Shown here piece after piece: positions 1-64,000 of a DNA stretch of 64,000 bases. The stretch is from positions 960,001 to 1,024,000 of the forward strand of contig JAHQIY010000019.1 in the NCBI GenBank assembly GCA_019054805.1, given 5' to 3'. Below the pieces are notes generated by a model. It made no database searches. It had not been told where the DNA came from and saw nothing but the letters and a program-made list of their open reading frames with translations. The first letter of the stretch is position 1, and every line of letters begins with the position of its first letter. This stretch comes from Brachionus manjavacas (lineage: Eukaryota; Rotifera; Eurotatoria; Ploima; Brachionidae). The position numbers and the translations under genes were made by a program.

Positions 1-265
1 CGAATCAAGATATATTGAATACCCAAATCCATTGTGTAATTGCTACCTTACTATTTCTTCTTTTTTTCCTGAAACTCGAACTATTTAAACATGTGCCACA
101 TGTAACAATCCATGTCTTCTTAAGTTTCTTTTTTTTTAAGCTTATTTACTTTATTTTGTTTTTTTTTTATCTCATTTTATTTTTAATTTTTTTTTGATTT
201 TTTTTAAATTTATTCTGAAGGAGCCCTAGCTCGGTACAGAAAACAAAAAAATAAACAAATGCTCG
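1..265 (+). mobile_element. LINE-A 3' end, 5'-truncated
   Basis: This is the 3' terminal piece of the non-LTR retrotransposon family called LINE-A here; the longest copy is at 33784-36700 and another 3' end is at 52100-52461. It begins inside the last codons of the reverse-transcriptase ORF (ESRYIEYPNPLCNCYLTI and on to the stop). It continues through the T-rich 3' UTR and ends with the family hairpin (GAGC..GCTC at 221-232) and the tail GGTACAGAAAACAA followed by A-rich sequence. It may extend left of the window. It is a dead copy. Confidence 0.88.
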
Positions 266-1405
266 GTATTCTTTAAAAAAATTTTTATTCACTTGAAATT
301 GATAAATTCCACATCTTAAATTTTTTAGAGAACAAGTTAAATGAAGAGAAATGCAACAATCTTTTTAAGTTGTCAAACTGTTGAGAAATCAGACAGCACC
401 AAACTTATAAAAATAAAGATGAAATCTTAAAAGTGATATATTCACAAATATATTTATTCTTTAATAAAATAGTCCAATTTTTTTTGTATAATAAATTCTA
501 TGTGAATAGGATAGTTTATTATCATTTTTATATTTGCATTATCTACAACTTTTATCAATTATCCTTTAAAAGTAGGTTTTTCATTCTGTACTATGAAAAA
601 AATGATTTTTTACTCATCATTTATTTATTTCTTATTTTTCTTTAGTAGACATAAAATTTTTTCCAAAATCAATTTTTTGATTAATTTTTCGATTTTTAAA
701 TTTGGAATTATTAAAAAGTATAAAATAAATTTTCCTGACTGGAAACTGATAGAGGATTTTGTGTTCAAACCCATGAATAAACTATGATTGTTTGGAATCG
801 AACTAAGTTTGTTTTTTCATCTGAATATTGAAATTCTTTTTATAAAAAAAAGAGCTAAAAAACGAGGATGTGGCTCAGAAACTGTGGAATTGAATGATTT
901 TGGCATTTGATGATTTTTGATGCAGTTAGCATGCTGTCAATTGCCTTTAAGCAGTCGATTTTACACATTAGATTATTTTTTATATATTTTTTTTTTGTTT
1001 CTGATATCAATTTTAAGTCAAAATTTGAAAAATGAATAAACTTAGAGAAAAATCATGTGATCTTTCAGTTGAAAAATAAAAATGGATTTCTCAATTCAAA
1101 TACGGCAATTTATATTTATGATTTTAATAAAAAAAATTAAATCAATCAATTAAAAAATTCATTTTTAAATTCTTTTCAAAGTCAAATTAAAAGTTTACAA
1201 GATTTATTTTATTGAAAAAAAATTTAAAAAACATCATAAAAATGATTCTTCTTTTAAGAAAAAATGAATCAAATTAATCATAGATTTTTTTTTCTTCGAA
1301 TTAATTGAAATTTAAAATTAAATGACATGATCAAAAATAAACCCAAATGACTAGTTAAATTGAATTTAAAGCCTTTTTTCCAGTCAAACAAACTTCATTT
1401 TAAAA
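266..1405. other. AT-rich intergenic stretch, no gene seen
   Basis: About 1.1 kb of AT-rich sequence with homopolymer runs. Open frames at 433-787 are made of F, I, L, Y and K codons only, match no family I know and read as chance. The sequence just before the LRR gene (1330-1405) would hold its promoter; no TATA-like element stands out from the background. Confidence 0.6.
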
Positions 1406-3838
1406 ATGATGATTTTAAAAATTTATCTGACAATTTTAATTTATGGAATGAGTCTAGCATGTCCATTTAATCAATGCAAACAGTACGGTCATGAAAAGGA
1501 TCCGCGACCAGTATGTATATGTGGCCTAGGCGAGGTGAGATTTAAATTCGAAGCCAACTCTTCAAGTACAGTTAAGAAAATGTCAATTTTACAAATATGG
1601 AACTTTGCCACAATACCAATTAAAATATTCAGCGGTTTAGAAATAAGAGAACTCGTTTTAACCAATTCTCCGGTCCGCATTTTAAGAAACGGAATCTTTC
1701 AAAACATCAGCAAATTGGTCGTCATCGAACTTTCTAACATGCCTTTTTTAAAAGAAATAAAAAAAGGACCCTTATGGCTATTTTCTAATCGACTGTCAGA
1801 ACTAAGAATCAAAAACTTGGCCTCTTTGACAAATTTTGAGTTGGACTCTTTCAAAAATCTGCTAATTCTTGATATTTCCTCTTCCACAATGAAAAACTTA
1901 ATATTGACTTCCAGTGCCATTTTAGCGCTGGTAAGGATCCAAACATCTGACATTAATAACTTAACAATTTCGCACTTACCAAGTTTAAGCGATTTGTACA
2001 TTCAAAACAACACTATCAATCAGCTACAGATAAAAAATTTATCAGCACTCAATTATTTTAGCATGGAATCAAACAATCTAAAGTCAAGGCCACACATGAG
2101 TGACCTGAACACTTTGAAGACTTTAATATTGGACAACAATGGCTTAGACGATTCAATAGAAGAATTTCTAAGTGAAATTAAAAGCCTAGAAAATTTATCT
2201 ATAAAAAAAAATTTTATTAAAAATACCAATTTTTTAAAAAGCTTAAACAGCATTCAAAATGTGGTTCTAAGTGCTAATTTAATTGAAAATTTTGATCCAG
2301 TTATGGCAGTTGACTGGAAATTTTTGGACTTGGAATCGAATTTAATCGAAAACGATTTAACATTTAGCAGTTCTAGCCTGCGAATATTAAATTTAAACAA
2401 AAATCGAATTAGAAATTTATCTTTGAAAAATTTGTTATTTTTAGAAAGTGTTCATTTAGGCTCAAATTTGTTCACTAGGATACAAATTTCTAATTGTTCA
2501 GCACTCAAGTCTTTGGAGGTTGTAAACGCGAACTTGTCAGTTCTTCATGTCGAGAACTTGGTCTCTTTGGAATATTTGCTTGTTAAAAATTTGATTTGGG
2601 ATGTTTTGATAATTGAAAACTTGCCATCGTTGGTTCTTTTGGACTTGCATGGGCCTAAAGCCGTGAATTTTCTGAGTAATTTTTCATCTAGCAGTGTTCA
2701 AGGCTTGGCTGTCCAAGACAGTGGACTAAAAGATATTTACTATGAAGTTTTCAATAAGTTTAAGAGTATTTACGCAATAAATTTTGGTCAAAACAATTTA
2801 ACTATTATCAACAATTCAAGTTTATTTTATGGTAAATTTATTGAGATGGCTCACAATCAAATTAGCCAGATTGAAAATATGGACTCTTTTATTTCGTTCA
2901 ATTTTTATGTTGATTTATCTTTTAATCTACTAGGAAATTTGGTGCTAAGAGGAAATGAAAATTCGGCAATTGAAGAATTAGTGCTGGCTGGCAATGACAT
3001 AGAAAAATTTGAGATATCAGATCATTCGGATTTGAGCGCACTAAATCTAAGTCACAATCGGGTTGTTGACTTCAAGGCTCAAAATTTGCCTAATCTTAAA
3101 ATTTTAGATTTATCATTTAATAAGATAAATATGCTCAATGTGACAGATGAAATTGCCAACAATTTATATTATTTAAACATATCGTCAAACAATTTGTCGT
3201 ATTTTAATTTTGAAAAGTTTACTAGTTTGATTAGTTTGGTGGCAAGAGGTAACCTGTTTACTGGTGTTGATTTTGAGTCTTTTAGTCTTAATGAATTGGA
3301 TGTTTCCTCTAACCGGATCAGCAATCTGAGTTTTCTGGCAAATTTTCCGCTTCTAAAGTATCTTAATCTAAGTGGTAATTTGATTAGTGAAATCGAAGAA
3401 AATGTGTTTGACAAAAATTTAGAACTGGAATCTATAGATTTGTCTAATAACTATCTGAGCAGAGTACCAAGTGTGGATAGACTAATTTTTGTTAGTTATT
3501 TGAGTGTGGCTAACCAGAATGGAAGGCTGAAATATGTTCACGACTATGCTTTCTCAAATCAGCATGGAAACTATCTTAGCATCGATCTAAGCGGCAATAA
3601 GCTTAAAAGCTTCTCGAATAAAATGTTGTGTCATAAAGACAAAAAAAAGGTCACCATCTCGTCTATTCGAATTGATTGTGGTCTCAGAATTAGAAAATGT
3701 TTCTATCAAAATTTGGAGATGTTTTTACCTGAAGAATGTCAACTCAAAAGATACAAAAATCATTGTAATCAAAGATCTAGGTTTGTGTTCTACGAGCCAA
3801 TTAGCCGATCTTGTCCACATGATTCAATAATCAGCTAA
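1406..3838 (+). CDS. Secreted leucine-rich-repeat protein (chaoptin-like)
   Basis: Single uninterrupted frame of 810 residues starting at ATG 1406 and ending TAA. The N-terminus has a hydrophobic signal peptide (MMILKIYLTILIYGMSLA) followed by a cysteine cluster (CPFNQC...CIC) like an LRR N-terminal cap. From about residue 60 to 730 there are many degenerate repeats of about 20-24 residues with the LxxLxLxxN pattern (for example LRILNLNKNRIRNL, LKILDLSFNKINML, LKYLNLSGNLISEI). The last 65 residues carry five cysteines resembling an LRR C-terminal cap. There is no transmembrane segment or clear GPI signal, so it is probably secreted or matrix-bound. LRR ectodomains of this kind mediate protein binding or adhesion; the ligand cannot be told. 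Unlike most genes here it has no intron. Confidence 0.9.
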   Translation: MMILKIYLTILIYGMSLACPFNQCKQYGHEKDPRPVCICGLGEVRFKFEANSSSTVKKMSILQIWNFATIPIKIFSGLEIRELVLTNSPVRILRNGIFQNISKLVVIELSNMPFLKEIKKGPLWLFSNRLSELRIKNLASLTNFELDSFKNLLILDISSSTMKNLILTSSAILALVRIQTSDINNLTISHLPSLSDLYIQNNTINQLQIKNLSALNYFSMESNNLKSRPHMSDLNTLKTLILDNNGLDDSIEEFLSEIKSLENLSIKKNFIKNTNFLKSLNSIQNVVLSANLIENFDPVMAVDWKFLDLESNLIENDLTFSSSSLRILNLNKNRIRNLSLKNLLFLESVHLGSNLFTRIQISNCSALKSLEVVNANLSVLHVENLVSLEYLLVKNLIWDVLIIENLPSLVLLDLHGPKAVNFLSNFSSSSVQGLAVQDSGLKDIYYEVFNKFKSIYAINFGQNNLTIINNSSLFYGKFIEMAHNQISQIENMDSFISFNFYVDLSFNLLGNLVLRGNENSAIEELVLAGNDIEKFEISDHSDLSALNLSHNRVVDFKAQNLPNLKILDLSFNKINMLNVTDEIANNLYYLNISSNNLSYFNFEKFTSLISLVARGNLFTGVDFESFSLNELDVSSNRISNLSFLANFPLLKYLNLSGNLISEIEENVFDKNLELESIDLSNNYLSRVPSVDRLIFVSYLSVANQNGRLKYVHDYAFSNQHGNYLSIDLSGNKLKSFSNKMLCHKDKKKVTISSIRIDCGLRIRKCFYQNLEMFLPEECQLKRYKNHCNQRSRFVFYEPISRSCPHDSIIS

Positions 3839-4643
3839 AGATTTTACTTAAAAATTGAATTAAAATTAAATTTGAAAATTTTTCGATTATTTTTTTTATT
3901 TAATATAAATACTGTAAACTGGGATGATTACTTTTGAAAAAAAATTTTCATTGAAAAATTATGTTTTTAATTGAATTGAAAGAAAATGTTTCCTCTTTAA
4001 TAGGCATTGTGAAATTTCATACAAACCTTCCCAAAATTGCAAAAATAAAATTCTTTTTCATTTATTAAATGTGACAAAATCGAGCTTTTTAAAATTTGAA
4101 GATGAAACAACATGAAACAAAATATGTTTCACTAAATTCAACAAAAAAGAAATAAATTTTTTCTTAAATTTCTGTAGTTCAAAAGCCATTATTTTATTAG
4201 GAATTTAAATTTTGTTTTGGAATTTTTGAATGAAAATTCACAATGCCTCTTCAAAAAACCTACTTATTCGACACTAAACTTTTTATACTCAATTTAAAAT
4301 AAATAAAAGAAATTCTCCTTTTTAATTATTTTATTTAGTTAAGTTTTAGCCACTTCTAGCCTAAATAAAAATTAAAGTCTTGAAAATTTTTATATAAAAA
4401 TATTATTTATAAAAATTTAAAAATTTAAATTTTTTAAACAACTCAGTCAAAAAAATTTATAGACTTGGTTACTGTTCATTAAAGAAACAAATAAAAATTC
4501 TTTAATTTGGTGCTTTTTAAATTGTTAAATAAAGGATTTTATAAAAAAATTTTAATTATATAGAATAAAGCAAGTGTTCAGTCTGGGAATATCAAAAATT
4601 GTCGTAAAAAAAAGCCATAATAGAATGGCTTGTATTTAATGTT
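3839..4643. other. 3' flank of LRR gene, no gene seen
   Basis: AT-rich, with several AATAAA-type polyadenylation signals (for example near 4046 and 4300). No open frame of interest on either strand. Confidence 0.5.
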
Positions 4644-5136
4644 GCACTATAAATAAATCAGAAGTTGCACTTTTTTTAATACCAAACTGCACTATATTAT
4701 TTCCAAAAAGTACTACATTAATTAATTTAATAACGAGTCGGCTTCTTAATAAATACAATATTATTTTTTTTTATTTTATTCTTATGTATGTTTCACTATA
4801 TTTTTTTTCTCTCTAAATCACATAATTGTAATTGTAATTTGTATTTTCTTATGTTTAAAAAAATAAAGTTTTCGAAAAAAATAGTGCTTGTAGTATTTAT
4901 TTATCTAAAAATGAATTAAAATAGTTCAGGTCCAAAATTATTTTAGTGCTTTTTAAACATTAATTTAGTGCTTAGTAAAGATTATTTTAGTGCAAAATAA
5001 AAATTATATTAGTGCTTATTAAAGAATATTATAGTGTAAGAATGTTATTTATAGTGCAGCTTTGATTAATATAGTGCATGAAAATATTATAGTGCAATTT
5101 AAATATTATAGTGCAACTTGTGATTATTTATAGTGC
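4644..5136. mobile_element. Non-autonomous CACTA-like element with subterminal repeats
   Basis: The left end starts (G)CACTATAAATAA, then TCAGAAGTTGCACT. The reverse complement of the right end is (G)CACTATAAATAA, then TCACAAGTTGCACT, so about 25 bp of terminal inverted repeat is shared. Inside, the octamer TATAGTGC or a near variant recurs at least ten times between 4882 and 5136, at 20-60 bp spacing. Its complement GCACTATA occurs at 4644, 4667 (partial) and 4689 in the left half. CACTA-type ends plus short subterminal repeats in opposite orientation at the two ends are typical of EnSpm/CACTA transposons, where they bind transposase. No coding frame lies inside. A clear 3-bp target duplication was not seen. 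Confidence 0.65.
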
Positions 5137-5548
5137 AGAATGTATTTGATGCCTAATAGAATTTTCAAGGTAAAAAATAGTCATCTATGACAATTTTTCT
5201 AAAGAACAAGAGAAACAAATTTTATGATTAAAAAATGTAAAAAAAGTAAAAAATCAAAAATAAATTTTAAATTAAATCAACACAAATAGAAGTAAATTTT
5301 GGATTTTAATTTTCTATTACAGCATGAGAGAACAAATACAAATTTTGCTTCTTGATTATTACACAAAATTCACTTCTTATTTTATTTCGATCGAAAACTA
5401 GCTTTCCAAGATCTATATCCATAGCTAAAGCTAGAGAATATCCAAGGGCAAGGGATTGACAATCAAAAAAATTTAATTTGACATTTTTTTTATTCTATGA
5501 CAATTTGTTATGGGATGTATTTTTTTGATCTACATAAATAATTAATAA
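5137..5548. other. AT-rich spacer, no gene seen
   Basis: No supported feature. The stretch 5380-5460 is less AT-rich but is not open in any frame long enough to interpret. Confidence 0.4.
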
Positions 5549-5869
5549 TTGAATTTGGTAAAAATACCGATAGAAGCTAAAAATGTCCCTATAGGCGAGA
5601 AGCGAAAACGTGTTAGACCTACTAAAGCCAAAAGAGCCCTTGAATTTCAAGATGGTGAAAAAGTAATAGATGATGAATCGAGTGAAGATGAAGTTGATAT
5701 AATCCAAGAACCACCAACTAAGAGAATTGTTTGTAATCAAATAGATAAAACTTCATCAACAATTCAAGTAGAACCATCTACTTCTGGTAACGCACAAGAG
5801 TCTTCAGTCACTCAGCCAATTGTTAAAAAAAGACCAGGTAGACCAAAAGGTTCGAAAAATAAAAAATAA
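5549..5869 (+). pseudogene. AT-hook C-terminal tail, probably transposase-derived
   Basis: The frame opens just after a stop codon with no ATG and runs 106 residues to a TAA. It contains two basic AT-hook-like blocks (EKRKRVRPTKAKRAL near residue 19, KKRPGRPKGSKNKK at the end) with an acidic serine-rich stretch between them. Tails of this style are common at the C-terminus of MULE/FLYWCH-type transposase proteins in invertebrates. This assignment is from general resemblance only. An alternative is a 3' exon (acceptor at about 5574) of an unseen host DNA-binding protein. No catalytic domain is visible upstream, so it is probably a fragment. Confidence 0.4.
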
Positions 5870-6810
5870 TTAATTTTTTCAGTTATTTTTTTCTATATTA
5901 ATTTCAATAAATAATAAAAAATTTATTTTTTTAACAAATCATTTAATTTATTTATTGGTATACAATGAAATTTTTTAAGATATAAAAACATTATTTTCGG
6001 TTATCATAAATATTTTTTATGTTAATCAAAAAAATGTATTAATCGAAAAAATTTTTATGTAGATCAAAAAAAATATTCCCATTTGTTATGACATATTTTA
6101 GCCCTTTGATCTATGGCTTTTTTTGCCCTAAATGTACATGTACAAATATTTAATTTTATCGATGGACATTAAGCTGTTTTTGGTTTCTATTGATTATTTT
6201 TTTTTTGACCAATTTTTTCGATTTTCGATTAATATTTAAATAATTTTTTAGTATAATCTAAACAAATAAATTGATTAGATGAACTTAATTTTCTAAAAAT
6301 TGATTGCAAAATTAAGTTGTCATAGCAGAACAACAATTATCTAGTAAAAAGGAGCAATGTTTACTGTTAGATAATTATTATCTGAATTTTAAGCGATACT
6401 TTTCCTAGGGAACGATCATCCTAATTTTTGAAAGAACCTAAAAAACGTTTTACAATTTAAAGCGAATTGTTAAAATTAGGATGATCAAAGGCCAAAGACG
6501 CTTAATTGAATAATAAATTTATTTTTTTCTAAGTTTTAAATTAAAATCTTCTAGAAATTTTGGATATAAAAAATAAAATCTAATCGAATAAACAGTATTT
6601 ACTCTAGTATTAATAATAATAATAATTATAATAATAATTTATTCAGTAAACATCCTTTTTCTTTTTCATTATTTTCCTTCTTTATAAACAGTGAATTCTC
6701 GATAATCGAGACCCATGATTATCTAGACACGAGAAGTTCCAATTTTTTATCCTTAAAGAAGATTGCTTTAAAAACTGTAAAATCTATAAAGTATCTGTAT
6801 ATTAGTAATT
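5870..6810. other. AT-rich spacer with (AAT)n microsatellite
   Basis: No gene seen. An imperfect trinucleotide run (AAT/ATA) lies at about 6610-6645. Confidence 0.5.
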
Positions 6811-6937
6811 TGACTTAAACTAGGCCGCGAAAATAGCTACCTGGAACGGAAAAAAATTCATGTAGCAGTGATCATGACTGATGAATGATCTTCCTGTCGT
6901 TCCAGGTAGCTATTATGGTGATTTAGTCCAAGTCAAA
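6811..6937. repeat. Hairpin element, 17-bp perfect arms
   Basis: AATAGCTACCTGGAACG at 6832-6848 is the exact reverse complement of 6898-6914, with a 49-bp loop. Weaker symmetry continues outward (TTGACTTAAACTA on the left against TAGTCCAAGTCAA on the right), giving a foldback of about 125 bp. It may be a miniature DNA transposon remnant. Confidence 0.6.
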
Positions 6938-8047
6938 ATGGCCAAAATTAAAGCTAATGTCCGAAAAATCCGGAATTGGCCTTGACTTAAAACATTTTAG
7001 CAACTTGTTTGTGACATCACCAGAAATTAGATTACAATTAAATGAATCTTGGTAGATTTAAAGATAAAATGGCTTGTAACTGATGTATGCATTGATTTGA
7101 ATTTATTGCCGTATTTAATCGCACAGAAATAATGTAAAATTACCAGGAGAAAATCGTTTTATTTAATAAAAAGCTAAAAGCAACTGAAGGAACCATAATA
7201 AAAAGAATTATGGGTCCAGAATGAGAACCAAAACATCCAAACTCATACATGTCCTAGAAATGGAAACAACTGAAATGATGCTACTTAAAAGAAAACTACA
7301 TTTTGTGAAAAGGCTGATGGTCAATAGATTTACAAGAGAACTTGTCGATTGTTTATCAAACGAATCAGGGCAAAAAAATATTTATCTTATAAAGATCTCA
7401 TTTTAATTCAAGGAGAAGCCCAGAGCTTATAAGTTATTAAAATTAGTCTGACCATGGGCTTATGTACACATTTATCTATTTATTAATGGAAAATTGGAAT
7501 TTAGTTAAATTTTAAATGAAATAAATTTAAAAAGAAAAGTTTTTAAAAAGAAAATAAAAGAAAAAAAATTAATCATTTTCATCATCATCATCGATTTCGG
7601 TTGTTGTGATGGTCGATTTGCTCTACTCATAGAAACTAATTGTTTCCATTGCTGCGACTCTTTAATAGTAGGCCTACCTACCCTTCTTTTTGGTAAAGTT
7701 GTCGTTTTCATTGTTAAAGAAATAAAGCTTTAAGTAATGAATTAAGAATTTACAGTTAGAAGCAAATGATCAAGATATCAGTTAGAGCAGATTCAACTTG
7801 AACTTGAAGTTGCTTAAGTTTTAAAGTTTCAATGCAAAACCAAAAAAAAATTGCATTTGATAACATAGCCCTTAGTCTATATGTATTTTAGGGGGTGGGC
7901 CTATATCGTCGAAAAATGGGGTGCTTATAAGCTATTACTAGTTTTTGTCAGGTTTTACCGTAAGAAGATCTTGAAGAAACAATAAATGATAAAATCATCA
8001 GTAAAAAATCGTGAAAGTCTTATAGTAAATTCTTACAAAAGAAATTC
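6938..8047. other. Spacer with a second AT-hook fragment (minus strand, 7575-7711)
   Basis: Mostly without genes. On the minus strand from 7711 there is a short frame beginning MKTTTLPKRRVGRPTIK with a GRP AT-hook core. After an apparent frameshift it would end in a run of aspartates (EIDDDDEND). It resembles the tail fragments at 5549-5869 and 50870-51095 and is probably transposase debris. The open frame at 7221-7406 is not recognised. Confidence 0.3.
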
Positions 8048-8228
8048 TTACAAAAATACTTCTCGTTCACTTGAAAATTTAAGAGTGAATTTAAAAAAAA
8101 CTCTGAAAAATGAAAAATTAAAGATTTAATTCCGATTTAAAAAACGGTGAATGATGAATGAAAAATGATTTGGATTTTTTATTCATTTCACTTTTAAATT
8201 TTCAGGTGAACGAGAAGTATTTTTGTAA
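8048..8228. repeat. Hairpin element with 42-bp inverted arms
   Basis: Positions 8048-8089 and 8187-8228 are inverted copies differing at about two positions (outer sequence TTACAAAAATACTTCTCG). The centre is AT-rich. Size and form fit a MITE or foldback remnant. No target-site duplication was recognised. Confidence 0.65.
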
Positions 8229-8944
8229 AATTCGCAAGTTATCGGTAAAAATTAAAATGTCCACATTTAATGATGTGGCATTTTAGCTTAAGATTATTTT
8301 GAAAAATCAAGAATTTGAAATATTTGAGTTTTTTTAATCGTTTTTGTATTTTATTTGCAGATTTACGTAAAACGCGATTCTTGTTATTGAACAGGATTCT
8401 TATTTTTTTCAAAAATCTCAAGCTTTTAAGCCCCATTAAAGTCAAAAAATTTGATTTGGCGCATGTTTAGTAATTAACGAATGTCTGAGCATAGTGAATT
8501 TAACATCGGATAATAAATTATTGATATTTATTATAAAAATTTAAGTGGTTTTTTAGAAAAAAATAAAATTTTTAGAATAATTGTGTCATTTGAATCAAAA
8601 TTGTATTTAAACTTTTTTAAGACTAATTCACTACTACTTAATAATTATTTACTTGAATACTATAAATTTACATAGTAAACTAGTTTACGTAAAATCACGT
8701 AAAAAAAAATATATTTTTTTTCAAGAATTCGTGTCAAAAAATTTAAAGTCGATCTAAATAATTAATGGTATTTAGACTGTAATCTTTTATTATGTAATTC
8801 TATTTCTGTATTCTTGCAAATTTTTACTTTGTAAAATTCTTGTACATAATACTTACTTAATTCCACACAATACTTTCTTAGATTAAATTAAACAATGACT
8901 CTTACTGAACTAAAAAAAAAAATAATGTATTTGTCTGTTATTTT
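8229..8944. other. AT-rich spacer, no gene seen
   Basis: Contains ACGTAAAATCACGTAA-type words (8690-8705) like those in the Tc1-type repeats at 18.4-20.2 kb, so small remnants of the same elements may be present. No coding frame supported. Confidence 0.35.
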
Positions 8945-9066
8945 CCATCTTTTCTGCGCAATTTCGGCTACTATAGATGTCCTCCTAGTAGGTCATCTCC
9001 GCAAGCTTGCTTGCTGTAGCTTATTCTTCTTCTTCTTCTTATTATTATTATTATTATTATTATTAA
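8945..9066 (+). mobile_element. Retroelement 3' tail with (TTC)n(ATT)n
   Basis: A less AT-rich segment ending GCTGTAGCTTATTC then (TTC)n and (ATT)n. The same ending (TG(C/T)TGTAGCT..TAT plus ATT repeats) occurs at 45423-45500 and, inverted, at 12745-12855. A shared 3' end followed by a simple repeat is typical of non-LTR retrotransposons of the CR1/L2 type or SINEs that use their machinery. Confidence 0.5.
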
Positions 9067-10154
9067 ATCACCAAAAATTTCGAAATTTTCCTTAATTTCC
9101 AGTATTTTACATGAAATCACGTAAATTTTCTTACTGTTTTTATTTTAAAATTTAGATCATTTAGGTTTGTAAAAAATTCCATTTTTTAGAAATTATTGCT
9201 TCATTTTTTGACAAAAAATTACCACAAACTACAGAATACCTGCATAGAGCAAATACAACCTCACCCGAACAAAAAAAAATTAAAAAAAGTACACTAGGAT
9301 TCAATTCCGAAACTAAAAGATAAAAATTTTTTTTTTTATAATAAGATTTCTATTGTCAAGGGCTTCAATTTAATACCAATACTAGAATACTTGCTTTACT
9401 CATTTAGAAAAAGACCCAAAATCGTTTTTAATTACACCTATGGTTTATCTAATTCTATGTCCTTTAACAACATTTTTATCATCCTCATGTTCGTCCTTTA
9501 TTTCAAAAATTGTCCCAAGGTAAAACATCTTGTTAGAAAAAACAAAATTTCGGAAAATAAAAATTTTCAAAAAATCAAAATTGAGGCAATTTGAGGTGAT
9601 TAAAAATTCAGTAAAAAAAATTAATTTTCAGTTTCAAGATAAAAAAAAAGAAAAAAAAATTTGATGGAAAATTACAAAAAAATCCTTTTTTTGAGCTTTT
9701 AATGTTTTACCAATTGTTACTGAATAAAATGGTAGTTACCATTTGTCATAATTACCAATTGAATCTAATTATTTAATTAGCGTTAATTTTTAAAAAATTT
9801 GATCTAGCAAAAAAGTTTATTTTTCATTCAACAGTCTATCAAGCGGCCATTTTGCCAAACAAAAATAAATCAATTGATATTTTCAATTGATTTTTTGCTT
9901 CAAAAAAGAGCTTGGTTTTAAATTGGCTCACTTAAAATCAAGTCAAAGTCAAGTTAAAATTTTGAAAAAAAACTAAAAAAACAGTCAATCGTAGCCACAA
10001 ACTCTCTACCAAGTTCAGAGATTTTCAAACAAATTTAGTTCATTTGGATTAATTTGGGTGCGTTTTAGCAAAACACGCTCGCAACAAATTTTCCATAGAA
10101 AAATTAAGCAAAAACTAGAAAAATAAAATTAGAGAAAAAAATTAATGATTTTTG
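9067..10154. other. AT-rich 5' flank of P450 gene
   Basis: No gene supported. Short frame 9391-9594 looks like chance. The sequence near 9935-9960 has AAGTCAAAGTCAAG words like those inside the hAT MITEs described below. Composition changes sharply to GC-richer at the P450 start codon. Confidence 0.4.
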
Positions 10155-11798
10155 ATGAATTTGCTAATTTTAGGTCTATTCTTGCTCTTGGTGTGCTCAT
10201 TCGCAGCGATAAAGTACCGCAAGTGGAAACATGAGCGGAGTGTGATGCCGCCACTGGTGCCAGGCCGGCTTTTTTTCGGCAACTATTTCGATCTCAAAAA
10301 AGAGCCTATCCATCTGAGCTTGACCAGGCTGGGCCAGGACTACGGCCACGCGTTCACCATCAGAGTATTTGGCCACGTGATGATCGTGCTGAATAGCCGC
10401 GAGTCAATAAGCCAGATGCTCAGCTCCAAGACAATAGAACTGGCTGGTCGGCCCACTTGCTTGCTCATTCAACTGGCCACAAACAACACCAAGGACCTGG
10501 TCTTCTCCAAGCCCGACTCAAAATGGCTGCAAATGCGCACTGCCTTCCACAAATTTTTCTCGGACATGAAAAAACTGCACAACCGAAAGGACGTAACCGA
10601 GATTGTGTTCCTGGACGAGTGGACCAGCATTTTTCTCAAGCTGGAGGCTCACTCCAAACAAAACCAAGTCTACCAACTCAAAGAGCTCGTCTATCAGTCT
10701 CAATCGAAAATAATGAGTGTCATTTTGTTCGGCGAGGAGGTGGCCGACGACCCGCTTCTCATCGAACAGATCAGACAACTGGACACAATGAGCAAAGATG
10801 TAATCGCCACTCTGTACAGTGTGCTCATGAATATGAAGCCGCTGGAGAGTTTTTTCGACAGCTCAGCTCTCAGTGTGCTGTGCAGGGCGCTTGGCTTGCA
10901 AAAAAAGCTGCTCGATCAAATTTTGGTCAAAGCTGGAAGCCAAGCGCGCAACTCCACCCCCAGCTCCAAGTCCGATGACATTTGCCTTCGGTCCATTGTC
11001 GATCTGATGATATCACTGCTCAATTTGGACAAGCCTATGTTCAGCCAGGTGCAAATTAAGAATGTGCTAACAGAGCTGATTTTCGCAGGCATCGATGGCA
11101 TAGTAGACACTGTCAACTCGTTTATTTTGTACATGTGTGTGCACAGGGACGTGCAGCAGCGGGTCTATGCGGAAATAAGTGAGCGTGTGCAAGAGGACTT
11201 AGTGCGTTTGTCGGACAAAAAGTTTCTCGACTTGACGAACGCGTGCATCCACGAAACTCTGAGGTTGGTGTCGCAAATTCCGCTCGGCATATTCCGCAAG
11301 ACAGTGGCCAGGAGCAGGGTGTGCGGCTACGACATTCCGGCGGACACAGTGGTCATAGCCAATTTGTGGAAGTTGCATCATGACGAAAGTGTGTACGAGG
11401 ACGCGTTCAAGTTCAGGCCTGATCGATTCATGCAAAATGGCACCTTTGGAATACAAGAGTGGCAGTGTTTGTATGCGTTTGGCGCCGGAAAGAGAGCGTG
11501 TCCGGGCAAGACTGTGGCCATGAATTTGATTTTTTTGTACGTGTCCAATCTGGTTAAAAATTTTGAGTTCGAGCTAGTGGACGACATGGACGAGGATCCG
11601 CGCACTTTCGTCTTGAGCTCTCAAATAGAGCCTAGGAGCTTTCGAGTGAGGTCCGTGTGTCGCACTAGTCAAAGTCAAACTAGCCTCATTCAAATGACTC
11701 CCAAGAAATCAGAGATTAAGACTTTGTGCACTGACCGTAGCTCGTTTGTCAAGAGCATTAGAGAAAATGAGCTCAACTCGACTGATGATGAATCTTGA
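10155..11798 (+). CDS. Cytochrome P450, intronless and GC-rich
   Basis: 547 residues from ATG 10155 (a TTG one codon earlier is not a plausible start). A membrane anchor (LLILGLFLLLVCSFAAI) precedes basic residues and the proline hinge MPPLVPGR. The C-helix WxxxR is WLQMR; the I-helix is FAGIDGIVDTVNSF, a variant of AGx(D/E)T; the K-helix ExxR is ETLR; the haem loop FGAGKRACPG supplies the cysteine thiolate ligand. These place it among microsomal P450 mono-oxygenases; hinge and haem loop look like the CYP2-type clan, but the substrate cannot be inferred. The C-terminus has a serine-rich extension of about 40 residues after the usual end. Third codon positions are strongly G/C-rich, unlike any other gene here, and the bias stops at the stop codon. 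Confidence 0.95.
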   Translation: MNLLILGLFLLLVCSFAAIKYRKWKHERSVMPPLVPGRLFFGNYFDLKKEPIHLSLTRLGQDYGHAFTIRVFGHVMIVLNSRESISQMLSSKTIELAGRPTCLLIQLATNNTKDLVFSKPDSKWLQMRTAFHKFFSDMKKLHNRKDVTEIVFLDEWTSIFLKLEAHSKQNQVYQLKELVYQSQSKIMSVILFGEEVADDPLLIEQIRQLDTMSKDVIATLYSVLMNMKPLESFFDSSALSVLCRALGLQKKLLDQILVKAGSQARNSTPSSKSDDICLRSIVDLMISLLNLDKPMFSQVQIKNVLTELIFAGIDGIVDTVNSFILYMCVHRDVQQRVYAEISERVQEDLVRLSDKKFLDLTNACIHETLRLVSQIPLGIFRKTVARSRVCGYDIPADTVVIANLWKLHHDESVYEDAFKFRPDRFMQNGTFGIQEWQCLYAFGAGKRACPGKTVAMNLIFLYVSNLVKNFEFELVDDMDEDPRTFVLSSQIEPRSFRVRSVCRTSQSQTSLIQMTPKKSEIKTLCTDRSSFVKSIRENELNSTDDES

Positions 11799-11995
11799 TC
11801 AAATTTTTATTTTATTTTTTTTTATTTTTTTTTTATTTTTTTTTTTTTATATTGAGTTTACTCCATGTATTGTATGATAATAAATTTGTGTAATTTTTGC
11901 CAATTTTTATTAGATTTTAGTTTTGATTTGACTTTAGTCTTGTTCTTTTATCACAAGCCTATTATTAAATATTCGCCCAAGTATTCTTGGCAATA
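11799..11995. other. 3' flank of P450
   Basis: Poly-T-rich stretch with AATAAA at about 11879 as probable polyadenylation signal. Confidence 0.5.
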
Positions 11996-12725
11996 ATGAT
12001 TTAACACTTTAAATATCAAGTTGAATAAATTCAGCATAGAATTATCAGGCGTCTTGCTAATTTTGTCTATAAAATTGTAAATTTAAAAACACCGCCTGAA
12101 CACTTAAGAGAAGTTTTAATCAGCAGCCGCTCGAAAAAAAAATGATTATAATCTAAGAATTTCTAATGACTATCTTGTTCCTTCCAAAGGAAAGTTCAGT
12201 GATTATGGTGAAAAAACGTTTGATTATTTTCAGAAATGGTCAAAAGTCAAAGTCATGAAGTCAAAGTCAAGTCTGGACTTTGACTTTAAATTTTATTATT
12301 TTGAAGTCAAGTCTGGACTTTGACTTTAAATTTTATTTTTTTAAAGTCAAGTCTGGAAATTTTATTTTTTTAAAGTCAAGTCTGGACTTTGACTTTAAAT
12401 TTTATTTTTTTCTAATCAAGTTAAAATTAAAATTTATATTTAAAAATATTTATTTTAAATAAAGTTTAGTATTCGAATTTTAATGTTTTAAAATTACATT
12501 TTATCATTGTTAATTTTTCCAAGTTATTTGGTGTTAATCTTGAATTTTATTGTTAATAAAATTATTTTAGACTCAAGTCAGACTTTGACTTTGACTTTTA
12601 ACGATTCTGACTTTAAAGTTTGACTTTTGACCAACTCTGATTATTTTTATTCCAAGTTTATCAATGAATTACTTATTAATGATCTCAAGTTAGATTTTCA
12701 AGTCTTATTCAAACAAAGAATAATT
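11996..12725 (+). mobile_element. LINE C-terminal remnant, split by a MITE
   Basis: Before the MITE (to 12230) one frame reads RRLANFVYKIVNL...TPPEHLREVL...YNLRISNDYLVPSKGK. After the MITE (from 12640) a frame continues with SKFINELLINDLKLDFQ-like sequence. This resembles the C-terminal region of non-LTR retrotransposon ORF2 proteins that ends in a phase of conserved asparagine/leucine motifs. Several stops interrupt it. It is a dead fragment that served as the target of the MITE at 12231-12639. Confidence 0.5.
12231..12639. mobile_element. hAT-type MITE, 409 bp, perfect 8-bp target duplication
   Basis: The left end CAGAAATGGTCAAAAGTC and right end GACTTTTGACCAACTCTG are inverted copies. The flanks are ATTATTTT on both sides (12223-12230 and 12640-12647), a perfect 8-bp duplication as made by hAT transposases. 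The interior is a tandem array of a unit of about 40 bp (AAGTCAAGTCTGGACTTTGA plus AAATTTTATTTTTTT) repeated about four times, so it differs in length from the 250-bp relatives at 28977-29228 and 52960-53210. Confidence 0.92.
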
Positions 12726-12744
12726 AATAAAATTTATTTATTTT

Positions 12745-12855
12745 TTATAAAATTAATAATAATAATAATAATAATATGAGCTACAACAGGCATTAGCCTG
12801 TAGAGCGAGACTAAGAGTCTCACTATGGTAGCTAAAACGAGTTACAAACACTAGA
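12745..12855 (-). mobile_element. Retroelement 3' tail (ATT)n, minus strand
   Basis: Read on the minus strand it ends TGTTGTAGCTCATATT followed by (ATT)n, matching the tails at 8945-9066 and 45423-45500. Two small hairpins lie in it (GAGACT..AGTCTC and AGGC..GCCT), as often found in LINE/SINE 3' ends. Confidence 0.5.
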
Positions 12856-14271
12856 TAAATAAACTAAAAATAATAAGTTTTGATTAACTGTAGTTGTTAT
12901 GACGCTAAGAAATCATCCAGTTTCTTTTTAAAAAGTTAATTTTATAATATTTTTTCTAATTTTGATATTTATTTCAAAATATTTTTTTTAAATTTTACAT
13001 TCATGTTCATTCATGTTCAGTTGTATTAAAAATTTGAAAAAAACTTTTTTTTTTTAAATAGAATACTAGAAATTTTGATGTGAATTTGAAATTGATCATA
13101 AACTTCTTATGTCTAATACATACATTTAATTTAATTATTTAATAGGAATTTTTCAGTTTGATTAAAAAAATTTATCAATTAATTTAATAATCAAAAAAAA
13201 TTATTAAATTAATTGTAAAACCTTGTTCAAAATTAATATTGAAGTTCTCGGGCGAGTCGTTCACATTAAGTTTAATTTTTACCTCTCCATTCAAAAAAAA
13301 ATCAATCAAACGCACACAAAATCAAATAAGATTCCATTTACATTTTTTGACGCTTTTAACCTGTTTTTTTAACTAGATTTAAAAAAAATTTAAATCAAAA
13401 AATTATTAATTTACAAAACTATCTTTATGTACTCTTTTACTTTTTTCTACGTAAGTTTTCTTAAATAAACGATAATTTTCTAAAAATCATTATGGCGTAG
13501 CTTTACTGTAAATCAATTAATCTCAGCATCCAGATAATATCATGTATAAATTTTTCATGTAAAAACAACTAAACAAAACATGCTGAACTATGTTGTAGAA
13601 TTTTTTTTTAAAAATATTTTATTATATTTAATTTAATTTAAAGAATTTTTGATCAATTTGTATTTTAATTTCACAATAGATTTAAATTCAAATCTCAAAA
13701 AAATTTAAGACTTTAAATAAATTCCAAATAAAATCTTTTTTTAATTCAAAATTTTTGTTCAATCGACTGCTTTTTTAAAATAAAATAATATTCTATAATA
13801 CAAATGAAAATTGTCAATGAAACAAATTCTTATTTTTTTTAATTAAATTATTTTAAAATATATCAGTGTTACAAATCGTTTTTATATTAAAATTTATTTT
13901 ATATAGATTTAAGTAAATCTATACAGCTGAAGTTAAATAAGTAACAAAAAAGGTATTGAATTTTAATAGTCTCATTTTTATTTTTTTGATATTTTATCTT
14001 CCATTTCAAAACAATCAAATATCTATTGATTAATTATTTTAACAGACAATTTTAATAAAACTCAAAAAAAAAAGAAAAACGTTGATAAATTTAGCATATT
14101 TTATTTACAAATTTATAAATCCTCTATGTATAAAATTTAATATTAATTTTAATTTTATTTCAATTGAATAAGATTATAACAGATTTCAAGACGATTGTTA
14201 AAGCAGAAAATTACTAAAAATTTTTGTTAAGCCACAATAATTGAGTAAGTAATTATTCGATTGAATTTTTT
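12856..14271. other. AT-rich spacer, no gene seen
   Basis: About 1.4 kb without a supportable frame. TTTATT near 14098, read on the minus strand, could serve as polyadenylation signal for the Artemis-like gene. Confidence 0.5.
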
Positions 14272-15820
14272 TCAGGAAAATGTTCGCGATTTTTTTCTTA
14301 CCAATTGCTGTTCTGAATCGTTAAATTTCAGATATTCATTTTCACTACCATCGCTCTCTTCATTACTTGAATACTGCTCGAACAGTTTTGTTTGGCAATT
14401 ATTTAGTGAATTTCTCTTTTTCACCATCAGATCATCCAAAATTTCTTTTTTTTGATAATTTTTCTTTTCAAAGTCTTTTTCGCTAAAAACTCTTTTTTTT
14501 CTATTCGACAGGTGAAATTCGATGAATTTGTTGCTGTTATCATAAAAATATTTCCTAATTGAATTTTCAGAAGTTGATTCTGGCAAAGCAATCGAGTGGA
14601 TTTTGTTCGGCCTTAGAGTGTTGACAAAATTTACAATTTCTTCCATCGAAGAATGAAACGAATAGCACAATCGATAGATTTTTCTATAAAACAGATAATT
14701 TGAATAATGTCTATCATTTTTATTAGGTTTAAATTCAATGAATATTTTGTTAATGCCAGGATTATCTGTGAAATACATAGCAGATAGAATAATTTTGACC
14801 GCATTTATTCCCGGAGATAATTTAGACGCATCCATTTTGTTTTCATCAAGGATGCAGGGAATCAAGGTTTTTTTACTGCTCCCGGATTGTTTAGAGTCAC
14901 ATTTGCTATCAAATTTAAAAAGGGAATTACCACTTTCAGATTTTTTCCTGCAATTGTCATAAATACAGCAATGAATCGGAGTGGCATATGGATCAACAGT
15001 GAACAAATTTTGAATTGATGGAATTTTTTCGTACAGACGGTAGATTAAATTATTAACATGAATCTTGAATCCTGTGTTTCGATTTATCTCTTGGAAAACA
15101 AATTCATAGCCTATTCTTGCACTAGTCTTTAAATATACTAAATTTTCAAAGTCTTTTTTTTTATCTTTTTCTATAAAATCGTCCAAAAACTGAAGCAAGA
15201 CTTGAACACTTTCTTCTCGATTGGGCAATCTGGGATAGGATGGCTTAAAGAATGTCATGTCAATGTACAAGTTATCCACATTTTTTAATTGTTTTGTGTT
15301 TGATTCATCCATGGTTTGATTAAATATTGGCAACTTTGAGGTAGATTTTGAAGGTAATCTAAAATCACCTGTAAATAATACATTTCCCCTTGGACCTTCA
15401 ATAAATGCCATCACTGATCCTGGACAATGGCCTAAAATTAAATTTTTACATTAAGCTATTTTTTTTTATTTTTTAGTAGTCACCGCTGCCTGAAAATGTA
15501 ATTGTTACTGTAGTTTTATCAGAAATGTTTACGATAAATGGAGTATCTGGTGAAACCACATTGCAACATCCGGCTAAATGACTATATTTGTCACATGTTT
15601 CTATAAAATCTTTTGTCACTGCTGAACAATAAAATTTGACTTTTAGAGAATTTTCTCTAAGAATTCTATAAAAATTAAAGTCTTCCAAATTTTTCATGTG
15701 ATCATCATGAAAATGAGTGAGTATAAAGCATCGAATTCTGGGATTAAAAAGAACGTTTGACGAAAAATTATCAATACAAATTTCAGGGTATAATTCAAGC
15801 TGACCGTCAAAGTTATTCAT
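14272..15820 (-). CDS. DCLRE1C: Artemis/SNM1-like DNA nuclease (metallo-beta-lactamase, beta-CASP)
   Basis: Two exons on the minus strand: 15820-15484 and 15431-14272, intron 52 bp (GT..AG), about 498 residues. The first exon holds the metallo-beta-lactamase motif THFHDDH. The splice restores GHCPGSVMAF exactly (the second metal-binding motif) and GDFRLP follows. In the beta-CASP part, YSFHSSMEEIVNFVNTLRP is the conserved C-motif region seen in SNM1/Artemis. Family members are 5' exonucleases or structure-specific endonucleases acting in end joining and cross-link repair; the FHSS form is closest to Artemis in my reading. The C-terminal 60 residues are serine/acidic and poorly conserved. A GTAAG near the 3' end of the last exon could allow a further exon. 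The C1orf131-like gene lies 123 bp upstream on the same strand. Confidence 0.9.
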
Positions 15821-15943
15821 GTCCTTAATAGTTTAAAAACATTATTTTTTCTTTTGATGGTGATTTAAACAGGCATTTTTTTAGATCTTTAAATCCAATT
15901 TTAGCAAGCAAAATAAATATTTAAAGCAAAAAGTTTATTTTAA

Positions 15944-16594
15944 TTATAAATTATGTTTCAAATCATGTTTTTTTAACTTAAGGATTCCATTTGAAAATGA
16001 ACCGATATGTCCTTTGATATTTCCCACATGTCCTCTGTTAATTTTGGCTTTACGTTGGCTTTTTAAATTGGTTCTTTTTTTATTGAATAAATCTTTTTTC
16101 GCTAAAAGAACTTTGGCATCAAAATTCCGATTTTGCTCGGTCAGCTCCTTGTTGATTTTTTTTTCTTCATTTTTGTTTTTAATTAATTCCTTATAATTGA
16201 TGCAGTTTCTTTTTAAGGGCTAAATACAATTCATGCTAAAGTAATGAAAGAGGAAAAAATTTAAAGTTCTAACTTTGGCCCCAAGCTTTATGGCAAGCTG
16301 CATTTTGGCATTTTCTTGTTCTTCTTTGCTAAGGCCTTTGATGCCAAAATTATAAACATCGAATTTAGCCTGTTTTAAAGAAATGGTTCCATTTTTGCTT
16401 TCAGTTTCATTATCAGATTTTTTTTGATTTTGTTCCTAATTTTTATTTTAATTTTAAATCTCATTTAAATATTTAAAATTTACCAAAGATGAATCATTTC
16501 GAAATTTTAAACTAACTGATTTTTGCTTTTTTCCATTAAAAAAAAACTCTTCCTTTGATTGCTTTTTTTTAATCGGGTCTGGCATTCCATTCAT
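15944..16594 (-). CDS. C1orf131-like ribosome-biogenesis protein (DUF4602)
   Basis: Three short exons found by hand on the minus strand: 16594-16484, 16435-16274 and 16219-15944, introns 48 and 54 bp, all junctions GT..AG and in phase, 182 residues. The second exon contains FDVYNFGIKGLSKEEQ...LAIKLGAK and the third continues PLKRNCINYKELIK, then a basic lysine-rich coiled region, then GHIGSFSNGILKL. This order (FGI motif, LGAKPxK-NYK, basic helix, G-F-NG-L ending) matches the C1orf131 family, a component of the nucleolar small-subunit processome. The family is short and basic, as here. An AATAAA lies 10 bp after the stop, so the 3' UTR is very short and the Artemis-like start is only 123 bp beyond. 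Confidence 0.85.
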
Positions 16595-18083
16595 TTTTTT
16601 GCTAAATAGTCAAGAAAAATTAATATTTATGCTCAAGAAAATATAATAAAAGCTGAGTTTTTTATTTAAAAAAAAACGCTTATTGCATTTATTTCTTAAC
16701 AATAATCTTGAAATGTAATTAATTTTTTGTCTCTTTTTTAACTAAGAAATTCTCTAAAATTAATTTTGAAGAACTTTTTAATTTATTTTTGATAGATAAA
16801 ATGAGTTAATAGTCAAGCTATTTTTTTTAAATTAAATATTTATGCAAAAAAAATTATTCATTAATTTTTTAATATAAAATGGATATTAATTTCAAAAATT
16901 TTCTTATCACATCATGTTTCTTTGCGGAAATAATTGCTGTAGCCATTGTCATTTATATTTTTATAATTATTTAATTCGGAAATTAAAATTTAATTTAGAT
17001 ATTTCATTTTTTCAAATTGATTAATTAATACTTTGCCATTGGATTTTCTAACACCCTTTCGGTCTAAAAAATGGGTAAAAATTAAAGTTAAAAAATTATT
17101 AAAACATGAAAAGCTTGATGAGCTCAATTCAAAGTTTACGCTTTCGGGTTTAAAATTTTTTCTCAAGTTCTAATGTTAATGGTTACTAATATTGTCTTGA
17201 AAATTTTTTTTCTTAATTATTAGTTTTATAATGGAAAAACTTTTTTTGTATGTCTTTTTCCTAACCCGTAACTTCCAAAAAGATATTCTTCAATTTATTT
17301 GTCCCAAATCAGAAACTTTTGATTTTGATTTAATCTCAGAATCACTATTAGAGGACATTTTATAAGTATTAATTGACTTTTTGCAATTGTATGTAGATTG
17401 ACCATTTACTTTACATATTGATATCATCACATCAAAGTAATTTTAGTCCAGTTCTGGTCCTCAATCAGATGCCAATAACCAAATGAATAATGATTCTCCA
17501 TCAAGATCATTCTATACATCTTCTTCACATTCAATGTCATTAGCTAAAGAAATAGAAATTTCTTTTTAAAATCAATTAATTGATACATAAAAAGATCATT
17601 TTTATTTTTCATAATTCCCAATTGATTTTTGAGGAAACTTGAAAAAGAAAGTCTAAGAGGGCAATTGGAAAGCCAAAAACCTTAAGCAAAAGTTTTTATT
17701 ATGTCTCCATAGAGTTCGATCCCCTAATTTATTTTGTATTTTCCGAATAAAAAGATTCAATTTTAATAAAAAAAATTTAAAATGCAAATAATCTTCAGCC
17801 ATTTTTTATTCTACATTCGCTAATAATTTCCTATTTGTCTTGGACAACAAATCAATAATTAAACCAATATTAAAATAATTATATTTTAGCTTAGCTTTTT
17901 TGGTTACGCGTCCATTGGAATTTTAATTTAATAAATTATCATTAAAAAGCATAAAAGAGTTTAAAAGTGTTTTAATCATGGTATCATGGTTTATTATGAA
18001 ATCATTTATTTCTCTTGCAATCAATTCATAGTTCTATCTAGTATGATATATCAATAATTTTTTCGTTTTTTGAAAATGTGAAA
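16595..18083. other. Spacer with possible unrecognised exons (17020-17570, plus strand)
   Basis: Three adjacent stretches look protein-like although I cannot join them: 17020-17168 (LPLDFLTPFRSKKWVKIK...), 17231-17362 (MEKLFLYVFFLTRNFQKD and on), and 17449-17568, which follows an acceptor-like TTTTAG and reads SSSGPQSDANNQMNNDSP...MSLAKEIEISF before a stop. No family recognised; could be a small multi-exon gene or a decayed one. The rest is AT-rich. Confidence 0.25.
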
Positions 18084-18085
18084 TA

Positions 18086-20237
18086 CAGTGGTGTTCCGGA
18101 TTTAGTAATTTACGAAAAATGTCAAAATTACATTAAACATTTAAAAAAGGTTAAAATTGATAATATAAAATAAAATTATAATTAATTTAAATTAAAATCT
18201 AGATATTAATTAAAGTTATAGAAAATCAAAGAGATTGGTCATACAATTAAAAAGCATTAAAAACATTTAAGATATTTTTTTAACGTAAAAATATGTAAAT
18301 AAAAAAAATTTTTCATTTTAATTTAAAATTTTAATTAATCATTTTTTACCATTTTTTACAATTTTTTACTTTAAAATCGATTATATTTTACCAAAATTTA
18401 CGTAAATTATGGTAAATTTTTTTTTTATAATTTTGAAAATAAATTCAGTACTGCTATGATAAACTTTTTTTACGTAATTTTACGTGAAATTACCGGAAAT
18501 TACGTAAATTTCTGTAAAAAGTAAAAATTCCAAAAAATACTATTTTTTTTGAGAATTTTTACATTTTTTGACTTTTTTGAAGATTTTTTCAGCTTGAATT
18601 CGAAAAAAAAGAAATTACTTTTTTTCACGTAATTTTACGTGAAATTTTATTTAATAGTGGTAATTTTTAGTAAAAAAAAGTAAATTTTGTACAAATTTTA
18701 TAAAAGTTAATTACAAACAATAAACAAAAAGGCAAAAAAAAATTTCAATTATTCACATCCCAATATAATTCAATGATTCGACCAATCTCCATTTCTTTCT
18801 ATAACCACTTTAATTACCTTAATTTTTATTAATATTTTTTTTAAAGATTAAATTGAAAATGAAAACTAATAAAAACCTTTTTTAAATGATTTATATTATT
18901 TTGGCATTTTTCTTTGGTTAAAGATTTATCGAAATCATTCTCTTCCTAACATTCTGTTTTAACTCATTCCACATAAGTTCAATGCGATTTAAATCGGGAG
19001 ACTTTGGGGGAGATTTGTTTAAAAAAAATTAGTTAAATATTATCGACAAAGAATAATTACTTAAAAGCAATTTACCCAAACAATATTGTTAAAATTTAAA
19101 AAAGTAGTGCACAATAAAGAACGATGCTTTGGGTCGTTGTCCTGGTGAATATTGAAGTCTAAATCGTAGTTTGAAGCCACAAATGGTAATAAATAATCAG
19201 ATAATATCTTCCGGTAAAGAATTACATCCATGTTGCTCTTACTCATTAAAAAATTAATTACTGGGGGTGAAACTGATAGTTCTTTCTATTCACCAGGAAC
19301 CAAAAGACAGCCGAGAGAACTTAAAGTAGTTCCAGTGAAAGCAAAGCTATTGAAGCCATAAGTATTCTTATATTTAAGTTTAAAATAATATTATATTTAA
19401 AAAATCTAAAAATAAATAATAAAGTCAAAAAGCCATTTACAAATCGTCTCAGAAGTGAAATAATGAAGAGATTTGTAAATGACAAAGGTCAGACTCTAGA
19501 ATATTATGAAAAAAAATTTCCTAATTAAATGGAGGAAATAAAAAGTAAGTATTGTAATGAAAAATAAAACAGCTTTAATTTTTAATTGTTTTTACTAAAG
19601 AAGATTTATTGAAGCTGGTGCCAAAAAATTCAAATTTCAACGAATCATGGAAAAAAGCTGCCGACAGCTTTAAAAATGATAAAAATAAAAGAAAATAAAA
19701 TTCCGTAAAAAATTTGTACAAAATTTACTTTTTTTTACTAAAAATTACCACTATTAAATAAAATTTCACGTAAAATTACGTGAAAAAAAGTAATTTCTTT
19801 TTTTTCGAATTCAAGCTGAAAAAATCTTCAAAAAAGTCAAAAAATGTAAAAATTCGCAAAAAAAATAGTATTTTTTGGAATTTTTACTTTTTACAGAAAT
19901 TTACGTAATTTCCGGTAATTTCACGTAAAATTACGTAAAAAAAGTTTATCATAGCAGTACTGTATTGAAATGGTATTTCAAATGATCTACTAGATAGATC
20001 AGTGACTAGTTAATCAACTTCTTTCTGAATGCTTGTGAATTTTTTAATTAAAAAAAATTACAACTAAATTTAAAAAAATGAATTTTTTTTCCAAAAAAAG
20101 GTGCTAAATTATTTCAATTTTTAGGACATTTTTTTTTACAATAATTTACGTAAAAAATAGTAAATTTACAATATTTTCCATAAAATTAGGTAAATTTACT
20201 ATTTTTTACGTAAATTACTAAATCCGGAACACCACTG
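18086..20237. mobile_element. Composite Tc1/mariner-type element (nested)
   Basis: Outer ends: CAGTGGTGTTCCGGATTT at 18086 and its reverse complement ending 20237, 29 bp perfect, preceded by TA on the left (TT on the right). Inner ends: CAGTACTGCTATGATAAA at 18446-18699 and inverted at 19709-19962; these 254-bp arms differ at about two positions, and TA follows on the right. Between the inner arms lies a broken transposase (18950-19246, minus). TA targets, CAGT ends and the transposase all point to Tc1/mariner. The simplest reading is a 1.5-kb element inside an older one, but see the inverted repeat at 19967-20817, which crosses the outer boundary. Confidence 0.8.
18950..19246 (-). pseudogene. 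Broken Tc1-type transposase
   Basis: Minus-strand frame from 19246 reads NMDVILYRKILSDYLLPF then FNIHQDNDPKHRS, with the second catalytic Asp and the PKH motif of Tc1 DDE transposases. After stops and about 40 bp of extra sequence, KSPDLNRIELMWNELK follows (18950-19015), with the third acidic catalytic residue in RIELMW. The N-terminal DNA-binding part and first Asp are not found. Non-functional. Confidence 0.8.
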
Positions 20238-20817
20238 TTTACTTCTCAAAATGAATTTATTCATTCAAATTAGGTATTATCTAAATTTAGTCTTTGCAAT
20301 ACTTTTGCAAATGAACGAGAAGACAAAAAAGGATAATATAAATAAAATATTTAGTAAAATAATTTCAAAATTTTAAAATAATTTGTTTTTTTTCAGATAA
20401 ATCTTTGTTTTTTCATAAGAGTCGTTTCTGTGGCCTGTAATTGTTAGAGATTATCTATTCATAATTGATTAAACTAACTAGTTTATAATTAAAAACATTG
20501 AGAATAAAAAGCAGTAAAATATTTTGTAATTTTTAATACTTAATAACTTTCAAAAGTATTTGAATTATTTAAATGTAGAGAGATGACTCGAAATTTTTGT
20601 ATTTAAATTGCAATAGAAACATTTTAAAATGCAGATGTGCAGAATTTCACAAAAATGTCAACGGCAATAGAATCAAATTTAGAATCTTTGGCAGAATTTT
20701 CGCAGAGAGCAAATTTAGTTGTAATTTTCTTTAATTAAAAAATACACAAACATTAAAAGAAAGAAGTTGATTAACTAGTCACCGATCTATCTAGTAGATC
20801 ATCTGAAATACCATATC
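19967..20817. repeat. Inverted repeat of about 106 bp crossing a transposon end
   Basis: Positions 19967-20071 and 20711-20817 are inverted copies at roughly 90% identity (shared core GATCTACTAGATAGATC, itself palindromic, then GACTAGTTAATCAACTTC). The left arm lies inside the outer Tc1-type element and the right arm lies outside it. The 640 bp between hold the outer right terminal repeat and AT-rich DNA without a gene. Confidence 0.75.
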
Positions 20818-21147
20818 AGAAAAAAAATTTTAATCTTACAATTAAATTTATTAACTTAAATTAAAACTCAATAAGTTTTCTATTTAATTATCAAAGCGTA
20901 AAATTTTCCTCAAGGCATAGACCCCAAGCTATTTTCAGACTAAATTTGTTTGACACTCAAAATAGCTCATTTGAAATTTGTTCATTAGCCAAGCTTGAAA
21001 TTTTTTCTAATTTAATATCAATAAAAATCTAATTTAAGGATATTTTTTTAATTATGACAAGGTGAAGCGTTTCGCTTGCTAGTTTGTCATATTTTTCAAT
21101 TAAAACAAAATTCACTCTACTAAAAATTAAATTATAAGTTGAACATC
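20818..21147. other. 5' flank of phosphatase gene
   Basis: AT-rich; no distinct promoter element recognised. Confidence 0.4.
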
Positions 21148-22295
21148 ATGTCTGAAATGGAGAGTAAATGCGATGCGCTGATCAGAACATTGGCTAATAG
21201 CTACTTGGGCAAAAATGCAAATAGCATGCACACCAGACAAAATTGTTGTCGCCATCATTTTCCCAGCACTGTATTTCACCCGTTTAACAACCAAGCCGTG
21301 CCTCAGAACAATTTCTGTGTCCGCTTTGCAGTAAATGGTCTATCCAAATTCACCAAAGGTAGCAGCATACCTCAGATGAACCGAAACATTCAAGCTGGTA
21401 GATTGGGCACAAAAAAAATTTGTAATCTAAATTTAAATTTTTGCTAGGTGATTTTGGAGATGACTCTGGAATGATAGCTGAGAATTCGAATTGTATAGTG
21501 ATTGGTCTTGCTGATGGTGCAGGTGGTAATCGCAACATTGGCATAGACCCTCAGGTTTTTTCGCGCAGCTTACTAAGCTATTCGGTCGAGATATTAAAAA
21601 ATGAAGATATCCGACCGAATCAAATGGCCAAATTGGCCTGTAAGTCCATTCATACATTGGAGTCCAAGCGCATTGACGGCAGTGGTACGCTTTGTCTCTT
21701 AGCTTTGAATAAAAACACTAATCTGATGCATGCATTGAATATTGGGGATTCTGGCTTTAGGCTTTTCAGAAATGGTTCTATTGTTCACAAGTCAGAGGCA
21801 ACAATGGCTGGAAGTAGTCCCAAACAGCTTTATGTAAGTGATTCATCCAATTATAGTGGAATTAGTTTTGTGACAGAAGAGTAATAATTTTTTAAATTTT
21901 AATTATTTTATTAAATATTGTTTGTTTTTTTTTAAAGAGAAATTCTGCAAGATTCAGATCAAAGAGAATTTGAAGTTCAAAAAAATGATATTATTATTTT
22001 GTCATCTGACGGTTTATATGATGTCGTGTCAGATAATGCGATTGAGAGTATTGTGAATAGCTTTGACGAGAGAGTGAGTTGGTTTAATTTTTTTTCCAAG
22101 AAAATTTTATGTTTTGCTTCAAGGACTTGCAGGGCATGGCAGACGAGCTTTTATCCAAGGCAATGAAATGTAGTTTCTTTTTTCTTAAGCTTAGTTTTAT
22201 AAATAGTTTTAATTTTATTTGTAGCTTATGTTCACACACAGCGAGATGACATATTGATCATTGTTTGCAGAATTGAACCCAAGCGATTGCTTTAA
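21148..22295 (+). CDS. PPM/PP2C-type protein phosphatase, PPTC7-like
   Basis: Five exons: 21148-21397, 21448-21880, 21938-22073, 22124-22169 and 22225-22295. Introns are 50-57 bp with GT..AG and consistent phase, giving 311 residues from ATG 21148. Metal-binding and core motifs of PPM phosphatases are kept: GDDSGMIAEN, GLADGAGGNRNIGIDP, DGSGTLCLLALN, LNIGDSGFRLFR, LSSDGLYDVVSD and QRDDILIIVCRI near the end. PPTC7-type proteins dephosphorylate mitochondrial proteins; an N-terminal targeting signal is not obvious here. The C-terminal half is shorter than in vertebrate PPTC7, missing an insert before the last DD motif. All aspartates I would expect to bind Mn/Mg are present, so it is probably active. 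Confidence 0.92.
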
Positions 22296-23060
22296 ATTAA
22301 TTTTTTTTGAACGAAAATCATTTTAAAATAAAAAGAAAAATTTAAATTGTCTGAAGTTTGTCATTTATTTCAAAAAAAAAAAACTCTTGTTTGATGAATG
22401 ATGTGTAAAATTAAAAAAAATATATAATGAAAAACATATAATTAAACAAATATAAGTTTCAAAGCACATGCTTCTAATTTAAAAATTATGAATAAAATAA
22501 TTTAAATGAAAATAATTAATCAAGTTTTTATTTTTTTTCTCTTTTTTTTTTAATATTCGATTTTGGTCAGAGTACTTGGTCGTTTTAATTGCTTTTTTTT
22601 TTTTTTGGTACTAACATTTAAATTTTGTTGGTATTTTCTTTAATATACAATAGAGTGTGTAAATGATTACACATATCATATGATTTGATAAATTTGATTT
22701 ATTGTACCAAAAAATTTAATTTAAATGAAAATTTTTATTATTCTTTATATTAAATTTGGATTTTAATTTTTAAAATACATTGCATTTTTTATTTTTGAAT
22801 AATTAAATAAATGAAGTATAAATCAGTCTTGAAAATAGATAAGAATACTAGCTCGTTGATTAACCTTGAATAATAAAAAAAAAGAACAATTCTAAAATTT
22901 TAAAAACTCGGAAGTTATGAAAACGAATAAGCATTTTGAACTAAAAAAAATGTTTTTTTCGAATTTAAACATATTGTTAAAACTTAATCGGATTCCACAT
23001 GCTAGTGCATAGCTTTTAGTGTACGGATTCTGCCATTCAACTGTGCTGAAACAATTAATT
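22296..23060. other. AT-rich spacer, no gene seen
   Basis: Contains AATAAA-type signals just after the phosphatase stop and long T/A runs. No coding support. Confidence 0.5.
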
Positions 23061-23064
23061 ATTT

Positions 23065-23592
23065 TTAAGGTTTCAGTTAGGTCTCCTTGATCAATGATGG
23101 GTGACCAACCTGCTCGAGACAGTTGACTACCTGACAGACTGCGCCAGTCGTAAAGAGCCTGTAGATATTATATACCTGGACTTAGAGAAGGCGTTCGACA
23201 AAGTATCACACGAACTGCTCCTGGTCAAGCTAGCAGCGTACGGCATTCCCGATCTCATTTCCCGATGAAAGAAGAGAAGCTCTCGGTTGGACTACTCTAG
23301 ACGACCATCGTAGTCGTGTTGACCTCATCCAGCTCCATAAGATTCAGCACGGCTACGACCACGTATGCTTTATCAAAGGCTGGCGTCTGATAGCCTCGAC
23401 TGTCCAGCAGGGAATATAAGAACTTGTCATCGTGCAATTGATCGCCAGTTGGTTCGCAACTTCAAGGCACGCTCTAACTTCTTCACGAACAGGACAGCAG
23501 GTGACTGGAATGCCCTCGATGCAGTGACCAAATGCGTTACTAACACCAACACATTTAAAAACAGAATTGATAAACAACTGGGTTTCCACTAG
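23065..23592 (+). mobile_element. CR1/L2-type LINE, internally deleted, GC-richer
   Basis: One frame reads TNLLETVDYLTDCASRKE then DIIYLDLEKAFDKVSHELLL and LAAYGIPDLIS, which is the palm start of a CR1/L2-like reverse transcriptase. The sequence then jumps to LGWTTLDDHRSRVDLIQ and, in another frame, ARSNFFTNRTAGDWNALD...NTFKNRIDKQL, the typical C-terminus. The central RT is deleted and frames are shifted. GC content is well above its surroundings. Confidence 0.85.
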
Positions 23593-23744
23593 ATGAGACA
23601 ACATTCACCAAAATCACTAAACACGCACTATAAGCGCATGAAATATGCAATAACAAAATTTATTTATAAAATTTGTAAAAATAAGCTATCTAAAAATAGC
23701 ATATTTAAAAAAAAAGGCAATTGGCTGTTAAAGTGGGGTACTAC

Positions 23745-23965
23745 TAATTAGGTCTCCTTGATCCCGTCTTGTCTTTAGTGTCGTCAACCCTAACCTGACA
23801 AGTCTTTTATCGTAATTAAGATTTCTTAAACTAAACACTAATTTCGTAGCTCGTCTCTACACTTGTTCCAAAATTTTGGAGTCCTTTTTAGCACATGGAC
23901 TCCAAGCTGCTGCAGCATTTGCCAAATGAAATCTAACAATTGAGACAAACAGCTGCTTAAAATTA
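23745..23965 (-). mobile_element. CR1/L2-type LINE C-terminal fragment, minus strand
   Basis: Minus-strand frame reads RFHLANAAAAWSPCAKKD...LEQV, then RRATKLVFSLRNLNYDKR, LVRLGLTTLKTRRDQGDL, the conserved C-terminal block of CR1/L2 ORF2. It starts with a copy of the word TTAGGTCTCCTTGAT also found at about 23077 in the neighbouring fragment. Confidence 0.8.
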
Positions 23966-24006
23966 TTTCTAGTTCAACTATGTATTTATTGACTTTATTT
24001 TCTAGA

Positions 24007-24562
24007 TTAACCTTTTTCTAATAGATAAAAAAAAGTAACTAGGTCGTGAGCAAAAAGAAGAGAGTAGAGAAGATATTCCTTATTTCCTTTATTTCTCTTG
24101 GGAAAATGGTTAATAAATATACTAAACAATAGAGGATTAATTACTGAGCCTTGAGACACATCTGCGGTTATTGAAGATTCCTCGTTGAAATTACCATTTA
24201 CGTTTACTTTGAATTTGCTAGAGTCTGGAAAAAAGTGCTTTAGGCCGTCATACCAGACACTGTTAAAAGCCTTCGAAATGTCAAAAAGCAAAATGATGAT
24301 ATTTTTCTTTCCATTAAAAGATTCAACTGAAATTTTCATTATCCATCTGAAAAGCAATCTTTCAATTTCTTTTAGGTATTTATTTATTATGTTTTCAAGA
24401 TTTCCTATCTTTTTGAAAATAAAAAAGTAGCCAAAGTAGTTTTGTTTCTTTTTGGTATGTCGTCTATAAATATTTGCTGATCCATGTGGAACTCCTGCTT
24501 TAATAGGGTATTGATCACTTAGATGACCATTTAAATTTACTTCAAAATCTGATTTATCATTA
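24007..24562 (-). mobile_element. LINE-A reverse-transcriptase pieces in scrambled order, minus strand
   Basis: Reading the minus strand from 24562: FEVNLNGHLSDQYPIKAGVP (RT fingers/palm), then GNLENIINKYLKEIERLL and RWIMKISVES, which match 35618-35890 of the long LINE-A copy but with the catalytic ADD block lost. It then runs directly into IIILLFDISKAFNSVWYDGL, which normally lies upstream, followed by a second KVNVNG...SQGSVINPLLFS block and FAHDLVTFF, where the catalytic FADD is changed to FAHD. Two fragments of the same family in the same orientation are fused. Confidence 0.8.
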
Positions 24563-24570
24563 TTTCTATT

Positions 24571-24912
24571 TATTTATTCAATACCGAGCAAAATCTCCTT
24601 CAGAATTAAACTTAAAATTAAAATTAAAAAATTATAAATAAAATGAAATTCAAAAAAAATCAAAAAGATTTAGTAGATACAATATTAAAAAAAAAGAAAA
24701 GATTAATTGAAAAAGGAAGTGACAGGTAATAAAAACATGGTAAAATATTTAGCAGTTCAGGAAAAAAAAATTAATCTCATATTGAATTATTTATTATATT
24801 GAAATAGACATGTGACACAAGTTCACATAGTTGAAGCTTAAGGGAATAAAAGAGGATATAGTAAGGCAGCAATTCCACAATGTAGTTGGGTATTCAATAT
24901 ACCTTGATTCGA
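24571..24912 (-). mobile_element. LINE-A 3' end, minus strand
   Basis: Inverted copy of the LINE-A tail: CGAATCAAGGTATATTGAAT and CCCAACTACATTGTGGAATT read on the minus strand from 24912. It runs through to the terminal hairpin (GAGATTTTGCTC, one stem mismatch, at 24585-24596) and AATAAATAAATA. Together with 24007-24562 it may be one decayed insertion. Confidence 0.82.
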
Positions 24913-25079
24913 AAAAAAGATTTATTTTTAACATTAATACTTTTATAGTGAATTTAAATAAATGAAGTTCTAGCCAGTCTGTTAGCCTGTTAATTAACCT
25001 AGAAATTAAAAAAAGAGTTGAACAGCAGTTTAAAGAAATTTACTAACAAATTAAAAAATTTTATTACTTCTAAATTAAA

Positions 25080-25856
25080 TTAAAAATCTAATTGAAATTG
25101 ATCACTGACTAAATTTTTCAAATACTTAAGCCTGTCAATTCTGTTACTAAATTGTATCATTTCAGACTTATAAACTAAAAAATTAGATCGCTTCTCTAAA
25201 ATTTTCTTCAGCAGAGGAAATTCTTTATTTGTATTGGGACTATGCGTTGAAAAGTTGGCTTCAGAATTAAACAAGCTAGGACCACTGTCCGATTCTTTGT
25301 GCAAACGTTTGAAAAGAGAATACGCTTGGTATTTTGACGAATGAGCCTGATTTTGCTGGGATTCAAAAATAACTCTATTCGAGAGACCAAACCCGAACAG
25401 ACCATACAAAAAACAAGAATCGAATTCAATGGAACATATGGCACTAGGCTCACCTAAGCTTACAGCATTCTTTGACTTTGTTCGTATAAATTCTGATAGA
25501 TTTCCGGTAAAAACAAGATTTGATCTTATCAAATCAAGGATATTTAAAGTGAAATTTGATTTTACTGTCTCAGCGCCATTAACAATTTGAATTAATTCAA
25601 AGTGGATCAAATCATTGGCATCGTCTTGAGCTATTTTAATGCTAAATAATTTTAATTCATCAATCAATTGATCTCTATTTTGCAAATTTTTTGACAAAGC
25701 TGTGATCTTTGATTCTTTTATTTGATTTTTGTAGCTAATTCTTACTTTGAAGTTTTTCAGGCTGTAAATTTTGAACGAAGTACGGAAATTAAATAAGCGT
25801 TTTAAATGAATGCAAAGAACGCCTTCAGCGTGCAGTCTTTTTTTCACAGATGCCAT
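25080..25856 (-). CDS. Unrecognised single-exon protein, possible C2-like fold
   Basis: 258 residues from ATG 25856 to TAA 25080, with balanced composition and no low-complexity filler, so very probably a real gene. The N-terminus MASVKKRLHAEGVLCIHLKR followed by alternating strands (FKVRISYKNQ, FSIKIAQ, LIHFELIQIV, SNFTLNILDL) suggests a beta-sandwich such as a C2 domain without the calcium-binding aspartates. The second half is helical and basic and ends in FDRL-type heptads. I cannot assign a family; C2CD6-like (sperm calcium-channel associated) proteins begin in a comparable way, but this is weak. No signal peptide or membrane segment. Confidence 0.6.
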   Translation of the reverse strand: MASVKKRLHAEGVLCIHLKRLFNFRTSFKIYSLKNFKVRISYKNQIKESKITALSKNLQNRDQLIDELKLFSIKIAQDDANDLIHFELIQIVNGAETVKSNFTLNILDLIRSNLVFTGNLSEFIRTKSKNAVSLGEPSAICSIEFDSCFLYGLFGFGLSNRVIFESQQNQAHSSKYQAYSLFKRLHKESDSGPSLFNSEANFSTHSPNTNKEFPLLKKILEKRSNFLVYKSEMIQFSNRIDRLKYLKNLVSDQFQLDF

Positions 25857-27513
25857 TTAACAAAAATTTTTTTGGAAATTTTTTTTGGAAAAAATTATCA
25901 ATTGAAATTGCGCCCTATTTTAATTAAATAAATGAATTTAAAATTTTATCTTTCATTTTGATGAGATAAAATTCCTAAAAATAATGACAACTTAAAGTTT
26001 CACTTAAAATGGTCATGCAATTTTTTTTCTTTAATAATTTAATTTCTATTTTATGTGACCAATATAACTTTGATCAGTTGGTGACCAAAGAAATATGTGA
26101 CGAGCGTTTTAGCAAGTTTTAAAAATTCAATATGAGATCAAATTTGATTATAATGTGACCAGTATTATTAATTAGGTGACCAATAAAATTTTATAAAAAT
26201 AAAATAATTAGTCGATTTTATTATATCTTGCTAGAGTTTCCAAATCACTGTAAACCATGTCTGAGTTGTAGGATTTTAGCCTCTTTGTTTTGTATAAACG
26301 TAATAATCCGAATTTAGTGACATGTCATTGCATTTTTTTGGTGACATGTCACTATAGAATCTTTTAAATGTTCTAAAATTCTTTTCTTAGTTTTTTTTTC
26401 AAATACTAAAATATTTTTAAATTTAAATTAATAAAATTCATTTTTAGGTGGGTGTTTTTATTTTGCAATCATTTTATTATTTAAAAGACTTAAAAATTTC
26501 AAAAAATCAAAAAAATATCAAAAAACAATTTTTTCAATAGATTGATACAATAAATTTTATAATTTAAAAGTATTATTTGATTTTTTGTAAAGTTTATTTT
26601 TAAATTCGTTATTTCAAAAGCATTTGTGTCTAGCATTCAAAATTAAATTTAGAAATGAAATTCAAATTATAAATTCCAAATAAGTAAAAAAATGAAAATA
26701 AATTTTACAAAAATTCAGTCTATAAATTAAAATTTAAAATTTGATTTGATCAATCGATTGAGCATATTTTTTGTGATTTTTTCAAATCTACATAAAATTT
26801 ACATTAAAATTATTTAAATTTGTTCAAAGATTAATTTTTATTTCTTAAATTTTTATATCTCTTTGAATTGAAATGATATTTAGAATTGATCATCAACTTC
26901 AAGATGCCAAAAAATGATGAGAATTATAATTATAATTTTTTATTTTAATCCCTTTATAAGTACAATTTTGAATAAATAAACATTCTAATTATGATACAGA
27001 CCTTTTTGTCAGCATTTGAATTCAAATGAATAAATTTTTTAATTTTTCCATATTTTTAGTATAGAAAAATTTAATTTTTTTCAATTAAAAAAAAAACCCG
27101 AAATTCTAAGAATCAAAGATTATTAGGATTTTTATTAATTTTTTCTTTGTTTCTGTCATCACCTAAGTGGTTTTTGTAAAAGATAAATAAAAATAACAAT
27201 ACAAAATAGCTTGATTAACTAGAAAATAATAAATGACTGAAAGGAAAATTGTCAAATTACCAAAAAATTTGGTGAACCATCAGAATAAAATTCAAAAAAT
27301 AAAACTAAAAAATAACCAGATGACTAAGCGTTAATCATGTTATCTAATCACTTTAATTTTGAAATTACATGCCCGAATCAAACTTTGTATTCATATATAA
27401 GTATGATAAAAATAATAAAAATTTCAAAATTATTTCAAAAAAATTATTATTTTTAGCATAAAATTAAACTATTTGTTTTTCTTTAATAAAGAGAAAGAAA
27501 TTTCTAGATAAAA
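25857..27513. other. Spacer with GTGACC-motif cluster, no gene seen
   Basis: About 1.65 kb. Between 26045 and 26355 the word GTGAC(C/A) recurs at least seven times with irregular spacing, ending in the palindrome GTGACATGTCAC. This resembles the subterminal-repeat style of 4644-5136. A segment at 26887-26925 matches the end of the foldback at 56040-56433. No supported gene. Confidence 0.4.
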
Positions 27514-28364
27514 ATGTCCTTGAATAACTCCCACTACGGCACCAATGGTGTTCTGCTCTACAATGGAGAAATGTAAGTTTGACATTAAACGCTTGATTTG
27601 TTTAATTTATTTTTATAGAATTTTGATCTATTATGATGGAGTCGAGGTGTCATTTGAGCCCGACAATGAGGTACCAATAATGCGCGGCAAGAAAAAAGGC
27701 CGAATTTACTTGACTAGTCACCGCGTGGTTTTTGTCAACAAGAATCAAAACGATCTATTTCAGTCATTTTCCATGCCGTTTATGACATTAAGAGACCTTG
27801 ACATTGAGCAACCGGTATTCGGTGCCAACTACATCAAAGGCCAAGTTCGGGCTGAACAAGGTGGTAAATGGAATGGCGTGTCAAAATTCAAAATCTGGTT
27901 CAACAACGGCGGAGCTATTGAGTTCGGTCAGTGTCTTATGAATGCTGGTCGTTTGGCCAGTCAAGCAAGAGCTGCACAACAATTTGTCATCAATCATTCC
28001 TTTAATCCAAACATTTATCCTGCTCCACCTCCAGCTTATTCATCTTTGAATCCGAACTCGTACGGATGGGTGCCAATGGACCGATTTCCTGATAGACCAA
28101 ATGCAGAGTCTGTGTACATGTACGATGCTCCACCACCGTACAGTGGTATTTTCGAGCAAAATCAGTCTTACAAATTTTCTGGTCAAAATGCATCAAATGG
28201 CTTTGTTGATCCTAAAGACCCTAGCAAAGCTTATGTTGCTTCAGCTCCATATCCGGTTAGTATTTGGCTCATTTAGAAAAATGATTATAATTTTTGAAAT
28301 TTTGTTTAAAAAGGACGAAGCGCCACCAAACTACCAAGATAGCTTGAACAAAAAAAAAGATTAA
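27514..28364 (+). CDS. WBP2-like protein (GRAM domain, PPxY-type tail)
   Basis: Three exons 27514-27572, 27619-28255 and 28314-28364, introns 46 and 58 bp, in phase, 248 residues. The N-terminal GRAM domain has the WBP2 signature: VSFEPDNEVPIMRGKKKG, IYLTSHRVVFVNKN, QSFSMPFMTLRDLDIEQPVF, GANYIKGQVRAEQGGKW and GAIEFGQ. The C-terminal half is rich in P, Y, N and S and carries APPPAYSS, APPPYSG and APPNYQD, i.e. two or three PPxY-type motifs that bind WW domains (as in YAP/TAZ, NEDD4-type ligases). WBP2 proteins act as co-activators and WW-domain partners. The last exon contains the C-terminal PPNY. A polyadenylation signal lies about 90 bp downstream. Confidence 0.93.
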
Positions 28365-28699
28365 ACAAGTCGAGAATTGATGATTTTTTTTCTATTCAGC
28401 CATCAATTGTAAAATTTTTATTCTATCAAATCTGTACTTTTTTTATTTAATTAAATGAATAAATTATTTTTGTCACGGTTAATTTAATAATTGAAAATTT
28501 GACTTGGAATAATTATTATATATGCATATTTACTCAGGGGTACCTCAAAGTTTTGATGTTCTATTTGATTATGCAAGTCATCTTTTATGTGAGGAATCAG
28601 CACAAATCTTATTCCTTATTTTATTAACTCAAAAACAAATGGTTGCTTTAATCACCTGAAAAATTTTAAAATTTTTAAAATCATTATTTTATCAATTAA

Positions 28700-29700
28700 A
28701 GTATCTTTGCATCAATTGGAGATACAGCCTCTTCAAAACGTACAGTGGAAAGGTGAGTTGAAGAGAAAACTAGGGTATCTATTCATTCTATTGAAACTGA
28801 GACTGGTCTGAGTTGTGGAACTATTAGAGTATTTTTAATGAGTATCTTAATTAAGGTAAACTTTCCTCTCGTTGGGTCCCCAATCAGTCGAAAAAATTTG
28901 GAATATCTAGAGAGTCAAAAATGGCGATTATGTGATATAAAGCTACAAGGGAAGAGTCATCGATTTATCTCAGAATCAGAGTGGTTTAAAAGTCCCAAAA
29001 TAAAGTCCGAGTCATTAAAAAAAAGTTCACTTTTTTTTAATTTTGCTAGATCAAACTTTATATCAAAAAATTAATACTTTTTGGTTGTCTAATGCATTTA
29101 AATTTGCCATATTTCAGAATTTTCTTGCAATTTTAGCATAAAAGTCTTCACAATTCTTCTTCAGTATTAAAAATTTTAAAGCCCGGACTTGTACTTGACT
29201 TCAGACTTGTGACTTTTTATCAACTCTGCTCAGAATAATTGGGAACAAGTCCCCAAATTGTTGTTAAGCGCAATTGATTTAGGCTTACAGTGTATTCATC
29301 AAAACAACTGGTAAAAAACAAAAGCAACATTTATTATTTTGAAAACTGCTTAGATACTCTTGTTAAAGTGAAATACCCAAAGACCGACATAAGGTACCAA
29401 AAATATGAGAATTTTCCATAAGAATGCTCGATCTCATCTTCACCAAAACACTATGAATGGTATTACCATAATCGACCATTCTCCTTACTCACCAGACTTA
29501 GCTTCATGTGATTTTTGGTTGTTCAGTGAGATAAAAAAACGCTTATCCGATCGTAATGAAGAAAAATTTTCTTCCCAAATTACAGATATGCTTAATTCTA
29601 TTCCTAGATGAGAGCATCAAAAGACTTTTTATAAGTGGATTCAAAGGATCATAATACAACCACAATACACATATCAAAGAATAATTGACAAATTCTAAGC
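28700..29700 (+). mobile_element. Mariner-type transposon, broken and carrying a MITE
   Basis: Before the inserted MITE: EEKTRVSIHSIETETGLSCG and TIRVFLMS, a helix-turn-helix of mariner transposase. After a one-base frameshift, GKLSSRWVPNQ follows, a mariner hallmark. After the MITE (from 29405): FHKNARSHLHQ, HSPYSPDLASCDFWLFSEIK and KRLSDRN. In mariners the first of these is DNAR, so the catalytic Asp is changed to Lys here; the third catalytic Asp (CDFWLF) is kept. Middle and terminal repeats were not delimited. Dead element. Confidence 0.82.
28977..29228. mobile_element. hAT-type MITE, 252 bp, perfect 8-bp target duplication
   Basis: Starts CAGAGTGGTTTAAAAGTC and ends GACTTTTTATCAACTCTG. 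The flanking 8 bp are CTCAGAAT on both sides (28969-28976 and 29229-29236). It sits inside the mariner reading frame and is therefore younger than that element. Same family as 12231-12639 and 52960-53210. Confidence 0.93.
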
Positions 29701-29929
29701 ATTACAAAAAATCAATTTTAAATCAAAAGCATTCAATAAATGTAAATAGTTAAACAATTGTAATTACTCCCCAGTCACAAAGAAAACGATGATTAATCCA
29801 TGAAAATTGATGAATCATTAATGAATCATTAATGAGTTAGCAACCATTTCAATCTTAATTTTTTATGACCACGATTTACTGTTTTACTAAGCATTTCCCA
29901 ATGCAAGCATGAAAAAAATAGCATCATTA

Positions 29930-30071
29930 ATTTATTAGACAAGAAAATCAAGAGAATTCATGTCCTAAATGTGTGCCTTGTCAAATTCGTTTATGTGGTA
30001 ATAATAAAGCGACAAATTTTTGTTCGAAATGTAAAAAGCAGTGTGTGGATATTGTAAAAAATAATAAATAG
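29930..30071 (+). pseudogene. Zinc-ribbon-like fragment, possibly transposase tail
   Basis: Short frame reading ENQENSCPKCVPCQIRLCG then NNKATNFCSKCKKQCVD before a stop, with eight cysteines in CxxC-type pairs. PiggyBac-like transposases often end in such a cysteine-rich ribbon, but nothing upstream supports that. No start codon. Confidence 0.3.
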
Positions 30072-30814
30072 AGAGTATTTTTAAAAAGGTGATTGACCAT
30101 GGATAGTTTATAAGTCCTAAGAAAAGACTAAAATTTAATAATTTACTATTTTTATTCAATTAATTTAGTAATTTCACTAATTTTTTCTTTGATGAAGCAA
30201 AGATGAAAATACTAAGTTTATCATTCACTTCATTTAATCAAAAATATTAAATTTAATACAATTTTTTTATAAAAGGAATAAAATTTAAATTTAGTTTAAT
30301 TGTGTAAAAAAAAGTAAAAAAAAATTAGCTGAAAAATTTAACATTTTAATGTTAATATTAAAAACTTAAGATACTTGCTTGAATGATTGAAATAAAAATT
30401 TATAAACTAATTATTTCTTAAGTAATTGCAAATAAAAATTTGCGAAAATTTTAAATGCAATTCCAAATTGATAAACGAGTTAATAAAAAAAGAAATCAAT
30501 TTATTGGAAGCTTTCAGAAAGAAAATATAATTAAATATACATTTTTATAAACGAAATTTAAATTTTGTTTTTGAATATTGTATGAAAATTAACCGATCCG
30601 ATTATTTATTTATTATGTATTTTAATTTGATTTAAATTTAATAAAAAATATCATTTTATATTTGTAAATAAGCTGTTTTATTAGAAAAATAATTCCATTC
30701 ATCAATTTTAAGATATTTTGTAAAATTATTTATCGATTTTATTTTCAAAATAAGTTAATTTTTTATCTTAAAAAGATAATTTAAACTAAAGGTAATGAAA
30801 AACTTGAAGTTTAC
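30072..30814. other. AT-rich spacer, no gene seen
   Basis: If the VASt exon at 30815-31346 belongs to a live gene, its next exon should lie here; I could not find one. Confidence 0.4.
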
Positions 30815-31346
30815 CTATATATGCATAACATGATTTCATATTGCTAGATGTTTTACTCTCAATGATGCTTAACACTGCCCAACTAGGCTTTTTTTTGTAA
30901 TCCAGCCGGACATTCACAATTAATCTAGTCCTGTTTTCCAATTCTTCAGTTATACAATACTTTGTAATTGTTGTGACGCAATCAGCATACAAAGGTCCAC
31001 TTGCTGAAACTTCGGTTTCAACCACAAAGCATTTGTTTTTAACACTTTTTACTATTTTTTGCTTTTCAATATTTTTGGTTTTACAAAAAAATCCCAAATC
31101 AAAATTATACTCAAGCTTTCTTGAATTATCTATCCAGTTTTTGACTCTTAAATCAAAAAAATTGTTAGCTGCAAAATATTCCCTATAAAACTTAGAATCT
31201 GTGTTAAAAAGGCAATCGAATACACAATCAACACTTAAACTATACAAATTGTTTAGATATTCTTTTTCTCCATGACTTGTGCATCCGCATTCTCCCATCA
31301 TATCCTTCAAATTTCCTTCTTTTATTCTAAGATCTAATGGATGACT
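30815..31346 (-). CDS. VASt-domain exon of an Aster/GRAMD1-like protein (partial)
   Basis: A 532-bp exon on the minus strand bounded by AG (5') and GT (3') splice signals, open throughout (177 codons). It reads MGECGCTSHGEKEYLNNLYS, LSVDCVFDCLFNTDSKFYRE, then KCFVVETEVSASGPLYADCV, TITKYCITEELENRTRLIVN and VRLDYKKKPSWAVLSIIE. This is the order and spacing of the VASt (ASTER) domain of GRAMD1 proteins, which carry sterol from plasma membrane to ER. The GRAM domain that should precede it and the membrane anchor that should follow are not visible in the neighbouring DNA, so it is either one exon of a gene with tiny or distant exons, or an orphaned exon. Confidence 0.7.
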
Positions 31347-31776
31347 CTACTCAAGGACAAAAACAATCAAATAATATTTTTATTAAAAAGGTTCAATTTA
31401 CTTGATTTAAGTTTTTGTTCATTAAGAAACTGTTTAATTAAAAAATTTTAGAGTTTAATTTCAGAATGATAAATTTGAAAAAACATACTATAAATATGCA
31501 GTCATTTTTTGTTATGAGATAAAAATAATAATTTATCAGATAAATTTGAAAAAAAATTACATTAAGTACGAAATTTAAAAAATCGAAACACAGTTATTAA
31601 GTTTTGACTTATTAAAGATTTAAATTTCGAGCTAAAAATTTAATTTTTTTAACTTTTAGACTTTGAATAATAAATTTCACTTTTATTAATAAAACATGTG
31701 ATTTTAAGATGTTTGTTTGTTATCAAAAATTCAATTCAATATCTTTTTATTTTTTCAAAACTGAAATTAAGTAAGT

Positions 31777-31960
31777 TGTAGTAGTAGTAAAAAAAATAAA
31801 AGGCTGGACAGCTTCTGCCTAGTGTTACACTTTACAGCCCTGAAACTAATAAATTATAAATAATTATAACTACTTGTCCAATCTTGCTTTAAAAACATTT
31901 AAGATTCGTGATTCAACCATCATCTTTGGTAGCTGATTCCAAGTTTTGGACACTCTACAC
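31777..31960 (-). mobile_element. CR1/L2-type LINE 3' end with TAC microsatellite tail
   Basis: Minus-strand frame CRVSKTWNQLPKMMVESRIL and NVFKARLDK then stop is the usual C-terminus of CR1/L2 ORF2. About 100 bp of 3' UTR and a short (TAC)n end at 31777 follow. Confidence 0.75.
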
Positions 31961-33783
31961 ATAAAGAAATATTAAGAAAAATATTTTTGGGTAATTTATT
32001 TGATTTTTAATTTAAAATTAGTAAAATCAGCTGAAGAAAAAAAAAAAGGAAAAAAAAATTAAAAAAATTAATTTGACAAGGTTATCACAAATTCATTCAG
32101 ATTTTTTGACGAAAAATTTCGAAAAAAAATAAAAGAAAAAATGTAAATAAGTAATTTATAAAATAATAAGAAAATTCCTTGAAGTTATTTTTAGAAAAAT
32201 TAATTAAAAAAACTCTTATAACTTTGTAGCTAGTGAAATTTTTTTCAAAAAAAGTTGCAAAAAATCTAAAAAAAAGACCCTGACTTTGTGTTGGCCAATT
32301 TAATTGAATGTCTAAAATCGAACATAAAAAGATTAATAAATGTAATTGAAAAATATAAATAAATAATATTTTATTTTAATTAAAAATTTGAAAAAAGAAA
32401 TCTTTTTAATCAAAAACTGATAATTCGAGGATAATTTTTTGTAAATTATGAGTAAAAGATATTAAATGAACCTTTCGAAAATACAAATCAATGCAACATA
32501 ACACTTTTCAAAATAAACCAAGGATTTTACATCGCCAACTCAATGAAATTGAACAAGAACGTTCAAAAAGGAAAAATCAATTCCGAAATTATTAGAGATC
32601 TAATGATTTCTAAAATCGGGTTAAATTAAAAAGAAGATTTATGATGGATAAATTTATTAAAGATCAAGCATGTTTTAATTTCAAATTAAGTTCAAGACTT
32701 TTCTCAATGCTTGATAAGCAATATTTAAGATTGAACAGAAATTTGCTTAAAAATTTTATATGTAGAAGACAGAATTATTTTTAATCCTGAATGTTACAAT
32801 GCAAGCAATATTTAAAAAAAACGATCAATTCTTAAACGATGCTTTAAAATAATCGAAATCAGTTTAAATTAATAGGAAATAAAATAAATGGTTTCCTACA
32901 TTATAACGGTATTATTAGTTTTAAAGGTACTCATTTTTCATGTGAGAGATATTCTGATTTTATTAAAATAAACAAAACTATTAAAGAAGAGATTATCAAA
33001 AGAAAAAATATGGAAAAATTATCTTACGAACATGGATATTCAAAACAGGAAAAATTTACATCACTCGAAAGTCAAAATAATATCTTTAACAATCTTTCTT
33101 TTGTCCCATGTTTCATTACACCTTGAATTTCCTAAGGACGGGTATTAATTGAGCAGTAAATAATATTAAACAGATAGTAAATTATATGAGCAGAAAATAA
33201 ATAATTAATAGGACCCAAAAATTAGTTATAACGGTGAGAATAAATAATAAAAGCGGTAGTAAAAATAAATATCATTGAACATATCCACATATATCCATTC
33301 TCGATTAATGCCTCTTCGTTTTTTGAGTATGTTTCTTCTTCACTTCTTCAGAATCAGACTCTTGCGATTCATTTAATTCAAGTGAGACGCACTCGTCATC
33401 ACTCATTTTATTTATTGAAATATATTTTTGTAAAATTTATTATTTGAATTTATTTACAACAGAAAAAGAAAGACATTTATTTAGATAGGGCCGAAAATAA
33501 TTGGACTATTATTAACTAATAATTCAATTTACTGATCAAGATTCATTTAATTGGGTTTAATAATTCAATTAACTGATCAAAATTCATTTTATTGGGTTCA
33601 ATTTAGTATAGTTTCTGTTCATTTCATCCTTTAGCGGATAACTTAAGGTTATTATCACTTTTATTTTTTATTCCTGCATATTAATTAATTTTACTGCTTT
33701 TTAAAAATTTTTTTTTGGGGTAAAATAATTTTATATACTGCTCAAATAATCTTAGCTCATTTCCTAATAAATATTCAAATACA
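31961..33783. other. Spacer with degraded transposon-like frames
   Basis: Plus strand 32640-32785 (MMDKFIKDQACFNFKLSSRL and on, 48 codons) and about 32885-33126 (HYNGIISFKGTHFSCERYSD and on) look like decayed coding sequence of unknown type. On the minus strand a 33-codon frame from 33406 reads MSDDECVSLELNESQESDSE, then a basic stretch. After a frameshift RRGINREWIYVDMFND would follow, like the N-terminus of MULE-type transposase proteins. None is certain. Confidence 0.3.
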
Positions 33784-33966
33784 AAAAGAGCTCACTGAAA
33801 ATGAATCAAAGAAACCATTAGTTGTCTTAAAAAACAAAACGACAGTACCTTCGAGTCTGAATCAAACAGTTCAACAACTGAATGTTCAATTCAAGTAGAT
33901 CAATCATCTAACGAAATTGGTCAGCAAACTGCCGGTCAAAACAGCATTGAAGAAAATTTAGAATGA
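33784..33966 (+). pseudogene. LINE-A ORF1 tail (truncated)
   Basis: The frame ending at TGA 33964-33966 reads STFESESNSSTTECSIQVDQ and SSNEIGQQTAGQNSIEENLE, acidic and serine-rich. Upstream it is interrupted, with another frame (KELTENESKKPLVVLKNK) seeming to continue it. The stop codon overlaps the ATG of ORF2 (ATGA, 33963-33966). ORF1 is therefore truncated at its 5' end in this copy. Confidence 0.55.
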
Positions 33967-36493
33967 ACAAGAAGATAAATAAATCAACTTTAAGAACAAA
34001 ACCTCTTAATAAAACAAGGTTAGTAATTACACACTGGAATTGTCTTCATTTACCTAGTAGGGTTCATCTCTTAGCCAATTTTTTAGCTCAAAGATGTCCA
34101 GACATTGTTTTGCTCAATGAACTAAAGATAGATTTAAGTGAGGCAAATATTTATCTTGATTTTCACAATTATCAATTCATAACAAAACCACGCAACAAGT
34201 ATGGAGGAGGAGTAGCAATTTTAATTTAAGAAGGAATTGAATTTATACAAGATTTCTCTTATGAGGAATTCAATTCCGAACTCCTTTGTATAAAAATGAA
34301 CTTAGGAAAGAATAATGAATTGTTTATATTCAGTCTTTATAATCCACCCAATATGCTTCTGAACTTTGAGTTTTTTAAAACTGTTAATAAAAAATGTAGA
34401 AACTACATTATAGGTGGTGATCTTAACGCCAGAACAAAGCAAATAGGCTGCGTAGGGGAAAATGAAAACGGCATAATGTTGGAAAGAATAATCAATGAGT
34501 TAGACTTCTCAGTAATTAATGATAAGCGTCCTAATTTCAATATTTTTAATAGGAATTACTTTGAAATTCTTGATCTTTTCTTAGTTTCATCTTCATTAAT
34601 TGACAAAATTACCGACTTTTGTGTCCTAAATAGTCAAGACATGACTAGTGACCATTTCCCAATCGAAGCATCGATTTCTATGGGCTATCAATTAGAAAAT
34701 AAATCAGCAGCTAAAAAATTTAACTATAAGAAAGCAAACTGGCAATTATTCAGTGAGATTTTAAATTCTCAAATAGTGAATATCACTGAAAGTTCCCTCA
34801 CAATAGATCAACTAAATGATAAAATTACAGAAAAAATTATTTCTACTTCACATAAAAGCATTCCTTATCATTCGCAGAAAATCTACAAAACCAGTGTTAT
34901 TCTGATAAAAGAACGTAGGAAAGTAAGAAGAAACTTTCAAAAAACTCGCTGTCAAAATCTCAAGAAAAAATTTAATCAACTTACATTCGAGTTAAAGGCC
35001 TCTTTAAAAAAATTCTGGAATCAAAATTGGTTTGATTTTATTGAGAAAATGGGAAAAAACCCACTGACAATTAGACCATTCTGGAAAAAAATAAATAGAT
35101 TTAGATCAAAAAAAGGATCAAATTTAATCCCAAATTTGTTTTTAAATGACAAGGAATTCAAAACTAATGAAGAAAAGGGAAAATGCTTTGGAGAACTCCT
35201 ATCTTCAATATTTAGTCCTAATTCTGATTTAATAAATCGTGATAAAGATTTCGAAATACTTAATTCTAACTCTGAATTCTTTAGAAATTATGATCAGTCT
35301 AATTTTAATGATCCAATTTGCTTAAATGAATTAATTATGGCTCTAAAAAGATTGAAAAATGAAGCGGCATCAGGACCTGGCCAAATTCATAATCTAATGT
35401 TAAAAAACTTACCAAGAAATTCATTAATAGAAATTATAGAACTTTTTAATTTATCTCTTCGAGAAGGTAGAGTCCCTAAAGCATGGAAAACATCGAACAT
35501 TACTATGATTCAAAAAAAAGCCTCTTCTTTACAAGATCCTTTAAATTATAGACCAATTAGTATAACGAGACTTACTGGATTAGATCCTTTTTAGATAGTA
35601 GGACATTTAAGGTAAATGTGAATGACCAATTGAGCGACGAATATCAAATAACTGCAGGTGTTCCTCAAGGCTCAGTAATTAGTCCTCTTTTATTTAGTAT
35701 TAATATTAATGACATCCCCAAAAGAAATAAAACAAATAATGAATACTTTCTGCTTTTCGCAGATGATCTTGTTGCATTCTTCATTAATAACAAGAAAGGG
35801 AACCTAGAAAATAAGATTAATAAATACACCAACGAACTAGAACAATGGCTTATTAAATGAAAAATGAAGATATCAGTTGAAAAGTCATGTTCAGTAGTCT
35901 TTTCTAGGTACAAAAAAGGGGGTGATAATCTAAACTTAAAAATCTATGGAAACAGAATAGTGAGCCAAAAAGAAATCAAGTTTCTTGGTATTAAATTTGA
36001 TTCTAAGTTAAACTTTAATACACTAGTAGACGAAATTAAAGAACGCTGCAACAAAAGGCTAAATATTATTAAGATTTTGTCAAACAAAAAATGGGGTCTC
36101 AATCAAAACACACTAGGAAATTTATATAAATCTTTAGTCGGATCGATTTTAGACTATTCTTTTCCTTGCTTGAATTCATTTTCAGAAAATAATATCAAAA
36201 AACTACAAGCAATTCAGAATACAGCAGTAAGATCTATCCTTAAGTTAAAATATGATACTCCCTCCAACATCGTGCAACATGAAGCTTTTAATAAACTAAA
36301 ATTACTGACAGTCTCGAATCGTCTTTTTGAGTTGAGCGAGAAATATGTTGGGACAGGACTGAGTCATTCTATTCCATTGGTTGAAAGACTGGTGAAAGAA
36401 TACAAAGAAGGTTTCGAATCAAGATATATTGAATACCCAACTCCATTGTGTAATTGCTACCTTACTATTTCTTCTTTTTTTCCTGAAACTTGA
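33963..36493 (+). pseudogene. LINE-A ORF2: AP endonuclease and reverse transcriptase, broken
   Basis: Starts MNKKINKSTLRTKPLNKTRL with endonuclease motifs ITHWNCLHL, DIVLLNELKI, GGDLNARTKQIGC and TSDHFPIE, then the RT: NEAASGPGQIHNLMLKNL, VPKAWKTSNITMIQKK, YRPIS, AGVPQGSVISPLLFS and LLFADDLVAFF (catalytic ADD). The C-terminal domain runs to RYIEYPTPLCNCYLTI at 36493. Three lesions: an in-frame TAA at about 34228; a deletion of a large part of the RT fingers and palm with frame change at about 35585 (the piece around DISKAFNSVW, kept at 24.2 kb, is missing); and a TGG-to-TGA stop at about 35858. There is no RNase H domain. Jockey/CR1-like organisation; the exact clade needs phylogeny. Confidence 0.9.
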
Positions 36494-36700
36494 ACTATTT
36501 AAACATATGCCACATGAAACAATCTTTTCCAATTAATGTCTTTTCAACTTTAATTTTTTTTAGCTTATTTACTCTATTTTGATTCTTTTTTTTTTATCTA
36601 GTTTTATTAACTTTAATTTTATTTTTTTTTTATTTTTTTATTTTATTTTTAATTTATTCTGAAGAAGCTTTAGCTCGGTACAGAAAACAAATAAATAAAA
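36494..36700 (+). mobile_element. LINE-A 3' UTR and tail
   Basis: T-rich UTR ending TTATTCTGAAGAAGCTTTAG, CTCGGTACAGAAAACAAATA and AAT-rich tail, matching the other 3' ends (1-265, 51340, 52461). The whole copy spans 33784-36700. Confidence 0.85.
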
Positions 36701-37348
36701 ATAAATAAATTTTCGAATATTTTAATTAGATTTTTATATTTTTAATTTTTTAGTTGACTTTTTATATAATTCGAATTTTAATTTACAACAGGTAGTTCTC
36801 GAATTTAATTCCAAAAATAAAAATAATTTTGAGTTTAACTTATTGTTAAAATTTTGTTCGATCATTCTGCTTTTCGATTAGTCTTTTCATTTTTTTTTCA
36901 ATCAAGTTTTGATTTCTGTCCAAAAATAAAATTAAAAATAAACAAATTTCCGTTCTGAATTCTGTTTTGAATTTTATTAAAATTAAAATATTCTAATCTT
37001 AATCTATTTGAATTTTGTTTGAAAAATCTAAATTTGATTTCATCATTAGTCCGACTTAATCTCAAGGTTTTAGTTTTATAATTTAAATTTCGGTTTAGGA
37101 TAATATGGATTTTGAACCTATTTCAGTTCTATTTAATCCAAAACTTAGAATTTTATTTCTTCTAATTACTGTTTAATTATTTTTAATAAATAGTTGCAAA
37201 AAAAAAATTAATTTTTTTTAATGTCGTCCTCAAATTTTATGTTTAAATCAAAATTTTAATTTTTTTATGCATGCAAAAAGCATAAGAGCTCTAAAGATTA
37301 GAATTTAAAATCCTGCACACTAAAATTTTAAATTAGACTAATTAAAGA
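36701..37348. other. AT-rich 5' flank of TTF2-like gene
   Basis: No gene or clear promoter motif seen. Confidence 0.45.
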
Positions 37349-40300
37349 ATGAATCGCTTGGATGTAGAATCAATTTTTATAGAAGATTCAATCGAAGATG
37401 ACAAAGAAAATAGCTTTAGCAAAAATCACCAAAAAAAAATATCCCAAAGCCCCATGACAGACTTGTCGAACAATTCTAACAGAATCAAGAATTCAAAAAA
37501 CAATTTGATAATCGAGGACAGCTTTGAGCAAGATACAGAAAGCTCTCATTGCGGTACCGAAAAGAGTTCTGCCAATACAGTCGAAGAAACTGACGAAGAA
37601 CAAACAGAACCCAGCTACACAGCCAATTTGCATTCGTACCGTGACAAAAATGCCAGCACAGATGAAGAAAACAGCCAAGAAGTCATAGCCGGATCGGTAC
37701 CTAAAAAAATTCAATCAGATGATGAGGAAATTATTCCGGTGAGGAAAAACACCAAAAATGTCATCCAAAGCGATGAATCTTTTGAATTCGAACCAACGAC
37801 ATCTGACACTCAAAAAATTAGTAATTCTTTTTTAATTTTAGTTTAATTTAATAAAGTTTATTGAGCAAAAAAATTTTTTTTTACAGTTTCCAATGAGACA
37901 ATGTTCAATGATAGTTTTGACAATGTTAAGTCGAACATAACCCATTTTGGCAAGGCTAAACAAAATGAATCACTGGACATAATTGAGCTGTCGGACACTG
38001 AGACAAATGACATAGCATCATCCACCCAGTACATAAACCCGGCCAAAACTCCGGTTAAAAGCTACAACATTTTTGACAAAACTTCTAAGTTAAGTGAAGA
38101 TAAGCCGCTAAGTAGCTGGAGTCCGAACTTTGAAAAAGTTAAAGCAAGTATTAAGGCCAAGATGGAAGAGAACGCGCCAAAAAAAATTCAAATAATTGAC
38201 TTGGAGGATGAAATGGTCAAACAAACCGAGGAAAAAAAAGCTCCTAAATACGAAGCACCGCTCAAGAACACTAACCGCTATGTGGACAGCAGGTCGCTGT
38301 ATCAAGAGGAAAAATTGAAGATTCTTAGTGACCGCATGATTGAGGTACTGGAAGAGAAGCCCGAAGCGGACAATTTTATCGAGTCACAGAGTCCCAATGG
38401 TCTCAAAGTTTCTCTTTTGCCGCATCAAAAATTTTCTATGCTGTGGCTTAAATGGCGCGAGGGCTCCTATCCAAATGGTGGCATTTTAGCCGATGATATG
38501 GGTCTGGGAAAAACATTGACTATTTTGTCTTATTTAAAGATGGTCAAAGATGAGCGCGAGGCCAAAATGATGGCCAAGCTTGAGCAGGAAGACGAACAAC
38601 CTGATGATGAAGAGCTGAACACCAAAGAGCTTTTGAAAAGAGCGAAGAAAAAAAAGTCTAAGAAAATCACCTATAGACTCAAGACTCTGATTGTTCTGCC
38701 GGCCAGCTTGTTGTACCAGTGGCAGGGCGAGATTGAGTCCAAGTTCGAAAAAGACACTTTTAAAATTCATGTGTATCACGATGCTAATCGGAAGCGCCAT
38801 GCGTACAACCTGGATGACAATGACCTGGTGTTTACCACCTATGAGATTGTGTCGCGTGAGGTGGAGTTTGACAAAGAGGGAAATTTGACTAGTACGGACA
38901 GTCCATTGACTAGTGTCAAATGGAAGAGGATCATTTTGGATGAGGCGCATAGAATCAAGAACCACACGACCAAGGCCAACAAGGCCATGTGCGCCCTCAG
39001 AGCCAAGTACAGAATAGCTATCACTGGTACACCAATACACAATTCGTTGAATGACTTGTATTCACTGGTGAAATTTTTGCATTTTTCGCCCATGGACGAC
39101 ATTGGTCTATGGAAATATGTGTTTGCAGATGAAAAGGCCAGTAATAAAAACAATCCAAGCTCTATTGAAAGACAAAAAAGGTTTTTTTTTTTACAATTTT
39201 TTATTTTAATTCCTGAGTTTTCTAAAATTATCATGAAGTACAGCTAAAATTTTCTGTTCGGAATATTTTCTAGAATTAGATAATTTTTGTTTAAAAAAAA
39301 AGAGGAATAATTTTAGAAGATGGATAAATGGTTGGAAAAATTGAACAAAAATATTTTCTTTCTTTTTATATTTTAAACTTTAAAAAGAACTTCAACACAA
39401 CTTGGAATAAATTATAGTATTGTCAATTTTAGATCAAAAAACAGAACCGAAATGAAAAAGACTTAGCAATTCTCAAAAAATCCCTAAAAATCTCAATGCA
39501 TAGGCTGGATTTAAGTGATACACTGAATTTATCATCTAGAGTCAGTGAAAAGTCAAAAAATGACTTAAAAATCTGCAAAATTTAAAGTCAAAGTTGAAAT
39601 ATTTTTTTTCAAATAATTTTAATGAGATTTCTTAAGCCAATCTTTGGCATTTTGACATTTTTTCAAACTATTTCTTGCAGCAAAATATCTTAAATGATTT
39701 GAAGCGTCTTGCAAGTTAATTTTATGACTAAAAAAAATTATAAAAATTTAAAGTGAAGCTTTACTTTCAATAATCAAAATAATCCAGACATGATTAAAAA
39801 TCCCATATTATAGTCCAAGTCATTTATAAAAAAGTCCGAGCCAAAGACTTTTATTTAATTTTTTTAAAAGTCCGAGCAACATTAATTATTTGCGTTAAGT
39901 CCGAACTTAAAAGTAAATTTGACATTTTCTTTTTGACTTTGACTTCTGACCAACTGTGGTACAAACTATGAATAATGCAATTTAGATAAAGAACTATTAA
40001 GTTTTTTTCATTTTGGTCTTGATTTTTTGTTCTAAAATTCACAATTTTGGAATATTAAAAATGTCCCGAAAAGATAAAATATAAAGGATAAATAAAATTG
40101 AATTGGATTAAACTCAACTTACCATTTTTGACAAAAAAGCTACGTAAAATTTCAAAAAAAAGAGAAAAATTTTTGCATAATTATTTACTTTATTTATTTT
40201 AAATAAAAAATAAAAGCAATCAAAAACAACTCATTTGGTACATTTTAAATTAACAAAAAATTTAAATGTTTAGAAAATATTTTTCTAAGAGGCTTAAATC

Positions 40301-42245
40301 TAAATTTAGGTGCTGTAATATCCATATTTATTCAAAAGTCATTTAGTCCAAGTCAAGTGAAGTATATTTAATTTACCAAATGAATCACAGTTTTTTATCA
40401 ACTGTGCTATTTTCTGAAATCACTCATGATTTAAATTAAGTTTTTTATATTAGGTGATACATCTTTTGTGTTACCAAATTCAAAGTTTTGGTGAGGACAC
40501 GTTGTTTCAGATTATAAAATAAAATACTTTAAATCAATATTCTTTTTTTATCACAGCTAGTTTTTTTTATTTTTTAAAACTCAATTTTAGACAATTTAAA
40601 ATTCAAAAGTTACATCACATGATAAAAATTAAGCAATTCAGTTTTAGTTTTAAAAAAAGAGTTTTGATAATTTTGATATTTTGTCCTTGATTTTGGTACC
40701 GAATTTCACAGCTAGGTGCATTTTTCAGAAGATTTCAGATTATTTGCTCGGTTTAGATATGCAACTTAGTACAACAAGCTTGGTTGTATTCTAAAATTCT
40801 ACTAAAAAATCTGCCAATTCAACCAGAAATAAATTTCTTATTTTTTTTGTTCAAAATTTTTCCATGCTTATTGATTTTACTAATTCTTTTTTAAATAAAA
40901 TTAGCAAAAAAAGATAACTTTTTAAACTTGGCTTTAACTTGATCAAATTGAACTTATTAAGAACAAACTTCTAGGGTAAAAAAATTTCAAAAATTAAAAT
41001 TTCTGAATTATTTTTTTGCATTTAAAAATTTTTTTAGTTTTTATTTAAAACAAAAAAATAAATAATTTGTTCTCATTAAAAGAACTTAATAGAAAAAGTT
41101 GAGCTAAATGAGATTTTTGTTTTAAAATGAAATTTAATGATGGATGAACAAAAATTTCTTCTAATTTTTTTTATTGATAAGTTTTAAAATTATTAAAAAG
41201 ATAATTTTTAAGACTCAACTCATGGATGGCATTTTTATCAGACTACTTGATACTGCGTCGTACCAAGGCAGATAAACTGCACGGTTCCGACAAGAAAATA
41301 GTCGATTTGCCCGACAAGAACATTGAGATAATCAGAGTTAAATTAAACACAGAGGAAAAGACTATTTATGACAAAATATTCAATGAGTCAAAAGAAAAAG
41401 TCAAATCTTTTCTACAAAATCAGCAAAACCGGTTGCTTGGTAAAGCGACAAATAGCATGTCTGGCTCGGCAGTGAGTGAAATCTTTGTCTATTTGCTTAG
41501 ATTGCGCCAAGCATGTTGTCATCTGAGTCTGCTGTCCGAATGTTTGGACATGAACGAACTACAATCCATGAAATTGGAAGCTCAAGGCATAAATGACCTA
41601 ATGGAAAATATGACCCTAAATGGAATGACAGATACGCATGCCAAATTGGCTGACATGACCCATTGCTTGAAAAGAGAATATCTTAGCTCAAAAATGGGCA
41701 AGCTTATTGAAATGGTGGAAAAATTTTTGGGCGAATGTCCTGATGACAAGCTGATTGTGGTGTCTCAATGGACTTCAGTTTTGTCTCTAGTGGCTGTATA
41801 CCTGAGAAAAAATGACATTGAATTTTGTGAAATAACTGGTCAAGTAAATCTAATTCGCCGCAATGAAATAGTGGAAGAATTTAATGGAAAAACGAATACC
41901 AAGTTAAGAATTATGCTGTTGTCATTGACTGCTGGTGGTGTTGGCTTAAATCTGGTCGGTGCTAATCGAATGTTTATTATGGATATTCACTGGAATCCGG
42001 CGCTAGAACAACAAGCCATGGATAGAATTTATCGAGTTGGCCAGCGAAAAGAGTGCTTTATATACAGAATTTTGTGCGAAAACACTATCGAAGAGAGAAT
42101 TGAAGAAATTCAGCATCACAAAATGCAATTGGCACAGAAGGTTTGTGGTGCCTCGGCAGCCAACATACCTGGCATGGCCGCGGTTGGCAATGCCAAACTC
42201 ACCATACAAGACTTTAAGCTTTTGTTCAAAGATTTTGACAGCTAA
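37349..42245 (+). CDS. TTF2: TTF2/lodestar-like SNF2 ATPase
   Basis: Three exons: 37349-37820, 37887-39180 and 41213-42245, phases consistent, 932 residues. Intron 1 is 66 bp; intron 2 is 2032 bp. The N-terminal 300 residues are acidic and low-complexity. The helicase core starts LLPHQKFSMLWLKWREG then GGILADDMGLGKTLTILSYL (motif I). It goes on through LIVLPASLLYQWQGEI, ILDEAHRIKNHTTK (motif II) and ITGTPIHNSLNDLYSLVKFL; intron 2 falls just before LSDYLILRRTKADKL. The C-terminal lobe has LRQACCHLSLL, IVVSQWTSVLSLVAVYL, GGVGLNLVGANRMFIMDIHW and DRIYRVGQRK (motif VI). The RQ-CCHLSLL and VSQWT motifs identify the TTF2/lodestar branch, which releases RNA polymerase II transcripts, for example at mitosis. 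All helicase motifs are intact. Confidence 0.95.
39537..39958. mobile_element. Degenerate hAT-type MITE inside the TTF2-like intron
   Basis: The left end TAGAGTCAGTGAAAAGTC and right end GACTTCTGACCAACTGTG match the MITE termini at 12231, 28977 and 52960 with several changes. The interior is rich in AAGTC/GACTT words. No target duplication could be recognised, so this is an older copy. A second partial remnant with the same words lies at about 40335-40405. Confidence 0.6.
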
Positions 42246-42711
42246 TTTAAAATAGAATAATTTTCCATTTTTTTTTAAAACAAAAGAACAATTTTTAGAA
42301 AATATCGAACAAATTGTAAATAATTTTTTATTAACAATTGCAAATAATTAAGACTCAAATAAAATAGTTCTAAGCTAATTAATTAAAATTTAAGGATTTT
42401 TGCTGCACACATTTAAACAATTAAAAGAGGTCCAGAATCGGCCAAATTACGTAATTTTACATTATTTTTAGTAAGCTTACGTAATGGAATATTAGCTGGT
42501 AAGAACATGTCATATTATGTAAAATTACGGTAGCTTACACAAAAGACCTTACTTTTACCAAAATAATTTCAAAATGCTAGCGACCAAAAAAAATGAGGTT
42601 TTTGACGAGAAAAATGTAAAAATTGACTTTTTTTCCAAAATTTTTGAAAAGTTTAAAAAAGCTCAATGTTGCTTACCGTTTCTTACACAAATTTTGGTAA
42701 AATAGAACTAA
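42246..42711. other. 3' flank of TTF2-like gene
   Basis: AT-rich. At 42440-42560 repeated TTACGTAA/GTAAGCTTAC words resemble the Tc1-type repeats at 18.4-20.2 kb. No gene. Confidence 0.4.
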
Positions 42712-43540
42712 CTCAAATAATTCAGACTTTTTTGACAGATAGAAGACAAAGAGTGGTACTTGGCAAAACTTGTTCCTTTTGGAAATAAGAAATTAGTGGA
42801 GTTCTACTAGGTTCGGTGGTGGGTCCGATACTTTTTGTTATTTTTATAAATGATTTACCAGATAAGATCAAAAATATTATTAAATTATTTGCTGATGATA
42901 CAAAAGTTATAGGTTTAGTGGATAATGAAACTGATTCATAAATTTTACAAGAAGATATAGATATTTTTTTTATAATGGATTTTAACGAAGATAAATATGT
43001 TGTCATACACAATGGGTAAAATAATAAAAATTATGAATATTCTTTAATTAGTCATAAACTAACCGAGTCGCATCAAGAACCAGATTTAGGTGTTATTTTT
43101 AGTCAAGATTTAAAAAATTCAGCACACGAAAAGCAAATTACGCCCTTATTAAATTAAAAAATCAATCCAATGTCGAGATAAATTAACAATTAAAAAACTC
43201 GATCTACTTTAGTAAGGCCTCTTTTAGAGAATGCAGTCCAAGTTTGGAATCCATATTTCAAGATATTATCAGTATTGAAGGGGTTCAAAGAAGAGCCACT
43301 AAAATCATAGGTGAGTTAAACTAAATCTCACCAGTCTCGAGGGGAAAAGATTATGAGGTGATCTAATTGAACAATTTAAAATAGTAAAAAATATACATCA
43401 AGTTGAATGACATCTTCCTCGTTGAAAGTTATCTAACCATTACGGTGTAGAAGCCACATTTATGGGTTTGAAAAACAAGCAGTTCGAAACTGCATTCCAA
43501 AAACCAACTTTTTTGCAAAACCGGATAGCCTATGTTTCGA
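42712..43540 (+). mobile_element. CR1/L2-type LINE remnant
   Basis: Degraded frames read QIIQTFLTDRRQRVVLGKT, GVLLGSVVGPILFVIFINDL then LFADDTKVIGLVDNE (catalytic ADD block of CR1/L2 RT). Further C-terminal pieces follow (EPDLGVIFSQDLKNSAHEK, VRPLLENAVQVWNPYFK). Many stops and frameshifts. Confidence 0.85.
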
Positions 43541-44596
43541 ATATTTAAGCTAACTTCTATAACCTACAGGGGATTCTTGTAGATTTTATATTTAAATGAG
43601 CAATCAACCAAACTTTGCGTTGAAAACAATGAATTTAAAAATTACTCCTAAAATTTTTATAAAAATTGATTATAAAATTTAAAAGCTTTGGAAAATTTTA
43701 ATTTCAAAAATTTAATATTTATGGACAGAAGTTTATAAGCTTTTGTGCCGAAATAAATTCTTATAATGTTGTACAGTCATTTTTTTGTGAGTGGCAGATT
43801 TTGTTATTCGAGGAGAAATGAAACCCAAAATTTTAGTTCCATCCGAAGGTACATTTTTTTTCAAATCAAAAACCATTACCTTTAGAATAATTTTCACCCT
43901 TATTTTTTTTAAATTGCCTTTTCAATTTTTTTCTTCTTAATGAAAATAAAATTGGTGAATGTTAATTTGCGGCGAAGAAGTTTGGAACAAAAACTGTAAA
44001 AAAATTTAATTCCAGTTTTATTTCAATTATTGGCAATTATTTTAGAAAATAACTTCTTAACAATTTAAAACAAAATTTGTTAAGTGTAAACAAGAAAGAT
44101 AAAATAAGTGAATTTTTTAATATTGATAGAAACCGGATTAAAAAATAAATTTTTTGACTTTTTTTCAAACATAATTAAATATTTTTTTTGATCTAAATCC
44201 TAAGATTTTTAAAACTTTCAATTTATTTCTTAATTTTTTAGATATTTAAGTATTTTTTATGCTTTATTATTTTTTTTTCCAAACTTTACCGCCGCTGTAA
44301 ATTTAAAACATTTTTTTGGAAGTAAAAAATTGAGTCAAAGTTGTTGAACACCCGTTTTATTACTCTAAATGAAATAAAAATCTAAAAATAAATTTAATAA
44401 TTATGTTATTTTAAAAACCTTAGTTGCTTTTAAGTTCTAATGATGACTAAGCTACCTGAATTATTCTTTTATTTTTCTATTACGCAAATTATTACTTAAT
44501 AAAAAATTAGAATTATTTAATGAAATTTAAATTATGAAACTTAAATCTTTATGAAAAAAGGTAAAAATTTATTCCAAAATTTGTTAAACAATTCAA
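43541..44596. other. AT-rich spacer, no gene seen
   Basis: No coding support; a chance T-loop-like palindrome (CAGTTCGAAACTG) lies just upstream at 43481. Confidence 0.5.
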
Positions 44597-45301
44597 ATGA
44601 AATTCTTATGTTTAGCGTTGATTTTGGCATTAAGCTTTTTTCAAGTACTTTTTTATTTTCAATAAGCTTTTTAAAATATTCCATATTTTATAAGGAAATT
44701 GAATCTGGACAATTATGTTATTATTATCCTCGATATCCTTTTAGAACTGTTCGGACAACAACATTGTAACTGTAATTTTCTTTTGAATAACTTTATAATT
44801 TTTTTATTTTAGATGTCCTTATCGATGCTGTAATCTGCGGTATCCGCGTTCAAGATCAGCCGCATGTTGCAATAATTACATAAACATTGGCTGGTGGATA
44901 TGGCTTATGTAATTAATTAACACTCGGAAAAATTTTTTACAAAATTTTAATTTGTTTAAGAATTGGCCTAGGATTTATATGTGTACCAGCGATCATAGCC
45001 ATCATTGTTTTTATTTGTATCAAATCTAAAAGTTTTAATTTTAATTTTTAACTCATTTTTGTTCTTAATTTTATTTGAAGGAAAGCAAAAAGGCAAAATA
45101 ATACGAGTACCACCTCCAGTACCAGTTTATACCAACGACACTGTTTATTTCACCAACGAAGCCAATCCTCCAATGTATTCAGATCTTTTTAATGAACAAT
45201 CAAATCCAACTTATAATCCGACTGCTTTTCCTGTCAATAACTCACAAATTACGAATGACAGTTCTGAACAAATACTTTCCATTGTGCCGCCAAAAAAATA
45301 G
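44597..45301 (+). CDS. Six-cysteine single-pass membrane protein, Shisa/WBP1-like (copy A)
   Basis: Five exons: 44597-44644, 44695-44765, 44813-44908, 44961-45031 and 45081-45301, introns 47-52 bp, all in phase, 168 residues. Exon 1 is a signal peptide (MKFLCLALILALSFFQ). The ectodomain has C-x17-C-x3-CC-x12-CC (LCYYYPRY, CPYRCC, AACCNN). The transmembrane helix is IIGLGFICVPAIIAIIVFIC and the tail is basic, then rich in P, N and Y, with NPPMYSD (PPxY) and NPTYNPTAFPVNN. Six cysteines with two CC pairs, one helix and a proline/tyrosine tail is the layout of the Shisa/WBP1/VOPP1 superfamily, whose tails recruit WW-domain ubiquitin ligases. Family level is inferred from layout, not from close sequence match. 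Paralogue of 49550-50421. Confidence 0.82.
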
Positions 45302-47289
45302 TGTTGAATCATTTTTTTAATAAAATTTTTTACACAATTTGTTGTTCTTAGTATCAAGTCTAAAATTTAAAATATTGAAAAATTTGATTCTTTCACAACT
45401 AATTAGCAATTATTGAATTTTTAGTCTCATTGGGGTGTAAACAGAGACCTTATCTAGCCTCGCTCCAAAGTTTTCTGCTGTAGCTGCTTATTTCTATTAT
45501 TAATTACTAATTAGTCTACATCAGATGGCATTATTCAAAATAATTTAATAATAAAGCTTGAATAATTTGAATAGTCTTCTTAAATTATTCTTATCTGCTA
45601 AGCTGTAGTTATCTTTTGTTAATAAGATTCGATTGATGTCCAAGATAAATTTTAAATTCTGTTTCACAAATTTTTTGATATGTTGACAATTCATTTAATT
45701 TAATACTCGAAAGAGAAAATTAAAAAAAAAAATTAAAATAATTAAAAAAAACAAAAAAAAATTTTTTTTTGTTCGCAATGTGACCAATTATTTTTTTGGA
45801 CTGTAAGTGACCATTAAAAATAACTTTTTTGTTAAAGAGACCAATTTATCAAAAATTTATGTCAATTATAATTTATTTAAAAAGAAAAACTAGAAAATAA
45901 AAACATCTATGCAACTATTGTTATTATTATTTTTATTATTATTTATTAGAAATAACCCTCATAGGCAAAAATAAAAAAAAAAGAATTCGAGGCTCACTAA
46001 ATTATGAAAATTATGAAAAAATTATTAGTTTCAAAAGCGCGAAATCATTTTTGATACCACAATTTTTTAATAAAATACCACATATTTATTAAAAAATTAA
46101 AATTAAGAAAAACCTTTTTTTTTTTATATTTCAACACATATTTATTAAAAAAAAATACAAATATTTAAAAAAAATTGTATTAATTTTTTTTTTTTCACAA
46201 AAAAATTTTTTACCACACAAAAAATTCAAAAAAATTTATTTAAAAAATAAATAAAAAATTATTTTTTACCACATTTAATATTTTGCTTTTCATTTGTATG
46301 TTGCTTTTTTGCAGCCTTTTCGCCGATGCTTGCAATTGTAAATATGCTCATCACAATCGGCTATTTAAATTTTTTTAATTTTCATGAAATAAATTTTTTT
46401 CTATTTTACTTCCACTTTTTATATTGAGTAATTTCAAAATTTGTAAATAGTTTCAAAATTTAAAAAGAATGAGTTTTTTAATTAGTTAGTGGTCTTTTTA
46501 ATCAAATAAGTGTTTTTTTATTTAATTAAGTGTTAATCTTTATTTTTATGGATTATTTTAAAAATTGTGTACATTTATTTAATAATTGTGGTATCATTTT
46601 AAATAATTGTGTAACGGATTTTAATGGGCCTTTCAAAAGTCAATCATGTAAAAAATTAATTTTTAGAAGATCATTTAATATTTTAAATAACGTAATTGCT
46701 CGATTTTAACGACATTTCATTATACCTGGGTATTCAGAATTAACGACAGGTTCAAAAAAAAATTGTTTTTATTTTTTTTACTTCTCCTTAAAGGAGGTTA
46801 ATTCGATTCAATAAATAAATAAATAAATATTTTTTTATTCTAAGTTTACACATGGAGATATTTTTTTGCTGATAAGTTTTTTGATGATCGCATAATAGAC
46901 TGAGACATGTACTGCTATGTTTGAGCTGTTTTAAGAAAAAAATCTAATGTTTTTGATAAAACATAATTTGCTCAATTCTATTAGAATCTATTTTTGATCA
47001 TTTTCGCTTTCCAATATTTAGAAATAAAGCTAAATATTTCTAAATTTTAAATAATTTCAAATAGTATTATTGTGCTCAAATTTAAATTTATCTGCCTAAC
47101 ACGAAATTTACGTGTCCAAGTTGATTTTTATGTGATCAGGTTAGAAAGCATTATTACAATTAAATTTTTTTTTCTAGTCACTTAAAATTTATAAGACCAA
47201 CTGTTCATATAACAGACAAGACTCAGAAAAAAAAAGAAAAGATAGAAATTGATAACCGGGAAATTAAATCTAATAATAACTTACTTGGT
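45302..47289. other. Repeat-rich spacer between paralogues
   Basis: Holds a LINE/SINE 3' tail at 45423-45500 (CTGCTGTAGCTGCTTATT plus ATT repeats); GTGACC-type words at 45778-45850 like those at 26.0 kb; a motif-repeat segment at 46045-46615 with ACCACA on the left and TGTGGT or TGTGTA on the right; and a LINE 3' end at about 46690-46830 (hairpin CTCCTTAAAGGAG then (AATA)n). No gene. Confidence 0.5.
46045..46615. repeat. Inverted motif-repeat segment, possible CACTA-like element
   Basis: TGATACCACAATT at 46053 recurs inverted near 46580-46600. ACCACA words occur at 46057, 46078, 46212 and 46269, and complementary words (GTGGT, TGTGTA, AAGTG) are spread over 46485-46615. The arrangement parallels the element at 4644-5136, but ends are not sharply defined. 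Confidence 0.35.
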
Positions 47290-47680
47290 TCTTGGATTTA
47301 AATATCGAAAAATACAATGTAATGAATGTTGGTTCAAAGAATCCTTTGTTTAACTATACCATTTTTAGCAGTAACGAAGTGGACTAACCAAGTAAAAACT
47401 TGCACGAGTCGAGGAAATCGTTTTTTGGCTATGATTAGAAAAAGTTTCAGGTATTTAAACATTGATACATTGAGAATGCTCTACACAGCACTGGTTAGAC
47501 CTCATTTAGAGTTTGCCATTAGTTCATGGTGTCCATTTCAAAGATATTCATGAAATCGAAAAAGTACAAAGAAGAATGACGAAAATAATCCCTTCACTTC
47601 GAAAATTTGACTACTCTTAAAGACTTGAAATGCTAAATTTAACTAATCTCAACTAAGAATAAATAAGCATTGTAAGCTTA
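47290..47680 (+). mobile_element. CR1/L2-type LINE C-terminal remnant
   Basis: Frame pieces: MNVGSKNPLFNYTIF, then KWTNQVKTCTSRGNRFLAMI, RKSFRYLNIDTLRMLYTALV, RPHLEFAISSWCPF, and after a frameshift IHEIEKVQRRMTKIIPSLRK. Typical post-RT region of CR1/L2 ORF2. Confidence 0.82.
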
Positions 47681-48362
47681 TAATAAAAACATTCTAAAGA
47701 AAAAACAAACCAAAAAGATAATATTTTTTTTTTATTTTATACGAAATCAATTGACTGTTAAAATTTTTTTAGCTGAAAAAAGAAATATAAATCCGTACAA
47801 TAATACAAGGTTCGTTTTTAATGGGATCGACATTATTTTTGAAAGGGTAATTAAATTAATTTAAATTTGAAAAATTTATCAAAAATTCAAAAAAATCTTT
47901 TTGAAAAAAATTTAGAAAATAAAGTTTAATAGAAATGTTCAATTAATTTTCGAATAATTTAAATTATTGCATAAAATTGACACTGTAAGTTGGATTGACG
48001 TAATAGAATTGTTTAATTGTGTAGCAGAAATGACGGCTTCATTAACCAGAATTTCTAGTTAAATTAGATTAATGTTTTGAAAATTTTCATAAAATAATGG
48101 CGACACACAAACATTAAAAATGAAATTAGAAAATTTTCCAAGACAACAAAGTTCTTTATAACCTAAAACTTAGAAAATAAATATTATACGAAATTAACTG
48201 TCATTGAAAAATATTTACTTAAAATCCATTTTAAAGATTATTCTATTTAATAATAATGCATATTTTAACTTTAATTTTGGTCATTATTTTAGTTTAGGAT
48301 CGAAAAAATAAGATCAAAAATTTTTTTTTAATAACTTTTGAATGGTATTTGACAAAAAACGC

Positions 48363-48474
48363 TAAATATTAGATAAGGCTCTGCAAAAACTCTGCAATTA
48401 AATTAAACACTTTTTAATGGCGTGCTTTTTCCTGAAAAATTGCAGAGTTTTTCCAGAGCCTTATCTAATATTTA
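48363..48474. repeat. Hairpin element with 36-bp arms
   Basis: 48363-48398 and 48439-48474 are inverted copies differing at one position (TAAATATTAGATAAGGCT, CTGCAAAAACTCTGCAAT), loop 40 bp. Possible MITE remnant. Around it, 47681-48362 is AT-rich without a gene. Confidence 0.7.
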
Positions 48475-48525
48475 ATGTGTTTTTTGGATTAGTTAGCATT
48501 TTGCAGAGAGATTTGATCAGATAAC

Positions 48526-48612
48526 CAGACTTATTTATAAGTCACAAAAATGTAAGTTTAAATTTGTAAAGTTATGACTTGACTTAAATTTTTTTTTAAG
48601 TCAACTAAAATT
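48526..48612. mobile_element. Partial hAT-type MITE end
   Basis: CAGACTTATTTATAAGTCACA at the left resembles the end of 52960-53210, followed by ATGACTTGACTTAA words. The matching right end is missing. Confidence 0.45.
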
Positions 48613-48773
48613 TTTTTATAACTAACAATCACAAAAATCAAAAAATTTTAAAGAATTAAATTCTATTTCTTTAAGAAATGTATCACCTTTTTATAAATGT
48701 GCGTTATTCAACTAAATATATTTTTGGTCTGAAGGTTGAACCTTATGGATAAATGCAGATCCTAACCTTCAAG

Positions 48774-49135
48774 ATGTCGCTGTTTGCCTTGTATAATAGT
48801 GGTTGTGGTTGTGTTGTGCATTAAATCTAAAAGTCTTATTTAAAATAAACAAGAAATAAAAAAGTAAAATCATTTTAGATAAGCAAAAGAGAAAAGAGAA
48901 AAATAAATTTCCAGCACAACAAACGCAAGATGGTTCTTCTACAATTCATATAAAAAATGAAGCAACGCTTACATGGCCAACAACTTGAATCAGCAAAATG
49001 GAATGTATCAGCCAGTGAATCCAACTTACAACTCGATGGCACATCCTGTCAACAACACGAATTATTCGTCCAACTTGGGCCAAAATGGGGACCAAGTCCC
49101 CAAATGGTAAATCAATCTTACCAAGCTTTTGCATA
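48774..49135 (+). pseudogene. Broken third copy of the six-cysteine membrane protein (copy C)
   Basis: 48774-48831 resembles the transmembrane exon (CRCLPCIIVVVVVVLCIKSK). From 48879 the tail exon follows, nearly identical at DNA level to 50180-50400 of copy B. A 7-bp deletion removes the PPAY motif and shifts the frame to a stop (NEATLTWPTT then TGA), and about 29 bp are missing near the end. Exons 1-3 are not found. It lies 415 bp before copy B in the same orientation. Confidence 0.85.
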
Positions 49136-49549
49136 GAATTTTTTTAATTTATTACAAAATAAATTTAACTAAATTAGAGGTTTAATTTAATGAAGTCTAT
49201 TTAGGAAAAATTGAAATTTGAGAAAAAAAATAAATTTTGAAATAACAACGCTCTCTTTTATTTTTTCTATTGATTCGTATTTAATTATAATTTCAGTTTT
49301 TAAGCCTAACACAAGAGAGAAAATTTATTAAAATTTAAGTATGTTCCAAAATGCTTCAGTCATACATTTTAAATTGTTTAAAATTCCAAGGTTACTAAAT
49401 CTTTTAAACATTATAAAATTCAACTTATTTTTTAAATTAATTCCAATGCTTTCATTACGCAAATAAACTTACATTTTTATAATCAACTCACGGAATAAAT
49501 AGCAAATAAATATTTTTGTTAAATTTAAATCAAATTTTTTTAGCTTAAA
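49136..49549. other. Spacer before copy B
   Basis: AT-rich; nothing else seen. Confidence 0.4.
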
Positions 49550-50421
49550 ATGACAAGTTTTGGCTTATTTGTTTTATACACATTAACTTATTTGGTCCAA
49601 GTAAATTTTTAAATTAAATTTTTTTTTAATTAAAATTTTCAAAAGCAAATACATTCATCTGTCTCATGCTCCTATTATCCATATGGTTCATTGTCATTTG
49701 AATACTTTACTTCGTACGTTTTAATGATTAGTCTATTAAGGAAATGCCGATTAGATCATAGTTTTTGTTTATTATAACATGGCTATTTTGGCACTTCTGA
49801 TTCCTTTTTTTTGTCTAAAAAAAAATTTTTTCAAGATGCTCGGATCGATGCTGTACAACATCATATCCTCGCTCAATTTCTGAAGCATGCTGCACAAATT
49901 ATGATTATACCAGTTCTCTTTCATGGTGGGGATGGCTTCTGTATTAATATAAAAATTTAAGATCTTTCAAAATTTTTTTTTAATTTTTATTTTAGAATTG
50001 GATTAGGAATTGTCTGCTGTCTACCGTGTATAATAGTAGCCATAGTTATAATTTGTATTAAATGCAATAAATCTAAAAGTAAAAAAATCAATCAAAAAAA
50101 ACTTTTCTAAATTATTAATTATCTTTGAAAAAAGAGAATGGTAGAGTTGTGAATATGGGACCAGCGCCTGGCTTGCAACATAGTTCCACTACAATTCATA
50201 TAAAAAATGAAGCAACGCCTCCAGCTTACATGGCCAACAACTTGAATCAGCAAAATGGAATGTATCAGCCAGTGAATCCAACTTACAACTCGATGGCACA
50301 TCCTGTCAACAACACGAATTATTCGTCCAACTTGGGCCAAAATGGTGACCAAATACTTCCGGTTTTGCCACCATCAACAAATCCTCAAATGGTCAATCAA
50401 TCTTACCAAGCTTATGCATAA
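49550..50421 (+). CDS. Six-cysteine single-pass membrane protein, Shisa/WBP1-like (copy B)
   Basis: Five exons: 49550-49600, 49646-49713, 49836-49940, 49996-50078 and 50135-50421, introns 45-122 bp, all in phase, 197 residues. Exon order and phases are identical to copy A. The signal peptide is MTSFGLFVLYTLTYLVQ. The ectodomain cysteines are SCSYYPYG, SCSDRCC and EACCTNY, giving the same two CC pairs with one extra Cys. A WWGW stretch is followed by the transmembrane helix GLGIVCCLPCIIVAIVIICI. The tail has ATPPAYMANN (PPxY), NPTYNSMAHPVNN and QILPVLPPS, aligning with NPTYNPTAFPVNN and QILSIVPPK of copy A. Likely role: membrane adaptor for WW-domain proteins, inferred from layout. Confidence 0.84.
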
Positions 50422-50869
50422 TAAAAATGTCTTATGATATTAATTAACTAAAAATTAAAAAAATAATTTCTTATATTTTATTGAATAAATAGTGTTTACA
50501 TTGTGTTAATTTAAAAGATTTCTATCAAAAATCTTAAAAGACGGAAGTTTTATTTCATCTTGTATTAAATAAATTTTTTTAATTTTTTAAATTAATCTTA
50601 TTCTAAAGAAATTTAAAAAATAACATTGTTTATTTAATAAAAAAAATCATTTTTAATGTCAAAAACATTTATCATGTTTTTTCTTTGATCCAACTGATCT
50701 TTTTTGAAGTATGTTTTAATTCAGAAAAACTTGGGTAATATTTTTAATAAAAGAGTTAATTAAAGAAAAAAAAATTAATCTAAAATTTTTGCATTTTTGC
50801 GGATCTTGTGTGAACTTTGATTGATATTTTTTTAATGTGAATTGATGAAGTATAAGGTTGTGCTATTAC
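50422..50869. other. 3' flank of copy B
   Basis: Polyadenylation-type AATAAA near 50484; otherwise AT-rich with no gene. Confidence 0.5.
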
Positions 50870-51095
50870 GACTTTTTTCTTGTTTACGAGCTATTTTGAT
50901 GTCGTCAACAACTTTTTATCTTCTTCCTGGTTGCTTCTTTTCAACACTTGCATGAGGTATTGTTGGAGCTACTTCATCAACAAATCTTGTACCATCCTTT
51001 GAATATATATAAAAATCACCATAAGCAGCAACATCCTCTGGATCTTCGTTTGGTTGCCTTTTGAGTGCGGAAGTTGTATTAGCACGACGTGATTT
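50870..51095 (-). pseudogene. Transposase-like C-terminal fragment, minus strand
   Basis: Minus-strand frame from 51095: KSRRANTTSALKRQPNEDPE, DVAAYGDFYIYSKDGTRFVD, then EKKQPGRR and a stop, with a readable continuation after it. The basic AL-RQ style start is like MULE-type transposase tails. The 51095 end coincides with the start of a LINE-A tail, so the insertion may have cut it. Function not recognised. Confidence 0.35.
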
Positions 51096-51096
51096 T

Positions 51097-51180
51097 ATTT
51101 ATTTATTTACTTATTTATTTGTCATCTGTACCGAGCTCACGCTCCCTCAGAATAAATTTAAAAAAAAAATAAAATAAAGT
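51097..51180 (-). mobile_element. Very short LINE-A 3' end, minus strand
   Basis: (TTTA)n then CTGTACCGAGCTCACGCTCC inverted: the family hairpin with a changed loop (GAGC GTGA GCTC, 51133-51144) and little else. Confidence 0.7.
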
Positions 51181-51339
51181 GAAATTATTTAAGATAAATA
51201 GAAATTAAAAATGTTAAATTGACATGTAGAAAGATTTTTGTTTTTTTCTCTTTTTGTAATAAATTAAGAGTTAAATTTAGAAGGTTAGAATATAATGATA
51301 TTAAGAAAGGATTCATTGAAGAATAAAGTTGCATGATTT

Positions 51340-52099
51340 ATTATTTATTTATTTATTTGTTTTCTGTACCGAGCTAAAGCTCCTTCAGAATAAGTTTAAA
51401 ATAAAATAAAAATAAAATTAAAATTAATAAAATTAGTTAAAAAAAAAAAATGAATCAAAATAGAGTAAATAAGCTAAAAAAATGAAAGTTGAAAAGACAT
51501 AAATTGGAACAGATTGTTACATGTGGCACATGTTTAAATAGTTCGAGTTTCAGGAAAAAAAGAAGAAATAGTAAGGTAGCAATTACACAATGGAGTTGGG
51601 TATTCAATATATCTTGATTCGAAACCTTCTTTGTATTCCTCCACCAGTCTAACAACCAATGGAATAGAATGTCTCAGTCCTGTCCCAACATATCTCTCAT
51701 TCAACTCAAAAAGACGATTCGAGACTGTTAGTAAATTTAGTTTATTAAAAGCTTCATGTTGCACGATGTTGGAGGGATTATCATATTTTAACTTAAGGAT
51801 ATATCTTACTGCTGTATTCTGAATTGCTTGTAGTTTTTTGATATTATTTTCTGAAAATTAATTCAAGCAAGGAAAGAATAGTCTAAAATCGATCCGACTA
51901 AAGATTTATATAAATTTCCTAGTGTGTTTTGATTGAGACCCCATTTTTTGTTTGACAATATCTTAATAATATTTAACCTTTTATTGCAGCGTTCTTTGAT
52001 TTCGTCTACCAGTACATTAAAGTTTAACTTAGAATCAAATTTAATGCCAAGAAACTTGATTCCTTTTTGGCTCACTATTCTGTTTCCATAAATTATTAG
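51340..52099 (-). mobile_element. LINE-A 3' part, minus strand
   Basis: From 52099 on the minus strand: IIYGNRIVSQKGIKFLGIKF, DSKLNFNVLVDEIKERCNKR, GLNQNTLGNLYKSLVGSILD, then the C-terminal region to the stop, the UTR and the hairpin at 51371-51382 with an (AAATA)n tail. A few frame breaks. It abuts an opposite copy at 52100. Confidence 0.88.
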
Positions 52100-52461
52100 T
52101 TGAGTGAGAGATATGTTGGGGCAGGACTGAGTCATTCTATTCCATTGGTTGTTAGACTGGTGGAGGAATACAAAGAAGGTTTCGAATCAAGATATATTGA
52201 ATACCCAACTCCATTGTGTAATTGCTACCTTACTATTTCTTCTTTTTTTCCTGAAACTCGAACTATTTAAACATGTGCCACATGTAACAATCTGTTCCAA
52301 TTTATGTCTTTTCAACTTTCATTTTTTTAGCTTATTTACTCTATTTTGATTCATTTTTTTTTTTTAACTAATTTTATTAATTTTAATTTTATTTTTATTT
52401 TATTTTAAACTTATTCTGAAGGAGCTTTAGCTCGGTACAGAAAACAAATAAATAAATAAAG
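52100..52461 (+). mobile_element. LINE-A 3' end, plus strand, head-to-head with the previous copy
   Basis: Starts in LSERYVGAGLSHSIPLVVRL and continues to the family 3' end (hairpin 52422-52433, tail AAAACAAATAAATAAATAAA). It is the near-identical inverted copy of 51340-51690. Confidence 0.88.
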
Positions 52462-52959
52462 TTTTGAAATCAGCATTCGTTTGATTAAAATTAAATTTTT
52501 TCCCTTTAAAATATTGAGTAGTCCAAAATTTACTTAAAACTTGAACAAAATTAACTTTCTAAACAATAAAAAACTAAATTTAATTAATCAATTATTTTTT
52601 GTTTTTTTTATTTTTGTCTTTGCTTAATTAATTTTTTTAATAAAATCTACAAAAAATACAAATTTTTAATTGTCTTTATTGACTATAGCTTTTAACATCA
52701 AAAAATTTTAACATTAAATTCTTTTTTCATTTTTGACATTAAAATTTTTAACATTAAAATCATTTAACAACAATTTACAATAGACCAGTTGCATGTGATA
52801 CATGTTTACAAAGTTGAAGATTAAAGCATATTTTTAAGTATTATTTAACATTGTAATTTGTCAAGTAAAAACAAATAAATTAAATTGAAACTAGAAATTA
52901 CGCTATGGTATTTATATAATATTGGTCCATATTTTGAAATGTAAATTTTTTAATTTTGT
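52462..52959. other. AT-rich spacer, no gene seen
   Basis: Nothing supported. Confidence 0.5.
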
Positions 52960-53210
52960 CAGAGTTGTTTTTAAGTCACAAGTCATCAGTCAAGTCAAGT
53001 CAATGAATTAAATTTTATTTTTTTTTAAATCAAGTTAGTGATTTTTTTTGTAGACGGGCTTTAAATTTTTTATTTATTTTATCGAACTCCAGTTTAGCTT
53101 AATTTCAAATGAATAAATAAAAAGAAAAAAATTCAAATAAAATTTTGTTAAAAATTTTTTTAACTTAAGTCACAGCTTTGACTTGAAACTGTGACTTAAA
53201 AACAAGTCTG
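52960..53210. mobile_element. hAT-type MITE, 251 bp, 7/8 target duplication
   Basis: Left end CAGAGTTGTTTTTAAGTC; right end GACTTAAAAACAAGTCTG, inverted copies with few differences. Flanks AATTTTGT (52952-52959) and AATTTTGA (53211-53218) match at 7 of 8. No coding capacity. Confidence 0.88.
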
Positions 53211-53459
53211 AATTTTGATAATTATTATTGATTGTGTTTTTTTTTTGCTGTTAAAGACACAAATTAATTAGTGTAATAGTAAAAAATAATAAAATAAAAG
53301 AATTTATTAAAAAATTTTACCAAAAATTGAAAATTAATTTCTAAAAATTTCATATAAATAGAATTTATCAATTGTGTTAATATCTATGAAAAAATCAATT
53401 TTTACACAAATCACCTTAGTTGTAAATGCTACTAACTAAGCCAAAGTCTACTTTGAGTT

Positions 53460-53987
53460 CTATTTAAATTTTCTGACAAAGCCGGGTCTTTGCCCATCAT
53501 CAGCATCGATTGCATCGATCGGTTTCGGTGGTACTCCTTGTGATTGTGTGATGTGAATTCTTGAAAAAAAAAGTCCCAAAGTTTCTACCAATGGTCCAAG
53601 GAAAGCTAGATCAAAAAAAATTAATTTAAAACAAAGTTTTTTCTTTTTTATTTTACCAGCAAGAATAATTGAGTATATTTTTTTGAATGGGTAGAGTATG
53701 ATGTGAATCGCTCTGAGATACGGTGCAAAGCACCAAACAATCGAGAAAGATATTTGGGCAAAAGCACATCCCCATGCCAGTGCGATGCATATGCCACAAA
53801 AAAATGTCATCAATTTATAGCAAACATTTTTGCCACAAGTAAAACACTTGTACGAGTTTCGCCAGACACAGTCAGATGAATGGGTACCAGTAGGCTCGGC
53901 GAACACATCGTCGAACTCAACCTGGATGTAATTGTTCATGTCATTTGGGTCTCTGTTAATCAAATCAATTTCTGGTCTTACGGACAT
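53460..53987 (-). CDS. Caveolin-like protein 1
   Basis: Two exons, 53987-53657 and 53605-53460, intron 51 bp. The intron has no stop and is a multiple of three, so the frame also reads through it; the spliced form of 158 residues aligns better. The caveolin order is complete: PEIDLINRDPNDMNNYIQ, VEF-DDVFAEP, the signature and scaffolding region SDCVWRNSYKCFTCGKNVCY, the membrane hairpin FFCGICIALAWGCAFAQISF with SIVWCFAPYLR, then a C-terminal helix SRIHITQSQGVPPKP. Caveolins oligomerise in the inner leaflet of the plasma membrane. Several cysteines in the scaffolding segment are unusual. Intron position equals the last intron of caveolin-like 2. Minus-strand neighbour of two paralogues. Confidence 0.92.
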   Translation of the reverse strand: MSVRPEIDLINRDPNDMNNYIQVEFDDVFAEPTGTHSSDCVWRNSYKCFTCGKNVCYKLMTFFCGICIALAWGCAFAQISFSIVWCFAPYLRAIHIILYPFKKIYSIILAGKIKKKKLCFKLIFFDLAFLGPLVETLGLFFSRIHITQSQGVPPKPIDAIDADDGQRPGFVRKFK

Positions 53988-54266
53988 TGTAAATATTAAT
54001 TTTAAAAATTATAGAGAAAAAAAAGAAAAAAGTTGGCTTTTAAATAAGCAAAATTCGACTTTATGACTTAATTGGTTGCATGAGTTGTTTCTAATCGACT
54101 TAGGAGACTTAATGGCACGGAGTTACAGCAACTTTAATGTGTGCGCCATTTGAGATCTTATTTTTTAATAAAATGAATTAAACAAAAAAAATCATGAACA
54201 TTTTTTTATTGATTTTCAAATCATGTAAATCAGGTTTTAGGGATTTAAATAAATTTTTGATTTTGA

Positions 54267-54891
54267 TTAATTTTTGAAAGATCTTACGCCAGTTCGAGGC
54301 GGGTTTCCAGGCAAACTTCCCAGTGGTTTGGGTGGCTCGCCTTGAGACTGAGTAATGTGAATGCGGCTAAAAATCAGACCATATGTTTCCATTATTGGAC
54401 CAAAAACACCTTGTAATAAAATTAGAAAAAAAAATTAATTAATTATTAAATCAGCACTTGAGAGAACAATGGAGAGAATCTTTTTGACCGAGAAAAGGGT
54501 CACATGCAAACAGCGCATCTGTGGAGTTACGCACCATATTTCGGAAAATGACACCACGGCAAATAGACAACCCCAAAACAAAGCTTTTGATAAAAAAAAT
54601 AGAAGTCTTTTTTTAAACAAGGAAAAATCAGATTACCTATTGGTAAGCCAAAGAAAAATGTTAAAATTTTGTAGCATAAATTTCGGCCACAAGAAAAACA
54701 CTTGAACGAGTTGCGCCAAACACATTCCATCGAGTGAGCACCTTCTGGCTCTGCCAGCACATCATCGAACATCACCTTTGTTTTTTTGATTAATTCTGCT
54801 TTTTAAATCAGAAAAATTTCATTACTTGAACATGGTTGTTTAACACGTTGGGATCCCGGTTTATCAAATCTATTTCGACTTGGCTTGACAT
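54267..54891 (-). CDS. Caveolin-like protein 2
   Basis: Four exons: 54891-54826, 54775-54637, 54583-54458 and 54409-54267, introns 48-53 bp, GT..AG, all in phase, 157 residues. It reads VEIDLINRDPNVLNNHVQ, VMFDDVLAEPEGAHSMECVW, RNSFKCFSCGRNLCYKILTF, ALFWGCLFAVVSFSEIWCVT, then VFGPIMETYGLIFSRIHITQ and SQGEPPKPL, collinear with caveolin-like 1 at roughly half identity. It has two introns (after NNHVQ and within LPIA) that copy 1 lacks; the third is shared. The start is 280 bp upstream of the stop-distal end of copy 1's first exon region, so the genes are tandem. Confidence 0.92.
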
Positions 54892-55104
54892 TTTTTTCTT
54901 ATTGCAGAATTTATCTGTGGTTGTATTTATAGGAAACTTTGTGGTTGTTCAGTTACCATGGTTGTTTTTGATAAGGATATGCTAAATCATCGATTACATG
55001 GTTCGGCTTAAGAACCCATTGAAAAATAAATATTTGATTAAAAATTTAATAGTTTTATAAATATTTAAAGTTACTTAAACAATGATAAAAAAGAAATACT
55101 GTAC

Positions 55105-55872
55105 TTATTTCTTATTTAATTCCGTACCATTTAGAATAAATATGGAGTCTCCATAACGATGAGCAAATATCTGCTGAAATTCAATCCTCAACGGGCCATA
55201 ATTGTGAAAATATTTCCACGACTAAAAGGAATTTTTGATTAGAAAAAAAAAATATTTTCAGTTTTATCTATAATGTTAATTTAGTCAAATATGTAAAGAA
55301 ATTCAATTAAATCAAATTTTTTCTGTCGTTAATGGCTCTTTTGGTTGAAAATTTTAAAAAGTCAAAAATAGGTTTTTGGAGAATTTTTCATTTGAGCTAA
55401 ATCAGGATTTGAATTTCTTTTATGTAATTTAAAGTAATCAAGATTTCACTGACCAAAATATCATATTTTGTAGAGTAAAAATGTTCATATTTTTCCTCTA
55501 TTTTATAGTTTTTAAGTCAATAAAATATCATCTTCAAGAAAAAATCCCTCAAAATTATTTAAAAAAGCCTAAAATTAATAATAATTTTTTTTTTAAATGT
55601 AATTTTTATTTTTTGTATTTTTTTCAATTTACCTATGAGGCTTTAAATTTTTAAAATAAATACATAAAAAAATTAAAAAATTAAATTAAATAATAAATTT
55701 TGTAACTTTCTTAAATGATACAACTAAAAATAAACATTTCAAATGAGGAATTATTCATAAAAATTATTTGAATTTTCTAACTTGAACCTACCATTAGTCC
55801 ATTTTTGCCTATTGATAAAAACAGATGCTTTAACCAAAATATGACAAAAAATAACCAGGGCTCTTCTTTAAG
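55105..55872 (-). CDS. Unrecognised gene, last two exons only
   Basis: Minus-strand exons 55872-55792 (27 codons) and 55221-55105 (38 codons and TAA), both phase 0, with AG and GT signals and a 570-bp intron. They read LKEEPWLFFVIFWLKHLFLS, IGKNGLM, then SWKYFHNYGPLRIEFQQIFA and HRYGDSIFILNGTELNKK. The text looks conserved (aromatic, charged, a hydrophobic helix) but I cannot name the family. Upstream exons were not found; the palindrome at 56040-56433 lies just upstream and may interrupt the gene. Confidence 0.45.
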
Positions 55873-56039
55873 CTAAAATTAAAAAGAATAAGAGAAAAAA
55901 ATCAATTTTATAGTATTTGTAGAAGTAATAATCTTAATTTGTATCTTATTATTAAATTTAGTAAATATTTTTTGATAATTTTTTTTTATTTTATATTTTT
56001 TAAATTAAAAAAAAAAAGTTAATTGGAGTAACTTGTGCA

Positions 56040-56433
56040 ATATTATGGCATTGTGAAGTTAATGATCAGTTTTTGATGCTCAAAATGATCAAATCAATTT
56101 TTAATTATTAAATAAATTGTTTTTATTTAATACAATAAGTGCAGAGGTACGCTTTTGGATCTAACATACTTAGTGAAATCTAAAGATAAACTCTGCAAAA
56201 GCCTGTAAAATACAAATCACTTAAAATTGTATCATTTAGATGGTGTGCACTCTGCAATGTGCATTTTGATATTGCATAGTCTACTTTTTTATTTCAAAAA
56301 GTTTGTTAAATCCAAAAATGTACCTCTGCACTAATTCTATGTAAAATAACAATTTATTTCATAGTTAAAACTTTATTTGATCATTTTGAGCATCAAAAAT
56401 TGATCACAAACTTCTAAATGCCAAAATTATTAC
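56040..56433. mobile_element. Foldback element of about 394 bp with long inverted arms
   Basis: Left arm 56040-56175 and right arm 56298-56433 are imperfect inverted copies at about 80%. Shared words are TTTTTGATGCTCAAAATG, ATGATCAAAT, AATAAATTGT, AGTGCAGAGGTAC and TTTTGGAT(C/T)TAACA. A non-coding centre of about 120 bp joins them. A single end-like copy lies at 26887-26925. No clear target duplication. Confidence 0.7.
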
Positions 56434-57434
56434 ATTTGACTTAGATAGAGTATTAATTCTTTTCTGAAGGCAAAAAACGAGGAAACAGTTGATAATTTTC
56501 TTTCTTTAGCTTTATTAAATTCACTTATATATTAATCGATAGCTGCGTGACATGAATGACCAGACCTGAAGCCATGTTATTAAATACAAATCCTGGTATC
56601 ATAAATATTTTGTTCAATTTCAGTTCTCAAAGTTGAAAATAAAAACGGTAATAAAAAGAATTTGGGCAAATCAGTTTCACTAGACAAAGAGAAGGATTCA
56701 AAGCAAATATTAAACACTTCCAAACTTGGGGATTAAGAATAGATGCTGTTTTCAAGGGCACTAATAAAATACTAGACTAAATGATAGTGTAAAGAATATT
56801 TTTTTATATATTTATTAATTAATCAATTTTTTAAATAAATAATAATTTTTTTCAGTTCTCTTGGCCTTGAATTTAGTTTGAGAGGAAAATGAAAAAAATT
56901 TAAGTCACTTTCTTGACTTGACTTGTTCCTTGAACATAATTTGGGATATGGGTATTGAGCTGCTTAAGTGAATTCTAAATAAACCCTCAAAATCATTTAT
57001 AACATTAGGAACGTTTTAATAGATCAAACTGACATAAAAACAGAAAAATTGAATTTGTTTAAAATCTCAAACAATATTTTCAAATTTTAATTTTTTATTA
57101 ATTTATTTATTTTTAACAATATTCTTATTCATAAATTACTTTCAAAAACCAAATTGTAGTTATAACAATGACAGAAAGAGAAATCTACCAAATTATTTCT
57201 TAACAATTACATGAACATATTAAAAAAAGAAACAATAAATTTAGAACTTTATTGAATAATAACTTGCAATGAATTACAAGGATATGAAGTACAATATTTG
57301 AAGTCAAACTAAAATTTTAAAAAATTCTTAGTGCTTTCCAAGCGAGTTTGAGATATATTTTTAACCTTAAATTTTTAATTAAAAAAATTTTCATGATCAT
57401 TTCTTAAAAATTCTGCATTTATTTGAGTGTTAAA
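56434..57434. other. AT-rich spacer, no gene supported
   Basis: Degenerate text at 56440-56800 may be retroelement debris. A minus-strand stretch near 57245-57320 (FDFKYCTSYPCNSLQ after a TTTTAG) is too short to call. Confidence 0.35.
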
Positions 57435-58483
57435 TTAAGAAGATAAATTGATGTAATTTCTTTTCTGCAAAAAAATACTCTTTGACTGAATCGAGAGTTG
57501 CTTTGGACTCGGATCATCTTCACTTCCTGACCCAATTCTGATTAAAAACAGACCCAAAACACTTGTTTTAAGAGCCAAGCAAACTTTAAATTAATTAAAC
57601 CATCATTAATTTTTTTTTCAATTAATTCAATTACTTGCAAAAAATATTGAATTGAGTTTTTCTAAGAATCTTAGCAAAAAAGACTGGTATTTAATGTACG
57701 GCATCCGAAGCCAAATATTACAAAATGCACTCAGTCCTAGACAACACCCGCAAAACAATAACCATATTATTGAGACCATAGCACTGAAAAGTTTGTAAAT
57801 AGAAATTTTCGAACACTTAAACAACTCAATCGAAGCTGACCATAACCTAAAATTTTGAATAAATATAAGACTGAAGGCGGAGCAAAAAGTACCCTTCAGG
57901 TAATAGCCACTTCATCGAACACTTTAATACATGAGGATGCATTACAAGGAAACGTAGGATTCGGACTTAGGGAAACACGAATCATAAATTTTAAAGTCGA
58001 TATACCAAAATTATATGGAAACGATAGAGATAAAGTGGATAAATGGATATACCTGATAAAACAGAGGCTAGGAACCAAGGAATTATTAGAAGTAGGCTAA
58101 TAGATTTCGTTACAAACTTCTAAGAAGAAACGCTCTGCAAATGTTTAGATAAGAGAGATGAATTAGTGACGCGGGAAAAATTTAAATATAAATTAGTAGC
58201 AACTCTGAAACCAGCTGATGTTCAAAGAGGACTACGATCAGAACTTAAAAGTATTAAACTAACGTCAAATTTTGAGGACAACATAATAAAATTCTGGCCA
58301 GTTTCTAGAACAGAGTTTGGTTGCGTGTCTTCTGAGCGTGTGGACTCGGGCTCGGCAATTTCATCGCTGAAAAAAATCTTTAAAAAACAAAGAATGACAG
58401 GTTAATTGAATGGTTTAGCCAAGAACTTGGCCAAAATTGTTAATTTTCTTTGGGTCACGTTCAATTAAATCGAACTTTGACGT
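57435..58483 (-). CDS. Caveolin-like protein 3, with element-bearing intron and apparent ACG start
   Basis: Exons 58483-58427, 58377-58325, 57846-57635 and 57583-57435; total 471 bp with frame kept throughout, 156 residues, against 158 and 157 for its paralogues. It reads SKFDLIERDPKKINNFGQ, IFFSDEIAEPESTRSED-T, LWSASIELFKCSKISIYKLF, WLLFCGCCLGLSAFCNIWLR, then LALKTSVLGLFLIRIGSGSE and DDPSPKQL. Introns 1 (after NNFGQ) and 3 occupy the same places as in copies 1 and 2. Two oddities: the codon aligned with the start is ACG with a stop just upstream, and intron 2 (57847-58324) needs a GC donor, splits what is one exon in copy 2, and contains a gag-like remnant. Either a divergent live gene or a young pseudogene; frame preservation favours the former. 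Confidence 0.65.
57870..58300 (+). mobile_element. LTR-retrotransposon gag-like remnant
   Basis: On the strand opposite to caveolin-like 3: INFKVDIPKLYGNDRDKVDK and WIYLIKQRLGTKELLEV, then after stops and a frame change TREKFKYKLVATLKPADVQR, GLRSELKSIKL and NFEDNIIKF. The pattern (I-PKLxG, VxxW, FK..L...L.P..AQ, RxxLxxLK, F..YI..F) is that of gag matrix/capsid regions of Ty3- or Ty1-type elements. No LTRs or pol found. Confidence 0.6.
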
Positions 58484-59202
58484 TTAAAAAAGATCAATTA
58501 GTTCAAAATTTAAAGAAAATAGATGAAGAAGATTATTTGAAATGAGATTTTTGTAAACTAAATTTTTTTCAATTTTTTTTTAAATTGAACTTTTGTGATT
58601 GTATGTTTTTTAAGCTTGATTAGAAAACATTTTTTTCTATGATTATTTATATTTTAGTTGCATTTTTTAAATAGAATACCTCTTCAAATACTAGAGAAGA
58701 AACTATTAAGCCATTTTGCTCTGGCTTACATAATAACTCAATTTTCATTCAAAGAAATAAATTTTTGTTTGCAATATTACAAAATCCAAGACTCCATTAA
58801 GCTGATTCACTTGTGTTGTTGAGAGTTTTTTGAGAGATCGAAAATCTTGAGTCTTATAAATAAAAAATAAAAAGGTAAGAGTCATTAAGAAAAAACAGCT
58901 TTTCTAGTGAAAAAATAAAATTTTTAAAACTAGACTCTAGGTTTATCAAAATAGATTATTTCATAAGAAAAAATTAAATATATTAGAGAAAAATCTGGTT
59001 GATCATTTTGTTTGGAAAATGCGCTGAAAATTTCATAAAGATTAATAAAAATAATTTATTCGATTTTAATTTGGCAATTAATTTAATTATTTTTTTAATT
59101 TCTAAAAATAAACTTCTTTTAAAAATTTTTTTTATTTTTATAACTGTTTTGGAATTTAATAAAAAAATTTGAGCCCAAATAAAACAACTAATTCGAAGTC
59201 TG
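58484..59202. other. AT-rich spacer between caveolin-like 3 and lysozyme
   Basis: No gene seen. The frame at 58983-59225 on the minus strand is low-complexity I/K/L/F and overlaps the lysozyme end. Confidence 0.5.
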
Positions 59203-60164
59203 TCAAAAAGTGTCGATTTTTTCATAGGGTGCCTGTCTTTTGAGGCATCGATCTATAAGCCATCCGTAATATTCAGTGTTGTTATTGGCACAACCATTGG
59301 GCCCACCGTTGTGTATTCGGCCCATATGAGCACATGTTGATCCCAGTGAACAAAATGAAGCTTAAAAATTTTTAGATAAAATAAAATTTTTGTTGTGTGA
59401 CAATTTTTACAGTATCTGTTCATGTAGGCTCTGACACATCCCTCGGCACAATTCTTCGAATTGGAGCATTCTTTCCATCCACCACCTGGTTGACCACAGT
59501 CCAGCCAGTATTCATACTTGAGTTGGTACCAACCGCAAGACAGCGAACCCTGGTCCATGACACATCCAACATCACTGCACCACGACTCGATCTAAAATAT
59601 TCATTAAGCTACTGCTAAAAATTGGCAAAATAAAATTGATTACGAAACACAAACACTTGAGACATTGATCGGTTACGCCAAAGCTCGGATTGATCCCGGC
59701 CTGTATGGAGTCGATAAAATTTGTCTTTGCAGTTGAGCCTGAGTTAAAAAAAACCTGTTTCCAGTCAACATTTGTGGTTGTTGTCAATGGTGGGAATGTG
59801 TATGGCGCAGGTGTAGTGTACCAAGTAGTAGGCTGGGTCCAGCCAGTCCACTTGGTTGTTGTAGTGACTAAAATGTTGTTAGAATTTTATTCAAGATATT
59901 TTTTTAATTGTTACATCGTGTTGATGGAGGAGTCCGTCGCCAAGAGTCTTGGCTATTCTGAGGGTACCTATTTTGATTGTGCAAATGTTGAACTTGCTGC
60001 TTTTGCTTATTATTTATTTGATGGTAGTAGGCATGCTGGTAATTTGGAGGCTCGTAGCCTCTGACTGGCTGATAACCGTGAGGTGGGTGATAGTTTTCGA
60101 CTTTAATGAAGCCTTGACCAGAACAATGATTTAGCACTAAAAAAACTACAATTGTGGTTATCAT
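59203..60164 (-). CDS. Invertebrate-type (i-type) lysozyme with Pro/Thr/Tyr-rich linker
   Basis: Four exons: 60164-59915, 59867-59644, 59591-59411 and 59360-59203, introns 47-52 bp, in phase, 270 residues. The signal peptide is MITTIVVFLVLNHCSGQG, followed by a linker of about 125 residues rich in H, Y, P, Q, then T, W, P. The lysozyme domain begins TDQCLKCLCFIESWCSDVGC, then VMDQGSLSCGWYQLKYEYWL, DCGQPGGGWKECSNSKNCAE, GCVRAYMNRY and MGRIHNGGPNGCANNNTEYY. These are the landmarks of i-type (destabilase) lysozymes, including the catalytic Glu (FIES) and Asp (VMDQG) and the usual cysteine ladder. It cleaves peptidoglycan, in digestion or defence. The long linker is not typical of the family and may tether it to mucus or chitin. 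Confidence 0.95.
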
Positions 60165-61027
60165 CTAAATTTTGGCTTCTGATTAAATTTAATTGTCACT
60201 ACAAAAGGTATCATGTTCTCTCTATTGTTCTATTGGATTCTAGTTAGAATATGGGTTAAAAAAATTTTTTTGTCTATTTGTTTTTCGTTTCTAGTCCTTT
60301 AGAAGACTCATTAAAGCACAAATAAATTACGTATTTCTAGTAAAAATTAATTTAGCCAGGTAGTTGTTAAACTTATGCAAATCGGTCATCTGACTGCACT
60401 AAATCGTCTAGCGAACCAAGGATGACAAAATTTAGCTTTTATTTTTTATATCTGCTTAGAAATTATTTTGTATATTTTTTAATAATTATGTAAAAACTTA
60501 AAAATAAATTTTTATTTAAAAAAATGTGTTTTTTAGCGCGTTTTTCTGTAGAAATTTCCGCAACTTAACTAAAAGATCATAGAAAAAATTCAAGCTGATA
60601 AAAAATAGTTATCTACACATGTATTTATAGCGATCAAAGCAAAGATATTTTTTTCAAAAAGTATGTTTATTTTTTCTCGGTTAAGAGTTACATATTTGGT
60701 TAAGATTATTTTTTTGTTTAAGGATGAGATTATTCTTGATTTTTTTCTGAATAAACTCGTTCAAATATCATCTTTAACTAAGTTTATTACTTTGGTCAAA
60801 AATCATATTTCAATTATCCAACTTTTGTAATCCAATAACCCAAAATCAACTCACTTGATTAATTTTTTTATTGAAAAAATTTGAAAAGTTAAACCTTGAG
60901 CAATTTAATTCCAAAGTGGGACTTAACTTTGTGACTTTGTTGGGAACAAAAAAATATTTTATTTTTTCCAAATCAAGCTTGCACACTGGGCTTATTTTTA
61001 TAGACTCTATGTGGGTGAACGGAATGG
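60165..61027. other. AT-rich spacer, no gene seen
   Basis: Contains a TTAAGTCACA-type word near 60925 like the MITE interiors but no element ends. Confidence 0.45.
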
Positions 61028-61285
61028 ATGTTTGCTTTTTCTAAGCAACATTTGAGACGCTTTTTTGGACCCATCACTACAAGTGCAGCTCGAAATGATA
61101 TAAGTGTCAAACACGGGTCTTATAAGGATTCGTTTATTTCACAATTTAAAAATCAGGAGCGAAATTTCAGCAAAACATGTTTATTTATCAAGATTTCTCT
61201 CTTTTTTTTTCTAAACAATAAATGTTCTACCTGTAAAAAAACTCAATCAACAACTTCTGAAATTCAAAAACAAATTAAAAAATAA
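61028..61285 (+). CDS. Small ORF, possible mitochondrial-type N-terminus
   Basis: 85 codons from ATG 61028. The first 45 residues (MFAFSKQHLRRFFGPITTSA, ARNDISVKHGSYKDSFISQ) have the arginine-rich, hydroxylated, acid-free look of a mitochondrial presequence and of small respiratory-chain subunits. The last 40 residues look like AT-rich filler, so the real gene may splice away near 61170. Not recognised. Confidence 0.35.
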   Translation: MFAFSKQHLRRFFGPITTSAARNDISVKHGSYKDSFISQFKNQERNFSKTCLFIKISLFFFLNNKCSTCKKTQSTTSEIQKQIKK

Positions 61286-61589
61286 ACTTTTTCTATTTTC
61301 AAGAGTCTTTTAAGCTTGAGTAAAAAACAAAAGATTTTTTTAAAGAATTTTTTTAAAGAAATTTTTGAATTGCTTATTTAATTCAATTGTTATTTTGTAA
61401 CTTTTAGAATTGCTTTTTAGGCCGATTGACAATTTTAACAGTGATCTATACTCGTGTTAAAAACATTTTTAACAAATACGAAAATCATATTAAACGGCTT
61501 TAAATATTGTATTTCAATAACAAAATAACACTTTTCATAAAATTTCTAAGATATTCAAATATGTCAAATTTTAAATGATATATTTTACA

Positions 61590-61790
61590 GATTTTCTTCT
61601 ATATTTAGGACAACTTTGCAAACTAATCCTTATCAACGAGTCCAGAGCAGCGCCAAAGAGCGATATCATACTAGTCCTTGGGACAAACACGAACGGCTCT
61701 TGGCTAAACAATCTCTCTTTTTTTTCTTTCCAGTTATTCTTTCTAAGTACCTTTGCTATTATGCTGATTGTACAGGTAATTTTTTTTCCA
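61590..61790 (+). other. Exon-like stretch, unrecognised
   Basis: Frame without ATG: FSSIFRTTLQTNPYQRVQSS then AKERYHTSPWDKHERLLAKQ and a hydrophobic run. It looks protein-coding and again presequence-like, with AG before (TTTACAG or TTTAG) and GT after (ACAGGTAATT). It may be the second exon of the gene at 61028, or a separate small gene. Confidence 0.3.
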
Positions 61791-61956
61791 GAAATTTAAT
61801 AAACATTTTAATTTTGAATAAAATAAACAAAAAAATTATGTTTTTTTTTCTATTTTAGATTTTATTTTATTCAACGGCATCCTAATTAAAAAGTGTGATT
61901 TTGAGAAATTTTCTATTTAGTTAATATAATACCCTGTTGGGAAGTGTTGTTTAGAA

Positions 61957-64000
61957 ATGAAAGGGAAAATAATATTGGCCTTGTTAATTTTGTTCTATCA
62001 AAAAGAAGAGGTCAAGGCCAAAAAGTTGACCAAGAACGGTAGGTTGAATTAAAATGGAACTTTTTGTGATATTTTTTTGTCCAGAAAAGCTTCTAATGAA
62101 TGAGGACTTGATTTTCTATGAAAATGAACCAAAGTACAATGTGAAAAGACAAGTGAATTTCAATTTAGAATTTGGTTCGGGTCTGTCCGAGGGTAATGCT
62201 AAATTGAAAATTAATTTAATCGGATTAAATTTTGGATTAAAATTTAAGAACCGACAACTTTATTTGGGAATACAACATTTTTTTCTACGATAACTGATCA
62301 GACAACTTTGTTTGTAAATCTATGCGATTCGAATCCGTGTGCATCGAATACGACCTGTTTGAATTTAGGCGATGTGTATGAATGTGAATGTAATGAAGGA
62401 TTTGTTTACAACAATGTGCAAACAAGTTGTCAAGACAAAGATGAGTGTGCATTAAACATTTCTAATTGTGGAGAAAATGAAAAGTGTGTAAATACAATTG
62501 GAAGTTTTAAATGCATTTGTGCAGATGGATACGAATTAGTAAATAATGTATGTGAACAGATAACTTCAGAGACACCTAGTACCCAATTTGAATCAGAAAT
62601 AATTGAGACTACAGAAACAACAACGACTCCAATTCCAATTGTACCCAGTAAAAATAGTTTTATTGTGTACAATTAATATATTTAAATTTTTTTTTAAGTA
62701 TTGGGGCAAAATGATGTTTCCTTAAAAAATTTGTCTCTTATTGGCAACGATCAAAGTTACGAATTTACTTCGCCCAATGTATCGCTTAATATTCTAGGCT
62801 CATCTTTCAATTCTTTTAGAGTAATTTTATTTTTTGTTTAATTATTTTAATTAAAAGGAAATTTTAGGTTCAACCAAACGGATTTGTTTCATTTAGTGGT
62901 GAAGCTCCAAATTTGATTCAAGACCCACCAGGCTCAATAAAAGATCTTAATTTTCCAATAATTGCTCCATTTTGGTCAAATTCAATAATTGACGATGTAA
63001 AAAAAAACATTATTTTATTTTTTAAATTTTATTTTTATTTCCCATAAATTAGCAATCTGATATAAAATTCGGAACTTACCAAGAAAACGACATGGATCAA
63101 AATTTACTTGAGAAGATTAGAGGACTCTTAAATCGTCCTTCTAAACGAAGGTCAGTCTCTTTAGACGTCTTTGATCCAGAGCTTATTTATTCTATTACAT
63201 GGGAAGATCTAAAAGAATCAACAATATCAGATAAAGTATAAAAGCAAGTTTAATCTTAATGAAATTAATTCATAAAAAATAATTTAGAGAGCGACTTTTC
63301 AATTATTCATAACGACTTCATTTACGCAAGAAACATCATATGCTATTTTCAACTATATAAAAATTGACTGGACAGAATTTGATCAGGAAATTGTGTTTAT
63401 TGGTCTAACTGACGGAAAAAATAGCATAACGAACCCATTCACATCAAATAACGATGTATCAGGAAAACCAAGTTTAATTACAAGCCAACCAGGAAATACA
63501 GGGAAAAATGGAGTATATATATACAAACTAGAATTCGCAGATGAAATGACAAACGAAATAAGAGAAACGACAGACAGAGAAGAAAACGAAACGACTTTTT
63601 CGACAACAACTTCCTCTACTTCAACTAGACCCACAACATTGGGTGATGAAACTACAGAAGATATCGGGGTTGAAACTGAAGAAACTGAAACGACTTTTTC
63701 GACAACAACTTCCTCTACTTCGACTAGACCCACAACATTGGGCGATGTAACAACAGAAAATATCGTGGTTGAAACTGAAGAAACTGAAACGACTCTTTCG
63801 ACAACAACTTCCTCTTCTTCAACAAGACCAACAACATTGGGTGATGAAACTACTGAAGAGACTGAAACGACTCTTTCGACAACAACTTCCTCTACTTCAA
63901 CAAGACCCACAACATTGGGTGATGAAACTACAGAAGATATCGGGGTTGAAACTGAAGAAACTGAAACGACTCTTTTGACAACAGCTTCCTCTACTTCAAC
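61957..64000 (+). CDS. Secreted EGF-EGF-NIDO protein with mucin-like repeats (runs off window)
   Basis: Seven exons so far: 61957-62038, 62085-62192, 62249-62647, 62699-62820, 62868-62996, 63053-63235 and 63288 to beyond 64000, introns 46-57 bp, in phase, about 578 residues visible. The signal peptide is MKGKIILALLILFYQKEEVK. An EGF module (LCDSNPCASNTTCLNLG...CECNEGF) is followed by a calcium-binding EGF (DKDECALNISNCGENEKCVN, GSFKCICADGYELV). A NIDO domain comes next (IIAPFWSNSIIDD, SITWEDLKESTISDK, RATFQLFITTSFTQETSYAI), then a 33-residue Ser/Thr repeat (ETTFSTTTSSTSTRPTTLGD) in 99-bp units. NIDO plus EGF plus Ser/Thr repeats is the layout of nidogen-, alpha-tectorin- and MUC4-type extracellular or membrane-tethered proteins. 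Confidence 0.9.
63588..64000 (+). repeat. 99-bp coding tandem repeat
   Basis: Units begin GAAACGACT at about 63588, 63687, 63786, 63864 and 63963, i.e. spacing 99, 99, 78 and 99 bp. The fourth unit lacks 21 bp (7 codons), keeping frame. Units differ at only a few positions, so the array is young. It continues past the window. Confidence 0.9.

Follow-up and report, generated by a model that had tools for sequence, protein, structure and literature searches.

Is the coding exon of a Brachionus manjavacas caveolin gene, interrupted by retrotransposon DNA, restored by splicing, or does it belong to a young pseudogene? The window analysed, a stretch of 64,000 nucleotides, has a G+C content of 27%, and its introns are short (near 50 bp). 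The caveolin gene referred to here as copy 3 (58483-57435, minus strand) yields 156 stop-free codons after removal of three intervals, two of which are ordinary introns of 49 and 51 bp at sites common to its paralogues. An earlier note, made from the letters alone, had proposed that the third interval, of 478 bp, splits an exon that is single in copy 2. This was borne out, as copy 2, copy 1 and three more caveolins are uninterrupted at this position. The codon split was likewise as described (GAC AC|G TTA TGG at 58325/57846), and removal of the interval, along with the two short introns, restores a protein of 156 codons; copies 2 and 1 have 157-158, and the three distant caveolins 140-152. The features of the locus are collected in Table 1.

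Table 1 Caveolin copies of the window, with the parts of copy 3 and the retrotransposon fragment.
Feature	Position	Strand	Remarks
Caveolin copy 1	53460..53987	-	one 51-bp intron; 158 aa
Caveolin copy 2	54267..54891	-	three introns, 48-53 bp; 157 aa
Copy 3 exon 1	58427..58483	-	starts with ACG (58483-58481); paralogues have ATG
Copy 3 intron 1	58378..58426	-	49 bp, GTTCTT..TTTTAAAG; position shared with copy 2 intron 1
Copy 3 exon 2	58325..58377	-	ends GAC AC
Candidate GC..AG intron	57847..58324	-	478 bp, GCAACC..TTTTAG; absent in five other caveolins
Internal gag fragment of LTR retrotransposon (taken to be Ty3-type)	57858..58303	+	antisense to caveolin; ends uncertain by some 5-20 bp
Copy 3 exon 3	57635..57846	-	begins G TTA TGG
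Copy 3 intron 3	57584..57634	-	51 bp, GTAATT..TTTAAAG; site common to all five other copies
Copy 3 exon 4	57435..57583	-	includes stop TAA

A search of the genome (114 Mb) with the Pfam caveolin profile returned seven matches that correspond to six genes, half of them in the window and the other three approximately 240 kb away, and all six were modelled. The distant three (L008, L009) are 92-99% identical in protein sequence among themselves, with 5' coding DNA that is nearly the same as judged by eye, which suggests a recent duplication or gene conversion. The joined copy 3 protein reaches 82.8 bits with the Pfam caveolin profile (PF01146, positions 6-115 of 133), well above the 25-bit cut-off, while the segments upstream and downstream of the insert score 27.8 and 36.4 bits when taken alone; the join is therefore not a product of chance. 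The paralogues score higher than copy 3, with 112.6 bits for copy 2 and 101.5 bits each for copy A and copy 1. Alignment with human caveolin-1 (7sc0; E 5.8e-16, 62.3 bits) is free of gaps at the junction, with two one-residue gaps elsewhere, and the core of copy 3 aligns gap-free with the paralogues. The caveolin family signature FEDVIAEP, found as such in human caveolin-1, reads FSDEIAEP in copy 3, FDDVFAEP in copy 1 and FDDVLAEP in copy 2. The first intron of copies 2 and 3 presumably occupies an intron site of vertebrate caveolins too. A literature search gave no paper on caveolin gene structure by title, and nothing useful by title on caveolins in rotifers among the matches listed.

The earlier note held that restoring the protein needs a GC..AG intron. 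To judge the splice sites, we examined 14 exon junctions of proteasome and chaperonin genes, 13 of which were resolved as GT..AG and one of which had no solution; a GC choice was also present at 3 of the 13, and GT was taken. Together with eight caveolin introns these 13 formed a training set of 21. Among 48 stop-free pairs that keep the reading frame, 58324/57847 obtained the top score, and no other left the net number of residues unchanged, in line with the claim. The donor itself is poor: CAC|GCAACC scores -1.2, below all 21 training donors (2.8-11.6), none of which has C at position -1, and the same donor with GT in place of GC would score 3.7, low but in range. The acceptor, at 7.1, lies within the training range of 4.7-8.7. 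For comparison, the donor of copy 3 intron 1, which stands outside the training set, is weak (3.9) and still within range. All 22 other modelled introns use GT, which was preferred where GC was also available. GC-AG is put at 0.8% of coding-gene junctions, in human and mouse alike, in the account given in PMC7242645, and new Drosophila introns are described as having weaker splice sites in PMC2809761.

The insert was further said to hold an antisense gag-like remnant, and this too was confirmed, by way of relatives of the insert. Elsewhere in the genome its DNA has 43 matches, some being adjoining pieces of one place; 30 of the 44 matches were fetched as loci, including that of copy 3, and of the remaining 29, 23 span nearly the whole fragment. 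The one relative scanned for domains, L011, carries a gag open reading frame beside reverse transcriptase and RNase H (PF03732, with PF00078 and PF17919), which identifies the source as an LTR element. We take this to be of the Ty3 type rather than another LTR group, on the basis of features characteristic of that type. A Pfam search of the two frames of the insert itself gave no match. The element match covers approximately 446 of the 478 bp, or 416 bp with most copies in a stricter search (57879 to 58294).

The fragment is internal, with neither LTR in the insert. Most fetched copies are alike beyond it when pairs in the same orientation are compared, and the likeness of the copy 3 locus is confined to about 57858 to 58303. 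A plain mobile element with its own ends was discarded, given that most other copies remain alike past at least one end of the fragment and that the insert is without LTRs. At the two edges some 27-32 bp, both splice sites included, are not clearly element-matching; similarity there is low, but comparably low values also occur within the exon. The insert borders are CAC|GC and TTTTAG|G, not AG|GT and AG|G. We found no convincing target-site duplication at the insert edges, where the longest shared word is 7 nt; its right copy lies inside the element match, and a word at least as long occurred in 95 of 1000 shuffles.

The surroundings of the gene hold several other features. A near-palindrome resembling a foldback miniature transposon lies between copies 2 and 3 (56042-56427), with outer arms of 83 nt that are 87% complementary (56042-56124 and 56345-56427) and inner arms that are 77% complementary (56121-56198 and 56272-56349). 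An invertebrate-type lysozyme (59253-59591, minus strand; Destabilase PF05497, E 1.4e-12) adjoins the caveolins, and an open frame with calcium-binding EGF domains (PF07645) is found at 62248-62676 on the plus strand. A nearly identical 72-aa frame occurs on opposite strands (51455-51673, minus; 52131-52349, plus), indicating an inverted repeat within 51.4-52.4 kb; two other frames in this region had no Pfam match at E 0.01. A short tandem peptide repeat with QQLPLLQQD units is located at 63751-63978 (plus strand).

The relatives of the fragment also provide a clock. The insert differs from the 23 other copies by 10-20% (median 11.6%), and its terminal branch is 0.075 (0.051-0.118 as the 5-95% range of 60 bootstraps). 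The description of the insertion as recent is to be taken in relative terms. Private to the insert are 18 substitutions in 432 columns, which fall 8, 3 and 7 on gag codon positions 1, 2 and 3 with no third-position excess, and four deletions of 3, 1, 1 and 8 bp. The copy 3 exons contain no stop and no frameshift. When 0.042-0.097 substitutions per site and the deletion rate of the insert are applied to the exons, the probability that they would be free of stops and frameshifts after neutral decay since the insertion is 0.0019-0.028, a figure that depends on four indels and on a clock that presumes the fragment aged at its present site. As intact exons are improbable under neutral decay, the frame was probably held after the insertion, and holding the frame needs splicing; the comparison favours a copy 3 that was spliced after the insertion. 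Some of the divergence may predate the insertion, which would weaken the frame test, since all 42 differences of the insert from the commonest base lean towards third positions (14, 8 and 20) and the insert groups in the tree with a divergent copy, L035.

The protein has changed rapidly. Of 74 residues that do not vary among the other five caveolins, copy 3 keeps 33, and of the 37 still invariant when human caveolin-1 is added, it keeps 22; it has 40 of 127 residues in common with human caveolin-1, compared with 49-52 for the others. At sites where the other five agree, copy 3 differs at 28/71, 40/105 and 16/27 of codon positions 1, 2 and 3. The corresponding counts, set against the rest without copy 3, are 17/88, 10/115 and 21/48 for copy 2 and 18/89, 6/111 and 18/45 for copy 1. 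Copy 3 is under weaker constraint than its paralogues, with third positions still changing most. A crude dN/dS was computable for copy 3 against copy 1 (0.44) and copy 2 (0.23) only, with synonymous sites near saturation (pS 0.68-0.87, copy 3 versus others), and we consequently relied on the codon-position counts and the insert clock instead.

The codon aligned with Met1 is indeed ACG, as the earlier note had it, with TAA directly before, so that copy 3 lacks the AUG start of a working gene. An alternative first exon with an ATG, reached through an acceptor at 58474, is conceivable on paper and finds no support in the alignment. Both departures from the usual signals, ACG for ATG at 58482 and GC for GT at 58323, would correspond to a single T to C substitution in the coding strand, maybe a coincidence.

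Three features speak against a working copy 3: its ACG start, a donor that scores below every one of the 21 training donors, and the fast protein change. The main rival to splicing is accordingly a young pseudogene, a fast-evolving caveolin silenced by the insertion or by loss of its ATG so lately that stops and frameshifts would not yet have arisen, and in which the GC..AG at the insert edges would be chance; we regard this as a serious possibility that falls somewhat below an even judgement. The start codon with its upstream TAA, the very weak donor and the relaxed protein evolution would all be expected of it, and the nine genome-search matches include no intronless second copy 3. A gene dead at insertion is, however, difficult to reconcile with the intact 156-codon frame, given its low probability on the insert clock, and chance edges would have to explain why the length-preserving splice pair coincides with the top scorer of 48. 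Death well after the insertion, for example by the start-codon change, would be compatible with the frame test. Taken together, a spliced, repeat-bearing GC..AG intron appears better supported than the young pseudogene, and our reading is of a predicted spliced intron, bearing a retrotransposon piece, in a divergent caveolin paralogue; on the sequence evidence we see this reading as about evenly poised. Were splicing to use another donor or acceptor, with the insert partly retained or the exon partly lost and the loop shorter or longer, 47 more in-frame pairs would be available, such as 58345/57846 (seven residues fewer) or 58311/57815 (six fewer). All of them score lower than the GC..AG pair and none preserves protein length, which makes this option quite improbable.

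A further explanation is compatible with splicing and concerns the maker of the intron. The earlier note saw, on condition of splicing, a mobile-element insertion that became an intron; the retrotransposon sequence, its absence in five paralogues and the intact frame stand, and a transposon origin of the intron itself does not follow from them. With about 27-32 bp of edge sequence not clearly matching the element and no target-site duplication found, the gag fragment may instead have entered a small earlier intron of copy 3, an alternative we place only a little short of evenly balanced. Both splice sites lie outside the element match, the donor would be one T to C step from an in-range GT site, and copy 2, with a private intron, indicates that the caveolin family has gained or lost introns. 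On the other hand, the site is free of introns in all five other caveolins, and the nine other caveolin introns measure 48-56 bp, more than 27-32 bp, so that a deletion would be required as well; the edge alignment is also weak, such that diverged element sequence could still be present there.

For the predicted GC..AG intron, we propose that an internal piece of approximately 446 bp from a Ty3-type element, in antisense orientation, would have split the second coding exon of copy 3. Because the piece has no LTRs and no target-site duplication was found, its entry probably did not depend on the integration machinery of the element, and it may for instance have served as filler in double-strand break repair. 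Splicing of the whole 478 bp as a GC..AG intron would since have been efficient enough to let selection hold the 156-codon frame. The complete chain, in which an antisense gag fragment captured in an exon through break repair serves as the GC..AG intron of an expressed caveolin that starts at ACG, seems unlikely as a whole.

Seven proposed routes of intron gain, including transposon insertion and break repair, are set out in a 2012 review, which attributes 35 unambiguous gains to transposon insertion and 5 to break repair (PMC3443670). The copy 3 insert resembles the former in that a repeat lies in a coding exon, its removal restores the frame and paralogues are without it. In the model presented there, insertion occurs at AGGT and duplication makes AG|GT and AG|G, with splice sites in the transposon or latent ones nearby also allowed; in contrast, copy 3 has a CAC|G site and a GC donor, the search for a duplication gave none, and the inserted piece comes from the interior of the element. 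The resemblance to break repair is that the filler is foreign and lacks the ends of an element, although the version in PMC3443670 produces short direct repeats through gap filling, and none beyond chance could be demonstrated in copy 3. Another parallel is the Evelknievel retroelement, spliced out of exon 13 of Arabidopsis CMT1 such that intact mRNA is rebuilt (PMC6238269). Both are exonic retroelements; splicing was shown in RNA and removed an entire element in the Arabidopsis case, whereas for copy 3 it is deduced from sequence and concerns a gag fragment. The Introner families reported in PMC9860276 account for 27,563 introns in 175 genomes and, like the candidate intron of copy 3, are transposon-derived. 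They are described there as families of intron-making elements that mostly fit DNA transposition, as opposed to one case from an LTR element in copy 3.

Transposon-linked intron gain is thus already known, and copy 3 would be one further case. Few single intron gains can be traced to a known source, and in copy 3 the foreign sequence is still recognisable and can be dated against its relatives. With five paralogues that have no intron at the site, this recognisable, datable insert could reveal how an insertion persists despite a poor donor in a gene under relaxed constraint.
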